A stretch of 64,000 nt of DNA from contig DXJV01000084.1 in the NCBI GenBank assembly GCA_019056785.1, forward strand, positions 127,489-191,488. Reading direction: 5' to 3'. The notes under the pieces were generated by a model, which ran no database searches, was not told the origin of the DNA, and saw nothing but the letters and a program-made list of their open reading frames with translations. Both the position numbers and the translations under genes were made by a program. Numbering within the stretch: position 1 is the stretch's first letter; the number at the start of each line of letters is the position of its first letter. This DNA comes from Candidatus Heimdallarchaeota archaeon. Its GTDB lineage: Archaea > Asgardarchaeota > Heimdallarchaeia > JABLTI01. Of this stretch, positions 1 through 64,000 are shown one piece after another.

Positions 1-434
1 CCAGCAATATCTACAGGCTCACCATCAGGAGTCATATTATACCATTCAATTTCCGGTCGAACTTTAAAGGAAAAACCGAAATCAACTTTGGCCATATTTA
101 ATGCGCGTTTTAAAATGCTTCGGGGATCGCTAGGAAAAGGAGTGCCATTTGTTGTTTGAATGTCACAAATCACACGGGCAATCCGATCATTCCAAGGAAC
201 AAGATGAAGAGTTGAAAGATCAGGAATGATTTTCATATCACTTTGCTCGGTCAACATAAATCCAACGGATGAACCGTCTATTCCTAATCCTTCTTCGAGA
301 TACTTCTCTGCATATTTCTGGGGCACCTCAACAGCTTTTAATTGTCCTTGGATATTAGTGAATTGAAACTGAAGATAATCGATATTTGAAAGTATTTTAG
401 CAAGGTTTTCATCCAATCTTGAAGTCAACTCCAT
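1..434 (-). CDS. glnA: glutamine synthetase, N-terminal part (cut by window edge)
   Basis: Glutamine synthetase joins ammonia to glutamate using ATP, the main route of nitrogen assimilation. Only the first 144 codons or so lie in the window; the rest runs off the left edge. The translation shows the family's beta-grasp N-terminus (IDYLQFQFTNIQGQLK), then GIDGSSVGFM, which matches the conserved G-x-DGSS region, and SDPRSILKRAL. The ATG at 434 is the only canonical start in this frame that fits the family's N-terminus. Oddly, the best Shine-Dalgarno (AAGGAG, 470-465) lies about 30 nt upstream and instead suits a four-codon ORF that ends before this start (separate entry). Family identification is firm from motifs; completeness cannot be judged. 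Confidence 0.9.
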   Translation of the reverse strand, partial: MELTSRLDENLAKILSNIDYLQFQFTNIQGQLKAVEVPQKYAEKYLEEGLGIDGSSVGFMLTEQSDMKIIPDLSTLHLVPWNDRIARVICDIQTTNGTPFPSDPRSILKRALNMAKVDFGFSFKVRPEIEWYNMTPDGEPVDIA

Positions 435-444
435 TGATAAATAA

Positions 445-470
445 CTAATCGTAGGGCATAAAAGCTCCTT
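445..470 (-). promoter_or_regulatory. Shine-Dalgarno plus four-codon leader ORF upstream of glnA
   Basis: On the minus strand AAGGAG (470-465) is followed after 5 nt by ATG at 459, encoding Met-Pro-Tyr-Asp and then TAG. The glnA ATG lies 10 nt beyond that stop, in another frame. The spacing suits initiation at the mini-ORF, so it may act as a leader that hands ribosomes to glnA. This is inference; chance is a real alternative. Confidence 0.3.
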
Positions 471-630
471 TGTTTAGAAATTAAAAGTTTTTATTGTACT
501 TCTAAATAAGAAGAAAAAATAGAAAGGTCAAGACCCTCATAAATCACACTATTTGACAAGGTTTTTTTAACTGGTATATGCTAGTTATTCCAATAATGGG
601 TAATAGATTTCATCCACAATTATAGAAGGC

Positions 631-2571
631 GTGTTTATGAGAAAAAAAAACATGATTTTGCTACTGGTGTTGTTATTCGTCTTGATTGCGCTGCCATTTA
701 TTTCTTCAAGCAAGACATCGACTGGCAAATTACAAGCAATCGCTACAATACAGCAGAGAAAGGAATTAACAAAGAATGACTTAATCTTTGACCTAACACA
801 AGAATTGAATGCTACAGTAATATTGAAAATTCAATTCATCGGTTTTGAAAGCTCAATGATTAATCTATCAGCACTTGAGGGGGATTTATACAACACTCTT
901 AGTCACCCAAAAAATCCACCATTAGAAGATGTTAGTTTTGCTTTTGAGTTTAGCTTTGCAACTAAAAATAAGACTGAAACGTTAAAAGACTACATTAGCT
1001 CTATTGCTGTTAATGGAACAAATACCGGCTATGACCTTGACATTGACCTCCTTCTCGATGATCTTAATAGTGGAAACAGATCAAACATTTTCATACCGAG
1101 AGATGGCATGTCTATTAATGCAGAACTTGTAGAAGATTATCTCTATCAGCACTTTTATCAAGAACCTGTCAATGAAACAAGCTATACATTCTTTATTGCA
1201 AATTTTTCAGAATTTGATAGCGCTGATCATTCTCTTGAACATTGGTATGATACAAGTGGAATTGATTTGGATTCTGAACAACCCATTACTTGGTGGTACT
1301 CAGGATATGGGAATTTAAGCAAACGTGCAGCTATGGGCTGGGGGGGGAACTATCGATTTTGCTATTTAGATGTCTCAGCAAGGTCATGGTATTTGGACTA
1401 TGTGAAAACTGCTTGGACGGCCCTTGGGGGAGATGGGAGTGAACTATATTATAAATATCCGGATTTGGATAACCTAACACAAACCTTTGACCCTCACATG
1501 ACTGAAGGACAAGCAAAAATTCAGCAATACCTTAGCGACTGGATAAATAGCTATATTGGGAATATCTTTTCAAAACCCGTCAGTTCCAAAGTATGCATTT
1601 ATCAAACGGTTTCATTACAAGTGAAGGTTTTTGAAAACTTAACAGACAATGGTTTTGCACTAGAAGACATTACTTGGTGTATTAATCAATCGAAAATTTT
1701 CAATCAATTACAAAGTGATTTGCCTTGGATTAATTTTGATGTAAAAGTTGAATGGACAAAATTAAGCGATTATCCAGATTTATTTGATTATCTCCAAAGC
1801 CGCATCGAAGAAGATATAGATGGTAAATATATTGAAGTTTGGCCCGAAGTGTTCAATTATCTCTCCAATCATCGGTCAGACTATTTTAACTTAGAAACAG
1901 CAGAATTTGTTTTGCCATGTTACTTTTTCATAACAAACGAAGTCGGTTTTCGTTACAGAGGCATCTCTTTCGCTGGCCTTGGAGGAATGGGTTGGGAGAT
2001 TTTGCTTGCAACTCAAAATTCTCTTTTTGAAAATGGGCAACTAGACCAACCAAGAAGAGGGATGTCTCAAGTGATGATCCATGAACTAGGACACTCTTTA
2101 GGATTACCACATCCACACAGTGGTACTTTTGGTTGGGGGTCGAGCTTTGTTGCAGACGTTATGAGCTATTTTGCAATGGAGCCAGGTTATAGTACCTTCT
2201 ATCAAGATGCCATCGGTTGTGCACAAACAGAGGCAAACTTCCATTATGCACTGACTGAATATGAAACTGCATTGCAACTATATGCAGATGCTGGTGAACC
2301 ACAAGCATTAAACGACTTAATAACACAAATTTATGACAGCTTAACACTTATTCCAACTTATTACAAGCAAATGGATTATAACCAATCAGCAACAAAAGCT
2401 TTCGTTGTAAGAGAACAATTACAACAATTGTTCGATACCCTTCAAAATACTGGTACTAGCAGCTCAAAAACCTTAACATCAACAAGCTATTTTGGCATAT
2501 CGCTAGCAATTGTTTTGCCGGTATTTATACTAACTAAAAAAGTTCTTAGAAGAAGAAAAGATGTTAATTAA
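631..2571 (+). CDS. membrane-anchored surface metalloprotease, metzincin-like
   Basis: Predicted extracellular zinc protease. A hydrophobic signal or anchor segment follows the first basic residues, and a C-terminal membrane helix (about residues 620-640) ends in a basic tail (LRRRKDVN), so the catalytic domain should face outward. The zinc motif HELGHSLGLPH is at residues 484-494 and has the metzincin HExxHxxGxxH pattern. DVMSYF near residue 510 fits the Met-turn. The first ~450 residues are unassigned, rich in Asn-X-Ser/Thr sites and aromatic residues. Translation is drawn from GTG at 631; the ATG at 637 is in frame and equally plausible. It stands alone: the gene to its left is divergent and the next one is 295 nt away. 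Substrate unknown. Confidence 0.75.
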   Translation: MFMRKKNMILLLVLLFVLIALPFISSSKTSTGKLQAIATIQQRKELTKNDLIFDLTQELNATVILKIQFIGFESSMINLSALEGDLYNTLSHPKNPPLEDVSFAFEFSFATKNKTETLKDYISSIAVNGTNTGYDLDIDLLLDDLNSGNRSNIFIPRDGMSINAELVEDYLYQHFYQEPVNETSYTFFIANFSEFDSADHSLEHWYDTSGIDLDSEQPITWWYSGYGNLSKRAAMGWGGNYRFCYLDVSARSWYLDYVKTAWTALGGDGSELYYKYPDLDNLTQTFDPHMTEGQAKIQQYLSDWINSYIGNIFSKPVSSKVCIYQTVSLQVKVFENLTDNGFALEDITWCINQSKIFNQLQSDLPWINFDVKVEWTKLSDYPDLFDYLQSRIEEDIDGKYIEVWPEVFNYLSNHRSDYFNLETAEFVLPCYFFITNEVGFRYRGISFAGLGGMGWEILLATQNSLFENGQLDQPRRGMSQVMIHELGHSLGLPHPHSGTFGWGSSFVADVMSYFAMEPGYSTFYQDAIGCAQTEANFHYALTEYETALQLYADAGEPQALNDLITQIYDSLTLIPTYYKQMDYNQSATKAFVVREQLQQLFDTLQNTGTSSSKTLTSTSYFGISLAIVLPVFILTKKVLRRRKDVN

Positions 2572-2648
2572 AAACATCTTTCTTTTTTAAGACAAAATTT
2601 ATTATCATGAACGTTGTTAGAAAGGGTACTAAAAAAAGGAGGTGCTGG

Positions 2649-2732
2649 TTGACTTTGATAGAATGTATGACTCGAGTAACACAACAAACAATTCCAACTA
2701 GCATCTCTAAAAAAGCCTTTTTTAAACAATAA
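2649..2732 (+). CDS. possible 27-residue small protein
   Basis: Not recognised. A strong AAAGGAGGTG Shine-Dalgarno ends 4 nt before a TTG at 2649, and the frame runs 27 codons to TAA. The peptide is polar, with a basic end (SKKAFFKQ), and has no clear domain. It sits in the 295-nt gap between the protease and the RIO kinase gene. The only support is the ribosome binding site, an unusually good match for a stretch that otherwise looks non-coding. It could equally be a decayed start or a leader peptide for the downstream gene. Confidence 0.25.
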   Translation: MTLIECMTRVTQQTIPTSISKKAFFKQ

Positions 2733-2866
2733 TTAAATATTCCACTTTAAAGGGGCTTTGGCTTTTTTTTGGGTTTGCTAGTCTAAATGCTTATGAAGAA
2801 ATTTGTCAGTGAGCCACAGTACTTTAGGTCAACCAGTAACCTCGAGATTACTACGAGGTAAAAAGA

Positions 2867-3820
2867 TTGACAGAATCAAATCTAGAAGAAGCTATAGAAT
2901 TGATAAAAGAACGGAAAAAAGAAGCCAAACAACTGAAGGGCGAAGAGGAGTTCGGCTTTGTAGATAGCCAACAAGATGAAAAAATAACAACTCCACAAAA
3001 AATCAAAGGGCTTGCTCGGACAGTACGCACCCTTCAAAGAAAGCCGAAAGAAACCATTTCAAAATTCGACAAAAAAACCTTTGACCCAGGATTTATGCAA
3101 AGGCATACAAGAGAGATCACCTATCACCTTGTTCGCAAAGAACTTCAAAAAGTTGGACTAATTACAGACCTCCTTGCAGAAATAAATGCCGGAAAAGAAG
3201 CGACAATATACCTCGCACATCTAAACGGTGCACCACTAATTGTTAAGTGCTTCCGGCATCATCTGACATGTCACAAAAGCGCACGTGGAAATCCACAACT
3301 ACGAGCAACTGCTTTTGCAGCCAAAGAATACTACAAACTTTTAAGAGCCTATCGTGCAGGAGTTAGTGTGCCAACGCCAGCAAAACAGATCAATAATATC
3401 ATCCTCATGAGGTTCATAGGGAGGGATTGGAAACCTGCGCCTCAACTACGACATGCCATCTTGGGTGACCCTCTAGCAGTTTTAGAAGAACTCCTAGAAC
3501 AAATAGTTATCCTATATACGAAAGCAAAACTTATACATGGAGATCTATCGGAATACAATATCCTCATAGACCAGCATCAGCACCCATACATAATTGACTT
3601 CCCACAAGCTATTGATTTAAACGGCTATCAAATGCAATTTACACAAAAGAAAGAACGAAATCAGAAGGTATTACAAAAAGACTTGAAAACAATTTACCAT
3701 TTCTTTGAGACAAAATATCGACTAACATTTGATGTCAATGAAGTTTTTCATCACATCATTGGCGAAAAAGACTATCAAGAACGGCTGGAATTAGAAGAGA
3801 TAAAAGCCAAAAGAATCTGA
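2867..3820 (+). CDS. RIO-family serine/threonine protein kinase
   Basis: RIO kinases are atypical protein kinases/ATPases involved in small ribosomal subunit maturation in archaea and eukaryotes. The nucleotide loop NAGKEATIYLA lies near residues 106-116, an IVKCFR lysine segment follows, the catalytic loop HGDLSEYN starts at residue 224, and the metal-binding loop reads IDFPQA. HGDLSEYN is RIO1-like while IDFPQ is more RIO2-like, so I call the family and not the subclass. About 80 charged residues precede the kinase core. The start is TTG at 2867, preceded by GAGGT. A small minus-strand gene converges on it with only one base between the stops. Confidence 0.85.
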   Translation: MTESNLEEAIELIKERKKEAKQLKGEEEFGFVDSQQDEKITTPQKIKGLARTVRTLQRKPKETISKFDKKTFDPGFMQRHTREITYHLVRKELQKVGLITDLLAEINAGKEATIYLAHLNGAPLIVKCFRHHLTCHKSARGNPQLRATAFAAKEYYKLLRAYRAGVSVPTPAKQINNIILMRFIGRDWKPAPQLRHAILGDPLAVLEELLEQIVILYTKAKLIHGDLSEYNILIDQHQHPYIIDFPQAIDLNGYQMQFTQKKERNQKVLQKDLKTIYHFFETKYRLTFDVNEVFHHIIGEKDYQERLELEEIKAKRI

Positions 3821-3821
3821 C

Positions 3822-3953
3822 TTATTTTTTTATTGCAACTACAATGTCAACTGGCAAACCCCACACTCGCAACGATTCGTTTTGAATATTATAAGTGGTT
3901 ACGGGCGCATGTTCTTTACCACCGTTTTCCGGAAAAAACTGCCATTCTTTCAT
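3822..3953 (-). CDS. 43-residue conserved-looking small protein
   Basis: Not recognised, but it reads like a real protein: ATG at 3953, then a soluble 43-residue chain with FFPENGGKEHAPVTTYN and a hydrophobic end VWGLPVDIVVAIKK. It fills the gap between the RIO kinase stop and the promoter of the next plus-strand gene, and its stop falls directly after the RIO stop, giving a tight tail-to-tail arrangement. No good Shine-Dalgarno is visible, so it may be leaderless. Amino-acid composition is balanced, unlike random AT-rich frames, but without homologs it remains a candidate. Confidence 0.4.
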   Translation of the reverse strand: MKEWQFFPENGGKEHAPVTTYNIQNESLRVWGLPVDIVVAIKK

Positions 3954-4016
3954 TTTTTCAATAGAAAATTAAATAGATAATAGCTACTAGCTCTAATATA
4001 AAACTGGTGTTTAAAA

Positions 4017-4394
4017 ATGAATTTGGTCATTCCGATGTTATTTTCTTTATTGAAATCGACTATAGACCCGCAAATACACAAAATTTCCTTTTCGTTCTGT
4101 CCCTTTATTTTTGGGGGCTTGGCAATCTATGGGCTTGTTAAACTTCTTAAACTCGAGAAAAACCAGAAGAGAGAACGATGGTGGTCAATATCGACGATAA
4201 TATTTATGGTTCTTGTAATAACCTTTGTTGGGTTAAATTCCTTTCTATGGTTGAATGATTTACTTTTCTATCTTTTTATTGCTGTGCGCTTTTTGCTTTT
4301 AGTATTTTTACTTTTGCTTGCAAATCCACACTTTGCACATGCACCATTTCGGAGATTATTCACAACTAAGAAAAAGACTGATAAAGATAACTAA
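4017..4394 (+). CDS. small integral membrane protein
   Basis: Unknown function. The 125-residue chain has about four hydrophobic stretches: a weak N-terminal one, one around PFIFGGLAIYGLVKLL, and two close together (IIFMVLVITFVGL and LLFYLFIAVRFLLLVFLLLLA). It ends in a basic cytoplasmic-looking tail (RRLFTTKKKTDKDN). A TATA-like AT-rich stretch and a short leader precede ATG 4017. It lies just before an MFS transporter gene on the same strand, 79 nt away, so co-transcription is possible. No family-specific residues can be seen. Confidence 0.6.
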   Translation: MNLVIPMLFSLLKSTIDPQIHKISFSFCPFIFGGLAIYGLVKLLKLEKNQKRERWWSISTIIFMVLVITFVGLNSFLWLNDLLFYLFIAVRFLLLVFLLLLANPHFAHAPFRRLFTTKKKTDKDN

Positions 4395-4473
4395 AATAAG
4401 ACAATTAAGTTATCTTTGAAAAAAAGTCTCGAGATGTAGACGAAAAACTCCCAAAAACTTGAAGGGTTGTAAA

Positions 4474-5802
4474 TTGGCCGAGAAAGAACAGGAGAGTCAT
4501 AAGAAGAAAAGAGAAAAACCAAAGCGTATTTGGAAAGTTTTCTCAAAGAGCTATCTCTTTCTTTTTGTCTTGTTTCTAATAATGTTCACTATGCGTGCAA
4601 CGATTATCATCCTTCAAGTTTTCGTCCCAGCAATGAGTCAAGATTTTTTTATGACCTCTGGTGATTTTGCGATAATCTTCACTATTTACACATTCTCTGG
4701 TGCGATTACCTCTTTTTTTGTTGGCCCTATTGCTGAACGAGTAGGTTACAAGTCGACGATCTTCTCCGGGATGTTTTTCTTTACTATTGCTACAAGTGTG
4801 TCAACTTTTGCAACTGCTTTTTGGGTTATCGCATTAGCCCAAGGTATTGCAGGTTTTAGTGCAGCGTTATTTGGTCCAGCCACCGTTGCCTTTTCAGGCG
4901 ACTTTTTTCCGGAAAACAAACAATCATCGGTAATAGGCTTTATTATGTCCTCTTTTTATGTTGCCTCCATACTCGCTGTTCCAATAAATGCCTTTATTGG
5001 CGAGCTTTTATCCTGGCGATGGGCAATAGCTATAATGGCAATTTTAAGTGGTGTTATTTTGCTTCTAATCGTTTTAATTATCCCTCCAAAAAAACAACCA
5101 AAAATATCAAGTTCCGAAATGGAAAAAGAACAAGAATTCGACGACAGGAAGCGTGAAAAACCTCACAAACTCAAGTATTACCAAAAGATGAAAGCTGTAT
5201 TGACGCAAAAATATGCTCTTGGAGCGTTTTTCATCACCTTATTTCAACGCGGGGGGCTCTTTGCTATGACGGCAATTCTGTCGGATTGGTTGCTCATCAA
5301 GTTTGGCAAAGAAGCCTCCATATCAGGGCTTATTTTAATGGGAGCTGGTATTGCAGCCTTAATTAGTAATGCCTTTTTTAGCTGGCTCGCTGATAAAAAA
5401 GCCGGGAAAAAAAGCATCATTTTGTTTGGTACGGCTTTAACTGGACTATGGATCGGGGTGTTTGCATTACTTTCCTTCAACTTTGGGCTTGCAATTTTTG
5501 GTGTGATTTTTCTTAACTTTTTAGGCGGCATCTCTATGGGGAGTTATAATGCTTATATTGCCAACATAGATGCTAAATCAAAAAATATCACCGTTGCTTT
5601 AAACAATTCCTTTGGGCAGATTAGCCAAGCCTTGGCGGTTGCAATAATTGCTAAAGTCATCTACAAACAAACGGGAAATTATACCTATGCTGGTTTTGCT
5701 GCAGCGGCTTTTTATCTCATAGCCTTCATCTTAATGTTATTTTTCATTAAAAAAGATAAGAACATGAACAACTATAGCAACAATTTATCGCAGACAAATT
5801 GA
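4474..5802 (+). CDS. major facilitator superfamily (MFS) transporter
   Basis: Secondary transporter of the inner membrane with unknown substrate. After a basic cytoplasmic N-terminus the chain has around 12 hydrophobic helices in two halves, separated by a charged central loop near the KKQPKISSSE segment, the classic MFS layout. The loop after helix 2 reads GPIAERVGYKS, matching MFS motif A, and a second copy (SWLADKKAGKKS) appears in the C-terminal half, reflecting the internal duplication. The frame opens with TTG at 4459, but TTG 4474 has AAGGG about 8 nt upstream and is preferred. CTCGAG occurs in the short leader at 4428. Drug or sugar-phosphate export are possible; the sequence does not decide. 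Confidence 0.85.
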   Translation: MAEKEQESHKKKREKPKRIWKVFSKSYLFLFVLFLIMFTMRATIIILQVFVPAMSQDFFMTSGDFAIIFTIYTFSGAITSFFVGPIAERVGYKSTIFSGMFFFTIATSVSTFATAFWVIALAQGIAGFSAALFGPATVAFSGDFFPENKQSSVIGFIMSSFYVASILAVPINAFIGELLSWRWAIAIMAILSGVILLLIVLIIPPKKQPKISSSEMEKEQEFDDRKREKPHKLKYYQKMKAVLTQKYALGAFFITLFQRGGLFAMTAILSDWLLIKFGKEASISGLILMGAGIAALISNAFFSWLADKKAGKKSIILFGTALTGLWIGVFALLSFNFGLAIFGVIFLNFLGGISMGSYNAYIANIDAKSKNITVALNNSFGQISQALAVAIIAKVIYKQTGNYTYAGFAAAAFYLIAFILMLFFIKKDKNMNNYSNNLSQTN

Positions 5803-5881
5803 GGAAAGCCATGTTGGTTAAATAAAAACCTAAAAAAATACGAAAAATAAAAGGAATAGTGATAAAAGAGACTCGAGAAAA

Positions 5882-6622
5882 ATGACTGCTGTAAATGACA
5901 TCGCAATTTTATATGAATTGAATAAAACATTAGAACAAATGGAGAACTTAGAGCAACTTTATGCTAAGGCTGTTGAAAAATTGGGAGAATCACTTCTCTT
6001 TGATTTTATCGCCATTTTCATGTTAAATCCGGAAGAAAAACTCGAAATGAAATCTATGACTGGAGTTGAAGTCAAAGTACAGAAAAAAGGGAAGACAATT
6101 AAAAAAGAGCTCTTTAAGAAGGAGTTCCAAGATAGGCAATTGAAAATTTATCAGCGAAAGGACAAGAAAGAAATTCTCCAACACTTTTTCCAATTTATAA
6201 ACCTTCAAAAGATAGCCATTGTTCCTTTTATCACAAAAAATCTCCTAATAGGCTTTCTTTGTGTAGGAACTAGGAAAGATGCTTTTACTGATGATGAAAA
6301 ACTTTTACTCGAAGCATGTGCTTTCTCAATAAATTTCGCAATTACCAACCTCATTATAAAAGAAGAATTATTACAGCAGAACTTAAAACTTCAGACAATT
6401 GCTAAGAATATCAGACATGATTTCGCAAACGATTTACAATCTATTGGTATGACGGTAGAATTATTACTAACAACAGAACTCTCTGATGAACAAAACAAAT
6501 TCATTCGCTTATTGAAAAACGCCAAGGACTCTGCTGTACGACGATTGCAGAAATTCAAAGAACTAAAAAACGAATTCGAAAAGGAAATTTCACTTCCATT
6601 TGGTCTCAATTTAGAGAACTAA
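5882..6622 (+). CDS. GAF-domain protein with histidine-kinase-like phospho-acceptor helix but no ATPase domain
   Basis: Probable sensory protein. Residues ~15-150 resemble a GAF domain (IVPFITKNLLIGFLCVGTR near the end), followed by a helix with the H-box-like sequence IRHDFANDLQSI; the histidine is residue 179. Histidine kinases carry an ATP-binding HATPase domain after this dimerisation helix, but here the chain stops about 65 residues later. It could therefore be a partner phosphorylated by another kinase, a dimerisation module, or a truncated kinase. CTCGAG lies 10 nt before the ATG. The next gene, 138 nt downstream, starts with a PRC-barrel-like domain, so the two may act together. Confidence 0.6.
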   Translation: MTAVNDIAILYELNKTLEQMENLEQLYAKAVEKLGESLLFDFIAIFMLNPEEKLEMKSMTGVEVKVQKKGKTIKKELFKKEFQDRQLKIYQRKDKKEILQHFFQFINLQKIAIVPFITKNLLIGFLCVGTRKDAFTDDEKLLLEACAFSINFAITNLIIKEELLQQNLKLQTIAKNIRHDFANDLQSIGMTVELLLTTELSDEQNKFIRLLKNAKDSAVRRLQKFKELKNEFEKEISLPFGLNLEN

Positions 6623-6760
6623 GCATTGCCTACCTATCAAATGATAATTAAAGAAAGTTTTTTTAAGAAACTTCTAATGCTTTAGAATAAACTCTGACGA
6701 AGATACGGAATAGGATGCAAGGTAGTCAACGGCAACAAAAACAAAACAAGGTCAAACAAA

Positions 6761-8020
6761 ATGAATCAAACGAAAATCGATAATGGCACAATAATATTAG
6801 ATCCCAAAGGAATGGAAATCGGGACTATCAAGAAGATCTACTCGGAGAATTTAGCGCGGTTAGAATTAACAAATGCTGAGTCAATTGCTTTTGATGTATC
6901 ATTAATAAGTACGATAAAAGTTTCAGGGCGAATTTTAAAGAAAAAAACAGCTGTGATTTCAGATAACTTTAATCTGTTTTTTAAAGGTGCTTCAGAAACA
7001 TTAGAAAACTTATTGGAAAACTTTTTCGAACAAATAGCCAACCAACTTAACAACAAAGAAATCAAGAAATCGTTACAATACTTTGAATTCGATTGCTTAG
7101 AGAAAAACAGACTGGATGAAAAGCTGCCGTTTTGGCACACGCTAGGGATAATCCGTGGTGTAGAATTAGCCAGCAAAACTTCTCAAGATTTTTTGGTGAG
7201 AAATGTCTTTAAAGCAGCAGAAAAATCAGAGAACCTAAAACAAAAAATCGCACCCGAAATTCTCGTAGACAAATTGACACAAGAAAAAGCCCATTATCGG
7301 ATACTTTGGAATGTTGTACGTGTGGCTATCCAACAAGCGATAAATCAAAAAGATCCGAAATTGGTTCTTGCAATAAAGGACCCGCTTTTTGAGATAGGAT
7401 TAAAATTTATAGATAACGAATTAAAAGAAGCAAGTGAGGAAAAAGACATCCTATATTGGCAAGAACGGATTGAAGAATGTATTTTTTCTTATTTAGCTGC
7501 ATTACTTCGTTCACTACCAGAAGAAGAGCAACAACAACTGCTACAAAGAATCCAAGAAGAGAATATCGATGAGCTTAAAAAATTAAAAATCAACAGTATT
7601 CTTAAAGAACAGACAATAAAGAATTTTGAATCTTTTTCACTTGAAAATTATGACAATAAGAAAACTGTTGAGTTGTTACATGCCGGTTTGAAAGGTTTCA
7701 ATCTTCGGGTTATGGCTGAAAAGAAAGCAATGAAAACACTCAAAGAGAACTTGTTGACAATCCTTCAGGAAGAAGAAAAATCAAATAAAATTATTACATT
7801 ACAAAAGGAACTAAGCAAATTCACACAAGAAGTGCGGGATGTCTCAAAAGAGTTCCAATCACTTTTAATTGAGATCAGACAATTTTTGAAGAAAATAGAA
7901 TATGGAGATAGCAAAGTAAAGGATTATTATACATCACTTTATGAAAAGTGCTCTGCAAAGAATTATCAAGGATTGTCTGAAATTTTAGCACTCTTAAAGA
8001 AAAATTTCATGGAAAAATAA
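6761..8020 (+). CDS. PRC-barrel-like N-terminal domain plus long helical protein
   Basis: Function unknown. The first ~65 residues (GTIILDPKGMEIGTIKKIYS and on) resemble a PRC-barrel, a small beta-barrel found in RimM, photosynthetic reaction centre H subunit and many short archaeal proteins. The remaining ~350 residues are charged, Lys/Glu/Leu/Gln-rich and predicted helical with coiled-coil character towards the end. There is no signal peptide or membrane segment, so it is cytoplasmic. It follows the GAF protein on the same strand. A second PRC-barrel protein is encoded at 18008, suggesting a recurring adaptor fold in this genome. The convergent serine dehydratase operon ends just beyond it, with a hairpin between them. 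Confidence 0.55.
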   Translation: MNQTKIDNGTIILDPKGMEIGTIKKIYSENLARLELTNAESIAFDVSLISTIKVSGRILKKKTAVISDNFNLFFKGASETLENLLENFFEQIANQLNNKEIKKSLQYFEFDCLEKNRLDEKLPFWHTLGIIRGVELASKTSQDFLVRNVFKAAEKSENLKQKIAPEILVDKLTQEKAHYRILWNVVRVAIQQAINQKDPKLVLAIKDPLFEIGLKFIDNELKEASEEKDILYWQERIEECIFSYLAALLRSLPEEEQQQLLQRIQEENIDELKKLKINSILKEQTIKNFESFSLENYDNKKTVELLHAGLKGFNLRVMAEKKAMKTLKENLLTILQEEEKSNKIITLQKELSKFTQEVRDVSKEFQSLLIEIRQFLKKIEYGDSKVKDYYTSLYEKCSAKNYQGLSEILALLKKNFMEK

Positions 8021-8026
8021 AAAAGA

Positions 8027-8049
8027 AAGAATCCCAACCACGGATTCTT
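8027..8049. terminator. hairpin between convergent genes
   Basis: AAGAATCC (8027-8034) and GGATTCTT (8042-8049) form a perfect 8-bp stem with a 7-nt loop. It lies between the stop of the PRC protein and the stop of the serine dehydratase alpha gene, overlapping the latter's stop codon. A purine tract on one side and T-rich DNA on the other would let it serve both strands. Role inferred from position. Confidence 0.45.
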
Positions 8050-8959
8050 ATAACTCATCTTCTCCTTCTAATTGCCTTTCACCGCTGCGTTTGAGCCATA
8101 GTTTATAACCAAGACCCGTTTTTGTTGTGGCTAAACCACCTTCTGATGTTTCTTTTATTTCGCAAGGCATCATTCGACCGATTTCATCCATTGCAGTCAC
8201 AACATCATCAAAAGGGATGACACTTTGAACGCCAGCAAGGGACATGTCAGCAGCAACAGTTGCAGAAACAGCCAGTAGCCCATTTCGTTTTATGCAAGGG
8301 ACCTCAACTAAGCCTGCAACTGGGTCACATGCTAAACCCAAAGTATTCTTTAAAACAAGAGCAGCAGCATTTACTGCTTGTTCTGCCGTTCCACCTGCAA
8401 TTTCTACTGCTGCGGCAGCAGCCATCGCAGCAGAAACACCTATCTCAGCCTGACAGCCATGTTCTGAACCACTAGTTGATGCTCGTGCATCACAAACTAA
8501 GCCAATTAAAGACGAAGCAAACAAACCTTTAATGATCATCTCTTCAGAAGCATTCAACTTTTCAGCAACGGTATAAACGACAGCCGGAACAACTCCAGCC
8601 GAGCCAGCTGTGGGAGCAGCAACTATGACACCCATTGATGAATTAAATTCTCCTATGCCAATAGCTCTTGCAGCAATCTTTAGAACAGAAGCACTCGAGA
8701 GTTTTTTTGTTTTCTTGGAAAGATAAGTCATCAGTTTATTTGCATTTCCTCCGCTCATGCCACTGGGGGATTCTTTAGTAATCTTAACACCTTGTTTGAT
8801 GGAGTTAACCATGTAACTCCAAATTTTCTTCATGCCATTTAAAATTTCTTTTCGACTAACGCCCTGGATTTCAACTTCGTGTTCAATCATTATTTCGCCT
8901 AAACTCTTATTCTCATCTTTAGCTTTTTTCAGAAATGGTAAAACACTATCTATTGTCAT
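8048..8959 (-). CDS. sdaAA: L-serine dehydratase, iron-sulfur-dependent, alpha subunit
   Basis: Converts L-serine to pyruvate and ammonia using a [4Fe-4S] cluster. The chain shows the family hallmarks: SGGNANKLMTYLSK, NSSMGVIVAAPTAGSAGVVP, and the cysteines in GLVCDARAST, SEHGCQAEIG, LACDPVAG and EVPCIKRN that can ligate the cluster. Its 303 residues match the two-subunit form, in which the beta subunit is separate. Its ATG overlaps the beta-subunit stop (TAATG), so translation is coupled and beta comes first. It would feed serine carbon to pyruvate, a common route in peptide- and amino-acid-degrading anaerobes. Confidence 0.92.
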   Translation of the reverse strand: MTIDSVLPFLKKAKDENKSLGEIMIEHEVEIQGVSRKEILNGMKKIWSYMVNSIKQGVKITKESPSGMSGGNANKLMTYLSKKTKKLSSASVLKIAARAIGIGEFNSSMGVIVAAPTAGSAGVVPAVVYTVAEKLNASEEMIIKGLFASSLIGLVCDARASTSGSEHGCQAEIGVSAAMAAAAAVEIAGGTAEQAVNAAALVLKNTLGLACDPVAGLVEVPCIKRNGLLAVSATVAADMSLAGVQSVIPFDDVVTAMDEIGRMMPCEIKETSEGGLATTKTGLGYKLWLKRSGERQLEGEDEL

Positions 8960-9654
8960 TAGAATATCTCCTCTCCTTCTGTTAATCTAGGTAAGATGCG
9001 GACCATTTTCATCCCTTCGATGTTGTCCAAACTCGTCTTCAATTCTGCTGGTGGTGAAAGTGAAATTTCTACTGTTGTTAAAGCATCACCTTCTCTTGGG
9101 AGGTCTTTACTTTGTAAGGATAGAATATTAATCTCGAATTGGGAAATTACATGAGTAATCTTTGAAAGTGTGCCCATAAGGTCCTGATGGCGCAGAATGA
9201 TAGTTACGTTTTTTCCAGTAATTTCGATCTTATAGCCCAGCACTTCTCGGATAACAATATCGCCTCCGCCAACCGATTCTGCAATTAAATTGACCGGATT
9301 CTTTTCATCAATTATTTCGATCTTAATGCTATTCGGATGATAATTATGACCAAGGTCGATTTTCTTAAGAATAACATCCATTTTTGCCTTTTTAGCATAC
9401 TTATAAGCCTCTTTTATACGTTTATCAAATGTTTTAAAACCAAGCAAGCCACCAATAACAGCTTTGTCCGAACCATGACCACGCCATGTTTCTGCAAACG
9501 AGCCATGGAAATAGACAAACACTTTTTGCGGGTCTGCTCCAAACAATAACCTTGCAGCTCGGCCTATTCGGACCGCCCCTGCAGTATGAGAACTCGATGG
9601 ACCCGTCATTATTGGCCCTAGTATCCTAAATGCGCTTTCATCTGTCATTCGCAA
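8959..9654 (-). CDS. sdaAB: L-serine dehydratase, iron-sulfur-dependent, beta subunit with ACT domain
   Basis: Partner of the alpha subunit encoded next to it. The N-terminal part carries the conserved ILGPIMTGPSSSHTAGAVRIGRAA segment in parts (GPSSSHTAG is the family signature), and the last ~75 residues form an ACT domain (VTIILRHQDLMGTLSKITHV), a ligand-binding fold that likely senses serine. The frame opens at TTG 9654; ATG two codons later is an alternative, and GGTGGT upstream could serve either. Its stop overlaps the alpha start by one base. The pair forms a two-gene operon. Confidence 0.9.
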   Translation of the reverse strand: MRMTDESAFRILGPIMTGPSSSHTAGAVRIGRAARLLFGADPQKVFVYFHGSFAETWRGHGSDKAVIGGLLGFKTFDKRIKEAYKYAKKAKMDVILKKIDLGHNYHPNSIKIEIIDEKNPVNLIAESVGGGDIVIREVLGYKIEITGKNVTIILRHQDLMGTLSKITHVISQFEINILSLQSKDLPREGDALTTVEISLSPPAELKTSLDNIEGMKMVRILPRLTEGEEIF

Positions 9655-9722
9655 ATACCACCACTGTAATTAATGCGTTCTAACTATTTAGTAGTACTGT
9701 TTTTTCTCATTTAATCAATAAC

Positions 9723-11057
9723 TTATTCTTCACTGGAAACCATTGCCTTGGAAATGCGAATCATTGGTGCTATCGACCCTGCTTCATTTAAGAGCTCTTT
9801 GCCAACAGCATCAACATTTTTTAAGAGGGAAAAAACATTCGTACCGACCATCGTCTCCTTTAGGGGATGAGTTATTTCACCCTTTTCTATCAGAAATCCT
9901 TGGTCCACAAGAATAGATATATTGGGTGAGCCTGTCGTCGGCTCAAGAGAGGTATCTTTTAGATAGATGCCTTTTTTCGTTTCTCGGATAAGTTCTTCAC
10001 TTGACCAATCGCCGGCCTTTATTTGCAATTGATTGAGGTCAGGATAAGGTATTCCCCCCAAACTGCTTTTGGTTGCATGGGCAGTATTTGGGATATTAAG
10101 TGCATTTGCAGTATAGGAATTTGAGAAGTAAGCAATAGCAATCCCCTTTTTTATTAATGTTATTTTTTGGTGGGGAACCCCTTCATCATCAAAAATAGCA
10201 GAAGCTGAACCTCCTGGATATAGCGGATTGTCATGAACAGTTATTTGTTCATGTGTAATTTTTTGTCCTAATCGATCTATAAAAAACGCTGTCTTAAGAA
10301 GAACTTCATAAGCATTTAAACCTGTACCAAAGATTGTTAAAAAAGTGTCTTGAGTGCTTCGCTGATCGAGTATCACCGTCATTTCTTCGGACTTGACTTT
10401 TTTAGCGCCTAATAGAGAGACTGCGTTTTTTGCCGCATTTGAACCAATTTCGGCAGGATTAAATGTCGCGGCTTCTCGTATTCTTTGGTAATCCCATGAA
10501 GTGGCAATATCACCTGAGCGTTCAGCTTTAGCATAAATGACACCAGCAAGGGCAGTTGCTTTTTGGTTTACCTCTAAACCTAGGCTATTATAGATACTTT
10601 CCTCAACAACTTCACGTTCAAAGGTCCCACTAATTATCACATTATGCTTTTCAAGTCCTGCATCAATCGCTTCAATTGCGAGGTCTGTCAAGTGCCCATC
10701 AGGAAAATTAGTTATTGTTTTGTCATATAAACCGTTAACTTTCGGATAGACTGTAAATGGATCGGGAAGAGATTTAAACAATTCATCTGGAGGAGCAATC
10801 TTACTTAGTTTCACAGCTTTTTTTGTAAGTTCCTTTAAAGAGCGCTCTGTGAGAAGAGTTGTGGTTGCAATTCCCAACCCCTTTTTTGTATAAGCTCGGA
10901 TGCCCATACCAGAAATTGATTTGTTTTCTGAAGCGTTTATTGCACTTTTTTCTATTTGGACAGTCTCAGAATTTCCATGAAGAATAAAAAACTCCAGCTG
11001 ATCAGCCCCTCTTTTCAGTCCAAAGTTAATGGCCTCATGTATTTGTCTCGAATCCAT
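9723..11057 (-). CDS. tldE: TldE/PmbA-like subunit of the TldD/TldE peptidase
   Basis: TldD and TldE form a heteromeric metallopeptidase that degrades unfolded peptides and matures small modified peptides in bacteria; TldE lacks the metal site. The chain has the family pattern: QLEFFILHGNSETVQIEKS early, SGMGIRAYTKKGLG, and near the end a region with DNPLYPGGSASAIFDDEGVP and SLEPTTGSPNISI. No HExxxH is present, fitting the TldE role. The open frame extends up to 11144, but ATG 11057 is the real start by homology: it lies 2 nt after the tldD stop with GGAGG upstream. Co-translated with tldD. Confidence 0.9.
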   Translation of the reverse strand: MDSRQIHEAINFGLKRGADQLEFFILHGNSETVQIEKSAINASENKSISGMGIRAYTKKGLGIATTTLLTERSLKELTKKAVKLSKIAPPDELFKSLPDPFTVYPKVNGLYDKTITNFPDGHLTDLAIEAIDAGLEKHNVIISGTFEREVVEESIYNSLGLEVNQKATALAGVIYAKAERSGDIATSWDYQRIREAATFNPAEIGSNAAKNAVSLLGAKKVKSEEMTVILDQRSTQDTFLTIFGTGLNAYEVLLKTAFFIDRLGQKITHEQITVHDNPLYPGGSASAIFDDEGVPHQKITLIKKGIAIAYFSNSYTANALNIPNTAHATKSSLGGIPYPDLNQLQIKAGDWSSEELIRETKKGIYLKDTSLEPTTGSPNISILVDQGFLIEKGEITHPLKETMVGTNVFSLLKNVDAVGKELLNEAGSIAPMIRISKAMVSSEE

Positions 11058-11059
11058 TG

Positions 11060-12451
11060 TTATTGCCCTCCAACTATAAGATCTCTCACTGCAAGCGATG
11101 GCCCACCAGCATGAATTGGGACCCATTGTGATTGCTTTCCACAACTTCCCGGAAAGGCATATGCTAAATCATTTCCCACACCGATAGTCTTTTGTAAAAC
11201 TTCCAAGCAATGCCCCGTCAAGCTTACGTTTTGAATCGGTGCCAACAATTCTCCTTTTCTAACGAGATAGCCACCCTGCGCTGAAAAGTAAAATTCACCT
11301 TTTGCTGTATCAACATACCCCCCATAAGAGTATTGAAGATAAAGGCCATCCTTAATGCGCTCTAGCAATTCCTCAAAGGAAAGGTCACCTGTTCCCAAGT
11401 AGGTATTCCCCATTCGGACAATAGGTCGGTAATTAAAACTCATAGCACGTCCTGCACCATTTGGTGGAACATTCATTTTCGCTGCAGTTTCCAACGAATG
11501 AAGATAACCAACTAAAACACCATTTTTAATTAATTCCCTCTTTGTTGTTGGGGTTCCCTCTGAGTCGAAATGATAACTACCTCGTAAGCCAGAAATAGTA
11601 GGGTCATCATAAAGATTGATACTCTTGGTGCCAATTTGCTGTCCCAGCTTTCCCTCAAATAAGGAATCATGAGCTAAAACAGCATCAGCTTCTTCAAAAT
11701 GGCCAATCATTTCATGAACAAATACTCCTACTAATGATTGATCCATAACGACATTCATTCTTCCACTAGGAGGTTTTTGAGCTTTTAGCAATTCTACAGC
11801 ACGTTTCGCTAACTCTTCCCCTTTCTCTGTTGTGTGATACTTTCTTATTTCTTCCCAACCGTTAGTCGTTCCTTTGGCAGTATAAACATTTTGCATGTTA
11901 TCCCCCTCTCGAGAGGTGGCCATGCATGAAAGGTTAATATTGCTATACTCATTCGAAACTCTCGTGCCTAAAGAATTAACTACAATCTCAGTTTGAAACC
12001 ATTCCCGGAATGTGGCATTTGTTGCAACAATTTTCTCGGAATATTCTCGGGTAACTCGTTCGAAGTTTTCTATAACAGCATATTTTTCTTCTATAGAGAT
12101 ATCGCGAGGATCCTCACGGAATTTCATTTTATGGGAGCCTTCAAAAACATACTCTTCAGGTATTACCCCCTTCTCTTTCGTTTTCTTTGCCGTGGCGGCC
12201 GCAATTTTCATTGCCATTTCTATTCCTTTCTCGATTTTATGTTCTTTACTCCCAATAACAGAAACAAATCCCCACCCTCCGTTTATTAACGCCCGGATAC
12301 CCACCCCTTCCTCAGCTTGAAAGGTTATCTGTTCGGGCCGGCTGTTCTGAATGGTTGTTGCTAATCCCTCTCCTTGCTCCCAACGAACGTCTATAAAGTC
12401 ACCCCTATTTAATCTAACTTTATCAAGCAATTTTTCTAATTTGTCAATCAA
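11060..12451 (-). CDS. tldD: TldD-like metallopeptidase subunit
   Basis: Catalytic, metal-binding half of the TldD/TldE peptidase. The motif HEMIGH gives H246, E247 and H251, the family's HExxxH zinc site, set in VFVHEMIGHFEEADA. Further conserved parts are YDDPTISGLRGSYHFDSEGT, with metal ligand candidates, and ALTGHCLEV-like VSLTGHCLEVLQ near the C-terminus. 463 residues is normal. It starts with TTG at 12451 and is first in the operon; tldE follows after 2 nt. The start's Shine-Dalgarno is weak. The promoter must lie in the 189-nt gap shared with the divergent surface protein gene. Confidence 0.92.
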   Translation of the reverse strand: MIDKLEKLLDKVRLNRGDFIDVRWEQGEGLATTIQNSRPEQITFQAEEGVGIRALINGGWGFVSVIGSKEHKIEKGIEMAMKIAAATAKKTKEKGVIPEEYVFEGSHKMKFREDPRDISIEEKYAVIENFERVTREYSEKIVATNATFREWFQTEIVVNSLGTRVSNEYSNINLSCMATSREGDNMQNVYTAKGTTNGWEEIRKYHTTEKGEELAKRAVELLKAQKPPSGRMNVVMDQSLVGVFVHEMIGHFEEADAVLAHDSLFEGKLGQQIGTKSINLYDDPTISGLRGSYHFDSEGTPTTKRELIKNGVLVGYLHSLETAAKMNVPPNGAGRAMSFNYRPIVRMGNTYLGTGDLSFEELLERIKDGLYLQYSYGGYVDTAKGEFYFSAQGGYLVRKGELLAPIQNVSLTGHCLEVLQKTIGVGNDLAYAFPGSCGKQSQWVPIHAGGPSLAVRDLIVGGQ

Positions 12452-12570
12452 CGTTTTTCCCAGACTGATTTTCTACTCTTCCTTTCCCCCTTCTTTTTTC
12501 TAAAGGTTTCTATTCCTCCCGGGTGGTTTTTTCCACTTCAAGAAAACTTGAACTAACGGTTCAAATTTCC

Positions 12571-12590
12571 TTAAAATAAATATTTAAATA
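12571..12590 (+). promoter_or_regulatory. TATA-like promoter element for the 1016-residue surface protein
   Basis: The stretch TTAAAATAAATATTTAAATA is a strong archaeal TATA candidate within the divergent gap. Transcription starting about 25 nt downstream would leave a short leader before ATG 12641. Confidence 0.45.
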
Positions 12591-12640
12591 GTTAGATGAT
12601 TATCTAATAAAACAGATTTAATCGTGAGATTAAGCGAAAA

Positions 12641-15600
12641 ATGGTGATAAAAAATATGTTGAAGAATAAATTAGTCAAAAAGTCACTAATGTTATCCTTC
12701 GCAGTGTTAATGATCATGAGCAGCTATGTCATGATCGATTCTAAAGCAGACACAGTCCCACCACAGCAAGGCATCCAACTTAAAGATGCGACATATAGTT
12801 CTTTATTCTATGCTGAAAGTGTGGAAATCTTCCCCTTTAGAAGCACTGCAGCAGGAGTCCATGCAGGATTTATAGGTGGCTCAGTAACGTTGCCTTTTGA
12901 CTTGACAACAGCAGAATATAATAACTTGTTAGCGTTTTCACTTGTGTTGTCAAACCAACATACCTGGAGAAACTATGCCCCGCGTAGATTCTGGGATGTA
13001 GCAGATGGAGCCTTTTTAATGCTCGTCTTTCGAGGCGACCCGGATCTTGCATTGGACCGTGCAAGAGAAATCAAGGATATGGTTGGTGAAGCCTATGGCT
13101 TTAATATGTACCTCGTTTTTGGCCACTATGAAAATACCAGGCAAATAACTATGCTTGTCTATCAAGGATGGCCTGACCCCCAAACTTTTGAAGACTTTAC
13201 CGGATTGTTCCCAAGCTATGTAGAAAATGATGGGCTTGGAAAAGGTGTTACAGTCAGCACTTTACTGAATGCACCATTGAAGGCGATGTCAATTTCCCTT
13301 TATAGAGGCCCCATCTTCCGAATGATGTTGCCCGAGGACTTCAGAAAACTCTTCCCAACAATTGGTCAAACACCCAATTTCATGCCCTTGGTTGAATGTG
13401 CCTGGATTAATCCCGTAGGATTACAAAAGACAGGCTCAATAATGGAAATGAATTTAACGCGACTAATGCCTGGATTAGGAGGAATTGTTGCACCTTCGGC
13501 GCAAGCTAAAGCCTCTTTTGTCGGAATGAAACTCCCCTATGTTGTTGATGTTCTTGAAATCGACCCCCCAACCGATAACATGTATGCTCACTTGAAAGGT
13601 GAGTTTGAATGGACACTAAAATTGGACCTTGGCTTCTTTAACTACGAACGCCTTTTAGACGATATTTACGTAAAATATGACTTGAATATCACCGGATTAA
13701 AGTATTACCCACAAGTTATCGGTGAAATGACTTTGAACCCAAGTTCGAGCTTGATGGGCGGTGGAGACATAATCTATGACTTTACCTTTACTAATGTTGG
13801 CAACGAAGCTGCATATAATATCACTATGGGCTATGGCGAATTTAATAAAGCAGATATCGATGGATTCGTCCTCCCTGTGAACAACCCTGAATTAACTTTC
13901 GTTCCGCACCAAATTATGTACTATGATAACAACACCGGGCTCTTCACAAGCACATTCATGTCCGGGCCTGGCATAGGAACATTGGAAGGCTGGTTCTTCA
14001 ATACTACCGCCGGGGATTGGCATTTGAACAATCAGTATTTAAGCGATGATGAAATGGAACACATTATAGACAAAGTCTATTTGAATGAGACCTTTTTAGA
14101 CATCGATCCGATGGATTTCACCTTTACTGACAAGACAAATGAATCATATACCTTAACGGCTTTGATCCCACAACTAGACCCGAATGACACAATAACACTT
14201 AGCTTCGCTGTGAGAAACTTACCCACAGGAACATTAACACTTTACGATGCTGTAGCAGTAAATGCAACATATTACCAGATCTTAGTTAATCAAACAGTCG
14301 ATTGGGGCACCTTTATGATAACCTTATTGCAAGGTGCAGGATCAACACTCCATCTCCCCGAGGATCAAGTAACTTGGAGCCATTGGTTCCCAGACCCGGT
14401 CATCGGTTCAGGTTTCTTATATAAAGACCAATTCGGAGTGGAGTTCTTCGGACTTACCAACGGGTTAGTCATCCAGTTTTATGATGATGAAGCCATACTT
14501 GTTGGACAAGTGTCTTTGGACAAAGATGTCTACCGCTTCGGTGAAGATGTTAACTTTACCTTAAAACTGACAAACATTGGTGATGCAAATGCCACTAACA
14601 TAAACTATTCCTTCTGCCATGCCTTCCTCACTGAGGACTTTAATATACCTGTTATTAAAAAAGTGCCAGATAGTGATGGCGTTATTGATTTAATCAAACC
14701 AGGAGAAAGTAAAACAGTTTCCTACAGTTATCCTGCGGAAACAGATGTCGGCTTACATCCAGTTTTTGCTATTTTCAACTATACAAGCGATGAGACAACC
14801 GATCCCGATTTTCCAGCGATTTTCAGCAGCGTTAATCACCCAGCAGTTTTCAGCAACATAGATTTTGCAATGGTGCTTCCACCTCCCCATAAGGAAGGAA
14901 CAACCGAACCCGTCTATCCCACACCGGAAGTAAATGTTACAACGGAGATACTTGGCTATACACCCAATGTGACTACTGTTGGAGACATGATTACTTTACG
15001 AACAACTATTACCAACATTGGTGATGAAGATACGAATATTATCTATCGCCAGTACTTACCAAGACGGCTCCATTATGTCGACGATTCATTGAAGATCACA
15101 ATCGATGGTACCCCTGTCACTCAATTTGAAGTGATCTATCAAGCCTATCAACCCAATGTAGAAGAATCGGGATATAATCCATTCATGCCCTCAGTAACCA
15201 TTTATGGGGGAACCATAGATGGAACACTCTATGGCATACCATTAGGCGTTGGAGAAACACTCGTCATCCAAGCAAACTTCACAATAGGCGCTGGGAAAGG
15301 AATTGAACAAGTCGATTGGAATACTCTCTCTGGTGAGGACCTCGTTGGCTTATACATTCCTCCGGCTGAAGTTCGCTACTTTAGCAGATATCAAATCCAA
15401 GAGACTCGTGATCTCAATGATGATACCGAAGTGCCTGTGGAGGAGGAATCTGTTGAAACCGCATCATTCCTAACAACAATTCATGGTACCACTATAAACA
15501 GCGAACCAGGAATCGACAACGAATGGGCTTCCACAAACTCTTGGGGCTCATATTCAGATAGCCTCTCACTCTTTATAGAAGAACTTTCAGGCCTGGGTAT

Positions 15601-15691
15601 AAATGCCATTTACTATGGTGCTGGAATTATTCTGGTGACCGGTGTTGCAATATTGATTTACTTCAAAGCAGCAAACGGTAAAAAAAGATAA
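12641..15691 (+). CDS. large surface protein with DUF11/CARDB-like beta-sandwich repeats
   Basis: Predicted cell-surface protein of 1016 residues. A basic start and hydrophobic stretch (LMLSFAVLMIMSSYVM) form a signal peptide, and a C-terminal helix (IYYGAGIILVTGVAILIYF) with a basic tail anchors it. At least three segments share the DUF11/CARDB pattern of a beta-sandwich with T(N/I)xG in the middle: near residues 370-400 (FTFTNVGNEAAYNI), 625-650 (FTLKLTNIGDANATNI) and 770-800 (LRTTITNIGDEDTNI). The first ~330 residues are a different, unassigned region. Many Asn-X-Thr/Ser sites suggest glycosylation. A clean hairpin terminator follows. It may be an S-layer or adhesion component; that is inference. 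Confidence 0.75.
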   Translation: MVIKNMLKNKLVKKSLMLSFAVLMIMSSYVMIDSKADTVPPQQGIQLKDATYSSLFYAESVEIFPFRSTAAGVHAGFIGGSVTLPFDLTTAEYNNLLAFSLVLSNQHTWRNYAPRRFWDVADGAFLMLVFRGDPDLALDRAREIKDMVGEAYGFNMYLVFGHYENTRQITMLVYQGWPDPQTFEDFTGLFPSYVENDGLGKGVTVSTLLNAPLKAMSISLYRGPIFRMMLPEDFRKLFPTIGQTPNFMPLVECAWINPVGLQKTGSIMEMNLTRLMPGLGGIVAPSAQAKASFVGMKLPYVVDVLEIDPPTDNMYAHLKGEFEWTLKLDLGFFNYERLLDDIYVKYDLNITGLKYYPQVIGEMTLNPSSSLMGGGDIIYDFTFTNVGNEAAYNITMGYGEFNKADIDGFVLPVNNPELTFVPHQIMYYDNNTGLFTSTFMSGPGIGTLEGWFFNTTAGDWHLNNQYLSDDEMEHIIDKVYLNETFLDIDPMDFTFTDKTNESYTLTALIPQLDPNDTITLSFAVRNLPTGTLTLYDAVAVNATYYQILVNQTVDWGTFMITLLQGAGSTLHLPEDQVTWSHWFPDPVIGSGFLYKDQFGVEFFGLTNGLVIQFYDDEAILVGQVSLDKDVYRFGEDVNFTLKLTNIGDANATNINYSFCHAFLTEDFNIPVIKKVPDSDGVIDLIKPGESKTVSYSYPAETDVGLHPVFAIFNYTSDETTDPDFPAIFSSVNHPAVFSNIDFAMVLPPPHKEGTTEPVYPTPEVNVTTEILGYTPNVTTVGDMITLRTTITNIGDEDTNIIYRQYLPRRLHYVDDSLKITIDGTPVTQFEVIYQAYQPNVEESGYNPFMPSVTIYGGTIDGTLYGIPLGVGETLVIQANFTIGAGKGIEQVDWNTLSGEDLVGLYIPPAEVRYFSRYQIQETRDLNDDTEVPVEEESVETASFLTTIHGTTINSEPGIDNEWASTNSWGSYSDSLSLFIEELSGLGINAIYYGAGIILVTGVAILIYFKAANGKKR

Positions 15692-15710
15692 CCCCCAAAA
15701 TCATTCACCG

Positions 15711-15741
15711 AAAGAGTCTAAGGCTTTTTTTTAGACTCTTT
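15711..15741 (+). terminator. hairpin terminator after the surface protein gene
   Basis: AAAGAGTCTAA (15711-15721) pairs perfectly with TTAGACTCTTT (15731-15741) around a 9-nt loop, followed by pyrimidine-rich DNA. It lies 20 nt beyond the stop of the surface protein gene. Confidence 0.6.
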
Positions 15742-15957
15742 CTTCCCCTCTTTTTCTATCTTGGCGTTTTTTCATACGAAAAGAAGTAAAAAATAGTTCT
15801 TGTAGGGAAAAAGCTCTTTTTAATTCAATCCCTGGCTTTTCGATCGAGAAGATTCAAAACACAAAGGAAAAATAGAAGAAAAATCTTTGATGATAAGCAT
15901 GTTCCTACCGAAATAATTTTGATTCAATTTGTTATATTCCTAATGAGGAATTTGAAA

Positions 15958-17898
15958 ATGTCAAAAAAAGAAGTTAGTTCTGATTACCTTCGTGCGCGTG
16001 GCTTAAGTGAAGATGAGATTATTGTCTATTCTGCTGTTCTTGGCATGGGTAGTGCCACAGTAGGGGAGATTCAGCTTGTCACAAAAATGGAGTTGCCGGA
16101 AATTTATATCAACCTTCGACAGCTGCAAGAGATTGGTTACATTAAACAAATACCCGGAAAAGTTCCACGATATATTGCTATGGAGCCTTTCCTTAAAGAT
16201 TATGCTCAACTCACAGCAGAAACCAAATTAGGCCTTCTCAATATGAAAGATAATTTCCAATCCCGAATGAATGAATTCGAGACGCGCATAAAAACCATTG
16301 TCCCGGGTCTTTCGGACTTTTGCGACCGAGAAAAGACAACCAAACTTACTGAGGTGCAAAAAAGATTCACTAAACTTGAGGATGGGTTAAAACAAATTAT
16401 TGATAACAGTTATCTCCAATTAAAACATATTGGGACGACATTGGCAACATGGCCTTCTGAAAGTATTGAAATTACCCTTCCTGCCTTTGAAGAAGACCTC
16501 GAAAAAAGTAAAGATAGCTTTGTTTCAGCAATTTCAAAATATGCCGACTCTTTAGTCATTGATTCACGTGACCTTAGAGATAAACTCGAGAAAGCAACAA
16601 TCCACCATAAAATCCTCGTGGCCGAAAGACTTGAGAAATTGAAAGGTGACATTGAAAAGTCCATAAATGAACTTAAAGACAACATTGTCAAACGTAATTT
16701 CACCACCGCTACAAGTTATAGCGCAAATCTCGATGAAAAAGATGTCCAAGCGCGAGAAGATGCAGCAAAAATCATTAATGATTTGATTCGAAATGTCATC
16801 GTCTTGGCACGTGAGAAAGCGGGTGATATCAGCGCTGAAACAGCTCAAATGATAAACAACGCTTTAAAGCCACTTTTCCGTTCATTTGATTTCCTACAAA
16901 ATGAAGTTAAGACTACCTTAGATAATGTTCTTGAAGAAAATTCGAACGAAGTAGCAAAACTAGTCAGACAAACAAATTCTTTAGTTGTATCGAGTATTCC
17001 AGAAGTCCTCGAGATAATTACTACTCACCTCGAAGAAATGCGGGATGAGTCAGCGAGATTTATCGATCAAAAAATAACTGATCCCTTCAAAGAGTTAGAC
17101 AAGATGAAAGGGGACATTTCTCGGGATATTTCCACGTTTAAAACAAACATTCGAAAAGAGGCGCTTAAACAAGATGAAAAAGCAAAAGCCTCAATTACAG
17201 ATCGTTTGCAGAAAGCCGAAGAAAAAATTGATTTATCAAAAATAGAAATCCAAGATGCACTCTCATTGGCTCGAATTGACATCGAAGATTTAGTCCAATT
17301 ATTGATAAAAGGGGTGATAAATGAAAATTCGGCTAAAATCAGCGAAGTGACTCAGGTGCTCCAAGAAGCTAACATTGTCTTAGAGAATACACTTGGAAAC
17401 ACTATTTACCTTTTAGACAACACCGGAAAAACATTCGATGGCATTGTCAATATGTCAGAGAAGATTATGCCTATTGATGAAATTGAAGTTGAATTGGTTT
17501 ACGGACAAAGAAGTATTGAACGCTTGATGAGAGACATGTTATTACGAACAAAAGAGGAATTAATTTTAGTTACTCCCACAATTATCACCGAGTTTCTCTA
17601 TGATATCGAGAAGCAACCACAGCTAGCTAATTTCCAAATTGTGTCTAATATTAAGGAAGAGGACATTGGCTTGCTGACATCACTTGTAAAGCGGGGCAAT
17701 GTTACTACAATGAATTATAAAAATGGGAACTACTGGATTGCAATTCGTGACAATGAAGAAATCCTATATGCACCAAAAATCCACAAAGAAAAGAATATTG
17801 CTTTTTACACCACTAACCCCAAACTATTTAAGATGTTCTTTGACTTAACAAACCAAAATGTCTTCTCAAAAATGAAGGCGCAAAATTTCCAAGCATAA
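15958..17898 (+). CDS. TrmB-like winged-helix protein with ~400-residue coiled coil and C-terminal sensor-like domain
   Basis: First of two related architectures in the window. The first ~80 residues form a winged helix of the TrmB type (ARGLSEDEIIVYSAVLGMG, then GEIQLVTKMELPEI). A long helical, charged region with heptad-like spacing fills about residues 90-510. The last ~140 residues return to an alpha/beta fold (MLLRTKEELILVTPTIITEF, NIAFYTTNPKLFKMF) like TrmB-type C-terminal domains. TrmB regulators are usually 250-350 residues, so the coiled coil is a large insertion. ATG 15958 is chosen because GAGGAA lies 9 nt upstream; the open frame begins 39 nt earlier. DNA-binding scaffold, nucleoid or cytoskeletal roles are all possible. 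Confidence 0.65.
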   Translation: MSKKEVSSDYLRARGLSEDEIIVYSAVLGMGSATVGEIQLVTKMELPEIYINLRQLQEIGYIKQIPGKVPRYIAMEPFLKDYAQLTAETKLGLLNMKDNFQSRMNEFETRIKTIVPGLSDFCDREKTTKLTEVQKRFTKLEDGLKQIIDNSYLQLKHIGTTLATWPSESIEITLPAFEEDLEKSKDSFVSAISKYADSLVIDSRDLRDKLEKATIHHKILVAERLEKLKGDIEKSINELKDNIVKRNFTTATSYSANLDEKDVQAREDAAKIINDLIRNVIVLAREKAGDISAETAQMINNALKPLFRSFDFLQNEVKTTLDNVLEENSNEVAKLVRQTNSLVVSSIPEVLEIITTHLEEMRDESARFIDQKITDPFKELDKMKGDISRDISTFKTNIRKEALKQDEKAKASITDRLQKAEEKIDLSKIEIQDALSLARIDIEDLVQLLIKGVINENSAKISEVTQVLQEANIVLENTLGNTIYLLDNTGKTFDGIVNMSEKIMPIDEIEVELVYGQRSIERLMRDMLLRTKEELILVTPTIITEFLYDIEKQPQLANFQIVSNIKEEDIGLLTSLVKRGNVTTMNYKNGNYWIAIRDNEEILYAPKIHKEKNIAFYTTNPKLFKMFFDLTNQNVFSKMKAQNFQA

Positions 17899-18007
17899 CT
17901 AAAAAGAGAAAATAGGTGTTATCTATATAACAAAAGTGCTTAAATAGGAGTGTAAAAATGTTATTTAGAACAGAAGCACTAGCTTAGACTGTTGGAGGAT
18001 TGAATGA

Positions 18008-18349
18008 TTGCCAAAGAAAAACGACAAACTCCAAGAAACAGCACATGTAATGGCTGAACTCTATGAACTTCGAATTCCAGGCGAATTGATTGGCAAAGAA
18101 GTGATAGACGCCTCTGCAAGGAAGATAGGCATCGTGCGAAATGTGAAATTGACTTTCCCGCCGGCCAAAATTAGTATCATCCTAAAAGGACTAGATATTG
18201 AGATCCAACTTCCCATTGATTCAATTGCCACCATAGGTGGAGTAGTACAACTGAAAGAGACAATTAAACAAGCAGAAGAATTGGAAATCCGAGATGTAGC
18301 CCGGTTAAGAGATGAAATTGCAAAAGAAATTACAGCTTACTTAAGTTAA
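18008..18349 (+). CDS. PRC-barrel domain protein
   Basis: Small cytoplasmic protein of 113 residues. After a short charged N-terminus it has the PRC-barrel pattern: GELIGKEVIDASARKIGIVR, alternating strands (ISIILKGLDIEIQLPIDSI) and a GGVVQL strand, ending in a helical tail. PRC-barrels are protein- or RNA-binding modules; in archaea many stand alone with unknown roles. Its start is TTG 18008 with GGAGG 9 nt upstream. It sits between a giant coiled-coil regulator and a solenoid/beta-sandwich protein on the same strand, and may be co-transcribed with the latter. Confidence 0.7.
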   Translation: MPKKNDKLQETAHVMAELYELRIPGELIGKEVIDASARKIGIVRNVKLTFPPAKISIILKGLDIEIQLPIDSIATIGGVVQLKETIKQAEELEIRDVARLRDEIAKEITAYLS

Positions 18350-18514
18350 AACTTTTTTTCCATTAGCAATTCTCTTGAAAAAGCCCAAAAAGGATTTTCC
18401 TTGAAAAAAACATCTAAAAAGGGTTTGGATTATTTATTAGTTATAGATACAAGAAAGTTGTCTTTCAGTAGGTCGGTTATAAGTTTAACTATCCTCATTG
18501 AGGAGGTAAAAAAA

Positions 18515-19813
18515 TTGACTAAAAATAATGAGAGAATGCTAAGAGAAGAACTTCGTGCAGCGGTAAATGAACGAGATTATTCTGTTGCTGTGGCAAAAGC
18601 CGAAGAGATGGCTCAATTCTTTGAAAGTAAAGGTGATAATACCAAAGCTATTGATTCATGGCGAGAAGTTGCAAGACTTTTTATTGAATGGGCAAATGAT
18701 CAGCGTGAAAGCCGGACATATAAAAATTCGGCGAAATCGTTGGTTCATGCTGCGGACATTTTAAGCAAATTAGGAAATAACAGTGAAGCGGCACAAGCCA
18801 TTGACCTGGCAGCACAAGATTTGGTTTTTGCAGGCGACGAATATGTCGTTTGGAAGCAACCCGTGGGTGCAGGTGTTTGCTATTCTGCTTCAGCAGTATT
18901 GTTTATTCTCGTGTCTCAAGAAGATAAAGCCAATCAAGTAATCAATCAAGTACGAACTCGAGTGGATGCATTGCGCCATGATTCAACTGCAAGTAATTTA
19001 ATCGAATTACCAGCTCAACTTCTCCAGGCGAAAAATAACTTAGATATTCGATTATTTAACAATGTTAAAACCATGATCTATGCAAGTTTAATCCCTGCAA
19101 TGACAAATAGCGGGCTTTCAGAGCTGGTTCCTTATATCGAACGAACTATTCTTGGTATAGAGGCGTTCATCAATTCCACCCAAAAGTATCCTGTGCTTGA
19201 ATATGAGATCAAGATGAAAGGCGAGGTGCAAGTCGATGAACCATTCGATATTGAGGTCCTCGTCAGAAATTCGGGAGAGGATACGGCTCATCAACTTGAA
19301 CTTGAGATGGTACCGAAAGAGGAAATTACAATTGTCCGGGAATTCAGCAAACTAAAAGTCAAAGAACTTCCACCTGGCTCAGCAGTTGCTTTCACGTGGA
19401 GATGCCTTGTTAAATCTGAGAACCTCCTTGAAGAGAATCAAACGATAAATACTTCTGGCCGCCTTAGTTTTTCAGATTCAAAAGGACTCAGACAAACAAT
19501 CACTATTAGTCCCATTGCCTTTACAACCATCAGTACTAAAGAACAAGAACAATTAGCAACCGAACTGAAATTAACCGAAGAAAAAATCAACAAATCTAAA
19601 GAGAAACTTTGTGAAGTGGGCGAAAAGGCAGGAAGGCAAGTTATCGAGAAAATCTTCGAAAGCATTAATCAGTTACTCAAGCAAACAAAAGGACTTCTTG
19701 ATGCTGGTGCCATTCAAAACGCGAAGAATTGGAACAAATTGTTGCAACTCCAACTCGAATTGATCAACGACATTCCTAATCAGATTACCATAAAAGAAGA
19801 AGCCAAAGAGTAA
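18515..19813 (+). CDS. alpha-solenoid (TPR/SNAP-like) plus beta-sandwich protein
   Basis: Function not known. Residues ~1-235 are helical with a TPR-like A/Y/A spacing (YSVAVAKAEEMAQFFESKGD, TKAIDSWREVARLFIEWAND), comparable to alpha-SNAP-type solenoids. Residues ~245-350 form a predicted Ig-like beta-sandwich (VDEPFDIEVLVRNSGEDTAH, LPPGSAVAFTWRCLV). The last ~65 residues are a coiled coil. No signal peptide, so cytoplasmic. TTG 18515 is chosen because a near-perfect GAGGAGGT lies 7 nt upstream; the open frame extends 38 codons further without support. The solenoid-plus-appendage layout recalls eukaryotic trafficking proteins, but this rests on pattern only. Confidence 0.6.
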   Translation: MTKNNERMLREELRAAVNERDYSVAVAKAEEMAQFFESKGDNTKAIDSWREVARLFIEWANDQRESRTYKNSAKSLVHAADILSKLGNNSEAAQAIDLAAQDLVFAGDEYVVWKQPVGAGVCYSASAVLFILVSQEDKANQVINQVRTRVDALRHDSTASNLIELPAQLLQAKNNLDIRLFNNVKTMIYASLIPAMTNSGLSELVPYIERTILGIEAFINSTQKYPVLEYEIKMKGEVQVDEPFDIEVLVRNSGEDTAHQLELEMVPKEEITIVREFSKLKVKELPPGSAVAFTWRCLVKSENLLEENQTINTSGRLSFSDSKGLRQTITISPIAFTTISTKEQEQLATELKLTEEKINKSKEKLCEVGEKAGRQVIEKIFESINQLLKQTKGLLDAGAIQNAKNWNKLLQLQLELINDIPNQITIKEEAKE

Positions 19814-19870
19814 AAAGAAGAACAACCTGTTGTCTTTATTACTAAAGTGTAAAAATGATACAACTGCCCC

Positions 19871-21289
19871 TTAAGGCATTGGAGAGTTAACCTTAATGCT
19901 CCAAGGGTATTTTTCTATGATTGATTTTACTATCGATTTAACTTTTCGTGCCTCATAGCTGTTTGCATAAAACAGAAAAACTCCCGTTCCACCTCGAATG
20001 CGTTTTAATTGTTGATAGACAGTCTTTGTTGTTCTAACCGAATCAAAAATAATTAATTGTTCGGCTTCCGGGAGATCAATATCTCTCTCACCAACAGGGG
20101 ACATAACAATTGCGGCTTGCCCGGGGTACTCTCGGAATTGTTGTAAAATGGCGTTTTTATCCAACACTTTCCCTGTTATCAAAAAAGCTTTAATGTTAAC
20201 TCTTTGTAAATAAGCAACTATCGTTCTGGCAGTTTTAAGATAGGAACAAAGAACAACAATTTTTTTGGTTTTCTTGGCGAGTTCAACTACTTTGAGAATT
20301 TTTTGAGGGGTGGTGGGGAGCATACTAGAATCAATTGGGAGAGGGGGATGCAAGAATTTCTTCAATTGAGAAGGGACCATTGAAAAAAGATACTTGCGAA
20401 TAAGAGCTAAGGTTTGAGCTTTACTACGCAACTCCAGAGAAACCGGTGCCTGCAAAAGCGCCTGGGGGCCGATCTCCGACAGTTGTGCCAAATAGTCAGG
20501 AGCTTCAACTTTCAATGCTTCTTTAATTTCTCGATAAGCTTCTTTTAATTCATCAGTGATAATATTGGAAAGATTTGAGATTGTAGGGTCTTCAACCCCA
20601 ACAAGCTCAATGGATGTTACTTTCGTGAATTTTCTAATGTCTGTTCCTGCTAAGGAATCCATATAAATTAATTCAGAATTGGGGAGATAATGCAACAGAG
20701 TATTCAACTCTTTCCGGATTTCCAGTTGCTCATTATCTAAAACATAATGCGAATCACGAAGCGTACCAGACATACCAATAATTAATGAAGAAGTAAATAA
20801 CTCGAGTAAAGTTGACCATGGATAGACTAACACACGTCGTGAACCCATACGCCGGACGATTTTGTCTATTTCATTAATTATTACGATATCAAACGTACGG
20901 GCAATCTCGGGATTTTTGGTGAGAATATTAGCCAGTTTTTGAGGTGTACAAAGCACAACACGGGACTCTGTAAGAATTTTCCGAGCAAAGGAACCACTAA
21001 TACCCGGACCAAGCCAATTAAACCCATTTACTCCGCCATATTCGTGCTGAAGAAAGGCACTCGTTTCATGAAGGGAAGAAGAGGAGAGAACAATCAACAA
21101 AATACGTTTATCAGGAAAGAGCCGTGTGAGAAGCTCGTAAGTTATGACTCGCTTACCCATACCACAATCCAACTCAAGGATAATGCTTCTCCTTTTTTGA
21201 GTGTGCAATTGAATCAAGTCTAAGATCAGTTGTTGATATCCTCGCGGGGTTATTGTACGGTTATAGTCAGCCACTGGAAGAGTCCTCAA
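19871..21289 (-). CDS. SF2 helicase-like protein with degenerate catalytic motifs
   Basis: It has the two-domain layout of an SF2 (Hef/XPB-like) helicase: an N-terminal domain with CGMGKR at 42-47, IINEID at 137-142 and MSGTL, then a C-terminal domain ending in QQLKRIRGGTG. Each motif deviates: Walker A normally ends GK-S/T but here reads GKR; the DEAD/DEAH aspartate is Asn139; motif VI lacks the usual QRxGRxxR. ATP hydrolysis is therefore doubtful. It starts with TTG 21289, whose bases overlap the TGA of a small upstream ORF (TTGA), and lies just downstream of nusA in the RNA polymerase operon. It may be a transcription-linked structural protein; that is inference. Confidence 0.65.
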   Translation of the reverse strand: MRTLPVADYNRTITPRGYQQLILDLIQLHTQKRRSIILELDCGMGKRVITYELLTRLFPDKRILLIVLSSSSLHETSAFLQHEYGGVNGFNWLGPGISGSFARKILTESRVVLCTPQKLANILTKNPEIARTFDIVIINEIDKIVRRMGSRRVLVYPWSTLLELFTSSLIIGMSGTLRDSHYVLDNEQLEIRKELNTLLHYLPNSELIYMDSLAGTDIRKFTKVTSIELVGVEDPTISNLSNIITDELKEAYREIKEALKVEAPDYLAQLSEIGPQALLQAPVSLELRSKAQTLALIRKYLFSMVPSQLKKFLHPPLPIDSSMLPTTPQKILKVVELAKKTKKIVVLCSYLKTARTIVAYLQRVNIKAFLITGKVLDKNAILQQFREYPGQAAIVMSPVGERDIDLPEAEQLIIFDSVRTTKTVYQQLKRIRGGTGVFLFYANSYEARKVKSIVKSIIEKYPWSIKVNSPMP

Positions 21290-21546
21290 TGATTCTCTTG
21301 CACTTTTTTCTTAATAAAAGTATCAAGGGGCAAAAAGAACGCCCCTTTGATGGTAGCAAAGTGCGTGCTTGGTGCACGAAGTGAAGAACGATTAATTTTT
21401 TTGCCGAGGAGATGATTGCTGAGGTTAAACCCAAAAGCTAAACGTTCTTCATCTACCTTTACAATGGAGCTTTGTCTTAAAAAAAGAGAAACAAAAGAGT
21501 AGACCGAAAGTATTTCGGCAAAAAAGAAGAGAAAAGAGAAGAACAA
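21286..21546 (-). CDS. small protein between nusA and the helicase-like gene
   Basis: Unrecognised 86-residue frame. From TTG 21546, directly after the nusA stop, it gives a hydrophobic Phe-rich first part and then a soluble, basic part (GFNLSNHLLGKKINRSSLRA, ATIKGAFFLPLDTFIKKK). Its TGA overlaps the TTG of the helicase-like gene by three bases (TTGA), a typical coupling signal, and this supports it as a real gene. No Shine-Dalgarno precedes the TTG, so the true start may be internal and the Phe-rich head an artefact. Confidence 0.4.
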   Translation of the reverse strand: MFFSFLFFFAEILSVYSFVSLFLRQSSIVKVDEERLAFGFNLSNHLLGKKINRSSLRAPSTHFATIKGAFFLPLDTFIKKKVQENH

Positions 21547-21547
21547 T

Positions 21548-21949
21548 TCATTGATCACTAAGAATAACATTCTCAATGTCAAAATGCCGTTTCGCCAGAA
21601 GGCGGGCGCGTTCGATGTTTCTGCCATCTTTTCCGATCGCTAACCCTCTTTGCCCTTGCTTAATTGTCACAAATGCAAGGTCGGGTTTATTTTTCCTCCG
21701 GACGACAACGACTTTCTCAACGGTAGCAGGTACGAGGGCATTTTTTATGAATACCTCCGGGCTGTCATCGTCTTCGATAATTTCGATGTCTTTTGCCAAT
21801 GCTGACTTCAATTTTTTAACATTGATTCCTTGTTTACCAATAGCTGTACCAATAGACCCTCGTTTAACTACAAAGATTATCCGATCCATTTTTCTATCGA
21901 TAATGCAGTCTTTCGGACTAACCTTTGTAATATTCACGAAGATATTCAT
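21548..21949 (-). CDS. nusA: NusA-like transcription factor with two KH domains
   Basis: Archaeal NusA is a short protein made of two KH RNA-binding domains that acts with RNA polymerase. Both KH GxxG loops are visible: GSIGTAIGKQGINVKKL and QRGLAIGKDGRNIERA. The first ATG in frame is 21949, but family members begin a little earlier with a segment like IKLSIDELKTM, and exactly this is encoded upstream of the ATG. No ATG, GTG or TTG occurs in that frame before a TAG at 22018-22016, so the true start is either non-canonical (CTG or ATT) or a base is missing. It follows rpl30e in the rpo operon. Confidence 0.85.
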   Translation of the reverse strand: MNIFVNITKVSPKDCIIDRKMDRIIFVVKRGSIGTAIGKQGINVKKLKSALAKDIEIIEDDDSPEVFIKNALVPATVEKVVVVRRKNKPDLAFVTIKQGQRGLAIGKDGRNIERARLLAKRHFDIENVILSDQ

Positions 21950-22030
21950 TGTTTTTAGTTCATCGATAGAAAGCTTAATTCCACTTGACAGTTTTGTACA
22001 CGACCTGCTTCTTTCCTAATTGTTTTTCTC

Positions 22031-22339
22031 TTATTTTTTCTTTAACGAGCGGAGAATTTTACTGTCGCCCGGGTCATACACTGAGATTGCTGAAACAACA
22101 TGACCACGCCCACATAATGCCCCCAGATCATAGCCTGAGCCACTAAACTCGACGATAGGAATGTTGGCAAGCTTAGCATAATATTCAATCTGGCTTTTTT
22201 TCTCAGTAGGGCAATTTTTTGCGAGAATGATAAGTTGTGCTCTCCCAAGTTTAGTTGCTTTTATGGTTCTGTTAATCCCATAATCGCGTTTCCCGGTTCT
22301 AGCAATAATTTGAATTTCTCGGTTTAAATCGATTGACAT
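22031..22339 (-). CDS. rpl30e: ribosomal protein L30e (eL30)
   Basis: Small ribosomal protein of the large subunit, L7Ae/L30e fold. The chain has IARTGKRDYGINRTIKATK, then LIILAKNCPTEKKSQIEYYA and VVEFSGSG-like IVEFSGSGYDLGALCGRG, the family's strongest signature. 102 residues is normal. Its place between rpoA2 and nusA is the conserved archaeal order. A 92-nt gap separates it from rpoA2, wider than the rest of the operon. Confidence 0.95.
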   Translation of the reverse strand: MSIDLNREIQIIARTGKRDYGINRTIKATKLGRAQLIILAKNCPTEKKSQIEYYAKLANIPIVEFSGSGYDLGALCGRGHVVSAISVYDPGDSKILRSLKKK

Positions 22340-22431
22340 ATTACTTTACTCCAACAAAATGTTTTCTCAAAGTAATGATTAATACCTTTTAATTTGCAAG
22401 GGAATTTAAAGTATTTCTTCGCATTGAAAAC

Positions 22432-26348
<3,917 letters not shown>

Positions 26349-26361
26349 TTTTCTAGTCTCC

Positions 26362-29300
26362 TTATGCTTGGTCCTTTAATTTTAATCTAGGAGCCATTCC
26401 CAGCGAAATGAGTTCTTGTAACAGTAATTTAAATGCATAACTCATAACTACTGGAGCAACATCTGCCTCGCCTTTACAAACAGGGCAGAAGTACTTGTCA
26501 CGATTGCGGTCATAGGTGGCAAGAACACCACATTTCCCACAAACGTTTATTGTCGTTTTATCAGATTCATCTAATAATCGTTCTTTTAGAAGCAAGGCAG
26601 CACCATGGCCGACAAGACAATCACGTTCCATTTCACCAAAACGCAGACCACCTTCTCGAGCGCGTCCTTCTGTTGGTTGACGTGTGAGAATTTGTACAGG
26701 CCCACGAGATCTGGCGTGGGTTTTGTCTTTAACAAGATGATGGAGCTTTTGGTAATAAGCTATACCCATAAAAATGTCGACGTCATATTTTCGGCCGGTA
26801 ATACCATTATACATTGCTTGTTTACCATAATAGTTCAAACCAAGTTCTTTCAAGCCCTTAACAAGCTCGTCAGAAGAAATGCCCTCGAAAGGTGTTGCAT
26901 CAACTGTGATTCCTTTCTTCGCGCCAAAAATAGCTGCCATTGTCTCGAGGATTTGACCAATAGTCATTCGAGAGGGGATAGCATGACAATTAACGATGAT
27001 ATCAGGAGTAATGCCTTCCGCTGTAAATGGCAAATCTTCTGGCGGGGCGATTAAACCAATAACCCCTTTCTGTCCATGTCGAGAGGCAAATTTATCACCA
27101 AGTTCAGGAATACGCATGTCCCGCATTTTGACTTTTACTAAACGATTGCCGTCGCTGGTTTCAGTCAGAATAACCGTATCAACAAATCCCTCTTCACTAT
27201 GGCGCATGCTAATGCTTGTTTCATGACGAATGGGTGCGCGAACTTCGAATTCACTATACTCTTCAAGAAAACGAGGTGGAGAGGTTCGGCCAATAATCAC
27301 TTCATCGCCTTTAATTTGGCTCTCTGGCTCGACAATGCCATCAGCACTAAGGTGCACATAGGCTTCCGGTGGGCGGAATCCACGAACATCTTTGTCAATG
27401 CGTTCAAACTTGTCTTCTTGCCCCGCAGGATAGCGACGCTCTTCAGCCTCATATCGCCTAAAGAATGCTGAACGAGCAAGGCCACGTTCAATGGAATGTT
27501 TGTTAAAGATGATGGCGTCTTCCATGTTATATCCTTCATAACTCAGAAGAGCAATAACCATATTTTGTCCTGCCGGTCGCTTATCAAAATTAATAATATC
27601 CATTCCATGTGTTTTTACAAGTGGTTTTTGGGGATAAAAGAGAATATGAGAGCGTGTATCAACACGTAACCGATAATTTGCAGCATACATTCCTAATGCT
27701 TGTTTAGCCATTGCAGACTCGTAAGTATTACGGGGGGATTGGTTGTGCTCTGCAAAAGGAATTAAGGAGGCGCAAATGCCAAGAATTGAACTTGGAGCAA
27801 TCTCTAAATGGGTGTAGGAACTATCTTTCTCAAGGTCCTCGGGTTCCATGGCGATATAGGAACTCTCTTCTTCTTCTGCATCGAGATATTCAACAAAACC
27901 ACGCTTTATCAAATCATTCCAAGTCCAAGCGCCATTCTTCAACTTCTCGACATGTTTTTGCTCGAGTTTTAACTTGCCTTTTTCGACAATTAAAAGGGGG
28001 CGCCGTACTCGGCCGTGATCACAATTGATCTGAATTTCTTCAACGTCTTCATAAAAGTTAACATTGACTTCAGGACTAATAAGCCCTTTTCGTCTTGCCT
28101 TTTTAATACTTGCAACGAAATTTTTGGGATCGGGATGAGAGCCTAACAGGCGGCCGTTCAAGAAAACCTTGCATGCATCTGTAGACTTCATGTTTTTTAA
28201 TTCATTCAAATTCAAAGAATAAAGAAAGTCTTCAATCTCCTTTTCATCAGTCCCCACACTAATGTAAGCTTCTAAAGCAAGGTTTTTCACCAAGCCACAG
28301 TTCGGGCCTTCGGGCGTCTCGCTTGGGCAAATCTTACCAAAATGAGTAGGATGAAGGTCACGAGCCTCAAAATGGGGTTGTGTCCTACTTAAGGGGCTAA
28401 CAACACGCCGCAAGTGGCTCAAAGTGGAAATGTAATTGGTTCTATCGAGCAATTGGCTTACACCGGCTTTTCCACCAACCCAATTGCCAGTAGCTAAAGC
28501 GTGGCGCAACCGCTCGGTAATTACATCAGCACGAACTGCTGTTTTAATATTAGGGGTTCGCCCACGAATGGCTGTTCGTTCCAATTGATATTTAATGTCG
28601 CGGCAAAGGCTCATAAATGCAACACGAAAGAGGGAAATAAGTGACTCACCAGAGAGTTTCAAACGTTTATTCGCATAATGATCTTTATCGTCTTCTTGTC
28701 TCTTGCCCAATTCAAGTTCAAGCAATCTTTGAGCCATCTGGCCCAAAAAGTAGGCTTTCCCAATACGGTCTTCTTCTGTCGTTCCAATGTGTCGCAAGAG
28801 GTAGCGGTCCAAAATTTCACGCGCACGCTTTATACGGTAATCTATTGTTTGCCCCACAGCGACACGTTTTCCAATAAAATCAAGAGCTTTTTCCTCATCC
28901 GTAATTTCGGAAGCTTCATCAAGAGAGGGAATGAGCTCTTTTCGGACCTCCGGATCATCAGAAACGGCTTCCACAATAGCTTTATCGGAAGAAAGGCCAA
29001 GAGCTTTTAACAAAACAGCAAAAGGAATTTTACGAGGAACAGACGGGAAACTGACACTCAAGCTACCATCACGGGAGCGCTCCATCGTCACAGGAGCACG
29101 CACACCTTGGGCCGTACTAAATACCTTTGCCATACTGGTTGTGCTTCCGGTCTTGTGTTCAATTAAAATACGGTTTGGCGCCAAATCTTCTTGGGTGACA
29201 AGCACACGTTCACTACCATTAATAATAAAATAACCACCAGGGTCGTTGGGGTCTTCACCTGCTTTAATCAGTTCTTCATCGGTCATGCGACTTAAGGGGC

Positions 29301-29703
29301 AGACTTTCGATTTGAGCATGATGGGCATTCGACCAATAAACACAGGCGAAGTTTCTCGAGGAATCTCATTCCCTGCCTCATCAACTCGAACAGGGGTTAA
29401 CTCGAGATATAAGGGAGCAGTATAGGTCAAATTCCTTATTCGGGCTTCGCTTGGATAAATATTATTAAGGGAACCATCCGCTTCACGGACATTTGGGGAC
29501 TCCATATAAATCTTGTTTATCTTGACATAGTAATTTGGGATCTCCGGCTTAATGCTGCCAATCTCTTGGACAACCTTTTGCATGCCATTTTGGATAAATT
29601 CATTATAACTGTCAAGATGTTGACGAACAAGCCCCAGTTCCTTTACCATAGATTCTATAAGAATCCATCTATCTTCTATAGACAATTTATAAGTTTCAGA
29701 CAT
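26362..29703 (-). CDS. rpoB: DNA-directed RNA polymerase subunit B, unsplit
   Basis: Second largest polymerase subunit, 1113 residues in one chain; many methanogens and haloarchaea split it into B' and B''. Conserved segments include ETPEGPNCGLVKNLAL, GYNMEDAIIFNK, LGDKFASRHGQKGVIG and, near the end, GEMERDCLVGHGAA followed by a zinc site with CGKCGVLATYDRNRDKYFCP in pieces. It is first in the rpoB-rpoA1-rpoA2-rpl30e-nusA operon. rpoH, which precedes rpoB in most archaea, is not found in the 490 nt upstream. Confidence 0.97.
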   Translation of the reverse strand: MSETYKLSIEDRWILIESMVKELGLVRQHLDSYNEFIQNGMQKVVQEIGSIKPEIPNYYVKINKIYMESPNVREADGSLNNIYPSEARIRNLTYTAPLYLELTPVRVDEAGNEIPRETSPVFIGRMPIMLKSKVCPLSRMTDEELIKAGEDPNDPGGYFIINGSERVLVTQEDLAPNRILIEHKTGSTTSMAKVFSTAQGVRAPVTMERSRDGSLSVSFPSVPRKIPFAVLLKALGLSSDKAIVEAVSDDPEVRKELIPSLDEASEITDEEKALDFIGKRVAVGQTIDYRIKRAREILDRYLLRHIGTTEEDRIGKAYFLGQMAQRLLELELGKRQEDDKDHYANKRLKLSGESLISLFRVAFMSLCRDIKYQLERTAIRGRTPNIKTAVRADVITERLRHALATGNWVGGKAGVSQLLDRTNYISTLSHLRRVVSPLSRTQPHFEARDLHPTHFGKICPSETPEGPNCGLVKNLALEAYISVGTDEKEIEDFLYSLNLNELKNMKSTDACKVFLNGRLLGSHPDPKNFVASIKKARRKGLISPEVNVNFYEDVEEIQINCDHGRVRRPLLIVEKGKLKLEQKHVEKLKNGAWTWNDLIKRGFVEYLDAEEEESSYIAMEPEDLEKDSSYTHLEIAPSSILGICASLIPFAEHNQSPRNTYESAMAKQALGMYAANYRLRVDTRSHILFYPQKPLVKTHGMDIINFDKRPAGQNMVIALLSYEGYNMEDAIIFNKHSIERGLARSAFFRRYEAEERRYPAGQEDKFERIDKDVRGFRPPEAYVHLSADGIVEPESQIKGDEVIIGRTSPPRFLEEYSEFEVRAPIRHETSISMRHSEEGFVDTVILTETSDGNRLVKVKMRDMRIPELGDKFASRHGQKGVIGLIAPPEDLPFTAEGITPDIIVNCHAIPSRMTIGQILETMAAIFGAKKGITVDATPFEGISSDELVKGLKELGLNYYGKQAMYNGITGRKYDVDIFMGIAYYQKLHHLVKDKTHARSRGPVQILTRQPTEGRAREGGLRFGEMERDCLVGHGAALLLKERLLDESDKTTINVCGKCGVLATYDRNRDKYFCPVCKGEADVAPVVMSYAFKLLLQELISLGMAPRLKLKDQA

Positions 29704-30196
29704 TCAATGATAGCCTCACTAACACAGACTTCTAGGACAATTTTTCCTTGCCAAAAAGCTAATGATCATATTTTTATTCCAGCTGGAAGAGCACACACTC
29801 TTTTCGTATATCTTCATTTTTTAAATCTTACTACTAGGAAAGGTTTTGCTCAGCGAATATTTAACCGAAACTATTATCCAGATATTTATCATCGTACAGC
29901 TTGTGGGATGATTCGTGACGGACAAAGGAGACGGAAAGTGAGCTCCTTACAAGTAAACAGCGAATAAAGGATTGCGTTTTTAAGGCACCACTATTGTTTT
30001 GAGCAGCTAGTCTTTTTCTTTCCCGGAGGGCTTTTTGACAGAGGATTGCTTTATCTTCTTTTTAATCATTTAAGCGAAAACCTATTGAATAATTTTTCGA
30101 TGCCTTTGAAGTAAATAACGGGGATTTTTAATGGTGAAATATGGAACAGATTAATGGAAAAAACGCCCTCGGTAAAACAATAAAGGAAGCTAAGGA
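29704..30196. promoter_or_regulatory. divergent intergenic region between rpoB and the Rag-like GTPase gene
   Basis: No supported gene in 493 nt. On the minus strand GTTAAATATTCG (about 29857-29868) is a TATA candidate for the rpo operon, implying a leader of about 130 nt. On the plus strand AT-rich stretches near 30060-30130 could promote the GTPase operon, and AAGGA lies just before its ATG. A plus-strand frame of 86 codons opens at 29707 but has no ribosome binding site and overlaps the rpo leader. I checked both strands for rpoH and saw none. Confidence 0.4.
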
Positions 30197-31153
30197 ATGC
30201 AAAGAAGTCAAGAAGTAGAGCAGCAAGTAGAAAAAGTATTAATCACCGGCTTGGACAATGCCGGAAAGAGCTCTATAGTGGACATTCTGAATTACTTGCC
30301 AACAGAAGCAGTTTTGCGAAGAACGCCAAGTCAAGAATTAGAGATTTTTAACAAATCCTTTATGAAAAAAGAATTCGTTTTTTTTATCCCACCTGGACAG
30401 GAGACTTTACGGCAAACAGAATTACACGGAACAATGAAAGGGGAATACTTTAGTAACGTTTCAACCTTTGTATTCGTCGTTGATGCAGCAGATAAATTGC
30501 GAGTACAAGAAGTTAGGCAAGAACTAAAATGTTCCTTGGAGGATCTTTTGGCGTTTTCTCCCGACTGTAAACAATTCTTAATCTTTGCCCACAAACAAGA
30601 TTTAGAGGGAGCATTAACAAGTTTCGAGCTCGCCGAAAAAATAGTAGAACCACTCCAACAGCAATTTCCTTGCTTGAAAAACAAATTCAAGCTTTTTGAA
30701 ACAACAATCATTAATCCTGAGACAATTTATGAACCATTCTTAAAAGCAATCGCAAAACATGTTGGGCTTAATCGAATCGATTTCGACCAATTAGCAGAAT
30801 GGATACGAGAGCAAGTAAAAGCAAAAATTGTCTTGATAACAGACGCTGAGGGATTACTGGTGGGAGAAGCACAAAAAGGGCAAGAAGACACCATCATTTA
30901 TTCAGCATACATTGCGAAGATCTTTTCAGCGACAGATGAATATCAAAGTGACATTTTCAGAGAAGGAATAAAAATAGCCATTCTCGAAGAGGAAAAGAAA
31001 GAAAACTACAGTATAGTCTCGAGAGTCAATTGTTCAAAAAAGGATTACCTAGCCCTTTTTATCGGCAATCCAAAAGTAAACCTAGGATTAGCAAGATTAA
31101 TCACCAAAAAAGGATTGGAAAGATTAGAGGTGGCATATCAACGGTACCGATAA
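30197..31153 (+). CDS. Rag/Gtr-like small GTPase fused to a roadblock/LC7 domain
   Basis: N-terminal GTPase (~1-190): G1 loop GLDNAGKSS at residues 18-26, a switch I threonine near 43, G3 reading PPGQE at 65-69 and G4 reading HKQD at 132-135. Eukaryotic Rag GTPases have HKMD at G4, so the HKxD form points to the Rag/Gtr branch. The usual G3 aspartate is replaced by proline. Residues ~205-318 match a roadblock fold (AKIVLITDAEGLLVGEA, YSIVSRVNCSKKDYLALFIG), as in eukaryotic Rag C-termini. A longin-like gene follows after 19 nt. A nutrient- or membrane-related switch is inferred from the eukaryotic relatives only. Confidence 0.8.
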   Translation: MQRSQEVEQQVEKVLITGLDNAGKSSIVDILNYLPTEAVLRRTPSQELEIFNKSFMKKEFVFFIPPGQETLRQTELHGTMKGEYFSNVSTFVFVVDAADKLRVQEVRQELKCSLEDLLAFSPDCKQFLIFAHKQDLEGALTSFELAEKIVEPLQQQFPCLKNKFKLFETTIINPETIYEPFLKAIAKHVGLNRIDFDQLAEWIREQVKAKIVLITDAEGLLVGEAQKGQEDTIIYSAYIAKIFSATDEYQSDIFREGIKIAILEEEKKENYSIVSRVNCSKKDYLALFIGNPKVNLGLARLITKKGLERLEVAYQRYR

Positions 31154-31172
31154 TAGAAAGGAGATAGAAAAA

Positions 31173-32168
31173 ATGGATGGCAAAAATGAAGCGTTTTTAT
31201 TAGTGGAATTTGACTCAATGAAAGGGCCATTGATTAGAATGGTAAGGCCAAAAAAGGCGACTTTAATTAAGAAAATAAATGAAAAGAAATTGCTAATCTG
31301 GATCATCCGTGCGACAGAATTCTCAGTTCAAAGATTAGGGGAATTAACCGTTTATGCTAAAGCCCTTGCATTGGACGACCCGAACTTTAGCCGGAAAAAA
31401 AGGCAGTTTGGGGTAGCATTTTTAACGCAACGCACGTTAGAATTAACAGTGGCACAAAAGTTACTCGAGTTATTGATCCAAAAATGCAAAAAAGAAGCAA
31501 ATAACCAAGGATATTTTTTAATGTTACAAAAATTTTTGGAAACACTCGAGTTTGCTCAAGTTCAACTGGATGCAAATGCACTTGTAACCGAACCCGAAGA
31601 GAAAGAATTTGATTCAAATAAACTGCAAATCTTCAATAAAATAACCTTTGAATTTAAAGAGCTTGCTAAGGAAATAATTGTAAATGCTACAAACACCACA
31701 GACCAACAAAATAAGCAAAATAATGCACCGCTCCAATTTGAAACGAGAAAAATAAAAGCTCAAGTTGAGCTACAAGGAGAGCGCCCTCAAGATTTGAGCT
31801 TAGCATTGAACCTTTTTTTGCGTATATTGGAGAGATTACCGAAAGAAGAGTTGCAGACGAGAATTATTGCGGCAGTTGAATATCTCGACAGATTATTGTT
31901 CGAGAAAGTAGATATCGAGTATTTCCTTTCATTTCTACATTACTTTATTTCAATGGAAGAATTCACTATCAGCGAATTTAAAAAAGAAGAATTGATCGCC
32001 CAACTGAAGAACCTTCAAGAAACACATGGGGAATGGATAAAATGCTTAGTAACAGCAGAATTCACAGGGAAAAGCCTGGAACATTTTTTTAAAATAACGG
32101 GCTTTCGAAGAGAAGGGCTAGAATTACTAATTGATTTGCTTTTCATCAAAATAATTGCTGTTCATTAA
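31173..32168 (+). CDS. longin-like N-terminal domain plus helical protein
   Basis: Probable partner of the upstream GTPase-roadblock protein. The first ~110 residues begin EAFLLVEFDSMKGPLIRMVR, a strand-turn pattern typical of longin domains, including those of Npr2-like proteins where a GP follows the first strand. The remaining ~220 residues are helical (FEFKELAKEII, NLFLRILERLPKEEL) and unassigned. AAAGGAG lies upstream of its ATG and 19 nt separate it from the GTPase stop, so both are in one transcript. In eukaryotes longin and roadblock domains meet Rag GTPases in Ragulator, FLCN and GATOR1 complexes. The longin call rests on pattern only. Confidence 0.5.
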   Translation: MDGKNEAFLLVEFDSMKGPLIRMVRPKKATLIKKINEKKLLIWIIRATEFSVQRLGELTVYAKALALDDPNFSRKKRQFGVAFLTQRTLELTVAQKLLELLIQKCKKEANNQGYFLMLQKFLETLEFAQVQLDANALVTEPEEKEFDSNKLQIFNKITFEFKELAKEIIVNATNTTDQQNKQNNAPLQFETRKIKAQVELQGERPQDLSLALNLFLRILERLPKEELQTRIIAAVEYLDRLLFEKVDIEYFLSFLHYFISMEEFTISEFKKEELIAQLKNLQETHGEWIKCLVTAEFTGKSLEHFFKITGFRREGLELLIDLLFIKIIAVH

Positions 32169-32185
32169 TAATACATTTAAAGAAC

Positions 32186-32217
32186 AGAGGAGAATAATGG
32201 AATGTGAATTGCATTGA
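32186..32217 (+). promoter_or_regulatory. Shine-Dalgarno plus six-codon ORF overlapping the phosphoesterase start
   Basis: GAGGAG is followed by ATG at 32197, encoding Met-Glu-Cys-Glu-Leu-His and then TGA (32215-32217). The TGA overlaps the TTG start of the next gene (TTGA at 32214-32217). This layout would couple translation of the phosphoesterase to a mini-ORF. It resembles the leader ORF before glnA. Confidence 0.3.
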
Positions 32218-33017
32218 CCAGCAAAAGGGATCTGACATCACTCCCCTCACTAATGGTTCCAGGACAACCGGCAATCCTATTCAATGATAAGAAAAAAGGA
32301 AGAACATTAGTAGTCGCAGACCTGCACATTGGCTATGTCTACAATCAAAATAAAAGAGGGATAATTATCCCGATGGCGAGAACAGCAGAAGAAGAACTGC
32401 TGAAGCTGGTAAAAAAACTCGAGCCAAGAAGAGTCATTATTTTAGGCGATTTTAAAGATGAAATTTATGGCGCGGGCAACCCGTTAACCGGCAGAATTTT
32501 TTCTTTTATCAAAAAAATGACAGCAAAAGCACGATTAACAATTATCAAAGGCAACCATGATGGCAATCTCGAAGATTTTTTGAGTAAGCCAATTGAAATT
32601 ATCCCTGCAACCGGAATGACATTAGAATTACTCGAGGGAATAAAAATAGGGCTCTGGCATGGACATGCAACACCAGCACTTGATGTTATGAATGCTCAAA
32701 TAACTATTTCAGCACACGCACACCCCGCATATAGTTTTCGAGATCAATTGGGAACAAAAATAACAGAAAAAGTGTGGGTGAAAAGCAAATGGCGCGAAGA
32801 AACAAAAAAAAGAACCCACATTATTATGCCGGCGTTCAACCCTTACATTGATGGTTTCTCGGTAGATGGGGAGTTCTTTAAAAAGAATGTAACAATGCGT
32901 GAAGGGGTGGAGTTCTTGAAAGCAGAAGTTTTCACACTCGAGGGAGTCCTCTTAGGAACCATTGAAGAACTGCAAGAAGAACGAAGAAAAATAGAAGAGA
33001 AAAAAGAAACCAGATGA
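32214..33017 (+). CDS. calcineurin-like metallophosphoesterase (COG1407 type)
   Basis: Two-metal phosphoesterase with all family motifs in order: VADLHIGY (Asp and His), ILGDFKDE, IKGNHDGN, LWHGHATP and SAHAHPAYS. The pattern and the C-terminal PAFNPYIDGFSVDG match the archaeal ICC-like group (COG1407), whose substrates are not established. 267 residues is typical. Start TTG 32214, which overlaps the stop of a mini-ORF with a good ribosome binding site. It follows the GTPase/longin pair on the same strand and may share their transcript. The convergent FAD oxidoreductase gene ends 6 nt beyond it. Confidence 0.85.
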   Translation: MTSKRDLTSLPSLMVPGQPAILFNDKKKGRTLVVADLHIGYVYNQNKRGIIIPMARTAEEELLKLVKKLEPRRVIILGDFKDEIYGAGNPLTGRIFSFIKKMTAKARLTIIKGNHDGNLEDFLSKPIEIIPATGMTLELLEGIKIGLWHGHATPALDVMNAQITISAHAHPAYSFRDQLGTKITEKVWVKSKWREETKKRTHIIMPAFNPYIDGFSVDGEFFKKNVTMREGVEFLKAEVFTLEGVLLGTIEELQEERRKIEEKKETR

Positions 33018-33022
33018 AAAGC

Positions 33023-34408
33023 TCACTTCTTTCCATTTGCCCGAGCAACCACCACACCAGAAATCGCACTCTGCATAACGCCACGGGTAATGCCCGCACC
33101 ATCACCAATGAAGTATAAATTCTTGACGGTTTTCGACTCGAGATTTTTTGTCATATCAATACGAATACTATACAACTTGATCTCAGGAGCATAGATAAGT
33201 GTATTTGGCCCATCAATCCCAGGCATGATAGCATTAAGGTGAGTAAGAAAGTCTCGCAAGTCACTCATCACTCTACTTGGAATAGCAAAACTAATGTCAC
33301 CTGCAATAGCACTCTCGAGTGTAGGTCGAATAACGGAGCGTTTTAATCGCTCAAGGGTTGAACGACGACCGTTTTTCAAATCTTCGAAACGTTGGATAAG
33401 AACAGAATTTCCACCAGAGAGCATGTTTGCTAAGTTAGCAACATGTTTAGCATAGCGAATGGGTTGCTTGAAGGGTTCTGTGAAATTACACGTGACAAGA
33501 ATTGCAAAATTAGTGTTAGGACTATTTACATCAGTCCGGCTTTCACCATTCACACAAGTCGTTTCATCATAACGCTCAGTTGTTACGAATCCGCCAGGAC
33601 AAACACAAAAAGTACGGACATGGTCCTCATAGGTCCTTGTGACATATTCAATTTTGAACTCGTAAAGATTGTCAGTAAATTCTTTGCAATACTCATTTAA
33701 GGTTTCTACGCGAACACCGATATCAACGGCATTATTGGAGTAAGAAATTCCAAGTCGATTGCATTCGGCTTTCAACCAGTTTGTCCCGCCACGACCAACA
33801 GCCATGACGACCTTTTTCGCCTTGTATTCTCGACCATCGGCAGTTCGGACGCCGATCGCAACACCATCTTTCACTAGAATTTTATCGACTTTCTTCCGTA
33901 AAACAATGTTGATCTTATCTTTTAGATATTGATAGATGTTTTCCATAATTGCGGAAGCATTATCTGTTCCGAGATGGCGAATGGGGTAAGTGACGAGTTT
34001 CATGTTTTCTTTCCGGCATAGGCTTTCCATACGCTCGACAAACTCAGGGTCAGGGCTAAAATAGCGATCACCACCATTACTAAAACTGAGAATGGTTTGA
34101 TCAACATATTCAATTAATTCAGAAAGCTCTTTCATACTGATAAAGTCGCTCATCCAACCGCCAACAGTGCCGGTGACATCTTTGGTGATTTTACCGTCGG
34201 ACCAAGCACCGGCACCACCAAAACCACTGGTTATGTCACAAGTCTTGCAGGCAACGCATTCAATATTTTGCTCACGACGAGGACAATACCTTTTGGTAAC
34301 TTCTTTACCCCGGTCAATGAGAGTAATATTAGTAACGCCTTGTTTAACTAATTCTAAAGCGCAAAAGATCCCTGCAGGACCTGCACCAACAATTACAAAG
34401 TCATCCAT
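33023..34408 (-). CDS. FAD-dependent dehydrogenase (COG2509 type)
   Basis: Flavoprotein of 461 residues. The dinucleotide fold is at the N-terminus (VIVGAGPAGIFCALELVK), a cysteine cluster CVACKTC follows near residue 52 and may bind a metal or cluster, then SGFGGAGAWSDGK, a signature of this group. VVMAVGRGGTNWL and the C-terminal FIGDGAGITRGVMQSAISG complete the FAD-binding site. The substrate is not known for this group. No operon partner is clear: downstream is a convergent gene, and upstream the prepilin peptidase lies 72 nt away on the same strand. Confidence 0.85.
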   Translation of the reverse strand: MDDFVIVGAGPAGIFCALELVKQGVTNITLIDRGKEVTKRYCPRREQNIECVACKTCDITSGFGGAGAWSDGKITKDVTGTVGGWMSDFISMKELSELIEYVDQTILSFSNGGDRYFSPDPEFVERMESLCRKENMKLVTYPIRHLGTDNASAIMENIYQYLKDKINIVLRKKVDKILVKDGVAIGVRTADGREYKAKKVVMAVGRGGTNWLKAECNRLGISYSNNAVDIGVRVETLNEYCKEFTDNLYEFKIEYVTRTYEDHVRTFCVCPGGFVTTERYDETTCVNGESRTDVNSPNTNFAILVTCNFTEPFKQPIRYAKHVANLANMLSGGNSVLIQRFEDLKNGRRSTLERLKRSVIRPTLESAIAGDISFAIPSRVMSDLRDFLTHLNAIMPGIDGPNTLIYAPEIKLYSIRIDMTKNLESKTVKNLYFIGDGAGITRGVMQSAISGVVVARANGKK

Positions 34409-34480
34409 CAGTTCTTACCTAGCTGTCATTTTTTTACTCAATAAAAAATTATTCGCTAACTATTATAAATGAAAGCAAAA

Positions 34481-35773
34481 TTATGCAAGGCGAAAGAGGA
34501 ACAAAAGGAAATTACCAAAGAAGAGATAGAGAAGAAAACCAAGAAGCATAAGAAGAACAAAAGGAATACCTGGAGTAATCCAGACAAACTTCTTATTACG
34601 GGTTTGAAGCTGCCAAAGGGTTCGTAGCTGGCGCTTCTCCATTAAAGGCTCATCTTCTAATCCAAAACGCATTTTCAACTTCCAACTTGGCTCTCCCGTT
34701 TGCGTGCCAATTAGTTTACCTTGTAAGGAAGAGCCATGAAAATCACCGGTAAGTTTGCCTAGAAGTCGACCCTCAATTGAGCCGTCAAAAACGCCCTCCA
34801 GGAAACCAACAAATAATCCGGAAAAAGCACCAAAAGATCGCCCTTCAGAAACAATTAATTTCTCACCCTCGACAAAGTCAACGGCACGGTCCCTACCAAA
34901 AAGGTCAGTTTGATATTTTCGCAAAACATAATCGAGGTCCTCTTCGTTATCTTTTTTCTCGAGTTTCAAATGTTGAAAAATACTTTGTGCTTCAGCTATA
35001 ATGGCATTAACATCCTTGTCAGCAAAGGTATGAGGAGCAGCGCCGGAAAGAACCTTACCGACGATTCTACCAGCAAATTCACCCTTTAAAGAACCTTCAA
35101 AAAATCCCAAGAAAGAGCCATCCAAACGACCAGAGAAATCACCGGAAAAACGACCGGTAAAGGATCGATCGGGGAGAGCTTCAAGAAAATCGAAATGAAG
35201 TTTTTTAGGGGTAATCTTGTGGACAGCTTTTTGATAGCCAAAAAGAAAACAACGAGCCTTGTCAAAGAACGAACCTTGAACCTCAAGAAAAGGAGGAGAA
35301 CGAAGAGCGCGTATACTGTTGTAGAGGAGTAAAATAAGAGGATAAAAAAGAGCAAAAAGAGCACTATTAAGAAGAATGGACACAACAGAGGAGTCAATGA
35401 TCAGAAGGGGGGAGTCCGGCAGAAAAAGAAAAGGGGTGCGTTCTAAAAAGGGGTGTAAGGGAACAAGAACTGCAAGCGACCACAGCGCCTTAGAATCGGC
35501 ACCACCCCAAGCACCAATATAGAATAAAAGAAAGCCAAGGAGAAAACCAAGAACAATGTTAAGGAGCATTTCAGCAAGAACATCACTAAACACGCGGGGA
35601 CCATCATAGAAAATAAGGTAGAGAATATCTAGGACGAAACCAGCACCAACCATACTTAACCAGACAAACTCATGACGAACCTCTCGGAAAAGGAGATCTT
35701 GTACAGCCGCGTAGAGAAGAGCAAGAAGAGTAAGAATGGGGACAAGAATCGAATAAACATCAAGGAAAGTCAT
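34481..35773 (-). CDS. archaeal prepilin peptidase-like membrane protein with tetrapeptide glycine repeats
   Basis: Aspartic membrane protease of the A24 type that cleaves type IV pilin or archaellin signal peptides. The two catalytic aspartates fit D26 (in AVQDLLFRE) and D93 (in WGGADSKAL, the GxGD-like site), each at a helix end. Between the membrane core and the last helix is a large soluble part holding two blocks of a strict four-residue repeat G-x-hydrophobic-x (for example GRFSGDFSGRLDGSFLG; DNA about 35050-35166 and 34697-34830), each with nine or so repeats. I know of no such insert in the family. ATG 35773 is chosen; the open frame extends into the next gene. Confidence 0.7.
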   Translation of the reverse strand: MTFLDVYSILVPILTLLALLYAAVQDLLFREVRHEFVWLSMVGAGFVLDILYLIFYDGPRVFSDVLAEMLLNIVLGFLLGFLLFYIGAWGGADSKALWSLAVLVPLHPFLERTPFLFLPDSPLLIIDSSVVSILLNSALFALFYPLILLLYNSIRALRSPPFLEVQGSFFDKARCFLFGYQKAVHKITPKKLHFDFLEALPDRSFTGRFSGDFSGRLDGSFLGFFEGSLKGEFAGRIVGKVLSGAAPHTFADKDVNAIIAEAQSIFQHLKLEKKDNEEDLDYVLRKYQTDLFGRDRAVDFVEGEKLIVSEGRSFGAFSGLFVGFLEGVFDGSIEGRLLGKLTGDFHGSSLQGKLIGTQTGEPSWKLKMRFGLEDEPLMEKRQLRTLWQLQTRNKKFVWITPGIPFVLLMLLGFLLYLFFGNFLLFLFRLA

Positions 35774-35795
35774 AACAAAAACAACCTCGGAACTA

Positions 35796-36752
35796 TTATT
35801 TCTTAGGGTCAGAAGGGGGAGAAGTTTGCTCATCTTTGGAGTCAGAACTCTCTTTTTGGGCCGGTCGAAGGAAGCCAGCAGTGATAAGAATATTACGAAG
35901 ACGCTCTAAATCAGCCTCGGAGAGAGGTAAAACAGGGCGACGAGGAATGCCGACATTAACCCCCTGTAAATTCAGACCGGCTTTGATGGCTGCCGGGAAG
36001 GACCCAAGCTTGAAGCCAATCTCGAGGGGGATCAATTTCGTTTGCAATTCCTCGAAGCGGCCCTTCATCTCAACATTAAGGGCCTCATACAGCTCGACAA
36101 GAAGGCTGGGAACAACATTGGCACTCGGGACAATTGCCCCTTCAACTTTCCCCTCTTGGATGGCCTGGGGGGCAAGAAGACCGCGACCGGCATAAACACG
36201 GAAGTCATCACGAACACTCGCGCTAATATCGAGCAATTTCTTAAACTCATTACTCATCTCAACAAGACCAACAATGTTACCGAACTTGGAGAGTTTGGCA
36301 ATAAGCTCGGTAGGAAGGTCGATTTTACAGGAGTCAGGGTCATTGACAATCAGAAAACTATTATCAACATGCGAAACAACATGCTCAATATGAGAAACAA
36401 GCTCTGAAATATTAAGTTGGGGGATATGTGGTGGGTAGAGAACAAGACCATCAGCTCCACTGTCGGTGGCATAGGAAGCAATCTCAAGAATGCGATGCGT
36501 GTTATCAGTAGGAAGACCAATAAAAACAGGAACAACGCCATTGACATGATCAACAACAGTGTCAATAACTTGATGAAACTCCTCGTCGTTAAGGGAATAA
36601 GATTCAGAGCTATGAGCAGTAGGAAGGATGGCGTGGATCTCATTATTAATAAGATAGTCCACCAATTCTCGGAGAGCAGTCAAATCAAGTGTTTCGTCAG
36701 AATGGAAAGGGGTGACACAAGGACAACCAATTCCTTTGAATTTCTTTGCCAT
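35796..36752 (-). CDS. DapA/N-acetylneuraminate lyase family protein lacking the Schiff-base lysine
   Basis: TIM-barrel protein of the dihydrodipicolinate synthase family, 318 residues. The fold is clear (GIGCPCVTPF, then VVPVFIGLPTDNTHRILEIA and GADGLVLYPP). Known enzymes need a lysine on strand 6 (usually GIKE/GIKD) and a tyrosine in YNxP. Here the corresponding segments read VGLVEMS, with Val164 for lysine, and LIVNDP, with Val136 for tyrosine; the GTTGE loop reads AHSSES. It is therefore unlikely to act as a classical aldolase. The C-terminal tail is charged and Ser-rich. It lies between the prepilin peptidase and a small membrane protein on the same strand. Confidence 0.75.
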   Translation of the reverse strand: MAKKFKGIGCPCVTPFHSDETLDLTALRELVDYLINNEIHAILPTAHSSESYSLNDEEFHQVIDTVVDHVNGVVPVFIGLPTDNTHRILEIASYATDSGADGLVLYPPHIPQLNISELVSHIEHVVSHVDNSFLIVNDPDSCKIDLPTELIAKLSKFGNIVGLVEMSNEFKKLLDISASVRDDFRVYAGRGLLAPQAIQEGKVEGAIVPSANVVPSLLVELYEALNVEMKGRFEELQTKLIPLEIGFKLGSFPAAIKAGLNLQGVNVGIPRRPVLPLSEADLERLRNILITAGFLRPAQKESSDSKDEQTSPPSDPKK

Positions 36753-36794
36753 GACAATTCAGCTCGAATGTAACTCTTCATTGAAAGTTATAAT

Positions 36795-37148
36795 CTACTC
36801 CTTTTCAACTGATGACGTTAAAGATGATTTCTGAGAGGGTGAGGAGGCAGCCACAGCTGCAACAGAAGAACCCTCAGAGGTGGGGGGAGAACCAAGAGAA
36901 CGAGAACTTAAAAGCGTTTCAATGCTACCGAAAATGCCAAGAAAGAACATCAAAAAACCCGGAAGGACAAGCCAGGGGTCGTCGCCGGGGAGAAGAGGGC
37001 GAGAAGGAGTGAGAGCGCCCCAAAGAATGAACAGTAACCCAAGAAGAGAAGAAAGAATAAACCAAGTATAGCGAGACTGTTGCATAGACGTACACCAATT
37101 AAAGACATTGAAACGTTTAGTTCGTGAAATAACCATCGAAATAACCAT
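36795..37148 (-). CDS. small two-helix membrane protein
   Basis: Unknown function. About 117 residues with two hydrophobic helices (WFILSSLLGLLFILWGAL and LVLPGFLMFFLGIFGSI) joined by a Pro/Asp-rich loop, and a Ser/Thr-rich tail. The frame opens at ATG 37148, but an ATG at 37085 just before QQSRYTW would give a more usual short N-terminus. It ends with TAG. It is flanked by a PadR-type regulator gene upstream and a DapA-like gene downstream, all on the same strand; PadR regulators often control adjacent membrane proteins. Confidence 0.5.
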   Translation of the reverse strand: MVISMVISRTKRFNVFNWCTSMQQSRYTWFILSSLLGLLFILWGALTPSRPLLPGDDPWLVLPGFLMFFLGIFGSIETLLSSRSLGSPPTSEGSSVAAVAASSPSQKSSLTSSVEKE

Positions 37149-37193
37149 AATTAAAGATTTTCAATAGACCAAATAAAAGAAAAAAACACCATA

Positions 37194-37883
37194 TCAAGAG
37201 AAAATTTTGCCGTCAACGATGGCTAAAAGCTCCTTGTGGGCGTTCCTCAGAGCCTCCCGGCCAAGAGGAGTCAACTCATAGACCTTGCGCTCGCGGTCAC
37301 CATCAAACTGCGAGGAACTGACAATATATTGTTTTTCAACGAGACGATAAAGAGAAGGATAAATAGTGCCAAGAGCAATCTTCCGGCCGAAAAAATTAGC
37401 AAGACGGTCAACAAGGTCGTAACCATGAAGGGGAGACTGATCGAGAATGAAGAGAATGCGGTACTGAGCAAGGGATTTTAGCAACTCGAAACCAGGGTCG
37501 TCAACAGAAAGGTCAGAAGAAAGACCAGAAACAATGCGCCGGAGAGCAGAGAGAGCATTTTCAAGAGCAATGCGGCCAAGACGGGTGAGAAGATAGGTTT
37601 TGCGTTTGCGGCCGGCAACAAGAAGGTTGTGACTGAGAAGATACTCCTTGTGCTCCATGCGCTGGAGAAGAGGATAGATGGTGCCGGGAGAGAGACGACG
37701 ACCGTAGACAGGCTCCAAAAGAGAAGTAAGCTCATAGCCATGAAGAGGACCACGACGGAGAATCAACAAGATGAGAAATTGCGTGAGACCGGAAATAAGC
37801 TCATGACCAACTGGGGGGGAAACCGAAGAGGGGGAAGGATGACCAGGAGAGGAAAGATCAGTCTTTTCAGGCAAGATGCTCAC
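37194..37883 (-). CDS. tandem PadR-family transcriptional regulator
   Basis: Cytoplasmic DNA-binding protein with two PadR winged-helix domains in one chain. First copy: FLILLILRRGPLHGYEL then SPGTIYPLLQRMEHKEYL. Second copy: YRILFILDQSPLHGYDL then ALGTIYPSLYRLVEKQYI. PadR proteins normally carry one and dimerise, so this is probably a built-in pseudo-dimer. The open frame extends to 38039 with an implausible Phe/Leu-rich head; GTG 37883 gives a sensible start, about 30-50 nt downstream of a TATA-like TTTTTATAG on the minus strand. The likely targets are its own promoter or the small membrane protein gene next door. Confidence 0.75.
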   Translation of the reverse strand: MSILPEKTDLSSPGHPSPSSVSPPVGHELISGLTQFLILLILRRGPLHGYELTSLLEPVYGRRLSPGTIYPLLQRMEHKEYLLSHNLLVAGRKRKTYLLTRLGRIALENALSALRRIVSGLSSDLSVDDPGFELLKSLAQYRILFILDQSPLHGYDLVDRLANFFGRKIALGTIYPSLYRLVEKQYIVSSSQFDGDRERKVYELTPLGREALRNAHKELLAIVDGKIFS

Positions 37884-38065
37884 AACACAAAGATGAAAGG
37901 AAAGGAGGATTAATATACACACTATAAAAAGAAAGGAGACTTTAAAAGATTTATTTATAACAAAGAAAAGGAAAAGAAAGGAAAGGAATGAAATGGAAAA
38001 GAGAAAAGAAAGGGAAAAAGGGCGGGAGAAAAAAAGCACGCCCGGAAAAAAAAGGAGAAGAAAAA

Positions 38066-39457
38066 TTATTTGCGCTTAACTTCGGTGATAACACCAACAG
38101 CAACAGTCTGACCCATGTCACGAGCAGCAAAACGACCCAAAGAGGGGAAGTCAGCAAACTTCTCGCAAATGAAGGGAGCAAAAGGCTGGAAGGTAATCTC
38201 AGCAAAGTCACCCTGAAGAAGATAGTGACTGGGGTCATAATCGCCAGTGGCAACCAAAGATTTGCGCTGGGGGGACTTCTTGAGAATCTTGAAGTCAACA
38301 ATCTGACAGGCTTGAGCAGCCTGACCAAGATGAATAATAGGAGCATAACCCTTGGACATGCCGGTAGGCTGACTGGCACCAGGCTTGGAGAGGTTCTTCA
38401 AAACAAAGGTGCGGGCAACAAAAGTGTCGACAATCTTGGGCTCGTCCTTGCCAGGATGACCAACAACATCGCCCTTCTTAATCTCGTTGCGAGCAATGCC
38501 CTTGACATTGAAACCAATGTTATCGCCAGGCTTGGCCTCTTGCAACTGCTCATGGTGCATCTCAATAGACTGAACCTTAGCACGCTTCTTGGAAATGGGA
38601 AAGATAACTTCCTCGCCAACCTTGAGAGTGCCAGACTCAATCTTACCAACAGGAACAGTGCCAACACCCTTGATGGCATAAATATCCTGAATAGGCATAC
38701 GAAGAGGTTTGTCAACAGGAAGAGCAGGAACCTTGAACTCATTAAGAGCATCCATAAGAGTAGGGCCCTTATACCAGGACATCTTGTCACTCTTCTGAAC
38801 AAGATTGTCACCAGTCATACCACTAACAGGAATGAACTTGATACCAGAAACTTTTTCTTTGGAAACTAAACCACTCTTGACAAAACCATCAATGAGAGCC
38901 TGAACACGCTCAACAACCTTATTATAACCATCCTCCTTAAAGTCAACAAGATCCATCTTGTTAACAGCAACAACAATCTGGTTAATACCAAGAGTAATGG
39001 CTAAAGTAAGATGCTCAATGGTCTGACCACCAGGAATACGACGATCACCCTTGGGGGTCTTCTCAATGCGCTCAGTAGAAAGACCAGCCTCTAAATCGTT
39101 CTTCTCAGCAGAAACAACAAGAATAGCAGCATTAGCCTGAGACGCGCCAGAGATCATGTTCTTGAAGAAGTCTCGATGTCAAGGAGTATCAATGATAGTG
39201 AAAACAGCGCTCTTGGTTTCAAATTTGAAAAAGCTGACATCAATGGTCAAGCCACGCTCGCGCTCCTCCTGGAGCTTCTGGAGGACCCAAGCATACTTCC
39301 AACTGGGTTTGCCAATCTTCTCGGCCTCCTCTGCATACTTGTCAATCAAACGCTTGTCAACAGCACCAGCAAGGAATAAAAGGTGACCGCACATTGTACT
39401 TTTTCCGTGGTCTACATGTCCTATTATTACTAGATTGAGGTGTGGTTTATCTGCCAT
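38066..39457 (-). CDS. tuf: translation elongation factor EF-1alpha with an in-frame TGA at codon 93
   Basis: EF-1alpha (aEF1A) brings aminoacyl-tRNA to the ribosome using [12 protein letters not shown] (G1) and VAVNKMDLV (G4) are intact, and both barrel domains follow to residue ~463. The G3 box should read DTPGH, but codon 93 is TGA (39181-39179) where glycine is expected; the frame then continues without shift as [14 protein letters not shown] single base change from GGA would explain it. As written, translation gives a 92-residue fragment; the remainder opens at ATG 39157. Sequencing error, a recent mutation with another copy elsewhere, or readthrough are possible. TGA is an ordinary stop in neighbouring genes. 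A very A-rich leader precedes it. Confidence 0.88.
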
Positions 39458-39678
39458 TTTTTTTCACCGTTTTTTTTAGTATTTTTTTTCTTTTTTTGTT
39501 TTTTTTTTCTTAGTCAAAATCATTTTCGTTTACTTTTTTTCTTTCTTTTTTGATTTTGCTGTTATGCTTTTTTTTCTTCTCTTTAAGAATTTTTTGTATT
39601 GCTTTGAATTCTTTCTTTTACTGCACTTTTTTCTTCTCTATAAAAATTTTGCTTGTGTTTTCATTTTTCTTCTTTTTT
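39458..39678 (-). promoter_or_regulatory. extremely A-rich leader/promoter region of EF-1alpha
   Basis: On the minus strand this stretch is almost all A with scattered G, and GGTGA lies 8 nt before the ATG. A TATA candidate (TTTTTATAGAG) lies near 39636-39646, implying a leader of about 160 nt or more. Such a long unstructured poly-purine leader would favour ribosome loading on a highly expressed gene; this is inference. It abuts the stop of the next gene upstream. Confidence 0.4.
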
Positions 39679-41337
39679 TTACTGTTTTTTTTCTCTTCTT
39701 TCTCTTGTCTTCAGTGCCATTGCTCCTCCGAGTGCTGCTGCTGCGCCTATCGAGCTTGCGACCGCGAGGTAGACTCTGCCGTTGCTGTTACCTCCTGCTC
39801 CGCTTGGAGTTGGTGTTGGAGTGGTTTCCGGTTCTTCCTCTTGTGTAATGTTAACGGTAAAGTAATATTGCGCTGTTACAGGCTGATAGTCATAGCGGTC
39901 CCGCAGTCCTGCATAGGTTGGCGCTTCCAGCGTGAGTTTTACTTCCAGTTCGGCTGGCAGGCTATCTGTTTTATTGGTCGTCTTTTTGAGCGTCAGTGCG
40001 ATCTTTTGCTCCTGTTGGGGCAGTAGAGTGAAGGTTTGTTTGCCGGTAAGGTTCACCGCGTAATAGTCTTTTGCTGTTCCCAGCACTTCCAGTTTGGTGA
40101 GGTTTATCGGGTAGCGCAGCGGCGAAGAGTTGACGACCACCAGTTCGCCGGTGGTTTCATTGGTGGTGGCATTGAGCCTGTTTGGTTTGAGGTAGCACTC
40201 CAGCTTGGGATTAGCCCGACCAAGGTGGACGAGGCTGTACTGCAGGAAGGTCTGCAAGGAATCCTCATGTCCGGCGGTATAGCGTAGAAAGTAGCTTCCC
40301 TCCGGCAAGCTGTTGTGGAGTTCCCAGGCGATTGGTGCCAGCGTTTTGCGCATCTCCTCTGCGCGGCTCTTGTTGAGCATGTAAGTCCGGTCGACGAGGT
40401 GATAGAGTTTGGCTATTTTCGACCGCAGCTCCAGTTTCGAATGGTTTGCCATGAAGAAGGCGTATTCTTTTTCCACCTTTGCCTGCAGTTCTTTCAGGTG
40501 CGGCAGTTCGAACCCCAGCGTCTTGGCGATAAGAAAGGCGAGTTTCGTTTCCTTTATTCCTGCGCCGTTATTACGGTCCATTTTGAACTCGTAGATGGTT
40601 GTCTCGTAGATTGAAGTAGTATCCTGCATGCTGACGAGGGAGTCCCGTACGGCGGAGCTGTTTCGTGGCTTCTCACCGACCAGCGCCAACGCCTGCACCG
40701 CCCACTAGGTCTGGTAGATAGAGGAGAAGGGGTCTGCCCAGCCTGCGGCGAATGCCAGGAAGCCACCATCGTCTATCTGGTAGCTTTTGATTTTCTCTGC
40801 TATTTTGCTGGTATTCAGTTCCTCGAGCCTGCCCAGCTTGCAAAAGAGACAGATGGTCATTGTGCATCCATCCAGTTCGGTATGATTGAACTGTTCTGTG
40901 GTGAAGATGGTTTTGACCTTTTCTGCTTCTGTGTTGATGAACTCGAAATTGATGCCATACTCATACCAGTAGGGGACATCTCCTGTGACGCTGATAAGGT
41001 GCAAGTAGGCTAGTGGGTGGCTGAACCCCACCCGATAGGTGGAGGGGGTGTCGACCTTCAAATAGGCGTCATCATAGGTGCCGGGAAAAATGTCAAACTT
41101 TAGTTTCTTGCTCCCTGTGGCATGCTCTGGCGAGTAGACCGGCGGCGTGGTCGGTCGGTCGCCAAATCGTCTCCTTCTCATATTGCTTTGCTCCTTGTAG
41201 CTGTTGTGTTTTCTTCTTAAAAGTTCTTTTGTTGGCAGTTCGCTTAAACTATTCACTTGAATGAGGTTGGAGCCTATAGTCAAGCACAGCAGCACTGCCA
41301 CAGCCATTTGAACAGCTAGTCGTTTCGTTTTTTTCAT
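39679..41337 (-). CDS. secreted alpha/alpha-toroid (prenyltransferase-like repeat) surface protein with an in-frame TAG
   Basis: The N-terminus is a signal peptide (MAVAVLLCLTIGSNL), and the C-terminus has a TPTPTPSGAGG linker, a membrane helix (VYLAVASSIGAAAALGGAMA) and a basic tail. In between, segments such as YQIDDGGFLAFAAGWAD and WAVQALALVGEK match the squalene-hopene/prenyltransferase-type helical toroid found in surface proteins. The frame is broken by one TAG (40707-40705) inside the repeat IYQT-stop-WAVQAL, where family members often have Tyr or Ser; reading continues in the same frame, so one base change accounts for it. Split pieces would be 210 and ~339 residues. Late residues also show beta-rich regions (VKLTLEAPTYAGL). 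Confidence 0.65.
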
Positions 41338-41494
41338 CGGTCAATCCCCCCACAGATAACTTGGCAGGCAGGCGTCAGGCAGCGGGTGCCAGTGTTTCAG
41401 GATTTTTCTTTCTCGTTTTTTGTTTTTTCTTTTGCAAGCCGGGTGTTTACTTGGTCGGTCGAATTTTTCCGAGTGTGCAGTATTTCTTTAGTTT

Positions 41495-42127
41495 TCAAGC
41501 ATAGTCTTTTTCTAGTCTTGCCAGCAGCTCTTCTTTGCTTTCGTAGAAGAGTTCTTCCCAGGCTTTTGGGTTTTTCGTTTCTTTTTCTAATTTTGTTGCT
41601 ATTGGTATGAGCACTTCTTGTATCATGCTTTTTTCTTCCAGCCAGCTTATGGCTTCGAACAGCACTCTCAGATTTTTTTCTCCCTCCCCTTTTTTCCATG
41701 AGTTTTTCCTGATTATTTCTTTTGCTGCTTTCATTAGTTCTTCTTTTGTTATTTTTCCCTTCTTGTAGCTGTTTATTACTGCTCTTGCCAGATCCATTTG
41801 AAACTCTTCTTCTAAGAATTCGTCTGTTAGCAGTTCGATGATGGTTTCTCTTCTCATTTTTCCGCTTATCTTGTGCGCTCCTTTTTCCAGCGCTTTTTCT
41901 GCTATTTCTTGTAGTTTCTCGTCTGCTAGACATTCCAGGCTTAATCCTGCTGCCGGATCGTCTTCCAATGCTCTAAATGCCACTTCGGAGTTTATTCCCC
42001 CCCAGTAATTTTGTCTTATCGCTCCCCATGATAGTTTTAGCAGGAATCTTGTTACTTCTTCATAGTTTGCCAGCACTTCTACTGCTTTTCTCTCCAGGCA
42101 GTAGAAGCTCCCCTGTATTGTTTTCAT
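41495..42127 (-). CDS. helical protein of unknown function (pair member 2)
   Basis: Not recognised. 210 residues, soluble, strongly charged and helical (KLQEIAEKALEKGAHKIS, TKEELMKAAKEIIRKNS), without cysteine motifs or membrane segments. Helix lengths and spacing suggest an alpha-solenoid or helical bundle. Its ATG overlaps the stop of the upstream gene by four bases (ATGA), so the two are translationally coupled and probably form a complex. Coding strand is purine-rich with more CAG/AGC/CTG codons than genes further right, which may mark this 39.7-42.7 kb block as acquired. Confidence 0.55.
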   Translation of the reverse strand: MKTIQGSFYCLERKAVEVLANYEEVTRFLLKLSWGAIRQNYWGGINSEVAFRALEDDPAAGLSLECLADEKLQEIAEKALEKGAHKISGKMRRETIIELLTDEFLEEEFQMDLARAVINSYKKGKITKEELMKAAKEIIRKNSWKKGEGEKNLRVLFEAISWLEEKSMIQEVLIPIATKLEKETKNPKAWEELFYESKEELLARLEKDYA

Positions 42128-42738
42128 GAGTCTGGTGCTGCTTTTTCCGGAGTGAATTTTGCTATGAGATCTATTATTCTCTCTCCTACTTTTGCCCTTA
42201 TGTCGTCTTCTTTTCTTCTCATTAATGTATATCCTGCTCCTTCGTTCATGTAAATTTTGCTGTTGCTTATCACCCTCAGCAGTGTTTTTAGTTCGTCTAC
42301 TGCATCGTCTATTTTTTCTCGTTCTTCCAGCATTTGGAATGCTTTTTCCATTATTTTTTCGTGGAAGTAGACTTTTAGTTCGTCCTCGCTGTTGTATTTC
42401 GCCTTGTACATCAGCCCGACCAGCCAGCCATTTTTCTTCTCCAGCTCCTCCTTTAGCGGTCTCACCAATTCCAGCAGTTCGAGGAGGTCTTTCTCATACT
42501 CCCCCTTATCCAATGCCTTACAAAGTCCTCTTACGAACCCCATTATCATTGTTTCCTTTCTTCGCAGCAGCTCTTTCACTACTGCAATTGTTCGTTTTAT
42601 CACCGGTTCTGGCACATCACAATAATAGCCCAGATAGTAGGGGTTCTCTCCTTCCATATATCTCTGAATGATCAGATACAGCTCTTTTAGCAGCTCGTCT
42701 GTTTCTGCTTTGTGTATTTCGTTCATCATTAGTTTCAC
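42124..42738 (-). CDS. helical protein of unknown function (pair member 1)
   Basis: Not recognised. 204 residues, soluble and helical with many Glu/Lys pairs (AVVKELLRRKETMIMGFVRG, EKIMEKAFQMLEEREKIDD). It is first in a two-gene unit: its TGA overlaps the next gene's ATG (ATGA). A TATA-like TTTTTAAACATTAA lies about 70 nt upstream on the minus strand, close to the left end of a long non-coding stretch. No catalytic residues stand out. The pair lies between a surface toroid protein and a region with RNA-like hairpins; nothing in it shows whether it belongs to a defence or housekeeping system. Confidence 0.55.
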   Translation of the reverse strand: MKLMMNEIHKAETDELLKELYLIIQRYMEGENPYYLGYYCDVPEPVIKRTIAVVKELLRRKETMIMGFVRGLCKALDKGEYEKDLLELLELVRPLKEELEKKNGWLVGLMYKAKYNSEDELKVYFHEKIMEKAFQMLEEREKIDDAVDELKTLLRVISNSKIYMNEGAGYTLMRRKEDDIRAKVGERIIDLIAKFTPEKAAPDS

Positions 42739-43093
42739 AACACTATCGTTCGCTCTCTTTTCAGAATAGCCTTTACCATTTGTGTTACTTATTTTTGTTA
42801 ATTAATGTTTAAAAAGCTCTAAATTTGCTCTTTGTGATGATAAGAATTCCTTTTCAGGGACAGCAGAGCCTTAAAGCGCTTCTTAAAACCACTTTTCTGC
42901 TTTCAGAGGGAGAAGTAGAAACCAGCCAACGGTCCTACCAGTTTTTCCTTTTTATCGCCCTTCTGTCCTCCTGCCAACCGGGAAGCAAGTTTACGCCGAG
43001 AATCAAGCAAGTTATCAAATAAAACAAAGACCATCACCAAGGCCTATAACAGCCATGGAACTTTTTCCCTTGAGAGCAATATGTCTTGTAATT

Positions 43094-43174
43094 GGGTGTT
43101 ACAATGCTAAACACTCCCGGCGGCATGCTGAAAGGTAGCGAAGGTTGATCTGCCTATTCGAAACCTTTGACCGC
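43094..43174. ncRNA. candidate structured RNA (two adjacent hairpins)
   Basis: Hairpin 1: GGGTGTT (43094-43100) pairs with AACAC-T-CCC (43110-43118) with one bulged T. Hairpin 2 is nested: GCGG (43120-43123) with CCGC (43171-43174), AAAGGT (43131-43136) with ACCTTT (43163-43168), and CGAA (43139-43142) with TTCG (43157-43160), around a 14-nt loop. Three aligned helices in one stem are unlikely by chance. Strand and family unknown. Confidence 0.3.
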
Positions 43175-43432
43175 TTGAAATGGATAGAGATTGCAGATGA
43201 AGTGTAAATTGCGATAGGAACAAAGGCTGAAGAAGAGACAACAGATCTGAGAGCTTAGCAGGAGGAGCGCATTTATGGGAGCAAAGCAAAGGTACTACTA
43301 ACCGATCGAGAAAAAGAGTAAGACAAAAGAAGAAAAAATCGCTCCTTTGAGCTGAGAAAAAGGAAATTTCCAGTAAATGGCTTTTCTTTTGTCTCCTACT
43401 GACGGCATTTTCTCTATCATGAAAAAAAAACA

Positions 43433-43448
43433 AGTCTTAGCCAAGACT
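43433..43448. terminator. bidirectional hairpin terminator
   Basis: AGTCTT (43433-43438) pairs with AAGACT (43443-43448) around AGCC. It is flanked by nine A on the left and seven T on the right, so either strand gives a stem followed by U. It lies 35 nt beyond the stop of the zinc-ribbon gene at 43484. Confidence 0.5.
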
Positions 43449-43483
43449 CTTTTTTTCTTTTGAGAGTGCACGCCTTTCGTTGC

Positions 43484-43909
43484 TCACATCCACAAGCCCA
43501 GTGTTATTACGAGAACCAAGTAGAGTATTACTCCAGCTACACTGATATAACCTAAAACGAGCCCTGCAATTGCCATGGGGTTTTTTCCTCTACTTAAGGC
43601 AATATGGCCGGTGATTATTGCTACAATGCCAAGAATCCCTGGCATGCACAACAATCCCAGGATCCCGGTAACCATTGAAACCGTTCCTAGTGAGTTGTCA
43701 GTCTTTGCCGGTGGTGGCGGTGTTGTCACTACTGTCACCGATGGCTGCTCGTATGAGCTCTGTTGATATGAGACAGGCTGGCTAACAGGTTCAGTGGCAC
43801 TTGGTGCGGGTTTGGCATCTGTTAGGGCTGCGCCACAGTTTGGGCAAAAAGTTGCTCCTTTCTCTACGGTTGCCCCGCAATAAATGCAATAAATCTTTTC
43901 TACAGACAT
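43484..43909 (-). CDS. zinc-ribbon plus DUF4190-like membrane protein (copy 1)
   Basis: Membrane protein of 141 residues. An N-terminal zinc ribbon has CIYC and CPNC pairs spaced about 15 residues apart, then a Pro/Gln/Ser-rich linker, then two helices of the DUF4190 type (MVTGILGLLCMPGILGIVAII and GLVLGYISVAGVILYLV), with TGHIALSRGKNPMAIAG between them, the signature of that family. Function unknown. It is one of four such genes in 5.3 kb, three on the minus strand together here; they differ mainly in the linker. A hairpin terminator follows its stop. Confidence 0.75.
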   Translation of the reverse strand: MSVEKIYCIYCGATVEKGATFCPNCGAALTDAKPAPSATEPVSQPVSYQQSSYEQPSVTVVTTPPPPAKTDNSLGTVSMVTGILGLLCMPGILGIVAIITGHIALSRGKNPMAIAGLVLGYISVAGVILYLVLVITLGLWM

Positions 43910-44089
43910 GATTCTCTTCTCCGAATGTTTCTTTTTTAGCTTACTACTTTAAAGTGGTTTATCAAAACCTTAACAATATTACGGTTCTCCTATAAAAAAA
44001 AGCTATCGTTCGGGGTAATCATACTGGATTGATAGGTCTTCTCGCATTCCTTTTTCAGCCCTTGGGCGACGATTGAGCACATTCGTCCT

Positions 44090-44551
44090 TTACAATCGGA
44101 ATGCTAGGTATAGCACTAAAGTGAGCGAAGCTGCTAAAACCCCTAATCCTATCGGGATATAACCTGTTATAAGCCCTGTCTTTGCCAGTTTATTTTTCGA
44201 TTCTTTATAAGATATGTGACCTAAGATTAGTGCCGGAATACTTGCCACAACCGGGAGGATAAAAAGCCCAATAATTCCCAAGACCATCGAAGCCAATCCG
44301 TATTTATCTCCTTTCTTTACCGGCAATTGCTGTTGTGGTTGCTCCCGCCCGGCTGTAATCGCTTGCTGTGTTGGTTGTTGTGAACTCAGAAAATCCCCCG
44401 GAGCAGTAAGCTGACTCGCTGTTATTTCATAATAAATATCAGGGGTAGTTTCTGCACTTTTTAACGCTGAACCGCAATTCGGGCAAAAGGCATACTTGTT
44501 CTCCACTGGAGATTGACAATATCGACAATGGGTCAATTCGTCTGACAACAT
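44090..44551 (-). CDS. zinc-ribbon plus DUF4190-like membrane protein (copy 2)
   Basis: Same layout as its neighbours, 153 residues: zinc ribbon (CRYC, then CPNC) at the start, a Gln/Pro-rich linker (SQQPTQQAITAGREQPQQQ), and two membrane helices around LGHISYKESKNKLAKTG. The conserved GH-I-x-x-x-x-x-x-K region is kept, but the second helix is longer. It is separated from copies 1 and 3 by about 180 and 294 nt of AT-rich DNA, so each copy may have its own promoter. I see no domain that would give an enzymatic role; zinc ribbons at the membrane usually bind proteins or nucleic acid. Confidence 0.75.
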   Translation of the reverse strand: MLSDELTHCRYCQSPVENKYAFCPNCGSALKSAETTPDIYYEITASQLTAPGDFLSSQQPTQQAITAGREQPQQQLPVKKGDKYGLASMVLGIIGLFILPVVASIPALILGHISYKESKNKLAKTGLITGYIPIGLGVLAASLTLVLYLAFRL

Positions 44552-44845
44552 TTCTCCTCTCCATTTCTTTTGTAATTATTTCAACTTCGCTTAACTGTCT
44601 TATTAAAAATTTCACAGAACAAACTCAACGCGTTAAGTAAAAACAGTCTCTGGCAAAACCAGGCAAAGTTGCCTAATTTCACAATGATACACTCTAAGGA
44701 ATTTAAAGGCACTATTTTTACAGTGGAAAAAAGAATAGATCCTTTTTTAAGCCAGCCAAGGATTTGGTGAACGCCAAAAAAGGTTCTGAAAGATTCTGCG
44801 GAATAGTACATCTTTTCCCTTTCCTTACTTTCTCTGCTTTCCCGT

Positions 44846-45322
44846 TTATAGTGAGTAAAATAACGCGAGGAAAAAGATCACATAAGCAAGAGTATATAAG
44901 AAAGCCAAGATGACTGGGATGTATCCTAACACCACACCGGCGATTGCCATGCCGTTTTTTTCGCGTTTTAGAGAGATATGCCCTGTAATTATTGCTACAA
45001 TGCTCGCAACTATTGGCAAAAATGTAATCCCAAGTATGCCCATAATTAAGGAAACCAACGCAAGAGGATCCTCTCTTTTCGCTGCTGGAGGGGGTTGCTG
45101 GACTATCACTGTTACCGGCGGAGCGGGTGGTTGCGACTGTGCATATCTCTGAGGTGAAGGAGCGGTTGTGCTTTGCTTGTTTGCGACCCGAGCGACAGAA
45201 GCACCTGATGGTAACTCCGATTTTGTTAATGCGGCCCCACAGTTCGGGCAAAACGCTGCTTCTCCCTCAAACGTTGTGTGACATTTTAGGCAAAAATTCT
45301 TGTCTGTAGACAATATTCTCAT
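44846..45322 (-). CDS. zinc-ribbon plus DUF4190-like membrane protein (copy 3)
   Basis: Third intact copy: cysteine pairs CLKC and CPNC, a linker with PQRYAQSQPPAPP and a valine-rich strand (VTVIVQQPPPAAK), then two helices flanking ITGHISLKREKNGMAIAG. It matches copy 1 more closely than copy 2 in the membrane part. The open frame extends to 45373, but ATG 45322 gives the compact N-terminus seen in the other copies. It is divergent from the beta-helix surface protein, with which it shares a promoter region of about 120-160 nt. Confidence 0.75.
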   Translation of the reverse strand: MRILSTDKNFCLKCHTTFEGEAAFCPNCGAALTKSELPSGASVARVANKQSTTAPSPQRYAQSQPPAPPVTVIVQQPPPAAKREDPLALVSLIMGILGITFLPIVASIVAIITGHISLKREKNGMAIAGVVLGYIPVILAFLYTLAYVIFFLALFYSL

Positions 45323-45479
45323 CTCCAAACGTTCTCTCTTTACAAAGATGACAAGAAATCTTTTGGCAATCACTTTTATAAATATTTTATAATGCGCTTG
45401 TTTCTTTTTGGTGGCGGTTTTCCATTAGAAATAATTTTTAATGAAATGGTATCAATTGTTCTTAGAGGGAATGTTACAC

Positions 45480-46646
45480 ATGAGAGAAAGATACGTTATT
45501 ATTATTAGCGTGAGTGTGCTTTTAATTACCAGCTGTTTGGGTCACTTTGTTCTTCCAGGGTTATTATTAGAGGAGGTTAACCCAAAGAAAGACAACCAAT
45601 TCGACTCTTATATTTCATCCCAGTTAACTCAACGCTATTTTCAGGATAACAGCAATCGCTCCACTGATGCTATAATCGAAATTGTTTGCGACCAGAATCT
45701 GAGCGATTATGGCTTTCCCGGTACTGGTACGGCTTCTGATCCCTTTCGTATTGAGAACCTGTCTCTTGAAACCACTTCTTTTTACCTTCTTTATATTTAC
45801 GGTACCACAAAGCACATTTTGATTCGTAACTGTACGTTTTTTGCCCGCCGATCAACCATCGTTCTCGGACCTCTTGCTCCAGGGACGGTTACAATTGATA
45901 ATTGCACTATACGGACCAGAAACTATGATGGAATTTTGTGTCATGCAGATAATGTTACGATTAGTAATTGCTTGTTTGAACGGAATTATGATGGGATTTC
46001 CTATAGTTCTTGTTCATTTCTGAAAATTGTAAATAATACTTTTCGTAATAACTATAGAGGTGTATTCACCTTCCAGAACGACGGCTGGAGTACAATCATT
46101 GACAATTATTTTCATCACAATAGTGGAGGGGTCTACATAATAAATTCTCCGCATACTACTATTTGTGGAAATGTGTTCTTGTCCAATAGAGTTAGTATTT
46201 TGTTTGATAGTACTAGCCCTTCACCTTCCAGCAGTTTTTGTGTGGTGACGGATAATCGCATTGAGAATTCAAGCTACTATGGCATAATTATCACTGGTTT
46301 TTTAGGGCAAGACTTTAGTCGAGATAACCTCATTTTCGGCAACTCTTTTGCAAATAATAATAACTCTGCGAGCAGCCAAGCAAAAGATGATGGTTTGTAT
46401 AACATGTGGTACAACAAGACTGCCAAGCAAGGAAATTATTGGTCGGATTGGTGGGGTGTTGGTGGTTACAAAATCGATGGATGGGCAAAAAGCTATGATT
46501 TCTATCCTGTTGCCAAACCTCTCCATGATTTGGAAACCCCGGTGCCTGTTTTTCTAAAAGGGCGAGCGATCATTTTTAGCGCTATTGCATTCATAATCTT
46601 GATCAGTTTGGCTATTTCTCTTCTCTTTAGAGCTAGAGCAAAGTGA
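45480..46646 (+). CDS. surface protein with right-handed parallel beta-helix
   Basis: Secreted, membrane-anchored protein. After a signal peptide (YVIIISVSVLLITSCLGHF) come repeats typical of NosD/pectate-lyase-like parallel beta-helices: IRNCTFFARRSTIVL, VTISNCLFERNYDGIS, LKIVNNTFRNNYRGV, IDNYFHHNSGGVYI, about 22-24 residues per turn. The region NYWSDWWGVGGYKIDG near the end is a common closing motif in archaeal members. A C-terminal helix (AIIFSAIAFIILISLAISLLF) anchors it. The open frame starts at 45441, but ATG 45480 has GAGGG upstream and gives a normal signal peptide. Such proteins often bind or cleave polysaccharide; no catalytic residues are evident. Confidence 0.75.
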   Translation: MRERYVIIISVSVLLITSCLGHFVLPGLLLEEVNPKKDNQFDSYISSQLTQRYFQDNSNRSTDAIIEIVCDQNLSDYGFPGTGTASDPFRIENLSLETTSFYLLYIYGTTKHILIRNCTFFARRSTIVLGPLAPGTVTIDNCTIRTRNYDGILCHADNVTISNCLFERNYDGISYSSCSFLKIVNNTFRNNYRGVFTFQNDGWSTIIDNYFHHNSGGVYIINSPHTTICGNVFLSNRVSILFDSTSPSPSSSFCVVTDNRIENSSYYGIIITGFLGQDFSRDNLIFGNSFANNNNSASSQAKDDGLYNMWYNKTAKQGNYWSDWWGVGGYKIDGWAKSYDFYPVAKPLHDLETPVPVFLKGRAIIFSAIAFIILISLAISLLFRARAK

Positions 46647-46839
46647 TAAAATAAAGAGGGAAATTCTTTCCCCTCTTACTTTCAATTTAGCATTATTTTA
46701 CCTGAAAGTATTTGTTTTAAATCTTGCTTTCAATGTAAGCCTTAATTGCTAAGCTTTCGAAACATAAAGGAATTTCAAAAGCTTTTAAAGATTGATAAGC
46801 CCACAATTAATTGTTATTTATTGGAGTTTGAAAGTGCCT

Positions 46840-47226
46840 ATGACTAAATTTTGCGGAAATTGTGGCGAAGCGAATGTTGATGATGCACAATATTGTGCCA
46901 ACTGTGGCGAGCTTTTAACCGTTGCTACCAATGCGACTTCTAAAGAAACCCTTACACAAAACGAGGGAAGGGAATCACCAAAGGAAGAGAAAAAAACACT
47001 TTATCGTTCTCGTACTAAAAAGATCCTTTCAGGTCTTTCTGCCGGTCTTGCTGATTATTTCGGTCTTGATGTTTCTCTCGTCCGCTTCTTATGGCTTGCT
47101 TCATTCGTTATCACTTCTGGTGCAACACTTGTTGGCTATATTGTTTTGGCTGCAATTACACCCCTCGAACCTCTCGACGAAAGCAATGAGGATATTAAGA
47201 ACATAAAAAAAACCACAACTACTTGA
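46840..47226 (+). CDS. zinc-ribbon plus PspC-domain membrane protein
   Basis: About 128 residues. A zinc ribbon opens the chain (CGNCGEANVDDAQYCANCGE), a charged linker follows, then a PspC domain: KKILSGLSAGLADYFGLDVS and the helix LVRFLWLASFVITSGATLVGYIV. PspC proteins are membrane partners in phage-shock-type envelope stress responses in bacteria; archaeal roles are unclear. ATG 46840 is preferred over the open frame at 46792, as it places the ribbon at the N-terminus. It extends the local theme of zinc-ribbon membrane proteins and precedes an ABC-type ATPase gene by ~95 nt on the same strand. Confidence 0.8.
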   Translation: MTKFCGNCGEANVDDAQYCANCGELLTVATNATSKETLTQNEGRESPKEEKKTLYRSRTKKILSGLSAGLADYFGLDVSLVRFLWLASFVITSGATLVGYIVLAAITPLEPLDESNEDIKNIKKTTTT

Positions 47227-47322
47227 TTGAACTGTTCTCTTTTTTTTTCTCATTTTTTTCATCCCAAACTTCAAAGAACCAAATATCAAGATTCTTAGAA
47301 ACTCTTTTTATTTGCACCGCTG

Positions 47323-48087
47323 TTGGATAGTCATCTGGAAGTGTCCTCTTTGGAAAGCGTAGAAGACTATGTTATTGTTACCAAAGGTTTGACGAAGGAA
47401 TATCCATTTGGTGGAACCACCATTAAAGCCCTTAATGGAGTTGATTTTGCCATTAAAAAGGGCGAGTATGTTACTATTGTCGGCCCTTCTGGCAGTGGAA
47501 AGACTACTTTTCTAAATCTCATTGGGACCATTGATTCGCCCACCTCAGGAGAGATCTATTACAATGGACGAAAACTCTCAGAAATGACAAATAAAGAGGT
47601 TCGTGAGCTCCGGCGAACAAAAATCGGTTTTGTTTTTCAAGCCTTCAATTTGCTTGAAATTTTAACAGCCGCTGAGAACATTGCTCTTCCAATGATTATT
47701 AACGGTACATCTGCACGCGAACGAGAAGAACGTGTGCAAGAACTTCTCGAGATTATTGGTTTACCTGATCGTGGCGATCACTTCCCCATGGAGCTAAGCG
47801 GTGGGCAACGGCAACGGATAGCCATTGCTAGGGCCCTTGCTAATAAACCGGAAGTTATTTTGCTTGATGAGCCTACGGGGCAGTTGGACAGCAACACTTC
47901 ACGTGAGATCATGGATTACCTGCTAAAGATTAACAAAGAAGAACAAGTTACTCTTATTGTTGTTACGCATGAGGACCTCATTGCTGCTGCAGCCAAACGC
48001 CCAATGACGATCATTGATGGTAAACTCTATGAGGGCATCCTCGAATCTTTCTTAAATATTAAGGCTATTGAAAAAGGGCTACTCTAA
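47323..48087 (+). CDS. ABC transporter ATP-binding protein, LolD/MacB type
   Basis: ATPase subunit of an ABC transporter. Walker [12 protein letters not shown]-loop [11 protein letters not shown], signature [15 protein letters not shown], Walker [13 protein letters not shown] and switch histidine VVTHED are all intact. The GQLDS after Walker B and the short, soluble chain (254 residues) fit the LolD/MacB/SalX group, which works with FtsX-like permeases in lipoprotein or peptide export. No permease gene lies next to it on either side, so its partner is encoded elsewhere or it acts otherwise. Start TTG 47323. Confidence 0.88.
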
Positions 48088-48265
48088 CAAACCCCAGTAT
48101 ACCACAGGAAAAACATCGGTGAATAGAGTTCTGCCGGTATTCTTTTTCATCCTTTCTTCTCAACCTTCTCAAAGTGTAATAAAAACTAATGATAGTTACA
48201 ATTTAAATTTCAATGGGACACAGAATAAATAAAAAAAAAGGGATTCATACTTCTACTTCAAACTC

Positions 48266-48799
48266 TTATAGGTAAAGACTAAGCGCTATCACTAAGATAA
48301 TAAGAGCAACCAATTGAGGAAGAGAACCCACTATTCCTAAAACCATTCCCGTTATACTTAGACCGGGGCTTGATCTCATTGCTTTTGCTGAAAGAACAAT
48401 ACCAACAATTGTTATAATGAGGAAAATTATTACCCACCAAATAGGGACCCACCATGAGTACCATGACAAGAATAGAAATGTCACTATATTAATGATAAAA
48501 CCAATGATCGCGCCAGCTGTGATCTGCTTCTTTTGGGGGTAGTTTGAACTACGACTGTTTGAGGATAGTGTGTTATTGGTTGTTGATAGGGCTGCTGTAC
48601 ACTAACTCCGGGTTGTTGATAAGGCTGTGGTGTGACGGCTGTAGGAGTAAAAGAGGGAATAGAATCTGTGGTAGGAGAGCTTTCTTTTATTGTTGCCCCT
48701 TCTTGTGCAGGTAATTGTGCGCCGCAATTAGAACAAAAGCGGTTTTCTATTGAATTCTCGCTACCGCAAAAAGGGCAATATTTTTTTTTCAGAACTCAC
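48266..48799 (-). pseudogene. frameshifted fourth copy of the zinc-ribbon/DUF4190-like membrane protein
   Basis: On the minus strand GTG 48799 starts VSSEKK, but a run of nine A (eight would be needed) shifts the frame just before a clear zinc ribbon: YCPFCGSENSI and FCSNCGAQL. The ribbon frame continues through a Pro/Gln linker (PQPYQQPGVSVQQPYQQP) to TTP and then breaks at CCCCCAAAA (about 48533-48541), where one more base would join it to KKQITAGAIIGF and the membrane part, readable from 48484 to 48266. Both breaks are in homopolymers. This is either a pseudogene or sequencing error; the family call is good. Confidence 0.65.
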
Positions 48800-49138
48800 T
48801 AAATATTTCACCTTTTCAGTAAATTGTCTTTTAGTTATTTTAGCTATTTTTATGTTAAAAACATTTTGAAATTCGACTTGCTAAGAGAAACTAAGCCCCT
48901 TTACCAGTTCACGTGGCAAAGAAAGCAGAGTTTTTCAGATGATCGGCTTGTACTCGTTTTTTTATTAACTACTTTCTTTATTGTGTGAAGATAAAGATTA
49001 AAATATAATTGCCTTTTCAAGTTTAATACGACTATTAATTGCATCCTTATAAATTTAGTAAAGAAAAGTTAATAGCAGAAGCACATGAGCTTAATATCTA
49101 TAAACAGTAAATACTACTAACATTTAGGGGAAAAAAGT
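48800..49138. other. 339-nt intergenic region
   Basis: No gene seen. It holds the upstream region of the frameshifted zinc-ribbon gene on the left and, on the right, the promoter of the giant coiled-coil gene. A TATA candidate CCTTATAAATTTA lies at 49045-49057, and AGGGG precedes ATG 49139. The middle is AT-rich and featureless. Confidence 0.4.
49045..49057 (+). promoter_or_regulatory. TATA-like element for the giant coiled-coil gene
   Basis: CCTTATAAATTTA fits the archaeal TATA consensus. Transcription about 25 nt downstream would leave a ~55-nt leader to ATG 49139. Confidence 0.4.
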
Positions 49139-51484
49139 ATGGCTACAATACCATTCCTGACTAAAATCGGTTTAAGTGAGGAAGAGCAGAAAGTTTATCT
49201 TGCACTTCTTGCTCTTGGGCCTCTCTCAGCTGGGGAAATCGCCAAATATTCCGGTATCAAATCGATTTCGAAAGTCAAAACCATTTTAGAGGGGTTATTC
49301 AATAGGAACTATGCCTATAATATTGAAGGCTTAGTAGATAAAGCAATCGGGCTTTATCCATATCGTGAGATTGCTGCGGAAGCTGAAAAAGATAGTAAGA
49401 AAATTGACGAGTTGGTCAGTGAGCTCAACAAGTATATCCTCGAGACAATCAAGCATCTCGAGCAAGTAATGGCTGATAGTGAGCAATTCGTTCGCACCGA
49501 GAAAAAGAAAACCACAGAACAGATTTCTTCTACAAGCGCGTCAGCACGAAGTACTATTGACAATAGTACAACTGAAGCCACAAACTCTATTGCATCCTCA
49601 GCTGATAGTACAAAGAAAAAAATCACCTCGAGTGCAAATGCATTCTTAAAGCATCAGACAGAAACTGTCTCAACCTTTGAAACGGCAACCAATGAGAACC
49701 TCGACAGCTTTGCCAGCGACCTTAAAACAAATGTCCAATCGTCCTTAGAAACATTAGCGACAGACATTGAAACAACAAATAACACATTTAAAGCTGATGG
49801 GTCGGCAGCCGTAGAAGCAGCGAGTATAGCAATCAATCAACAAACGGATAAAATGGCTGATGAGTTAAAAACAGACTCTCAACAAAAACTCGAGGGAACA
49901 CGCGATCACGTTCTAAACGGTTTAGAGAGTTTTGTAAACGAATCCGAAGGGAATGTCAAAAGCTTTAATGAGGAATTGATTGCTGCAACTACTGCACAGG
50001 CAGAACATATCAAAGAAACAACTGAAGAAGCAAAGAAAAACCGGATTGACATGAATCAACAGTTCAAAGTGGGTCTTGCTGAGAGCTTTGAAAATGTCAA
50101 AACTGATATCGCACAAGATTTAACGGCTTTTCAAAAGAAATTTATCGACAAGTTAACGAAAATTGCTGATAAATTCAAGAAGCAAATTGATGATCTTAAA
50201 GATGCCACTGCCCAAGATGTTGCTCTTCTCATCGAAGAAGCCAATACAACAATTGCAGGGCTTACTTCTCGTCATAATGAAGAAATTGCTGCTAATGTTG
50301 ATCTTGATAACAAAGCAATTGAGGATGGAACAAGCTCCATGCTTGCCAAGGTTGATGAATATAATGCAACCGCGAAAAAGGCTATAGCAGACACCACAGA
50401 AACCCTCAAGTCAAGTCTTACCCTTCTAAAGGCAAACTATAGTGGCGACATTAATAGCCAAATAGATGAGACTATTAAATCCATGCAGGCCATTATTACA
50501 AGTTCTACAACGGAAACAAAAGAGACTTTCAACGCCACAAAAACTGAGTTAACAACAAAACTGGACACCTTGGTCACAGATGTTACAGCTAAAACACGAG
50601 AAATCACAACAGATCAAACAGAGAGCATTAAGGGAACAACAGATTCCCTTGTCGGAACGATCAAACAAAAACTGGGTGAAACTAAGAGCACACTTCTTAG
50701 CGAGACGAAAAAGACCAAAGAAAAGATTGCGACAGATGCCACAAGCAGTGTAGAAAACATTAGTACCACAGCTACAAATACTATGACACAGATTTCCGAC
50801 CAGGCAAAAACAAGCATCAAGAATAATGAAGAGACGACCATAAAGGCTGTTGACACTATAAGTAAGATTATTGAAGACACCATTCGGAAGGAGATTACCG
50901 CAACAAAAGGCAGCCTTGATGACTATGGAAAACGTTTTGCTAAAGATGCAGCAGAGATCGCCAAATTGTTGCTTGAATTTAGAAGTCAGCATGAGGGTCT
51001 TCTTACGGCAGTATCGGATTATCCAAAACCACAAATTGAAACTGCCATTCTCTATAGTAAAGATGCCATTTTCAACCGCTTAGATGACATTCTCACAACA
51101 CGCATCAAATCTAATGTGACAATAGTCATTCCCGACCCCACTGACATTCCTACCAAAACCATTGCCAAAGTGAAGGCTCAAGCTAAAATTACCATCATCT
51201 CTAAGATCGACGAGGTTGCCCATAAAGGAATCATTGATGAGTTGCGAGCTTCAGATGCCTTGCAACGGATCAAGATTCGGAAGATTGCCTCCCAAGACTT
51301 GCAAGGATTCTCAGAATACATCGCCTTTGATATAGATGGTGGTGAAGAGATGCTGATTGCTTTCAAAGACGAAACAGAAAAAGATTGGATCGGCATCCTT
51401 TCACGAGCAGTCGGTTTCAAGAATGTCGTCATAGGAGAAACCTTAGGCAGACAAGCTTTGTCAATTTCTCGAGAACTCAAATAA
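49139..51484 (+). CDS. TrmB-like winged-helix protein with ~500-residue Thr/Ser-rich coiled coil
   Basis: Second giant architecture of this type, 781 residues. Residues ~1-85 are a TrmB-type winged helix (IGLSEEEQKVYLALLALGPL, SAGEIAKYSGIKSISKVKTI). From ~90 to ~620 it is almost entirely helical, rich in Thr, Ser, Ala, Lys and Glu, with recurrent TTE/TKE and SSAxST spacing that suggests tandem divergence of a repeated helix. The last ~150 residues are alpha/beta (SNVTIVIPDPTDIPTKTIAK, KITIISKIDEVAHKG), like the end of the protein at 15958. No membrane helix. It could be a DNA-tethered filament or a sensor. A hairpin terminator follows. Confidence 0.65.
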   Translation: MATIPFLTKIGLSEEEQKVYLALLALGPLSAGEIAKYSGIKSISKVKTILEGLFNRNYAYNIEGLVDKAIGLYPYREIAAEAEKDSKKIDELVSELNKYILETIKHLEQVMADSEQFVRTEKKKTTEQISSTSASARSTIDNSTTEATNSIASSADSTKKKITSSANAFLKHQTETVSTFETATNENLDSFASDLKTNVQSSLETLATDIETTNNTFKADGSAAVEAASIAINQQTDKMADELKTDSQQKLEGTRDHVLNGLESFVNESEGNVKSFNEELIAATTAQAEHIKETTEEAKKNRIDMNQQFKVGLAESFENVKTDIAQDLTAFQKKFIDKLTKIADKFKKQIDDLKDATAQDVALLIEEANTTIAGLTSRHNEEIAANVDLDNKAIEDGTSSMLAKVDEYNATAKKAIADTTETLKSSLTLLKANYSGDINSQIDETIKSMQAIITSSTTETKETFNATKTELTTKLDTLVTDVTAKTREITTDQTESIKGTTDSLVGTIKQKLGETKSTLLSETKKTKEKIATDATSSVENISTTATNTMTQISDQAKTSIKNNEETTIKAVDTISKIIEDTIRKEITATKGSLDDYGKRFAKDAAEIAKLLLEFRSQHEGLLTAVSDYPKPQIETAILYSKDAIFNRLDDILTTRIKSNVTIVIPDPTDIPTKTIAKVKAQAKITIISKIDEVAHKGIIDELRASDALQRIKIRKIASQDLQGFSEYIAFDIDGGEEMLIAFKDETEKDWIGILSRAVGFKNVVIGETLGRQALSISRELK

Positions 51485-51502
51485 TCATTCAACTGACCAC
51501 TA

Positions 51503-51540
51503 TTTGGATCTCTCTGAGGTCCAAACCTCTTTCTCTTTTT
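51503..51540 (+). terminator. hairpin terminator after the giant coiled-coil gene
   Basis: TTTGGATC (51503-51510) pairs with GGTCCAAA (51518-51525), one pair being G-T, around a 7-nt loop. A pyrimidine-rich run ending in six T follows. It lies 19 nt after the stop. Confidence 0.55.
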
Positions 51541-51692
51541 TCCAAGTAAAAAAAAATCAACCTGTTTGTTTCTCAAAAATCGAACATTTAAACGAAAAAT
51601 GAGTATAGATAAATAATTTTTTAAAAAAAACTTTTGTCTTTACTAGGTGCTGAGATGTCTTTTTTGTAAGACGAAAAGCAGAAGGAATTAGT

Positions 51693-52436
51693 ATGCCAAA
51701 AGGTGAACGAAGCCACAAAACATTTCTCTTTGGAAGTGATGTTGATTTTGATTCAAAACAATTAGCAGTTGTCCTAAAACTTGGCGTCTATGGCGCTATT
51801 AATAATCCAATTGACATTACGAGTGGTGAACTTGGGAAATATCTAGGCGTTTCCCAGCAAACTGCTGCAAGATACCTTGTTGAACTCGAGAAGAACCATC
51901 TCATTGAACGAACTCGCACTTCTCGCGGGCAAGCAGTGCAAATCACAAAAATTGGCAAAGAGCTTTTGGAAAATCTCAGTATTATGATCACCAAAGCACT
52001 CTATTCTCAGACCCGCTCTGCAGTTATTTATGGTGAAATAGAAAGTGGGTTAGGTGAAGGCGCGTGGTATATCAGTCAGGAAGAATATTCCAAGCAATTT
52101 AATGATGTGCTTGGGTTTATCCCGTTCCCCGGAACCTTGAATTTACGTGTCTTGAATTTAGATGATTTAAAGAAAATCGCGCAAGTGCGTCAATCAGAGC
52201 CCTATATTATCCATGGTTTTACAAAGAAAGGGCGGCATTTTGGAGATGTCATGTGTTATAAGGCGCGCTTCTCTGACGGAACCATGGGAGCGATTATTAT
52301 CCCTAGTAGAACCCATCATAACAAAGATATCCTCGAAGCCATTGCTCCTGTGAACTTACGAGAACGGTTAGCGGAAAATGCCAGCATGCCGCTAAAAGAT
52401 GGAAGTAAAATTAAAGTGGAAATTTTCCTCCAATGA
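51693..52436 (+). CDS. rbkR: CTP-dependent riboflavin kinase with N-terminal winged helix (RbkR-like)
   Basis: Bifunctional archaeal protein: the N-terminal winged helix (~15-95, with SGELGKYLGVSQQTAARYLV) resembles the DNA-binding part of RbkR, and residues ~105-247 are the DUF120 riboflavin kinase, which makes FMN using CTP. Kinase signs are GEIESGLGEGAWYI near the phosphate-binding region, GFIPFPGTLNLRV, and the C-terminal LRERLAEN segment. In archaea RbkR represses riboflavin genes and phosphorylates riboflavin; no riboflavin biosynthesis gene is adjacent here. It starts with ATG 51693. Confidence 0.88.
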   Translation: MPKGERSHKTFLFGSDVDFDSKQLAVVLKLGVYGAINNPIDITSGELGKYLGVSQQTAARYLVELEKNHLIERTRTSRGQAVQITKIGKELLENLSIMITKALYSQTRSAVIYGEIESGLGEGAWYISQEEYSKQFNDVLGFIPFPGTLNLRVLNLDDLKKIAQVRQSEPYIIHGFTKKGRHFGDVMCYKARFSDGTMGAIIIPSRTHHNKDILEAIAPVNLRERLAENASMPLKDGSKIKVEIFLQ

Positions 52437-52476
52437 CTTCGTGAGGGCCTCTGCAGCGCTTTTTTTACTTCTCTTT

Positions 52477-52971
52477 CTAAAAAGCCTCTTCAATTACTTT
52501 CAAAAGTGTTATGAATAGCTGTCTTACGATCTCTGCTTTCATTGCTTCTCTCGGAAGATTGGGGTCTAATTTTAGTTCACGCGCATATGTTTCTCTTCCG
52601 GCAACAGCAATTGCAATAAAAACCGTCCCTTTTAACTTTCCCTCAATGGCTTCGCCAATAACACCAGTAGTGGCAAGCCCTAAGTCCGCACCATATATAG
52701 CCACTCCTTCCGCCATAAGTTTCGCACATTCCAATGATATTGCTCCGAAGTTCTGTAGGACGTAACTCGGAATACCGAGGAATTCTTCTTTAGCATCATT
52801 TGAATAAGCAATCACACTGTACTGTAGTACTTCTGAGGCACCATCAAAATCGGTTATAAAGGATGATGCAAGTCCACCGGTGCAGCTTTCTGCTATGGAA
52901 ATGGTTAACCCTCGTGATTGTAATTCCTCAAGAACCATTCCTGCCAGTTCATTTACTTCATTCGTTGCCAT
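52477..52971 (-). CDS. pncC: nicotinamide-nucleotide amidase (CinA C-terminal domain)
   Basis: Deamidates NMN to nicotinate mononucleotide in pyridine nucleotide recycling. 164 residues, the size of stand-alone PncC. Family motifs: SIAESCTGGLASSFI near residue 22, with the catalytic Ser and Thr candidates, QYSVIAYSNDAKEEFLGI, GAISLECAKLMAEG and TTGVIGEAI near residue 105. It ends in TAG, which also serves as the stop of tmk. It converges on the riboflavin kinase gene; the 40-nt gap holds only a T-rich stretch. Confidence 0.9.
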   Translation of the reverse strand: MATNEVNELAGMVLEELQSRGLTISIAESCTGGLASSFITDFDGASEVLQYSVIAYSNDAKEEFLGIPSYVLQNFGAISLECAKLMAEGVAIYGADLGLATTGVIGEAIEGKLKGTVFIAIAVAGRETYARELKLDPNLPREAMKAEIVRQLFITLLKVIEEAF

Positions 52972-53180
52972 GATTGCATTCCCAGCTATCTTTACTATCG
53001 CATGTACTTTACCAGTGCTTATAAAATAAACGTTTTCTAATCTCTAACCTCGAGTTGCCCTACTATTACTCTTGGCTTTCCCACCCTTGATTAATTAATT
53101 CTTCACATCTATTGTGTTCATTCTTTTCTTAGTTGTCCCCCCAAAGTAGCTGTTTTTCGCTAATTAAAAAGAAGAGAAAG

Positions 53181-53195
53181 TAAATATTTATATAG
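53181..53195 (+). promoter_or_regulatory. TATA-like element for the Sec61-beta-like gene
   Basis: TAAATATTTATATAG is a strong archaeal TATA candidate; a second (CTATATAAAA, 53211-53220) lies closer to the gene. Only the first leaves the GAGG ribosome binding site inside the transcript with room to spare. Confidence 0.4.
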
Positions 53196-53248
53196 TATTT
53201 TAGATTTTCTCTATATAAAAATTATTATCCTTTCACGAGGTTTCTACC

Positions 53249-53380
53249 ATGTCTATAAACAATAAAAAGGAAAACAAAGTAAGAGAGAAGAACAAACAAT
53301 TACCAATTAAGATGGGACCAGTATGTATGGTTGCAGCATTGGGTTTTGTCGCTCTTTTACTTTTAGCTATCTTCATATAA
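53249..53380 (+). CDS. small tail-anchored protein, Sec61-beta-like
   Basis: 43 residues, so easily missed. The polar, basic N-terminal half (REKNKQLPIKMGP) is followed by one C-terminal membrane helix (VAALGFVALLLLAIF). Archaeal Sec-beta, a small part of the SecYE translocon, has exactly this layout, with a (K/R)xxP/GP segment before the helix. GAGGT lies 8 nt before the ATG, a TATA element lies upstream and a good hairpin terminator follows, so it has its own transcription unit. Sec-beta is the best guess; other small tail-anchored proteins cannot be excluded. Confidence 0.6.
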   Translation: MSINNKKENKVREKNKQLPIKMGPVCMVAALGFVALLLLAIFI

Positions 53381-53401
53381 TAATCGAGTAAGAGAGAATA
53401 T

Positions 53402-53421
53402 GAGAGAAATCCTTTTCTCTC
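53402..53421 (+). terminator. hairpin terminator after the Sec61-beta-like gene
   Basis: GAGAGAAA (53402-53409) pairs with TTTCTCTC (53414-53421) around a 4-nt loop, followed by TTTTCTCTTTTT. It lies about 20 nt after the stop. Confidence 0.6.
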
Positions 53422-53550
53422 TTTTCTCTTTTTACGCCACCCAGCCGTTTTTTTAATATCAGTGTAGACATGGCGTCTAGCTCGACTATAAATCAACGTA
53501 ACTGCTTTTAAATTAAAATGGGGGGATGAAAATGAGGAGAGAGAATTTGG

Positions 53551-53683
53551 AGCACAGGGTGAGATTCGAATTCGTGCATGGAGAGAGTCCTTCCATGTCT
53601 CACGTAAAGCGGATAACTGCTCGCCCTTTCTGCGATTTCAGGGCGTTCTGCAGTCCGCCGCCCAACCACTAGACTACCTGTGC
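53551..53683 (-). tRNA. tRNA-Cys(GCA) with two introns (anticodon loop and T arm)
   Basis: The acceptor stem GCACAGG (53683-53677) pairs with CCTGTGC (53558-53552), with discriminator T at 53551 and no encoded CCA. The D arm reads GTAGTCTAGTGGTTGGGC. The anticodon stem GCGGA/TCCGC holds loop CTGCAG|A with anticodon GCA at 53651-53649. Between G37 and A38 lies a 33-nt intron (53647-53615): CTGC/GCAG forms the central 4 bp and CGCCC/GGGCG the intron helix of a bulge-helix-bulge. The T stem GTGAG/CTCAC and loop TTCGAAT are separated by a 28-nt second intron (53598-53571) with CGTG/CACG and CATGG/CCATG helices. Removing both gives a normal 72-nt tRNA-Cys. A TATA-like TTTAAAAAG lies near 53718-53727 upstream. 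Confidence 0.88.
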
Positions 53684-53873
53684 TCGTTTTTCGTTATTAT
53701 TTTACTTTCAAAACCTCTTTTTAAAGATAATGGCAAATTTTGCTATTATTTATGTTTTTATCTCGAGGAAACAGAGCTGTCCTCTTGCGAGTAGTCGGCG
53801 ATTTTTCTCGCTGCACAAATAATTTTATTTATTGAGAGGAATTACTTTTGAATTGTTCTGGAGTGAACAAACA

Positions 53874-54818
53874 TTGACAAAAAAAGCTTCCAAAGAAAAA
53901 AAGTTGAAGAAAGTCAAGCATGCCAACATTTGGAAAGATATGACCGTTAAAGAATTATTAATGGAATATCAGAAAGTAGGATTTAATGGCAAAGAGCTGG
54001 CCAAAGCACGTGAAGTTATGTTAGCAATGCTTGCTGACAAGAACTGTATCAAGTTTGCCACCGTTGCCGGTGCTTTGATTCCTGGTGGCTTGAAAAAAGT
54101 AATTTACAGTTTGCTTGAGTACAACCTTGTTGATGCTTTAATTGTCACAGGCTCTATTCTCACCCATGATCTTATTGAGGCTTTTGGCGACGCTCATTTT
54201 CATGCACCACTTAAAGTGCCAGATTATGAGCTGCAAAAGCAAGAACTCAACCGCATTTATAATGTCGTTGTCCCCACCAAAGGTTATCGTGATTTAGAGG
54301 ATGGCTTGCAGACTATTTTCCCTGAATTGCCTCAAGAAACGATGAGTGCCTCACGCTTTATTTATGAGTTAGGGAAAAAGATGCCGGTTAATTGTCTTGC
54401 GAAAATGGCTGCAGAAAAAGGCGTTCCCATTTACTGTCCCTCTTTACCAGACAGTATTCTTGGCTTCCAGGTTTGGATGTTTTCGAATTTGCATCCCTTA
54501 AAAGTTAATCCCGCTCTAGACCAACAAGATCTCCTAGATTTCACTTGGAAAGGTGACAATGATGAGACAAAAGTTGGCGCGTTAATAATCGCGGGAGGAG
54601 TACCAAAACACTTCTTGGCATTGGCTGCCCAAATCGCAGGCAAGTCTTTAGATTATGCGGTGCAAATAACGATGGACCGTCCCGAACATGGAGGTGTTAG
54701 TGGGGCATCTATTAGTGAAGCTATTTCATGGGGAAAAGTCGATGCTCATGCAAAGACTGCAAACATCATTGCGGATGCAACTATTGCTTTACCACTGCTA
54801 ATAGCATCCCTATTATAA
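53874..54818 (+). CDS. dys: deoxyhypusine synthase
   Basis: Transfers the aminobutyl group of spermidine to a lysine of initiation factor aIF5A, the first step of hypusine formation, using NAD. NAD- and spermidine-binding regions are visible (DALIVTGSILTHDLIEAFGD, GVPIYCPSLPDSILGF, LIIAGGVPKHF), and the catalytic lysine sits in AISWGKVDA near the C-terminus. The frame opens at TTG 53832, but TTG 53874 has GGAGTG 8 nt upstream and gives a normal N-terminus of about 314 residues. It lies just after the tRNA-Cys, on the opposite strand. Confidence 0.93.
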   Translation: MTKKASKEKKLKKVKHANIWKDMTVKELLMEYQKVGFNGKELAKAREVMLAMLADKNCIKFATVAGALIPGGLKKVIYSLLEYNLVDALIVTGSILTHDLIEAFGDAHFHAPLKVPDYELQKQELNRIYNVVVPTKGYRDLEDGLQTIFPELPQETMSASRFIYELGKKMPVNCLAKMAAEKGVPIYCPSLPDSILGFQVWMFSNLHPLKVNPALDQQDLLDFTWKGDNDETKVGALIIAGGVPKHFLALAAQIAGKSLDYAVQITMDRPEHGGVSGASISEAISWGKVDAHAKTANIIADATIALPLLIASLL

Positions 54819-55381
54819 ACAACAAACGCTGTTTTATACTGGACTATTTACTGTAACTAGAACTAATACAATCAAGTTACTTAAAAACAATGATGGTATA
54901 CAGTAATTAAATCACCCAACGTTGGCATCTACCACACCTTTGAAGGTTACAACCTCATTACTGGTTAATGACGTTTGTGTAATCAAGTCTTGCCTTTGTA
55001 GATAGACATCTCTTGTGAAAGTTTTGGTACTTTCATTTCTACACCAAATTAAGTATTATCTGAGAAGAGCCCTTCATCAGGTATCGAGTAGCAAGTTTTT
55101 AACAAACACATTAAGATGACCATTGTGGAGGGTTACAAAGATTGCATGAGTATTGAGATTAGCATTTGTAGAGCAAAGTGGTGGTCCTAAATCCTATTAG
55201 TTTATTACTCGCATTGGTTTGGATTATATTAGTTGTTCTCCCTTTGCCTGTTGCACATGGAGTCTTCACCAGCAGACTTGCGAGTAAAAAAAAGGACTCA
55301 TCTTAGTCTTATTTCCATTTTTTCTTTGGTATACCTTCCTTTAAGAGTAATTTTTCTTTTAAATTTCATTTATAGTTGCTA
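54819..55381. other. 563-nt intergenic region with a gene remnant
   Basis: No intact gene. The stretch at 54901-54990 is a decayed copy of part of the caspase-like gene to the right (separate entry). The remainder is AT-rich with no further similarity that I can see; short plus-strand frames near 55233 lack ribosome binding sites. Confidence 0.45.
54901..54990 (-). pseudogene. decayed fragment of a caspase-like protease gene
   Basis: About 90 nt match 56963-57051, inside the caspase-like gene, with roughly four fifths of bases identical and one extra G near 54924 that breaks the frame. The matched core CACACCTTTGAAGGTTACAA is unchanged in both. In protein terms it covers the segment after the catalytic cysteine (about residues 131-160). 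No similarity is seen on either side, so it is a remnant of an old duplication. Confidence 0.6.
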
Positions 55382-56230
55382 TCAATCCACTGTTGTAAAA
55401 GACTCAATCTCAATGAAGTTCGTTCGTCTCTTATTTGCAAGTATACCATCAATTATGTAAAAGAGGTTGATGGTAACGAGTAATCCTAATTGCACTAAGA
55501 GATATAGAAAAGGTTGCGTCGAGAAGATAGAACCATCTAGAAAGTGGAAATTGGGATACGCATCAGGATAAATAAAGTTAAAGTAAGCATTATCCAAAAA
55601 CACTGTTAAAAGTCCCCAGATTAGTACATTTATAAAAAGGGCAATTAAAAACCTATAATCTATCTTAATGATCTTTTTATACTTATTAAATCCAATGACT
55701 TTGAAACAACGAGAATAATACCAATAAATACTGGTAAAGAGCACAACTACTTGAAGCACAATGATGAAGGCAAAGAGTATTCCTTCAAGAGGGGATGGGA
55801 TAAATCTTAGAGGGCTTGTACTGGGGTCTCCGGGGAAGCTGCTTTGTTCATACTCGTAAGGGAAACCGGAAAGATAGAAAAGTCCTAGAATTGCAGTAGA
55901 AATGATAAGAAATAGTACCCCCTCAATTACTGAAAGTATTAATTTTCCTTGTAAATCCTTATTCCTGTAAGAGCGATCATGCCAATTATCATAGGTCTCC
56001 TTATCTGAAACAATAAAATATGCCGTTGCCATGAATATTAAATAGAAAAAGGCTATTTTTAAAATATCGAGAAAAAAATAGAAAATATTGAATAACCCTG
56101 TTACCATGGAAAACCCAAAAGCTAAAACAACACCAGCAATATAAAGGCCTATCCGCAATCCTATGAATCGTTTTTTCCAATAAGCACTTTGTTTAATTAT
56201 GAGTCGTATTCTCTTTATTGAGCTTGTCAT
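55382..56230 (-). CDS. multi-spanning membrane protein
   Basis: Unrecognised, 282 residues with about six hydrophobic helices: IAGVVLAFGFSMVTGLFNIF, IAFFYLIFMATAYFIV, LFLIISTAILGLFYLSG, LFAFIIVLQVVVLFTSIYWY, FLIALFINVLIWGLLTVF and LLVQLGLLVTINLFYIIDG. Loops are basic and aromatic, without obvious catalytic residues. It is last in a minus-strand group with the caspase-like protease and a two-helix protein; an 87-nt gap separates it from the latter. Any joint role is inference from position. Confidence 0.55.
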   Translation of the reverse strand: MTSSIKRIRLIIKQSAYWKKRFIGLRIGLYIAGVVLAFGFSMVTGLFNIFYFFLDILKIAFFYLIFMATAYFIVSDKETYDNWHDRSYRNKDLQGKLILSVIEGVLFLIISTAILGLFYLSGFPYEYEQSSFPGDPSTSPLRFIPSPLEGILFAFIIVLQVVVLFTSIYWYYSRCFKVIGFNKYKKIIKIDYRFLIALFINVLIWGLLTVFLDNAYFNFIYPDAYPNFHFLDGSIFSTQPFLYLLVQLGLLVTINLFYIIDGILANKRRTNFIEIESFTTVD

Positions 56231-56317
56231 TATTCTACACTCTTTGCTTTTTTATCCATCATTTATATTTATTTTAACTTGTCACCATTTTTCTTTTTTA
56301 AAAAAGAAAGATGATGG

Positions 56318-56575
56318 TCACCCAACAACATAGTCGTTGTCTAGTAAACCCACCACAAAATTAGCAACATAAATACCTATCAAAGATATTGTGGTAGCAA
56401 TTCTTAAGAAAGTAGCTGCACCACCTAAAGCAGCATCAGCTAAAAATTCCAAAAGAAGGATGAGAGCAGCAAAGGCTGTTAACACCCAAAAAGCAATTCT
56501 CTCCCATGCGGGGGCAGCAGTAAAAGCAGAAATAAAACATTCTAAGGCATCATGCAAAACACCAGAGATTTTCAA
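56318..56575 (-). CDS. small two-helix membrane protein overlapping the caspase-like gene
   Basis: Unrecognised 85-residue protein. After a short soluble start (MKISGVLHDALECFISAF) come two helices (IAFWVLTAFAALILLLEFLA and TISLIGIYVANFVVGLL). Its ATG lies 26 nt inside the 3' end of the caspase-like gene, in another frame, which argues for coupled translation. Small two-helix partners encoded right after a protease can be its membrane target or inhibitor, but nothing in the sequence proves this. Confidence 0.5.
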   Translation of the reverse strand: MKISGVLHDALECFISAFTAAPAWERIAFWVLTAFAALILLLEFLADAALGGAATFLRIATTISLIGIYVANFVVGLLDNDYVVG

Positions 56576-57443
56576 TTAGTTCATCTATTGTCATTGCCCC
56601 GTCAGTATAGTAGGCAAAATTTAAGAGTAAGGACATCACTCCAACCACGAAGAATTCTGCTGCAGCAGCTTGTAAGAAACTAAATTGATTGTACGAGATA
56701 TAGATTGCTAATAAAATTTGCACTACTAAGACGAACAGCATTAAAAGATGGTAGGCTAATTCAATACCGCTCATTTTACACATAACATAACTTTGTAGGC
56801 TTCTAAGACCATTGTATGAAGGAGGTAAATCGATGCTACTTGCAGAACCTCCTCCTGGTTCAAACTCAAAAAGTGGCTCATAAGGCTCTTCTCCCTGATA
56901 CAAGGAAAGGTAATGAGCAGATGCTTTTAGTAAAGGTTCATCTGAACCCGTTAGAAGCCATGCAGTGATTAAGCCACCCAATGTTGCATCTATCACACCT
57001 TTGAAGGTTACAACGTCACTACTGGTTAATGATGTTTGAGCGATCAATTCTCGAGAATAACAGGATAAAATAATGTCGATTGATGAAGACAAAACCACTT
57101 CATTAGCAAATCTTCCCCAGGGAGTTAATTTATTTTTAATGGTTATTCCCCCCTTGTTTCCATGACCAATCCAGATCAAAGGTTGAACAGACCTATGAGC
57201 AAAAAGCCAGTATTTAAACGAGCCATATTCAAGAATAGTTAACTCAGGGATGTGCTCTTGCAATGCGTTACTTGCAGAGGTTATTGCTTTATCTTCTCTA
57301 TCAAGATGAATTGCGAAAATCCCCGGCACAAAAGTTGAAAATGCTTGTACAAACGGAACAGTTATCATTAACATAACCATGGTAAGGACCAGCACTATTT
57401 TTGTGCCTTTGTATGTCAAAATTCTACCGAAATTGTTACCCAT
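56550..57443 (-). CDS. membrane-anchored caspase/gingipain-like cysteine protease
   Basis: 297 residues. A hydrophobic N-terminal helix (LVLTMVMLMITVPFVQAF) is followed by a domain with the two marks of clan CD proteases: LIWIGHGNKGGI, with His94 followed by Gly, and IDIILSCYSREL, with Cys128 after a hydrophobic strand and an acidic residue. Gingipains, metacaspases and CHAT proteins share this H-G/C pattern. After it come a Gly/Ser-rich stretch and two C-terminal membrane helices (LLMLFVLVVQILLAIYI, FFVVGVMSLLLNFAYY). It heads a three-gene group. A broken copy of its centre lies 2 kb away. The call rests on two motifs, so it is moderate. Confidence 0.5.
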   Translation of the reverse strand: MGNNFGRILTYKGTKIVLVLTMVMLMITVPFVQAFSTFVPGIFAIHLDREDKAITSASNALQEHIPELTILEYGSFKYWLFAHRSVQPLIWIGHGNKGGITIKNKLTPWGRFANEVVLSSSIDIILSCYSRELIAQTSLTSSDVVTFKGVIDATLGGLITAWLLTGSDEPLLKASAHYLSLYQGEEPYEPLFEFEPGGGSASSIDLPPSYNGLRSLQSYVMCKMSGIELAYHLLMLFVLVVQILLAIYISYNQFSFLQAAAAEFFVVGVMSLLLNFAYYTDGAMTIDELIENLWCFA

Positions 57444-57832
57444 TTTTCCAACCCTCTATAATAAGAAAGTGATTAAAACAATTGAAGGTAGAATTTATTA
57501 CTCTAACTAGTTTTTACCGTACTACTAGTGAAACTAAGGGTGTAAAATTATTTATTTCCCACAAGAATCGCCATTATTTTTTAATGTTGGTTTTTTCCCA
57601 CAATTGTTCTACTTTTACAATAGTCACACCCAGAGAGATGTTTAAAGGCACACATCAGCGTTCCTTTGTGCTTGTTCTGAAAGAAAAGATAAAATACTAT
57701 AACAACCATATATATATTATTGAGAAATTGAAGTAATGCCCAAATATTTATTATGGTTTAATATTTCGATTTAAGCCACGCAAAAATGTCAGATATAGCT
57801 ATGTTTGAATATTGGAGGAAATGATTTTTAGA
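57444..57832. other. 389-nt divergent intergenic region
   Basis: It separates the caspase-like group from tfe. On the plus strand CAAATATTTATTATGG (57741-57756) is a TATA candidate for tfe. A plus-strand frame of 84 codons (57482-57736) lies inside but has no ribosome binding site and a composition like translated AT-rich DNA; I do not call it. Confidence 0.4.
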
Positions 57833-58468
57833 ATGTCTACCCTAGATACTGATTATAATCTTCTTGAATCAGTCGTAAGAGAAATTGGAGGGGACGAAGC
57901 TGTAAAAGTTGCGAGTTTGTTGGATCCCACAGAGGAAACCACAGATGAAGCAATTGCAGCAAGTGCAGATATGAAATTAAATGCTGTTCGCAAGGTACTT
58001 TATCGGTTATATGATGCCCGCCTGGCAGAATTCCGGCGGATTCGCGATAAAAGCACAGGCTGGTTCATCTATTTTTGGCGGTTAAAACCCAACAGAGTTG
58101 AAGAATTAGTCATCAGCAGAAAAGCAACTGTTTATCGCAAATTAAAAACACGACTTGATTATGAGAAAAAATATCACTTCTTCAAATGTGACCAGGAATA
58201 TTGCCCGAGGTATACTTTTGATGAAGCGATGGAGAACAACTTCCGGTGCCCAGAATGTGGTGGCGAGCTCCGAGCATTCGACAATTCAGAAATTATCAAA
58301 CGCTTAAGTAAAAAGGTTAAAGAGTTGCGAAAATCGCTGGAAGAATCTGGAGTGGATGTAGACGCGCTGGATAATGGCGTTTTAGAAGACATCAATCAAA
58401 TTATTGCCTCCAGTAAAATGGCCGCAGCTGCAAATGGCTCTGGAAACGCAGATCAAAGCTCCAAATGA
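57833..58468 (+). CDS. tfe: transcription initiation factor TFE, alpha subunit
   Basis: Archaeal relative of TFIIE-alpha; it helps open the promoter together with TBP and TFB. The first ~85 residues form the winged helix (NLLESVVREIGGDEAVKVAS, LNAVRKVLYRLYDARLA), and the family's aromatic stretch WFIYFWRLKP follows. Residues ~115-150 form the zinc ribbon, but its first pair reads CDQEYC (four residues between) in place of CxxC; the second, CPECGG, is normal. The tail is a coiled coil and an Ala/Ser-rich end. ATG 57833 is chosen; ATG 57821 and TTG 57812 are in frame. It precedes the DUF2110 gene on the same strand. Confidence 0.9.
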   Translation: MSTLDTDYNLLESVVREIGGDEAVKVASLLDPTEETTDEAIAASADMKLNAVRKVLYRLYDARLAEFRRIRDKSTGWFIYFWRLKPNRVEELVISRKATVYRKLKTRLDYEKKYHFFKCDQEYCPRYTFDEAMENNFRCPECGGELRAFDNSEIIKRLSKKVKELRKSLEESGVDVDALDNGVLEDINQIIASSKMAAAANGSGNADQSSK

Positions 58469-58508
58469 GCAATAGCTACATCCTCTTTTCTGTCGGAGAA
58501 TTAACAAT

Positions 58509-59285
58509 ATGCAAAAACTGCTGCTTTTAACAAAAGTACACTCAACTGACCGGGGGAGTTTTAAAAGAATTCAGGCAGAGCTGGAAGATAGGCTCAAAGA
58601 TTTAACTGTAATCATTCAAACGATTAATATCTATGATAATGGCTTTATTGCTTTAACACTCGAGGGAGAGGATGAGATTGCTGCAAAAAACTATCTGAGC
58701 AAATTATATGGGAAGGCTATTCCTCTCGAGGAGCTCAAAGTAGGGGACACACTCAAAGGGTTTATTTGTTCAAGTGGAAAAGTAGGCTTTGGTCTCTTTG
58801 TTGATATTGGCATAAAAGAACCCTACGCAGTGGATGCATTGATTCCTCTTTATGCCCTTCGTGAACAACTCGTCGAAGGGAGAAAATTCTCTACAAGACA
58901 ATTGATTGAACTATTTGGTTTGGTAAATGATTACCCTCTGGAAATTACAATTCAAAAAGTAAGCATTGGTCTTAAAAAAATCGAAGCTCAGCTATCTGAG
59001 AAGCAAGTGGAATTATTCCGGAAATGGCAGGAAGAAGGCTTAGAACGACTCTTAATTATTGGCGAAAGAAGAGATAGAATAATCAATGCTTTGGAAAAAA
59101 CAAACCATCAGAAAGACATCATTGAAATTGAGCAACTGGGCTGGTCAGAATATGCACTCACATGTAAGTTCAATACAACTGCTAAAGGATTAATACCTGA
59201 AATAGGCAAAATACTACCCCATGCTAAATTCGAAATTTTTTCGCCGGCAAAAATTAGGAAACAGCTAAAAGCGAAAAGTAGCTAA
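58509..59285 (+). CDS. DUF2110 family protein
   Basis: Archaeal conserved protein of unknown function, 258 residues. The middle contains an S1-like beta-barrel (VGDTLKGFICSSGKVGFGLF then VDIGI), with helical regions on both sides (STRQLIELFGLVNDYPLEI), and ends with GLIPEIGKILPHAKFEI. The S1-like part suggests RNA binding. It follows tfe by 40 nt on the same strand, so a shared transcript and a link to transcription are plausible. I assign DUF2110 from memory of its motifs, not from a search. Confidence 0.65.
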   Translation: MQKLLLLTKVHSTDRGSFKRIQAELEDRLKDLTVIIQTINIYDNGFIALTLEGEDEIAAKNYLSKLYGKAIPLEELKVGDTLKGFICSSGKVGFGLFVDIGIKEPYAVDALIPLYALREQLVEGRKFSTRQLIELFGLVNDYPLEITIQKVSIGLKKIEAQLSEKQVELFRKWQEEGLERLLIIGERRDRIINALEKTNHQKDIIEIEQLGWSEYALTCKFNTTAKGLIPEIGKILPHAKFEIFSPAKIRKQLKAKSS

Positions 59286-59288
59286 TGG

Positions 59289-59993
59289 CTATTGCTGATT
59301 CGTACCAACCATTCCTCGTTTTTCTAAGAGTGGGAGAACAGCCTTAAACAACTCTGAAGCAAGCTCATAAATGCCCTTATTTGCGTTCAATAAAAGATAC
59401 TTGCCAATGTTGTCTGTATGATAAATTTCGAGAAACAATGCTCGTACCTGAGAAAGATACTCTAGGCCTTCGAAAGTATTGCTTTTTTTTCGCTGGGAAT
59501 AAATGCGTTGAAGAGCAATTGCCGGTTCAAGATCAAAAATAATAGTTAAATCGGGTTCTGGAAATTCCCGTCGGTTGAGAGCGAGAATGCTTTTCCAATC
59601 GTTATTTTTTCGTGCACCTTGATAACAAGCTGTGGAAAAAAAGTAACGGTCAAGAAGGACAATTGCTCCTCTCTTGAGAGCTGGGAGAACTCGTTCTCGG
59701 ACATTCCATGCACGGTCCCGCATGAACCAATCCAATTCTTGCTCTAAAGAGACGCGCCCTGATGAATAACTCGCACGCAACTTTTGTCCTTCGATAGTTT
59801 GGTCCGTTGGTTCTTTGAAAAGTTCTACCTGTAACCCAAGACCCTCGAGTTTAAATTTCAAAAGTTTCGCCTGGGTCGTTTTACCGGTACCATCTATTCC
59901 TTCGAATACTATTAACAGACCTGGCTTTGTTTTTTCCACACAGATCGATTCCCTTGATTTGTTGTAATTGGTTTGTACATTTAAAGTTGTCAA
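59289..59993 (-). CDS. tmk: thymidylate kinase
   Basis: Phosphorylates dTMP to dTDP using ATP. P-loop FEGIDGTGKTTQ near residue 30, the DR(Y/F) segment LLDRYFFSTACYQG, the base-binding FRDRAWN-like FMRDRAWNVRE, and EPDLTIIFDLEPAIALQRI are all as expected. The ~22 residues before the P-loop strand are longer than usual, so an internal start is possible, though ATG 59993 is the only obvious one. It ends in TAG, 4 nt from the convergent DUF2110 stop. Confidence 0.92.
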   Translation of the reverse strand: MTTLNVQTNYNKSRESICVEKTKPGLLIVFEGIDGTGKTTQAKLLKFKLEGLGLQVELFKEPTDQTIEGQKLRASYSSGRVSLEQELDWFMRDRAWNVRERVLPALKRGAIVLLDRYFFSTACYQGARKNNDWKSILALNRREFPEPDLTIIFDLEPAIALQRIYSQRKKSNTFEGLEYLSQVRALFLEIYHTDNIGKYLLLNANKGIYELASELFKAVLPLLEKRGMVGTNQQ

Positions 59994-60062
59994 TAAAAAA
60001 GTATCCGTTTTAGGAAGAGAAAAAAAGAATAGAATGAAAAGAGGGAGAGAATTCTTTTGGTT

Positions 60063-61952
60063 TTATTGAAAGCTTGAGAAGATGGGACGCTTGCTTAACA
60101 ACAGAGGGAGGGTCAATGGGATATAGGGGAGACCTTTTGTTTCTGTGCAGATACGTTGTATAAGTGCCTTTTCCGTCATTTGAACCTCTTGACGGTTCTC
60201 TTGCCGGATTCTCACTGGGAATGTTTTTGAAGCAAGCTCTTTATCGCCGATTACAATGATATAGGGGATCCACTCTTGCTCTGCAGAGCGTATTTTTTTG
60301 CCAATTCGTTCTGAACGGTCGTCAATATCTACTCGTATATTTTGTTTGCTGAGTTTTTTGGCAATTTTCTGACAATGAACCAAATGCTCTTCAGAGACGG
60401 GCAAAAGGCGAACTTGCGTTGGTGACAACCAAACAGGGAACATAGGAATTTTGCCTTGTCGTTGCTCTGTATAAGCTTTTTCTAAGAGGGCATAAACAAT
60501 GCGTTCAATAGCACCGGAAATGCTTGTATGTAGCAAAAGGGGCCTTTGTTTTTGATTTTGTTGGTCAACAAAACTAATGTCAAAGCGCTCCGAGTTTTCA
60601 ACGTCAATTTGTACCGTACTTAAAGCAGACGCTTTGTCTTGATTATCAATAATATTAAACTCAAACTTGCAAATGAAGTAGGCGTAGCGTTTGTCAAATA
60701 ACTCTATTAAGGCAGGGCGATTCCTGGCTTTTACCATTTTCGCAAACCATTTTTTATTCTCTTCAAAAAAGTCCTTTTGAGCGCGAAAAACAGATTCATA
60801 ATCAAGTTCAAAGGCTTGAAGGCAATTAACGGAGAGCTTGAATTGTTCTTCAAATGCTTGTTTAGCCATAGGTAAGTCCTTAGCGATAGTATGCATATCT
60901 GGCATTGTAAATGTTCGAAGGCGGCGTAGAGCGGCCAATTCACCTCTCTGCTCGCGTCTGAATGAATAATGAGTCATTTCAAACAATTTAATTGGTAATT
61001 GCGAATAAGAGATTTGAGCATCAGAACTAATTAAAAACTGGCCAAAACAGGCGGCGAATCGCAAGAAGAAATTATCCGAGCCGGATTTCACAATGTATTG
61101 CCGCGCAGGAAAACGATGCATGTACTTCTCAATGGCAGGATGAGTAAAGCTATACATTATTGGGCTTTCAATAGGCATTGCACCGTACTCTATAGTAAGG
61201 TCTTGAACATACTGCTCAAGGAGGTGTTTAACGATCCACCCCTTAGGATACCAGCGAAAATTCCCGGCGTCGCTACCTGGTTCGTAATCAACCAGCGCGA
61301 GTTTTCGCATTAGATCTGCATGTGGCGGGGGCATTTCTGAGGCTCGTTTCTTCTCAGTTTCATATACAACAAACTTCCGAAGGTTTTTTGCCTCTGCTTT
61401 AAATCGATAATCTTTCACAGGCGTTAGAGTCCCATCTGGGTCCATAATATAAAATTCATGTTTGGTTTCCTCTTCCCCTTTAAGCGCTTCACTTTCAATG
61501 GTCTCAACTTTGATAGCTCCTTCATGCCCAGACACCTCACCAATGCTCCTTGAGAGCTCCGAGAGGGGGTGACCTTTACATTTGATATTAAATGCCTTAT
61601 ACCAGCCAAACGGCGCGCGGGTAATTGCATAGGCTTTCTTCTTCAAACTACTTTCAATCAATTTCAAAACATGTAAAGCCACATCCGGCCTGGCAGGATT
61701 ATCAGAAAGATGAACCCAAGGGTAGAGAACGATCGTAGTGGTGCCAACCTGTTTTGCTACGTCTTCAATCTCTTTCACTGCCTTTTCAGCAATGCTTTCA
61801 AAATTTGCTTCGTCTTGTTTTTCAATAGAGGAAAACACAACTAAGCATTCATCAACGTGATGTAACTGCTTCTCTATCTCCTCAGCGGCTTTTATCGCCT
61901 TTTTTTTGGGTTCATATTCAATAAAATCTGAATGTACGGTGAGTAAACGCAA
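60063..61952 (-). CDS. thrS: threonyl-tRNA synthetase, archaeal type
   Basis: Charges tRNA-Thr. The N-terminal ~140 residues are the archaeal editing domain related to D-Tyr deacylase (LLTVHSDFIEYE), which removes mischarged serine. The class II core shows motif 1 (MPIESPIMY), the ACFGQF zinc cysteine, motif 2 (FRREQRGELAALRRLRTF in pieces) and motif 3 (TSISGAIERIVYALLE). The C-terminal anticodon-binding domain follows (VWLSPTQVRLLPVSEEHL). The frame opens at TTG 61964, but TTG 61952 gives MRLLTVHSDF, the usual family start. tmk lies 69 nt downstream on the same strand. Confidence 0.95.
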   Translation of the reverse strand: MRLLTVHSDFIEYEPKKKAIKAAEEIEKQLHHVDECLVVFSSIEKQDEANFESIAEKAVKEIEDVAKQVGTTTIVLYPWVHLSDNPARPDVALHVLKLIESSLKKKAYAITRAPFGWYKAFNIKCKGHPLSELSRSIGEVSGHEGAIKVETIESEALKGEEETKHEFYIMDPDGTLTPVKDYRFKAEAKNLRKFVVYETEKKRASEMPPPHADLMRKLALVDYEPGSDAGNFRWYPKGWIVKHLLEQYVQDLTIEYGAMPIESPIMYSFTHPAIEKYMHRFPARQYIVKSGSDNFFLRFAACFGQFLISSDAQISYSQLPIKLFEMTHYSFRREQRGELAALRRLRTFTMPDMHTIAKDLPMAKQAFEEQFKLSVNCLQAFELDYESVFRAQKDFFEENKKWFAKMVKARNRPALIELFDKRYAYFICKFEFNIIDNQDKASALSTVQIDVENSERFDISFVDQQNQKQRPLLLHTSISGAIERIVYALLEKAYTEQRQGKIPMFPVWLSPTQVRLLPVSEEHLVHCQKIAKKLSKQNIRVDIDDRSERIGKKIRSAEQEWIPYIIVIGDKELASKTFPVRIRQENRQEVQMTEKALIQRICTETKGLPYIPLTLPLLLSKRPIFSSFQ

Positions 61953-62060
61953 AACAATCACCAATTATAGTTTTCTTTAGCGGGAGATTCTTCCGCCTTG
62001 CATTTTTCTATCTTCATAGAAATAAAAGCTTTTGGGAAAAAAGCAAAATATTTTTGTAAA

Positions 62061-62888
62061 TTATTTCAACACACGAAACATAACTGAATCTAACATATTT
62101 TCCGGAAAGAATTCCAGCATCTGTCTACTTTTATTGTTTTTTATACGGTAGCGTGCTCGCGGCCTTTTCTTATACATCAGTTTATAGACCGCCTTTGCTA
62201 TATCATCAGGGTTTGCACAATGACCTTTTTCCGCTTCACAAGTAGTTATAACACGTTTTAGAAGATTGGGGAAATGTGTTTGCTTCAGATCAAAATCCTT
62301 TGAATAAACCTCAATAGTGGTATCTATTAACGATGTATCAACAGCACCAAGTTGAAGATGGATCACTTTCATATCTAGGAACATTAATTCACGACGCAAG
62401 GCGTCAGAGAACGCTTCGAGAGCACATTTTGTCATGGAATAAGGGCCATTTAAGGGAAAAACGAGACGACTGGCTTCTGAGCCGATGTTAATTATCCGCC
62501 CCTTTTTCGCGTATAATAAGGGAAAAAGAGCTTTCGTTGTTTTATATACTCCTAAAACATTCACGGCAAAAATCTGTTCCATTTTCTTTTCAGAGACTTC
62601 AATTAAAGGCCCTCCTACGAACAGACCGGCATTATTTACTAAACCATCTAATCCCTCCACCTGTGAGCAAATTTTTTCACGCGCTTTTAAAATTGAGGTG
62701 ACATCTGTCACATCCATATATATAGGGGCAAGATTTGGTATATTCTCGAGATTTTCAAGCGCACGCTCATTTATATCTGCTGCGAAAACAAAATCGCCAC
62801 GTTCAGCAAAATAACGCGAAATTGCCAGGCCAATGCCACCTGCAGCACCTGTTACTAGGATTGCTTTCGTATCGTTAGTCATCATCAT
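62061..62888 (-). CDS. short-chain dehydrogenase/reductase
   Basis: NAD(P)-dependent oxidoreductase of the classical SDR type, 275 residues. The cofactor loop reads TGAAGGIGLAI, NNAG follows near residue 85, and the catalytic Ser and Tyr-x-x-x-Lys are in NIGSEASRL and YSMTKCALE. An acidic residue after the second strand (AADINERAL) suggests preference for NAD over NADP. The longer C-terminus (KKRPRARYRI) resembles 17-beta-hydroxysteroid-type members, so a lipid or ketone substrate is possible. Neighbours give no pathway. Confidence 0.88.
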   Translation of the reverse strand: MMMTNDTKAILVTGAAGGIGLAISRYFAERGDFVFAADINERALENLENIPNLAPIYMDVTDVTSILKAREKICSQVEGLDGLVNNAGLFVGGPLIEVSEKKMEQIFAVNVLGVYKTTKALFPLLYAKKGRIINIGSEASRLVFPLNGPYSMTKCALEAFSDALRRELMFLDMKVIHLQLGAVDTSLIDTTIEVYSKDFDLKQTHFPNLLKRVITTCEAEKGHCANPDDIAKAVYKLMYKKRPRARYRIKNNKSRQMLEFFPENMLDSVMFRVLK

Positions 62889-62962
62889 TTGAATCGTCCA
62901 TCAATAGCTGGTAATAACTACAATTGTCAAAGATTACAACTTTCAACTAATTTAAAAATTTC

Positions 62963-63928
62963 TCATTCCGGTGGTTCTTCCGCTTCTGCCCTTAAAACTT
63001 CATAGAGACCTTCTTTAAATGAGGTAACTTCTTTTTCCGACGCTTTTTTAATAGTGATCACTAAAACATAGAGAAAGAGTGCTAAAAGGAGAAGAGTAAA
63101 TACCAATGAGATAACAAGCCAATTCATTGCACGTGGCAATGAGAAATAGTTAACTGAGAGATAGAAAGTAGCATCAAATGGAGCAAGTGCATCTAAGTTT
63201 TCTTTCCGTGCTAAAACCGTGAACCAGTAGTGCTCACCCTCTTCTGTCGTCGCGTTGCTTATTTGATAATAACTAAGCGTATTTGGATGAATAGTAAACC
63301 GACTTTCTTCAAGAAAAGCAGCGGTAATGCTTTGTTGCCCGACATCAATGGGCAGAATTATTTCTAACTCTTGATAATCTAATGTTCCATCCCACGTAGG
63401 CCGTTCTAAGCTAATGGAAACTAAATCTGGATCATTATTATAATGGAATAGTTGATTTGATAAAAAGAAATCTGCCGTGTAGGTTAAATGGTACAACACT
63501 GTTTCGTTAAAATATAACGCCGATCGATTCTTCAAGCTAAAAAGAAAAGAAGTCGTCTGACTAAAAACAGAGCTATAATTTAATGCCAAAATATTTCCGT
63601 GATTAATTGCATAGGTTTCTGCCGCGACAATCGCGACAGCTTCATTTTCAACTAAAGGGCGAAGATACATCCCTTTGTGAGAAGCTTCCGGGGTGCAATT
63701 AACTAAGATGGTAACTTTACCCAGGCCATTTTTCTCCAACTTAATTACTGTTTTAACCCAGTTTAAATCTGCAGCATAAAACCCTTCATTTGGCGTTACG
63801 GTGATTTTTTCCGGTAGAGGTGGAGCTTTTTGAGATGTTATTTGCGAGAGGTTGAGAAGAAGGGGGAATATGAAAACAATTAAGAAAATAATGAATAAAC
63901 TTTTGCATTGTTTGCCCCGGGAAGCCAT
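62963..63928 (-). CDS. membrane-anchored surface protein
   Basis: Unrecognised, 321 residues. A signal peptide (LFIIFLIVFIFPLLLNL) and a C-terminal membrane helix (WLVISLVFTLLLLALFLYVL) with an acidic cytoplasmic tail frame an extracellular beta-rich region (KVTILVNCTPEASHKGM, LEIILPIDVGQQSITAAF) with several Asn-X-Ser/Thr sites. The layout is shared with other surface proteins in this window, but no domain can be named. The 72 nt to the right end of the window hold nothing I can identify. Confidence 0.6.
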   Translation of the reverse strand: MASRGKQCKSLFIIFLIVFIFPLLLNLSQITSQKAPPLPEKITVTPNEGFYAADLNWVKTVIKLEKNGLGKVTILVNCTPEASHKGMYLRPLVENEAVAIVAAETYAINHGNILALNYSSVFSQTTSFLFSLKNRSALYFNETVLYHLTYTADFFLSNQLFHYNNDPDLVSISLERPTWDGTLDYQELEIILPIDVGQQSITAAFLEESRFTIHPNTLSYYQISNATTEEGEHYWFTVLARKENLDALAPFDATFYLSVNYFSLPRAMNWLVISLVFTLLLLALFLYVLVITIKKASEKEVTSFKEGLYEVLRAEAEEPPE

Positions 63929-64000
63929 GTCTACTAACCACTTTTGAAATTCTGATAAACTTAATCTAAAGAGTCGTTCAAAAAAGCTCCGATTAGTAAG

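What the first reader, a model, noticed from the sequence alone, without database searches (positions are those of the whole stretch)
53551..53683. tRNA-Cys with two introns, one in the T arm
The 133-nt gene folds into a standard 72-nt tRNA-Cys only if two segments are removed: 33 nt at the canonical 37/38 site and 28 nt at 53/54 between the T stem and T loop. Both borders show bulge-helix-bulge features (4-bp helices CTGC/GCAG and CGTG/CACG, with short bulges at the cuts). The outer helix of the second site is weak, suggesting a relaxed motif. Known background: multiple and non-canonical tRNA introns occur mainly in Thermoproteales and a few other archaea; a T-arm intron here would imply a broad-specificity splicing endonuclease.
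Basis: partly seen in the sequence, partly recalled or inferred. Interest (0 to 1): 0.8.

Follow-up and report, generated by a model that had tools for sequence, protein, structure and literature searches.

The report
Asgard tRNA-Cys gene with two introns
The only cysteine tRNA gene found in this Heimdallarchaeia-type Asgard genome is interrupted twice, once at the usual anticodon-loop site and once inside the T arm; close relatives that lack one or the other insert show exactly where each is cut out, and the T-arm type turns up in several tRNAs across Asgard archaea.

Summary
Confirmed. The gene lies on the minus strand (53683 to 53551, then an encoded CCA at 53550-53548). Removing 33 nt at 37/38 and 28 nt at 53/54 leaves a 72-nt tRNA-Cys(GCA) with a full cloverleaf. 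The host is a Heimdallarchaeota-type Asgard MAG. All nine same-genus genomes carry exactly one such tRNA-Cys. Seven have the T-arm insert; two lack it, one (G008) with precisely the predicted joined sequence. One (G001) lacks the anticodon insert at precisely the predicted junction. Across the seven T-arm introns the BHB core pairs in every sequence, with compensatory changes, including one between an exon T-stem base and an intron base. The outer helix is weak, so the motif is relaxed. The genome encodes a two-gene splicing endonuclease whose catalytic subunit carries the crenarchaea-specific-loop Lys-Pro-Lys tied to broad substrate range, plus RtcB ligase. It is a new member of a known kind: 53/54 introns are listed for archaeal tRNAs, and other Asgard classes are known to be intron-rich. 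Beyond the finding, the 53/54 junction signature occurs in 37 of 228 Asgard genomes (reversed-pattern control 0). Splicing itself was not observed; no RNA data were available.

The parts
53648..53683 (-). tRNA-Cys exon 1: acceptor 5' strand, D arm, anticodon stem 5' strand, loop 32-37 with anticodon GCA
   Evidence: conserved in congeners
53615..53647 (-). intron 1 (33 nt) at 37/38; BHB with outer helix GCGGA/TCCGC, central CTGC/GCAG, bulges AG^A and TT^A, inner CGCCCT/AGGGCG
   Evidence: absent exactly in G001 (L095: GCGGACTGCAGATCCGC)
53599..53614 (-). tRNA-Cys exon 2: base 38, anticodon stem 3' strand, variable loop TTTAC, T stem 5' strand GTGAG
53571..53598 (-). intron 2 (28 nt) at 53/54; central CGTG/CACG, bulges AG^A and AA^T, inner CATGGA/TCCATG, outer helix weak (3 of 5 pairs)
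   Evidence: absent exactly in G008 (L101: GTGAGTTCGAATCTCAC)
53551..53570 (-). tRNA-Cys exon 3: T loop TTCGAAT, T stem 3' strand CTCAC, acceptor 3' strand, discriminator T
53548..53550 (-). genome-encoded CCA end

Best explanation
This is a working single-copy tRNA-Cys(GCA) gene of a Heimdallarchaeia-type Asgard archaeon with two bulge-helix-bulge introns. The precursor folds so that the 3' end of each intron pairs with neighbouring exon bases: with bases 32-35 of the anticodon loop for intron 1, and with the variable-loop and T-stem bases CGTG for intron 2. Each fold presents two short bulges. A two-subunit (alpha-beta) splicing endonuclease of the broad-specificity kind cuts both bulges and RtcB joins the exons. 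The T-stem strand used in the second motif is then free to pair with its T-arm partner. Shown here: sequence, exact insert-free junctions in relatives, covariation, and presence of the enzyme genes. Inferred: cutting, joining, and any order of the two reactions.
For: Cloverleaf after removal. Same single gene in nine congeners; T-arm insert in seven, absent in two; anticodon insert absent in one, at the predicted junctions. BHB core pairs 100% over seven sequences, three pairs changed on both sides, 0 of 500 shuffles reach the covariation score. When the exon T stem is GCGAG, the intron end is CGCG instead of CACG. Endonuclease alpha (L031) matches A. pernix 3p1z at 3.4e-41, with K51-P52-K53 on K44-P45-R46 and the Tyr/His/Lys residues kept; beta (L032) lacks the His. 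RtcB present, E 1.2e-175. About 20 of 33 tRNA genes read in this genome carry inserts, including a second 53/54 insert in tRNA-Ala(UGC), L024.
Against: No RNA reads, so splicing is not observed. The BHB conformer of the T arm is 2.2 kcal/mol above the free minimum, in which the T stem closes around the intron hairpin. The outer helix of the second motif is weak. The MAG is incomplete, so another tRNA-Cys cannot be fully excluded.
Confidence: 0.93

Rival explanations
1. The locus is a decayed tRNA-Cys and the working copy lies in the missing part of the MAG.
For: The MAG is 82.5% complete and standard tools miss the gene.
Against: Exactly one tRNA-Cys in each of nine congeners, with conserved exons; inserts keep paired ends by compensatory change, which a decaying gene would not.
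Confidence: 0.03
2. Only the anticodon intron is removed; the T-arm segment stays as an enlarged T arm.
For: The free-energy minimum closes the T stem around the insert's own hairpin.
Against: Insert ends match BHB cut-site geometry and covary with the exon strand; G007 and G008 have normal T arms; a 35-nt T loop would be expected to disrupt the elbow and T-loop modification (established tRNA knowledge).
Confidence: 0.03
3. Assembly error or insertion of a small mobile element.
For: The window itself comes from a single MAG.
Against: Homologous inserts at the same site in separately assembled genomes and the same junction type in many Asgard tRNAs.
Confidence: 0.01

Closest known systems
Archaeal non-canonical tRNA introns at 53/54 (reviewed in PMC4090602)
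   Same: Same insertion position, BHB-type ends, co-occurrence of non-canonical and 37/38 introns in one gene.
   Different: Host is a Heimdallarchaeia-type Asgard archaeon; outer helix weak; clear presence/absence inside one genus.
Intron-rich tRNA sets of Atabeyarchaeia and Freyarchaeia (PMC11291895)
   Same: Asgard archaea with many non-canonical and multiple tRNA introns, some missed by standard scans.
   Different: Different classes; that paper reports 92-95% of tRNA genes with introns, here about 20 of 33 genes read; the passages seen do not name position 53/54.
(alpha-beta)2 splicing endonuclease of Aeropyrum pernix (3p1z, 3ajv; CSL discussed in PMC12397907)
   Same: Two-gene arrangement; CSL with Lys-Pro-basic residue; Tyr/His/Lys kept in alpha.
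   Different: Asgard sequence; activity and substrate range untested.

Membership tests
Archaeal BHB tRNA intron (relaxed forms included) | 4-bp central helix between exon and intron 3' end | tested here: met
   4 of 4 pairs at both introns; 100% of cells in seven T-arm introns
Archaeal BHB tRNA intron (relaxed forms included) | Short bulges holding the cut sites (3 nt in the standard motif) | tested here: met
   AG^A and AA^T at 53/54; AG^A and TT^A at 37/38 with an extra A opposite A
Archaeal BHB tRNA intron (relaxed forms included) | Removal restores a standard tRNA | tested here: met
   72-nt cloverleaf; insert-free genes in relatives
Archaeal BHB tRNA intron (relaxed forms included) | Splicing endonuclease and ligase in the genome | tested here: met
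   PF01974, two genes; RtcB
Archaeal BHB tRNA intron (relaxed forms included) | Spliced product in the cell | not testable with these tools
   no RNA data
Strict hBHBh' motif | Outer exon helix at the 53/54 intron | tested here: not met
   3-4 of 5 pairs, interrupted, in tRNA-Cys; 1 of 5 in tRNA-Ala
(alpha-beta)2 endonuclease with CSL | Separate catalytic and structural subunit genes | tested here: met
   L031 and L032; two genes in most of 57 class members
(alpha-beta)2 endonuclease with CSL | CSL Lys-Pro-Lys/Arg in alpha | tested here: met
   K51-P52-K53 aligned to K44-P45-R46 (PMC12397907)
(alpha-beta)2 endonuclease with CSL | Heterotetramer assembly and broad cleavage activity | not testable with these tools
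   needs purified protein

The most novel reading that the evidence does not exclude
The 53/54 T-arm intron is a stereotyped intron class of Asgard archaea (mostly 28-33 nt, ending GCGAA or ACGAA before TTCRAAT) that has spread among tRNA species, perhaps by copying between tRNA genes, and is lost precisely within genera, perhaps by conversion with cDNA of spliced tRNA.
Probability: 0.4. Interest if true: 0.55.

Novelty: new member of a known kind. Interest (0 to 1): 0.42.

Why it matters
A gene that standard finders miss is the only tRNA-Cys found in this lineage. Close relatives separately lack each of its two introns, which fixes the splice sites without RNA data. The T-arm introns also point to a phylum-wide set in the archaea closest to eukaryotes, so the proposed link between the endonuclease's specificity loop and intron spread becomes testable there.

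Tried and rejected
ARAGORN with introns allowed and Rfam at gathering score find nothing in the window. The first fold was of the wrong strand and is not used. A first version of the cloverleaf reader had too narrow a start range and was corrected. Weak Rfam matches were checked: C88:25233-25292 reads as AT-rich sequence, not a tRNA, while others were tRNAs with D-loop inserts. A tRNA-Cys upstream of the deoxyhypusine synthase gene was not found in L033-L035. The deoxyhypusine synthase tree requires two changes in T-arm intron state but does not settle one gain with losses against several gains. The excised introns show no obvious guide-RNA boxes by eye; this was not tested further.

Full report
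The gene. On the minus strand of the window, 53683 to 53551, lies a 133-nt tRNA-Cys(GCA) precursor followed by an encoded CCA at 53550-53548. Removing 33 nt after base 37 and 28 nt between bases 53 and 54 leaves a 72-nt tRNA whose four stems close. ARAGORN and Rfam at its gathering score miss it; Rfam's tRNA model aligns to exactly these ends at 26.9 bits, just below its cut-off of 29.

Splice motifs. Intron 1: outer helix GCGGA/TCCGC, central helix CTGC/GCAG, bulges AG^A and TT^A, inner helix CGCCCT/AGGGCG. Intron 2: central helix CGTG/CACG, bulges AG^A and AA^T, inner helix CATGGA/TCCATG, outer helix only 3 of 5 pairs. A 4-bp central helix with an inner helix of at least 6 bp arises in 5 of a million shuffles of the insert. 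The BHB conformer of the T arm lies 2.2 kcal/mol above the free minimum, so it is accessible. CGTG in the central helix includes the first three T-stem bases, so motif and T stem exclude each other until splicing (inference from the sequence).

Relatives. The neighbouring deoxyhypusine synthase gene is 81-86% identical to genes of Heimdallarchaeota MAGs. Nine genomes of the window's genus each hold exactly one tRNA-Cys of this type. The T-arm insert is present in G000 (28 nt), G001 and G003 (30), G002 and G006 (31), G004 and G005 (29). It is absent in G008, which reads GTGAGTTCGAATCTCAC, the exact predicted product, and in G007. The anticodon insert is absent only in G001, which reads GCGGACTGCAGATCCGC, again the exact product. 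The two inserts are therefore independent units with known ends.

Covariation. Over the seven T-arm introns all 56 cells of the eight BHB pairs are paired, three pairs are changed on both sides, and no shuffle of 500 reaches the covariation score. One of these pairs joins an exon T-stem base to an intron base: U-A in five, C-G in G004 and G005, whose T stem is GCGAG and whose intron ends CGCGAA. Sliding the partners gives at most 61% paired. Seven related sequences are few, so the counts reflect few independent events.

Gain and loss. In other families of the class the tRNA-Cys genes found have no T-arm insert (11 genes without any insert, one with an anticodon insert only). In a DNA tree of deoxyhypusine synthase, G007 (no insert) is sister to G006 and G002 (insert) at 100/100, and G008 (no insert) groups with G003 (insert) at 100/99; at least two changes are needed. 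One gain in the genus with two precise losses is the simplest reading; several gains are not excluded.

Machinery. The genome has two PF01974 genes. L031 (196 aa) matches the A. pernix catalytic subunit 3p1z at 3.4e-41; its K51-P52-K53 aligns to K44-P45-R46 of the crenarchaea-specific loop, and the Tyr, His and Lys residues are kept. L032 (207 aa) lacks the His and is most likely the structural subunit. PMC12397907 ties this loop to broad substrate range. Two such genes are the rule in the class. RtcB is present.

Wider pattern. About 20 of 33 tRNA genes read in this genome carry inserts: mostly in the anticodon loop, six in the D loop (Asn, Phe, three Gln, Ser), and two at 53/54 (Cys and Ala(UGC), L024); four genes carry two. 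The junction pattern CGCGAATTCRAATCYCG, built from these T-arm introns, is found in 37 of 228 Asgard genomes in 15 of 62 genera, against 0 for the reversed control. Of 30 loci read, 27 have a complete T stem and complete central helix around an insert of 29-33 nt, in tRNAs such as Thr, Lys, Ala and Cys. The pattern fixes the 3' end by construction, so only the 5' side, the lengths and the inner helices are independent evidence.

Known background. PMC4090602 lists 53/54 among archaeal non-canonical positions and PMC11291895 reports intron-laden tRNAs in Atabeyarchaeia and Freyarchaeia. I found no paper in the library describing these introns in Heimdallarchaeia, but most subscription papers are not held. 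The finding is thus a well-supported new member of a known kind.

Noticed in passing
L152-L181 (37 of 228 Asgard genomes): 53/54 T-arm introns with the same 3' junction recur in tRNA-Thr, -Lys, -Ala, -Cys and others across 15 Asgard genera; some introns look alike between different tRNA species.
   Followed up: partly
L024 1501-1637 (minus): tRNA-Ala(UGC) of the same genome also has two introns, 31 nt in the anticodon loop and 32 nt at 53/54.
   Followed up: yes
L027, L029, L030, L103, L104, L105: D-loop inserts of 27-59 nt in tRNA-Asn, -Gln (three genes), -Phe and -Ser of the same genome, two of them with a second anticodon-loop intron.
   Followed up: partly
L026 1501-1650 (minus): A long-variable-arm tRNA with a 67-nt insert whose isotype differs between ARAGORN (Ser CGA) and my reader (Leu CAA); possibly more than one intron.
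   Followed up: no
L098 and L101 (G003, G008): The anticodon introns of tRNA-Cys in these two species are identical while only one of them keeps the T-arm intron, pointing to a recent precise loss.
   Followed up: partly
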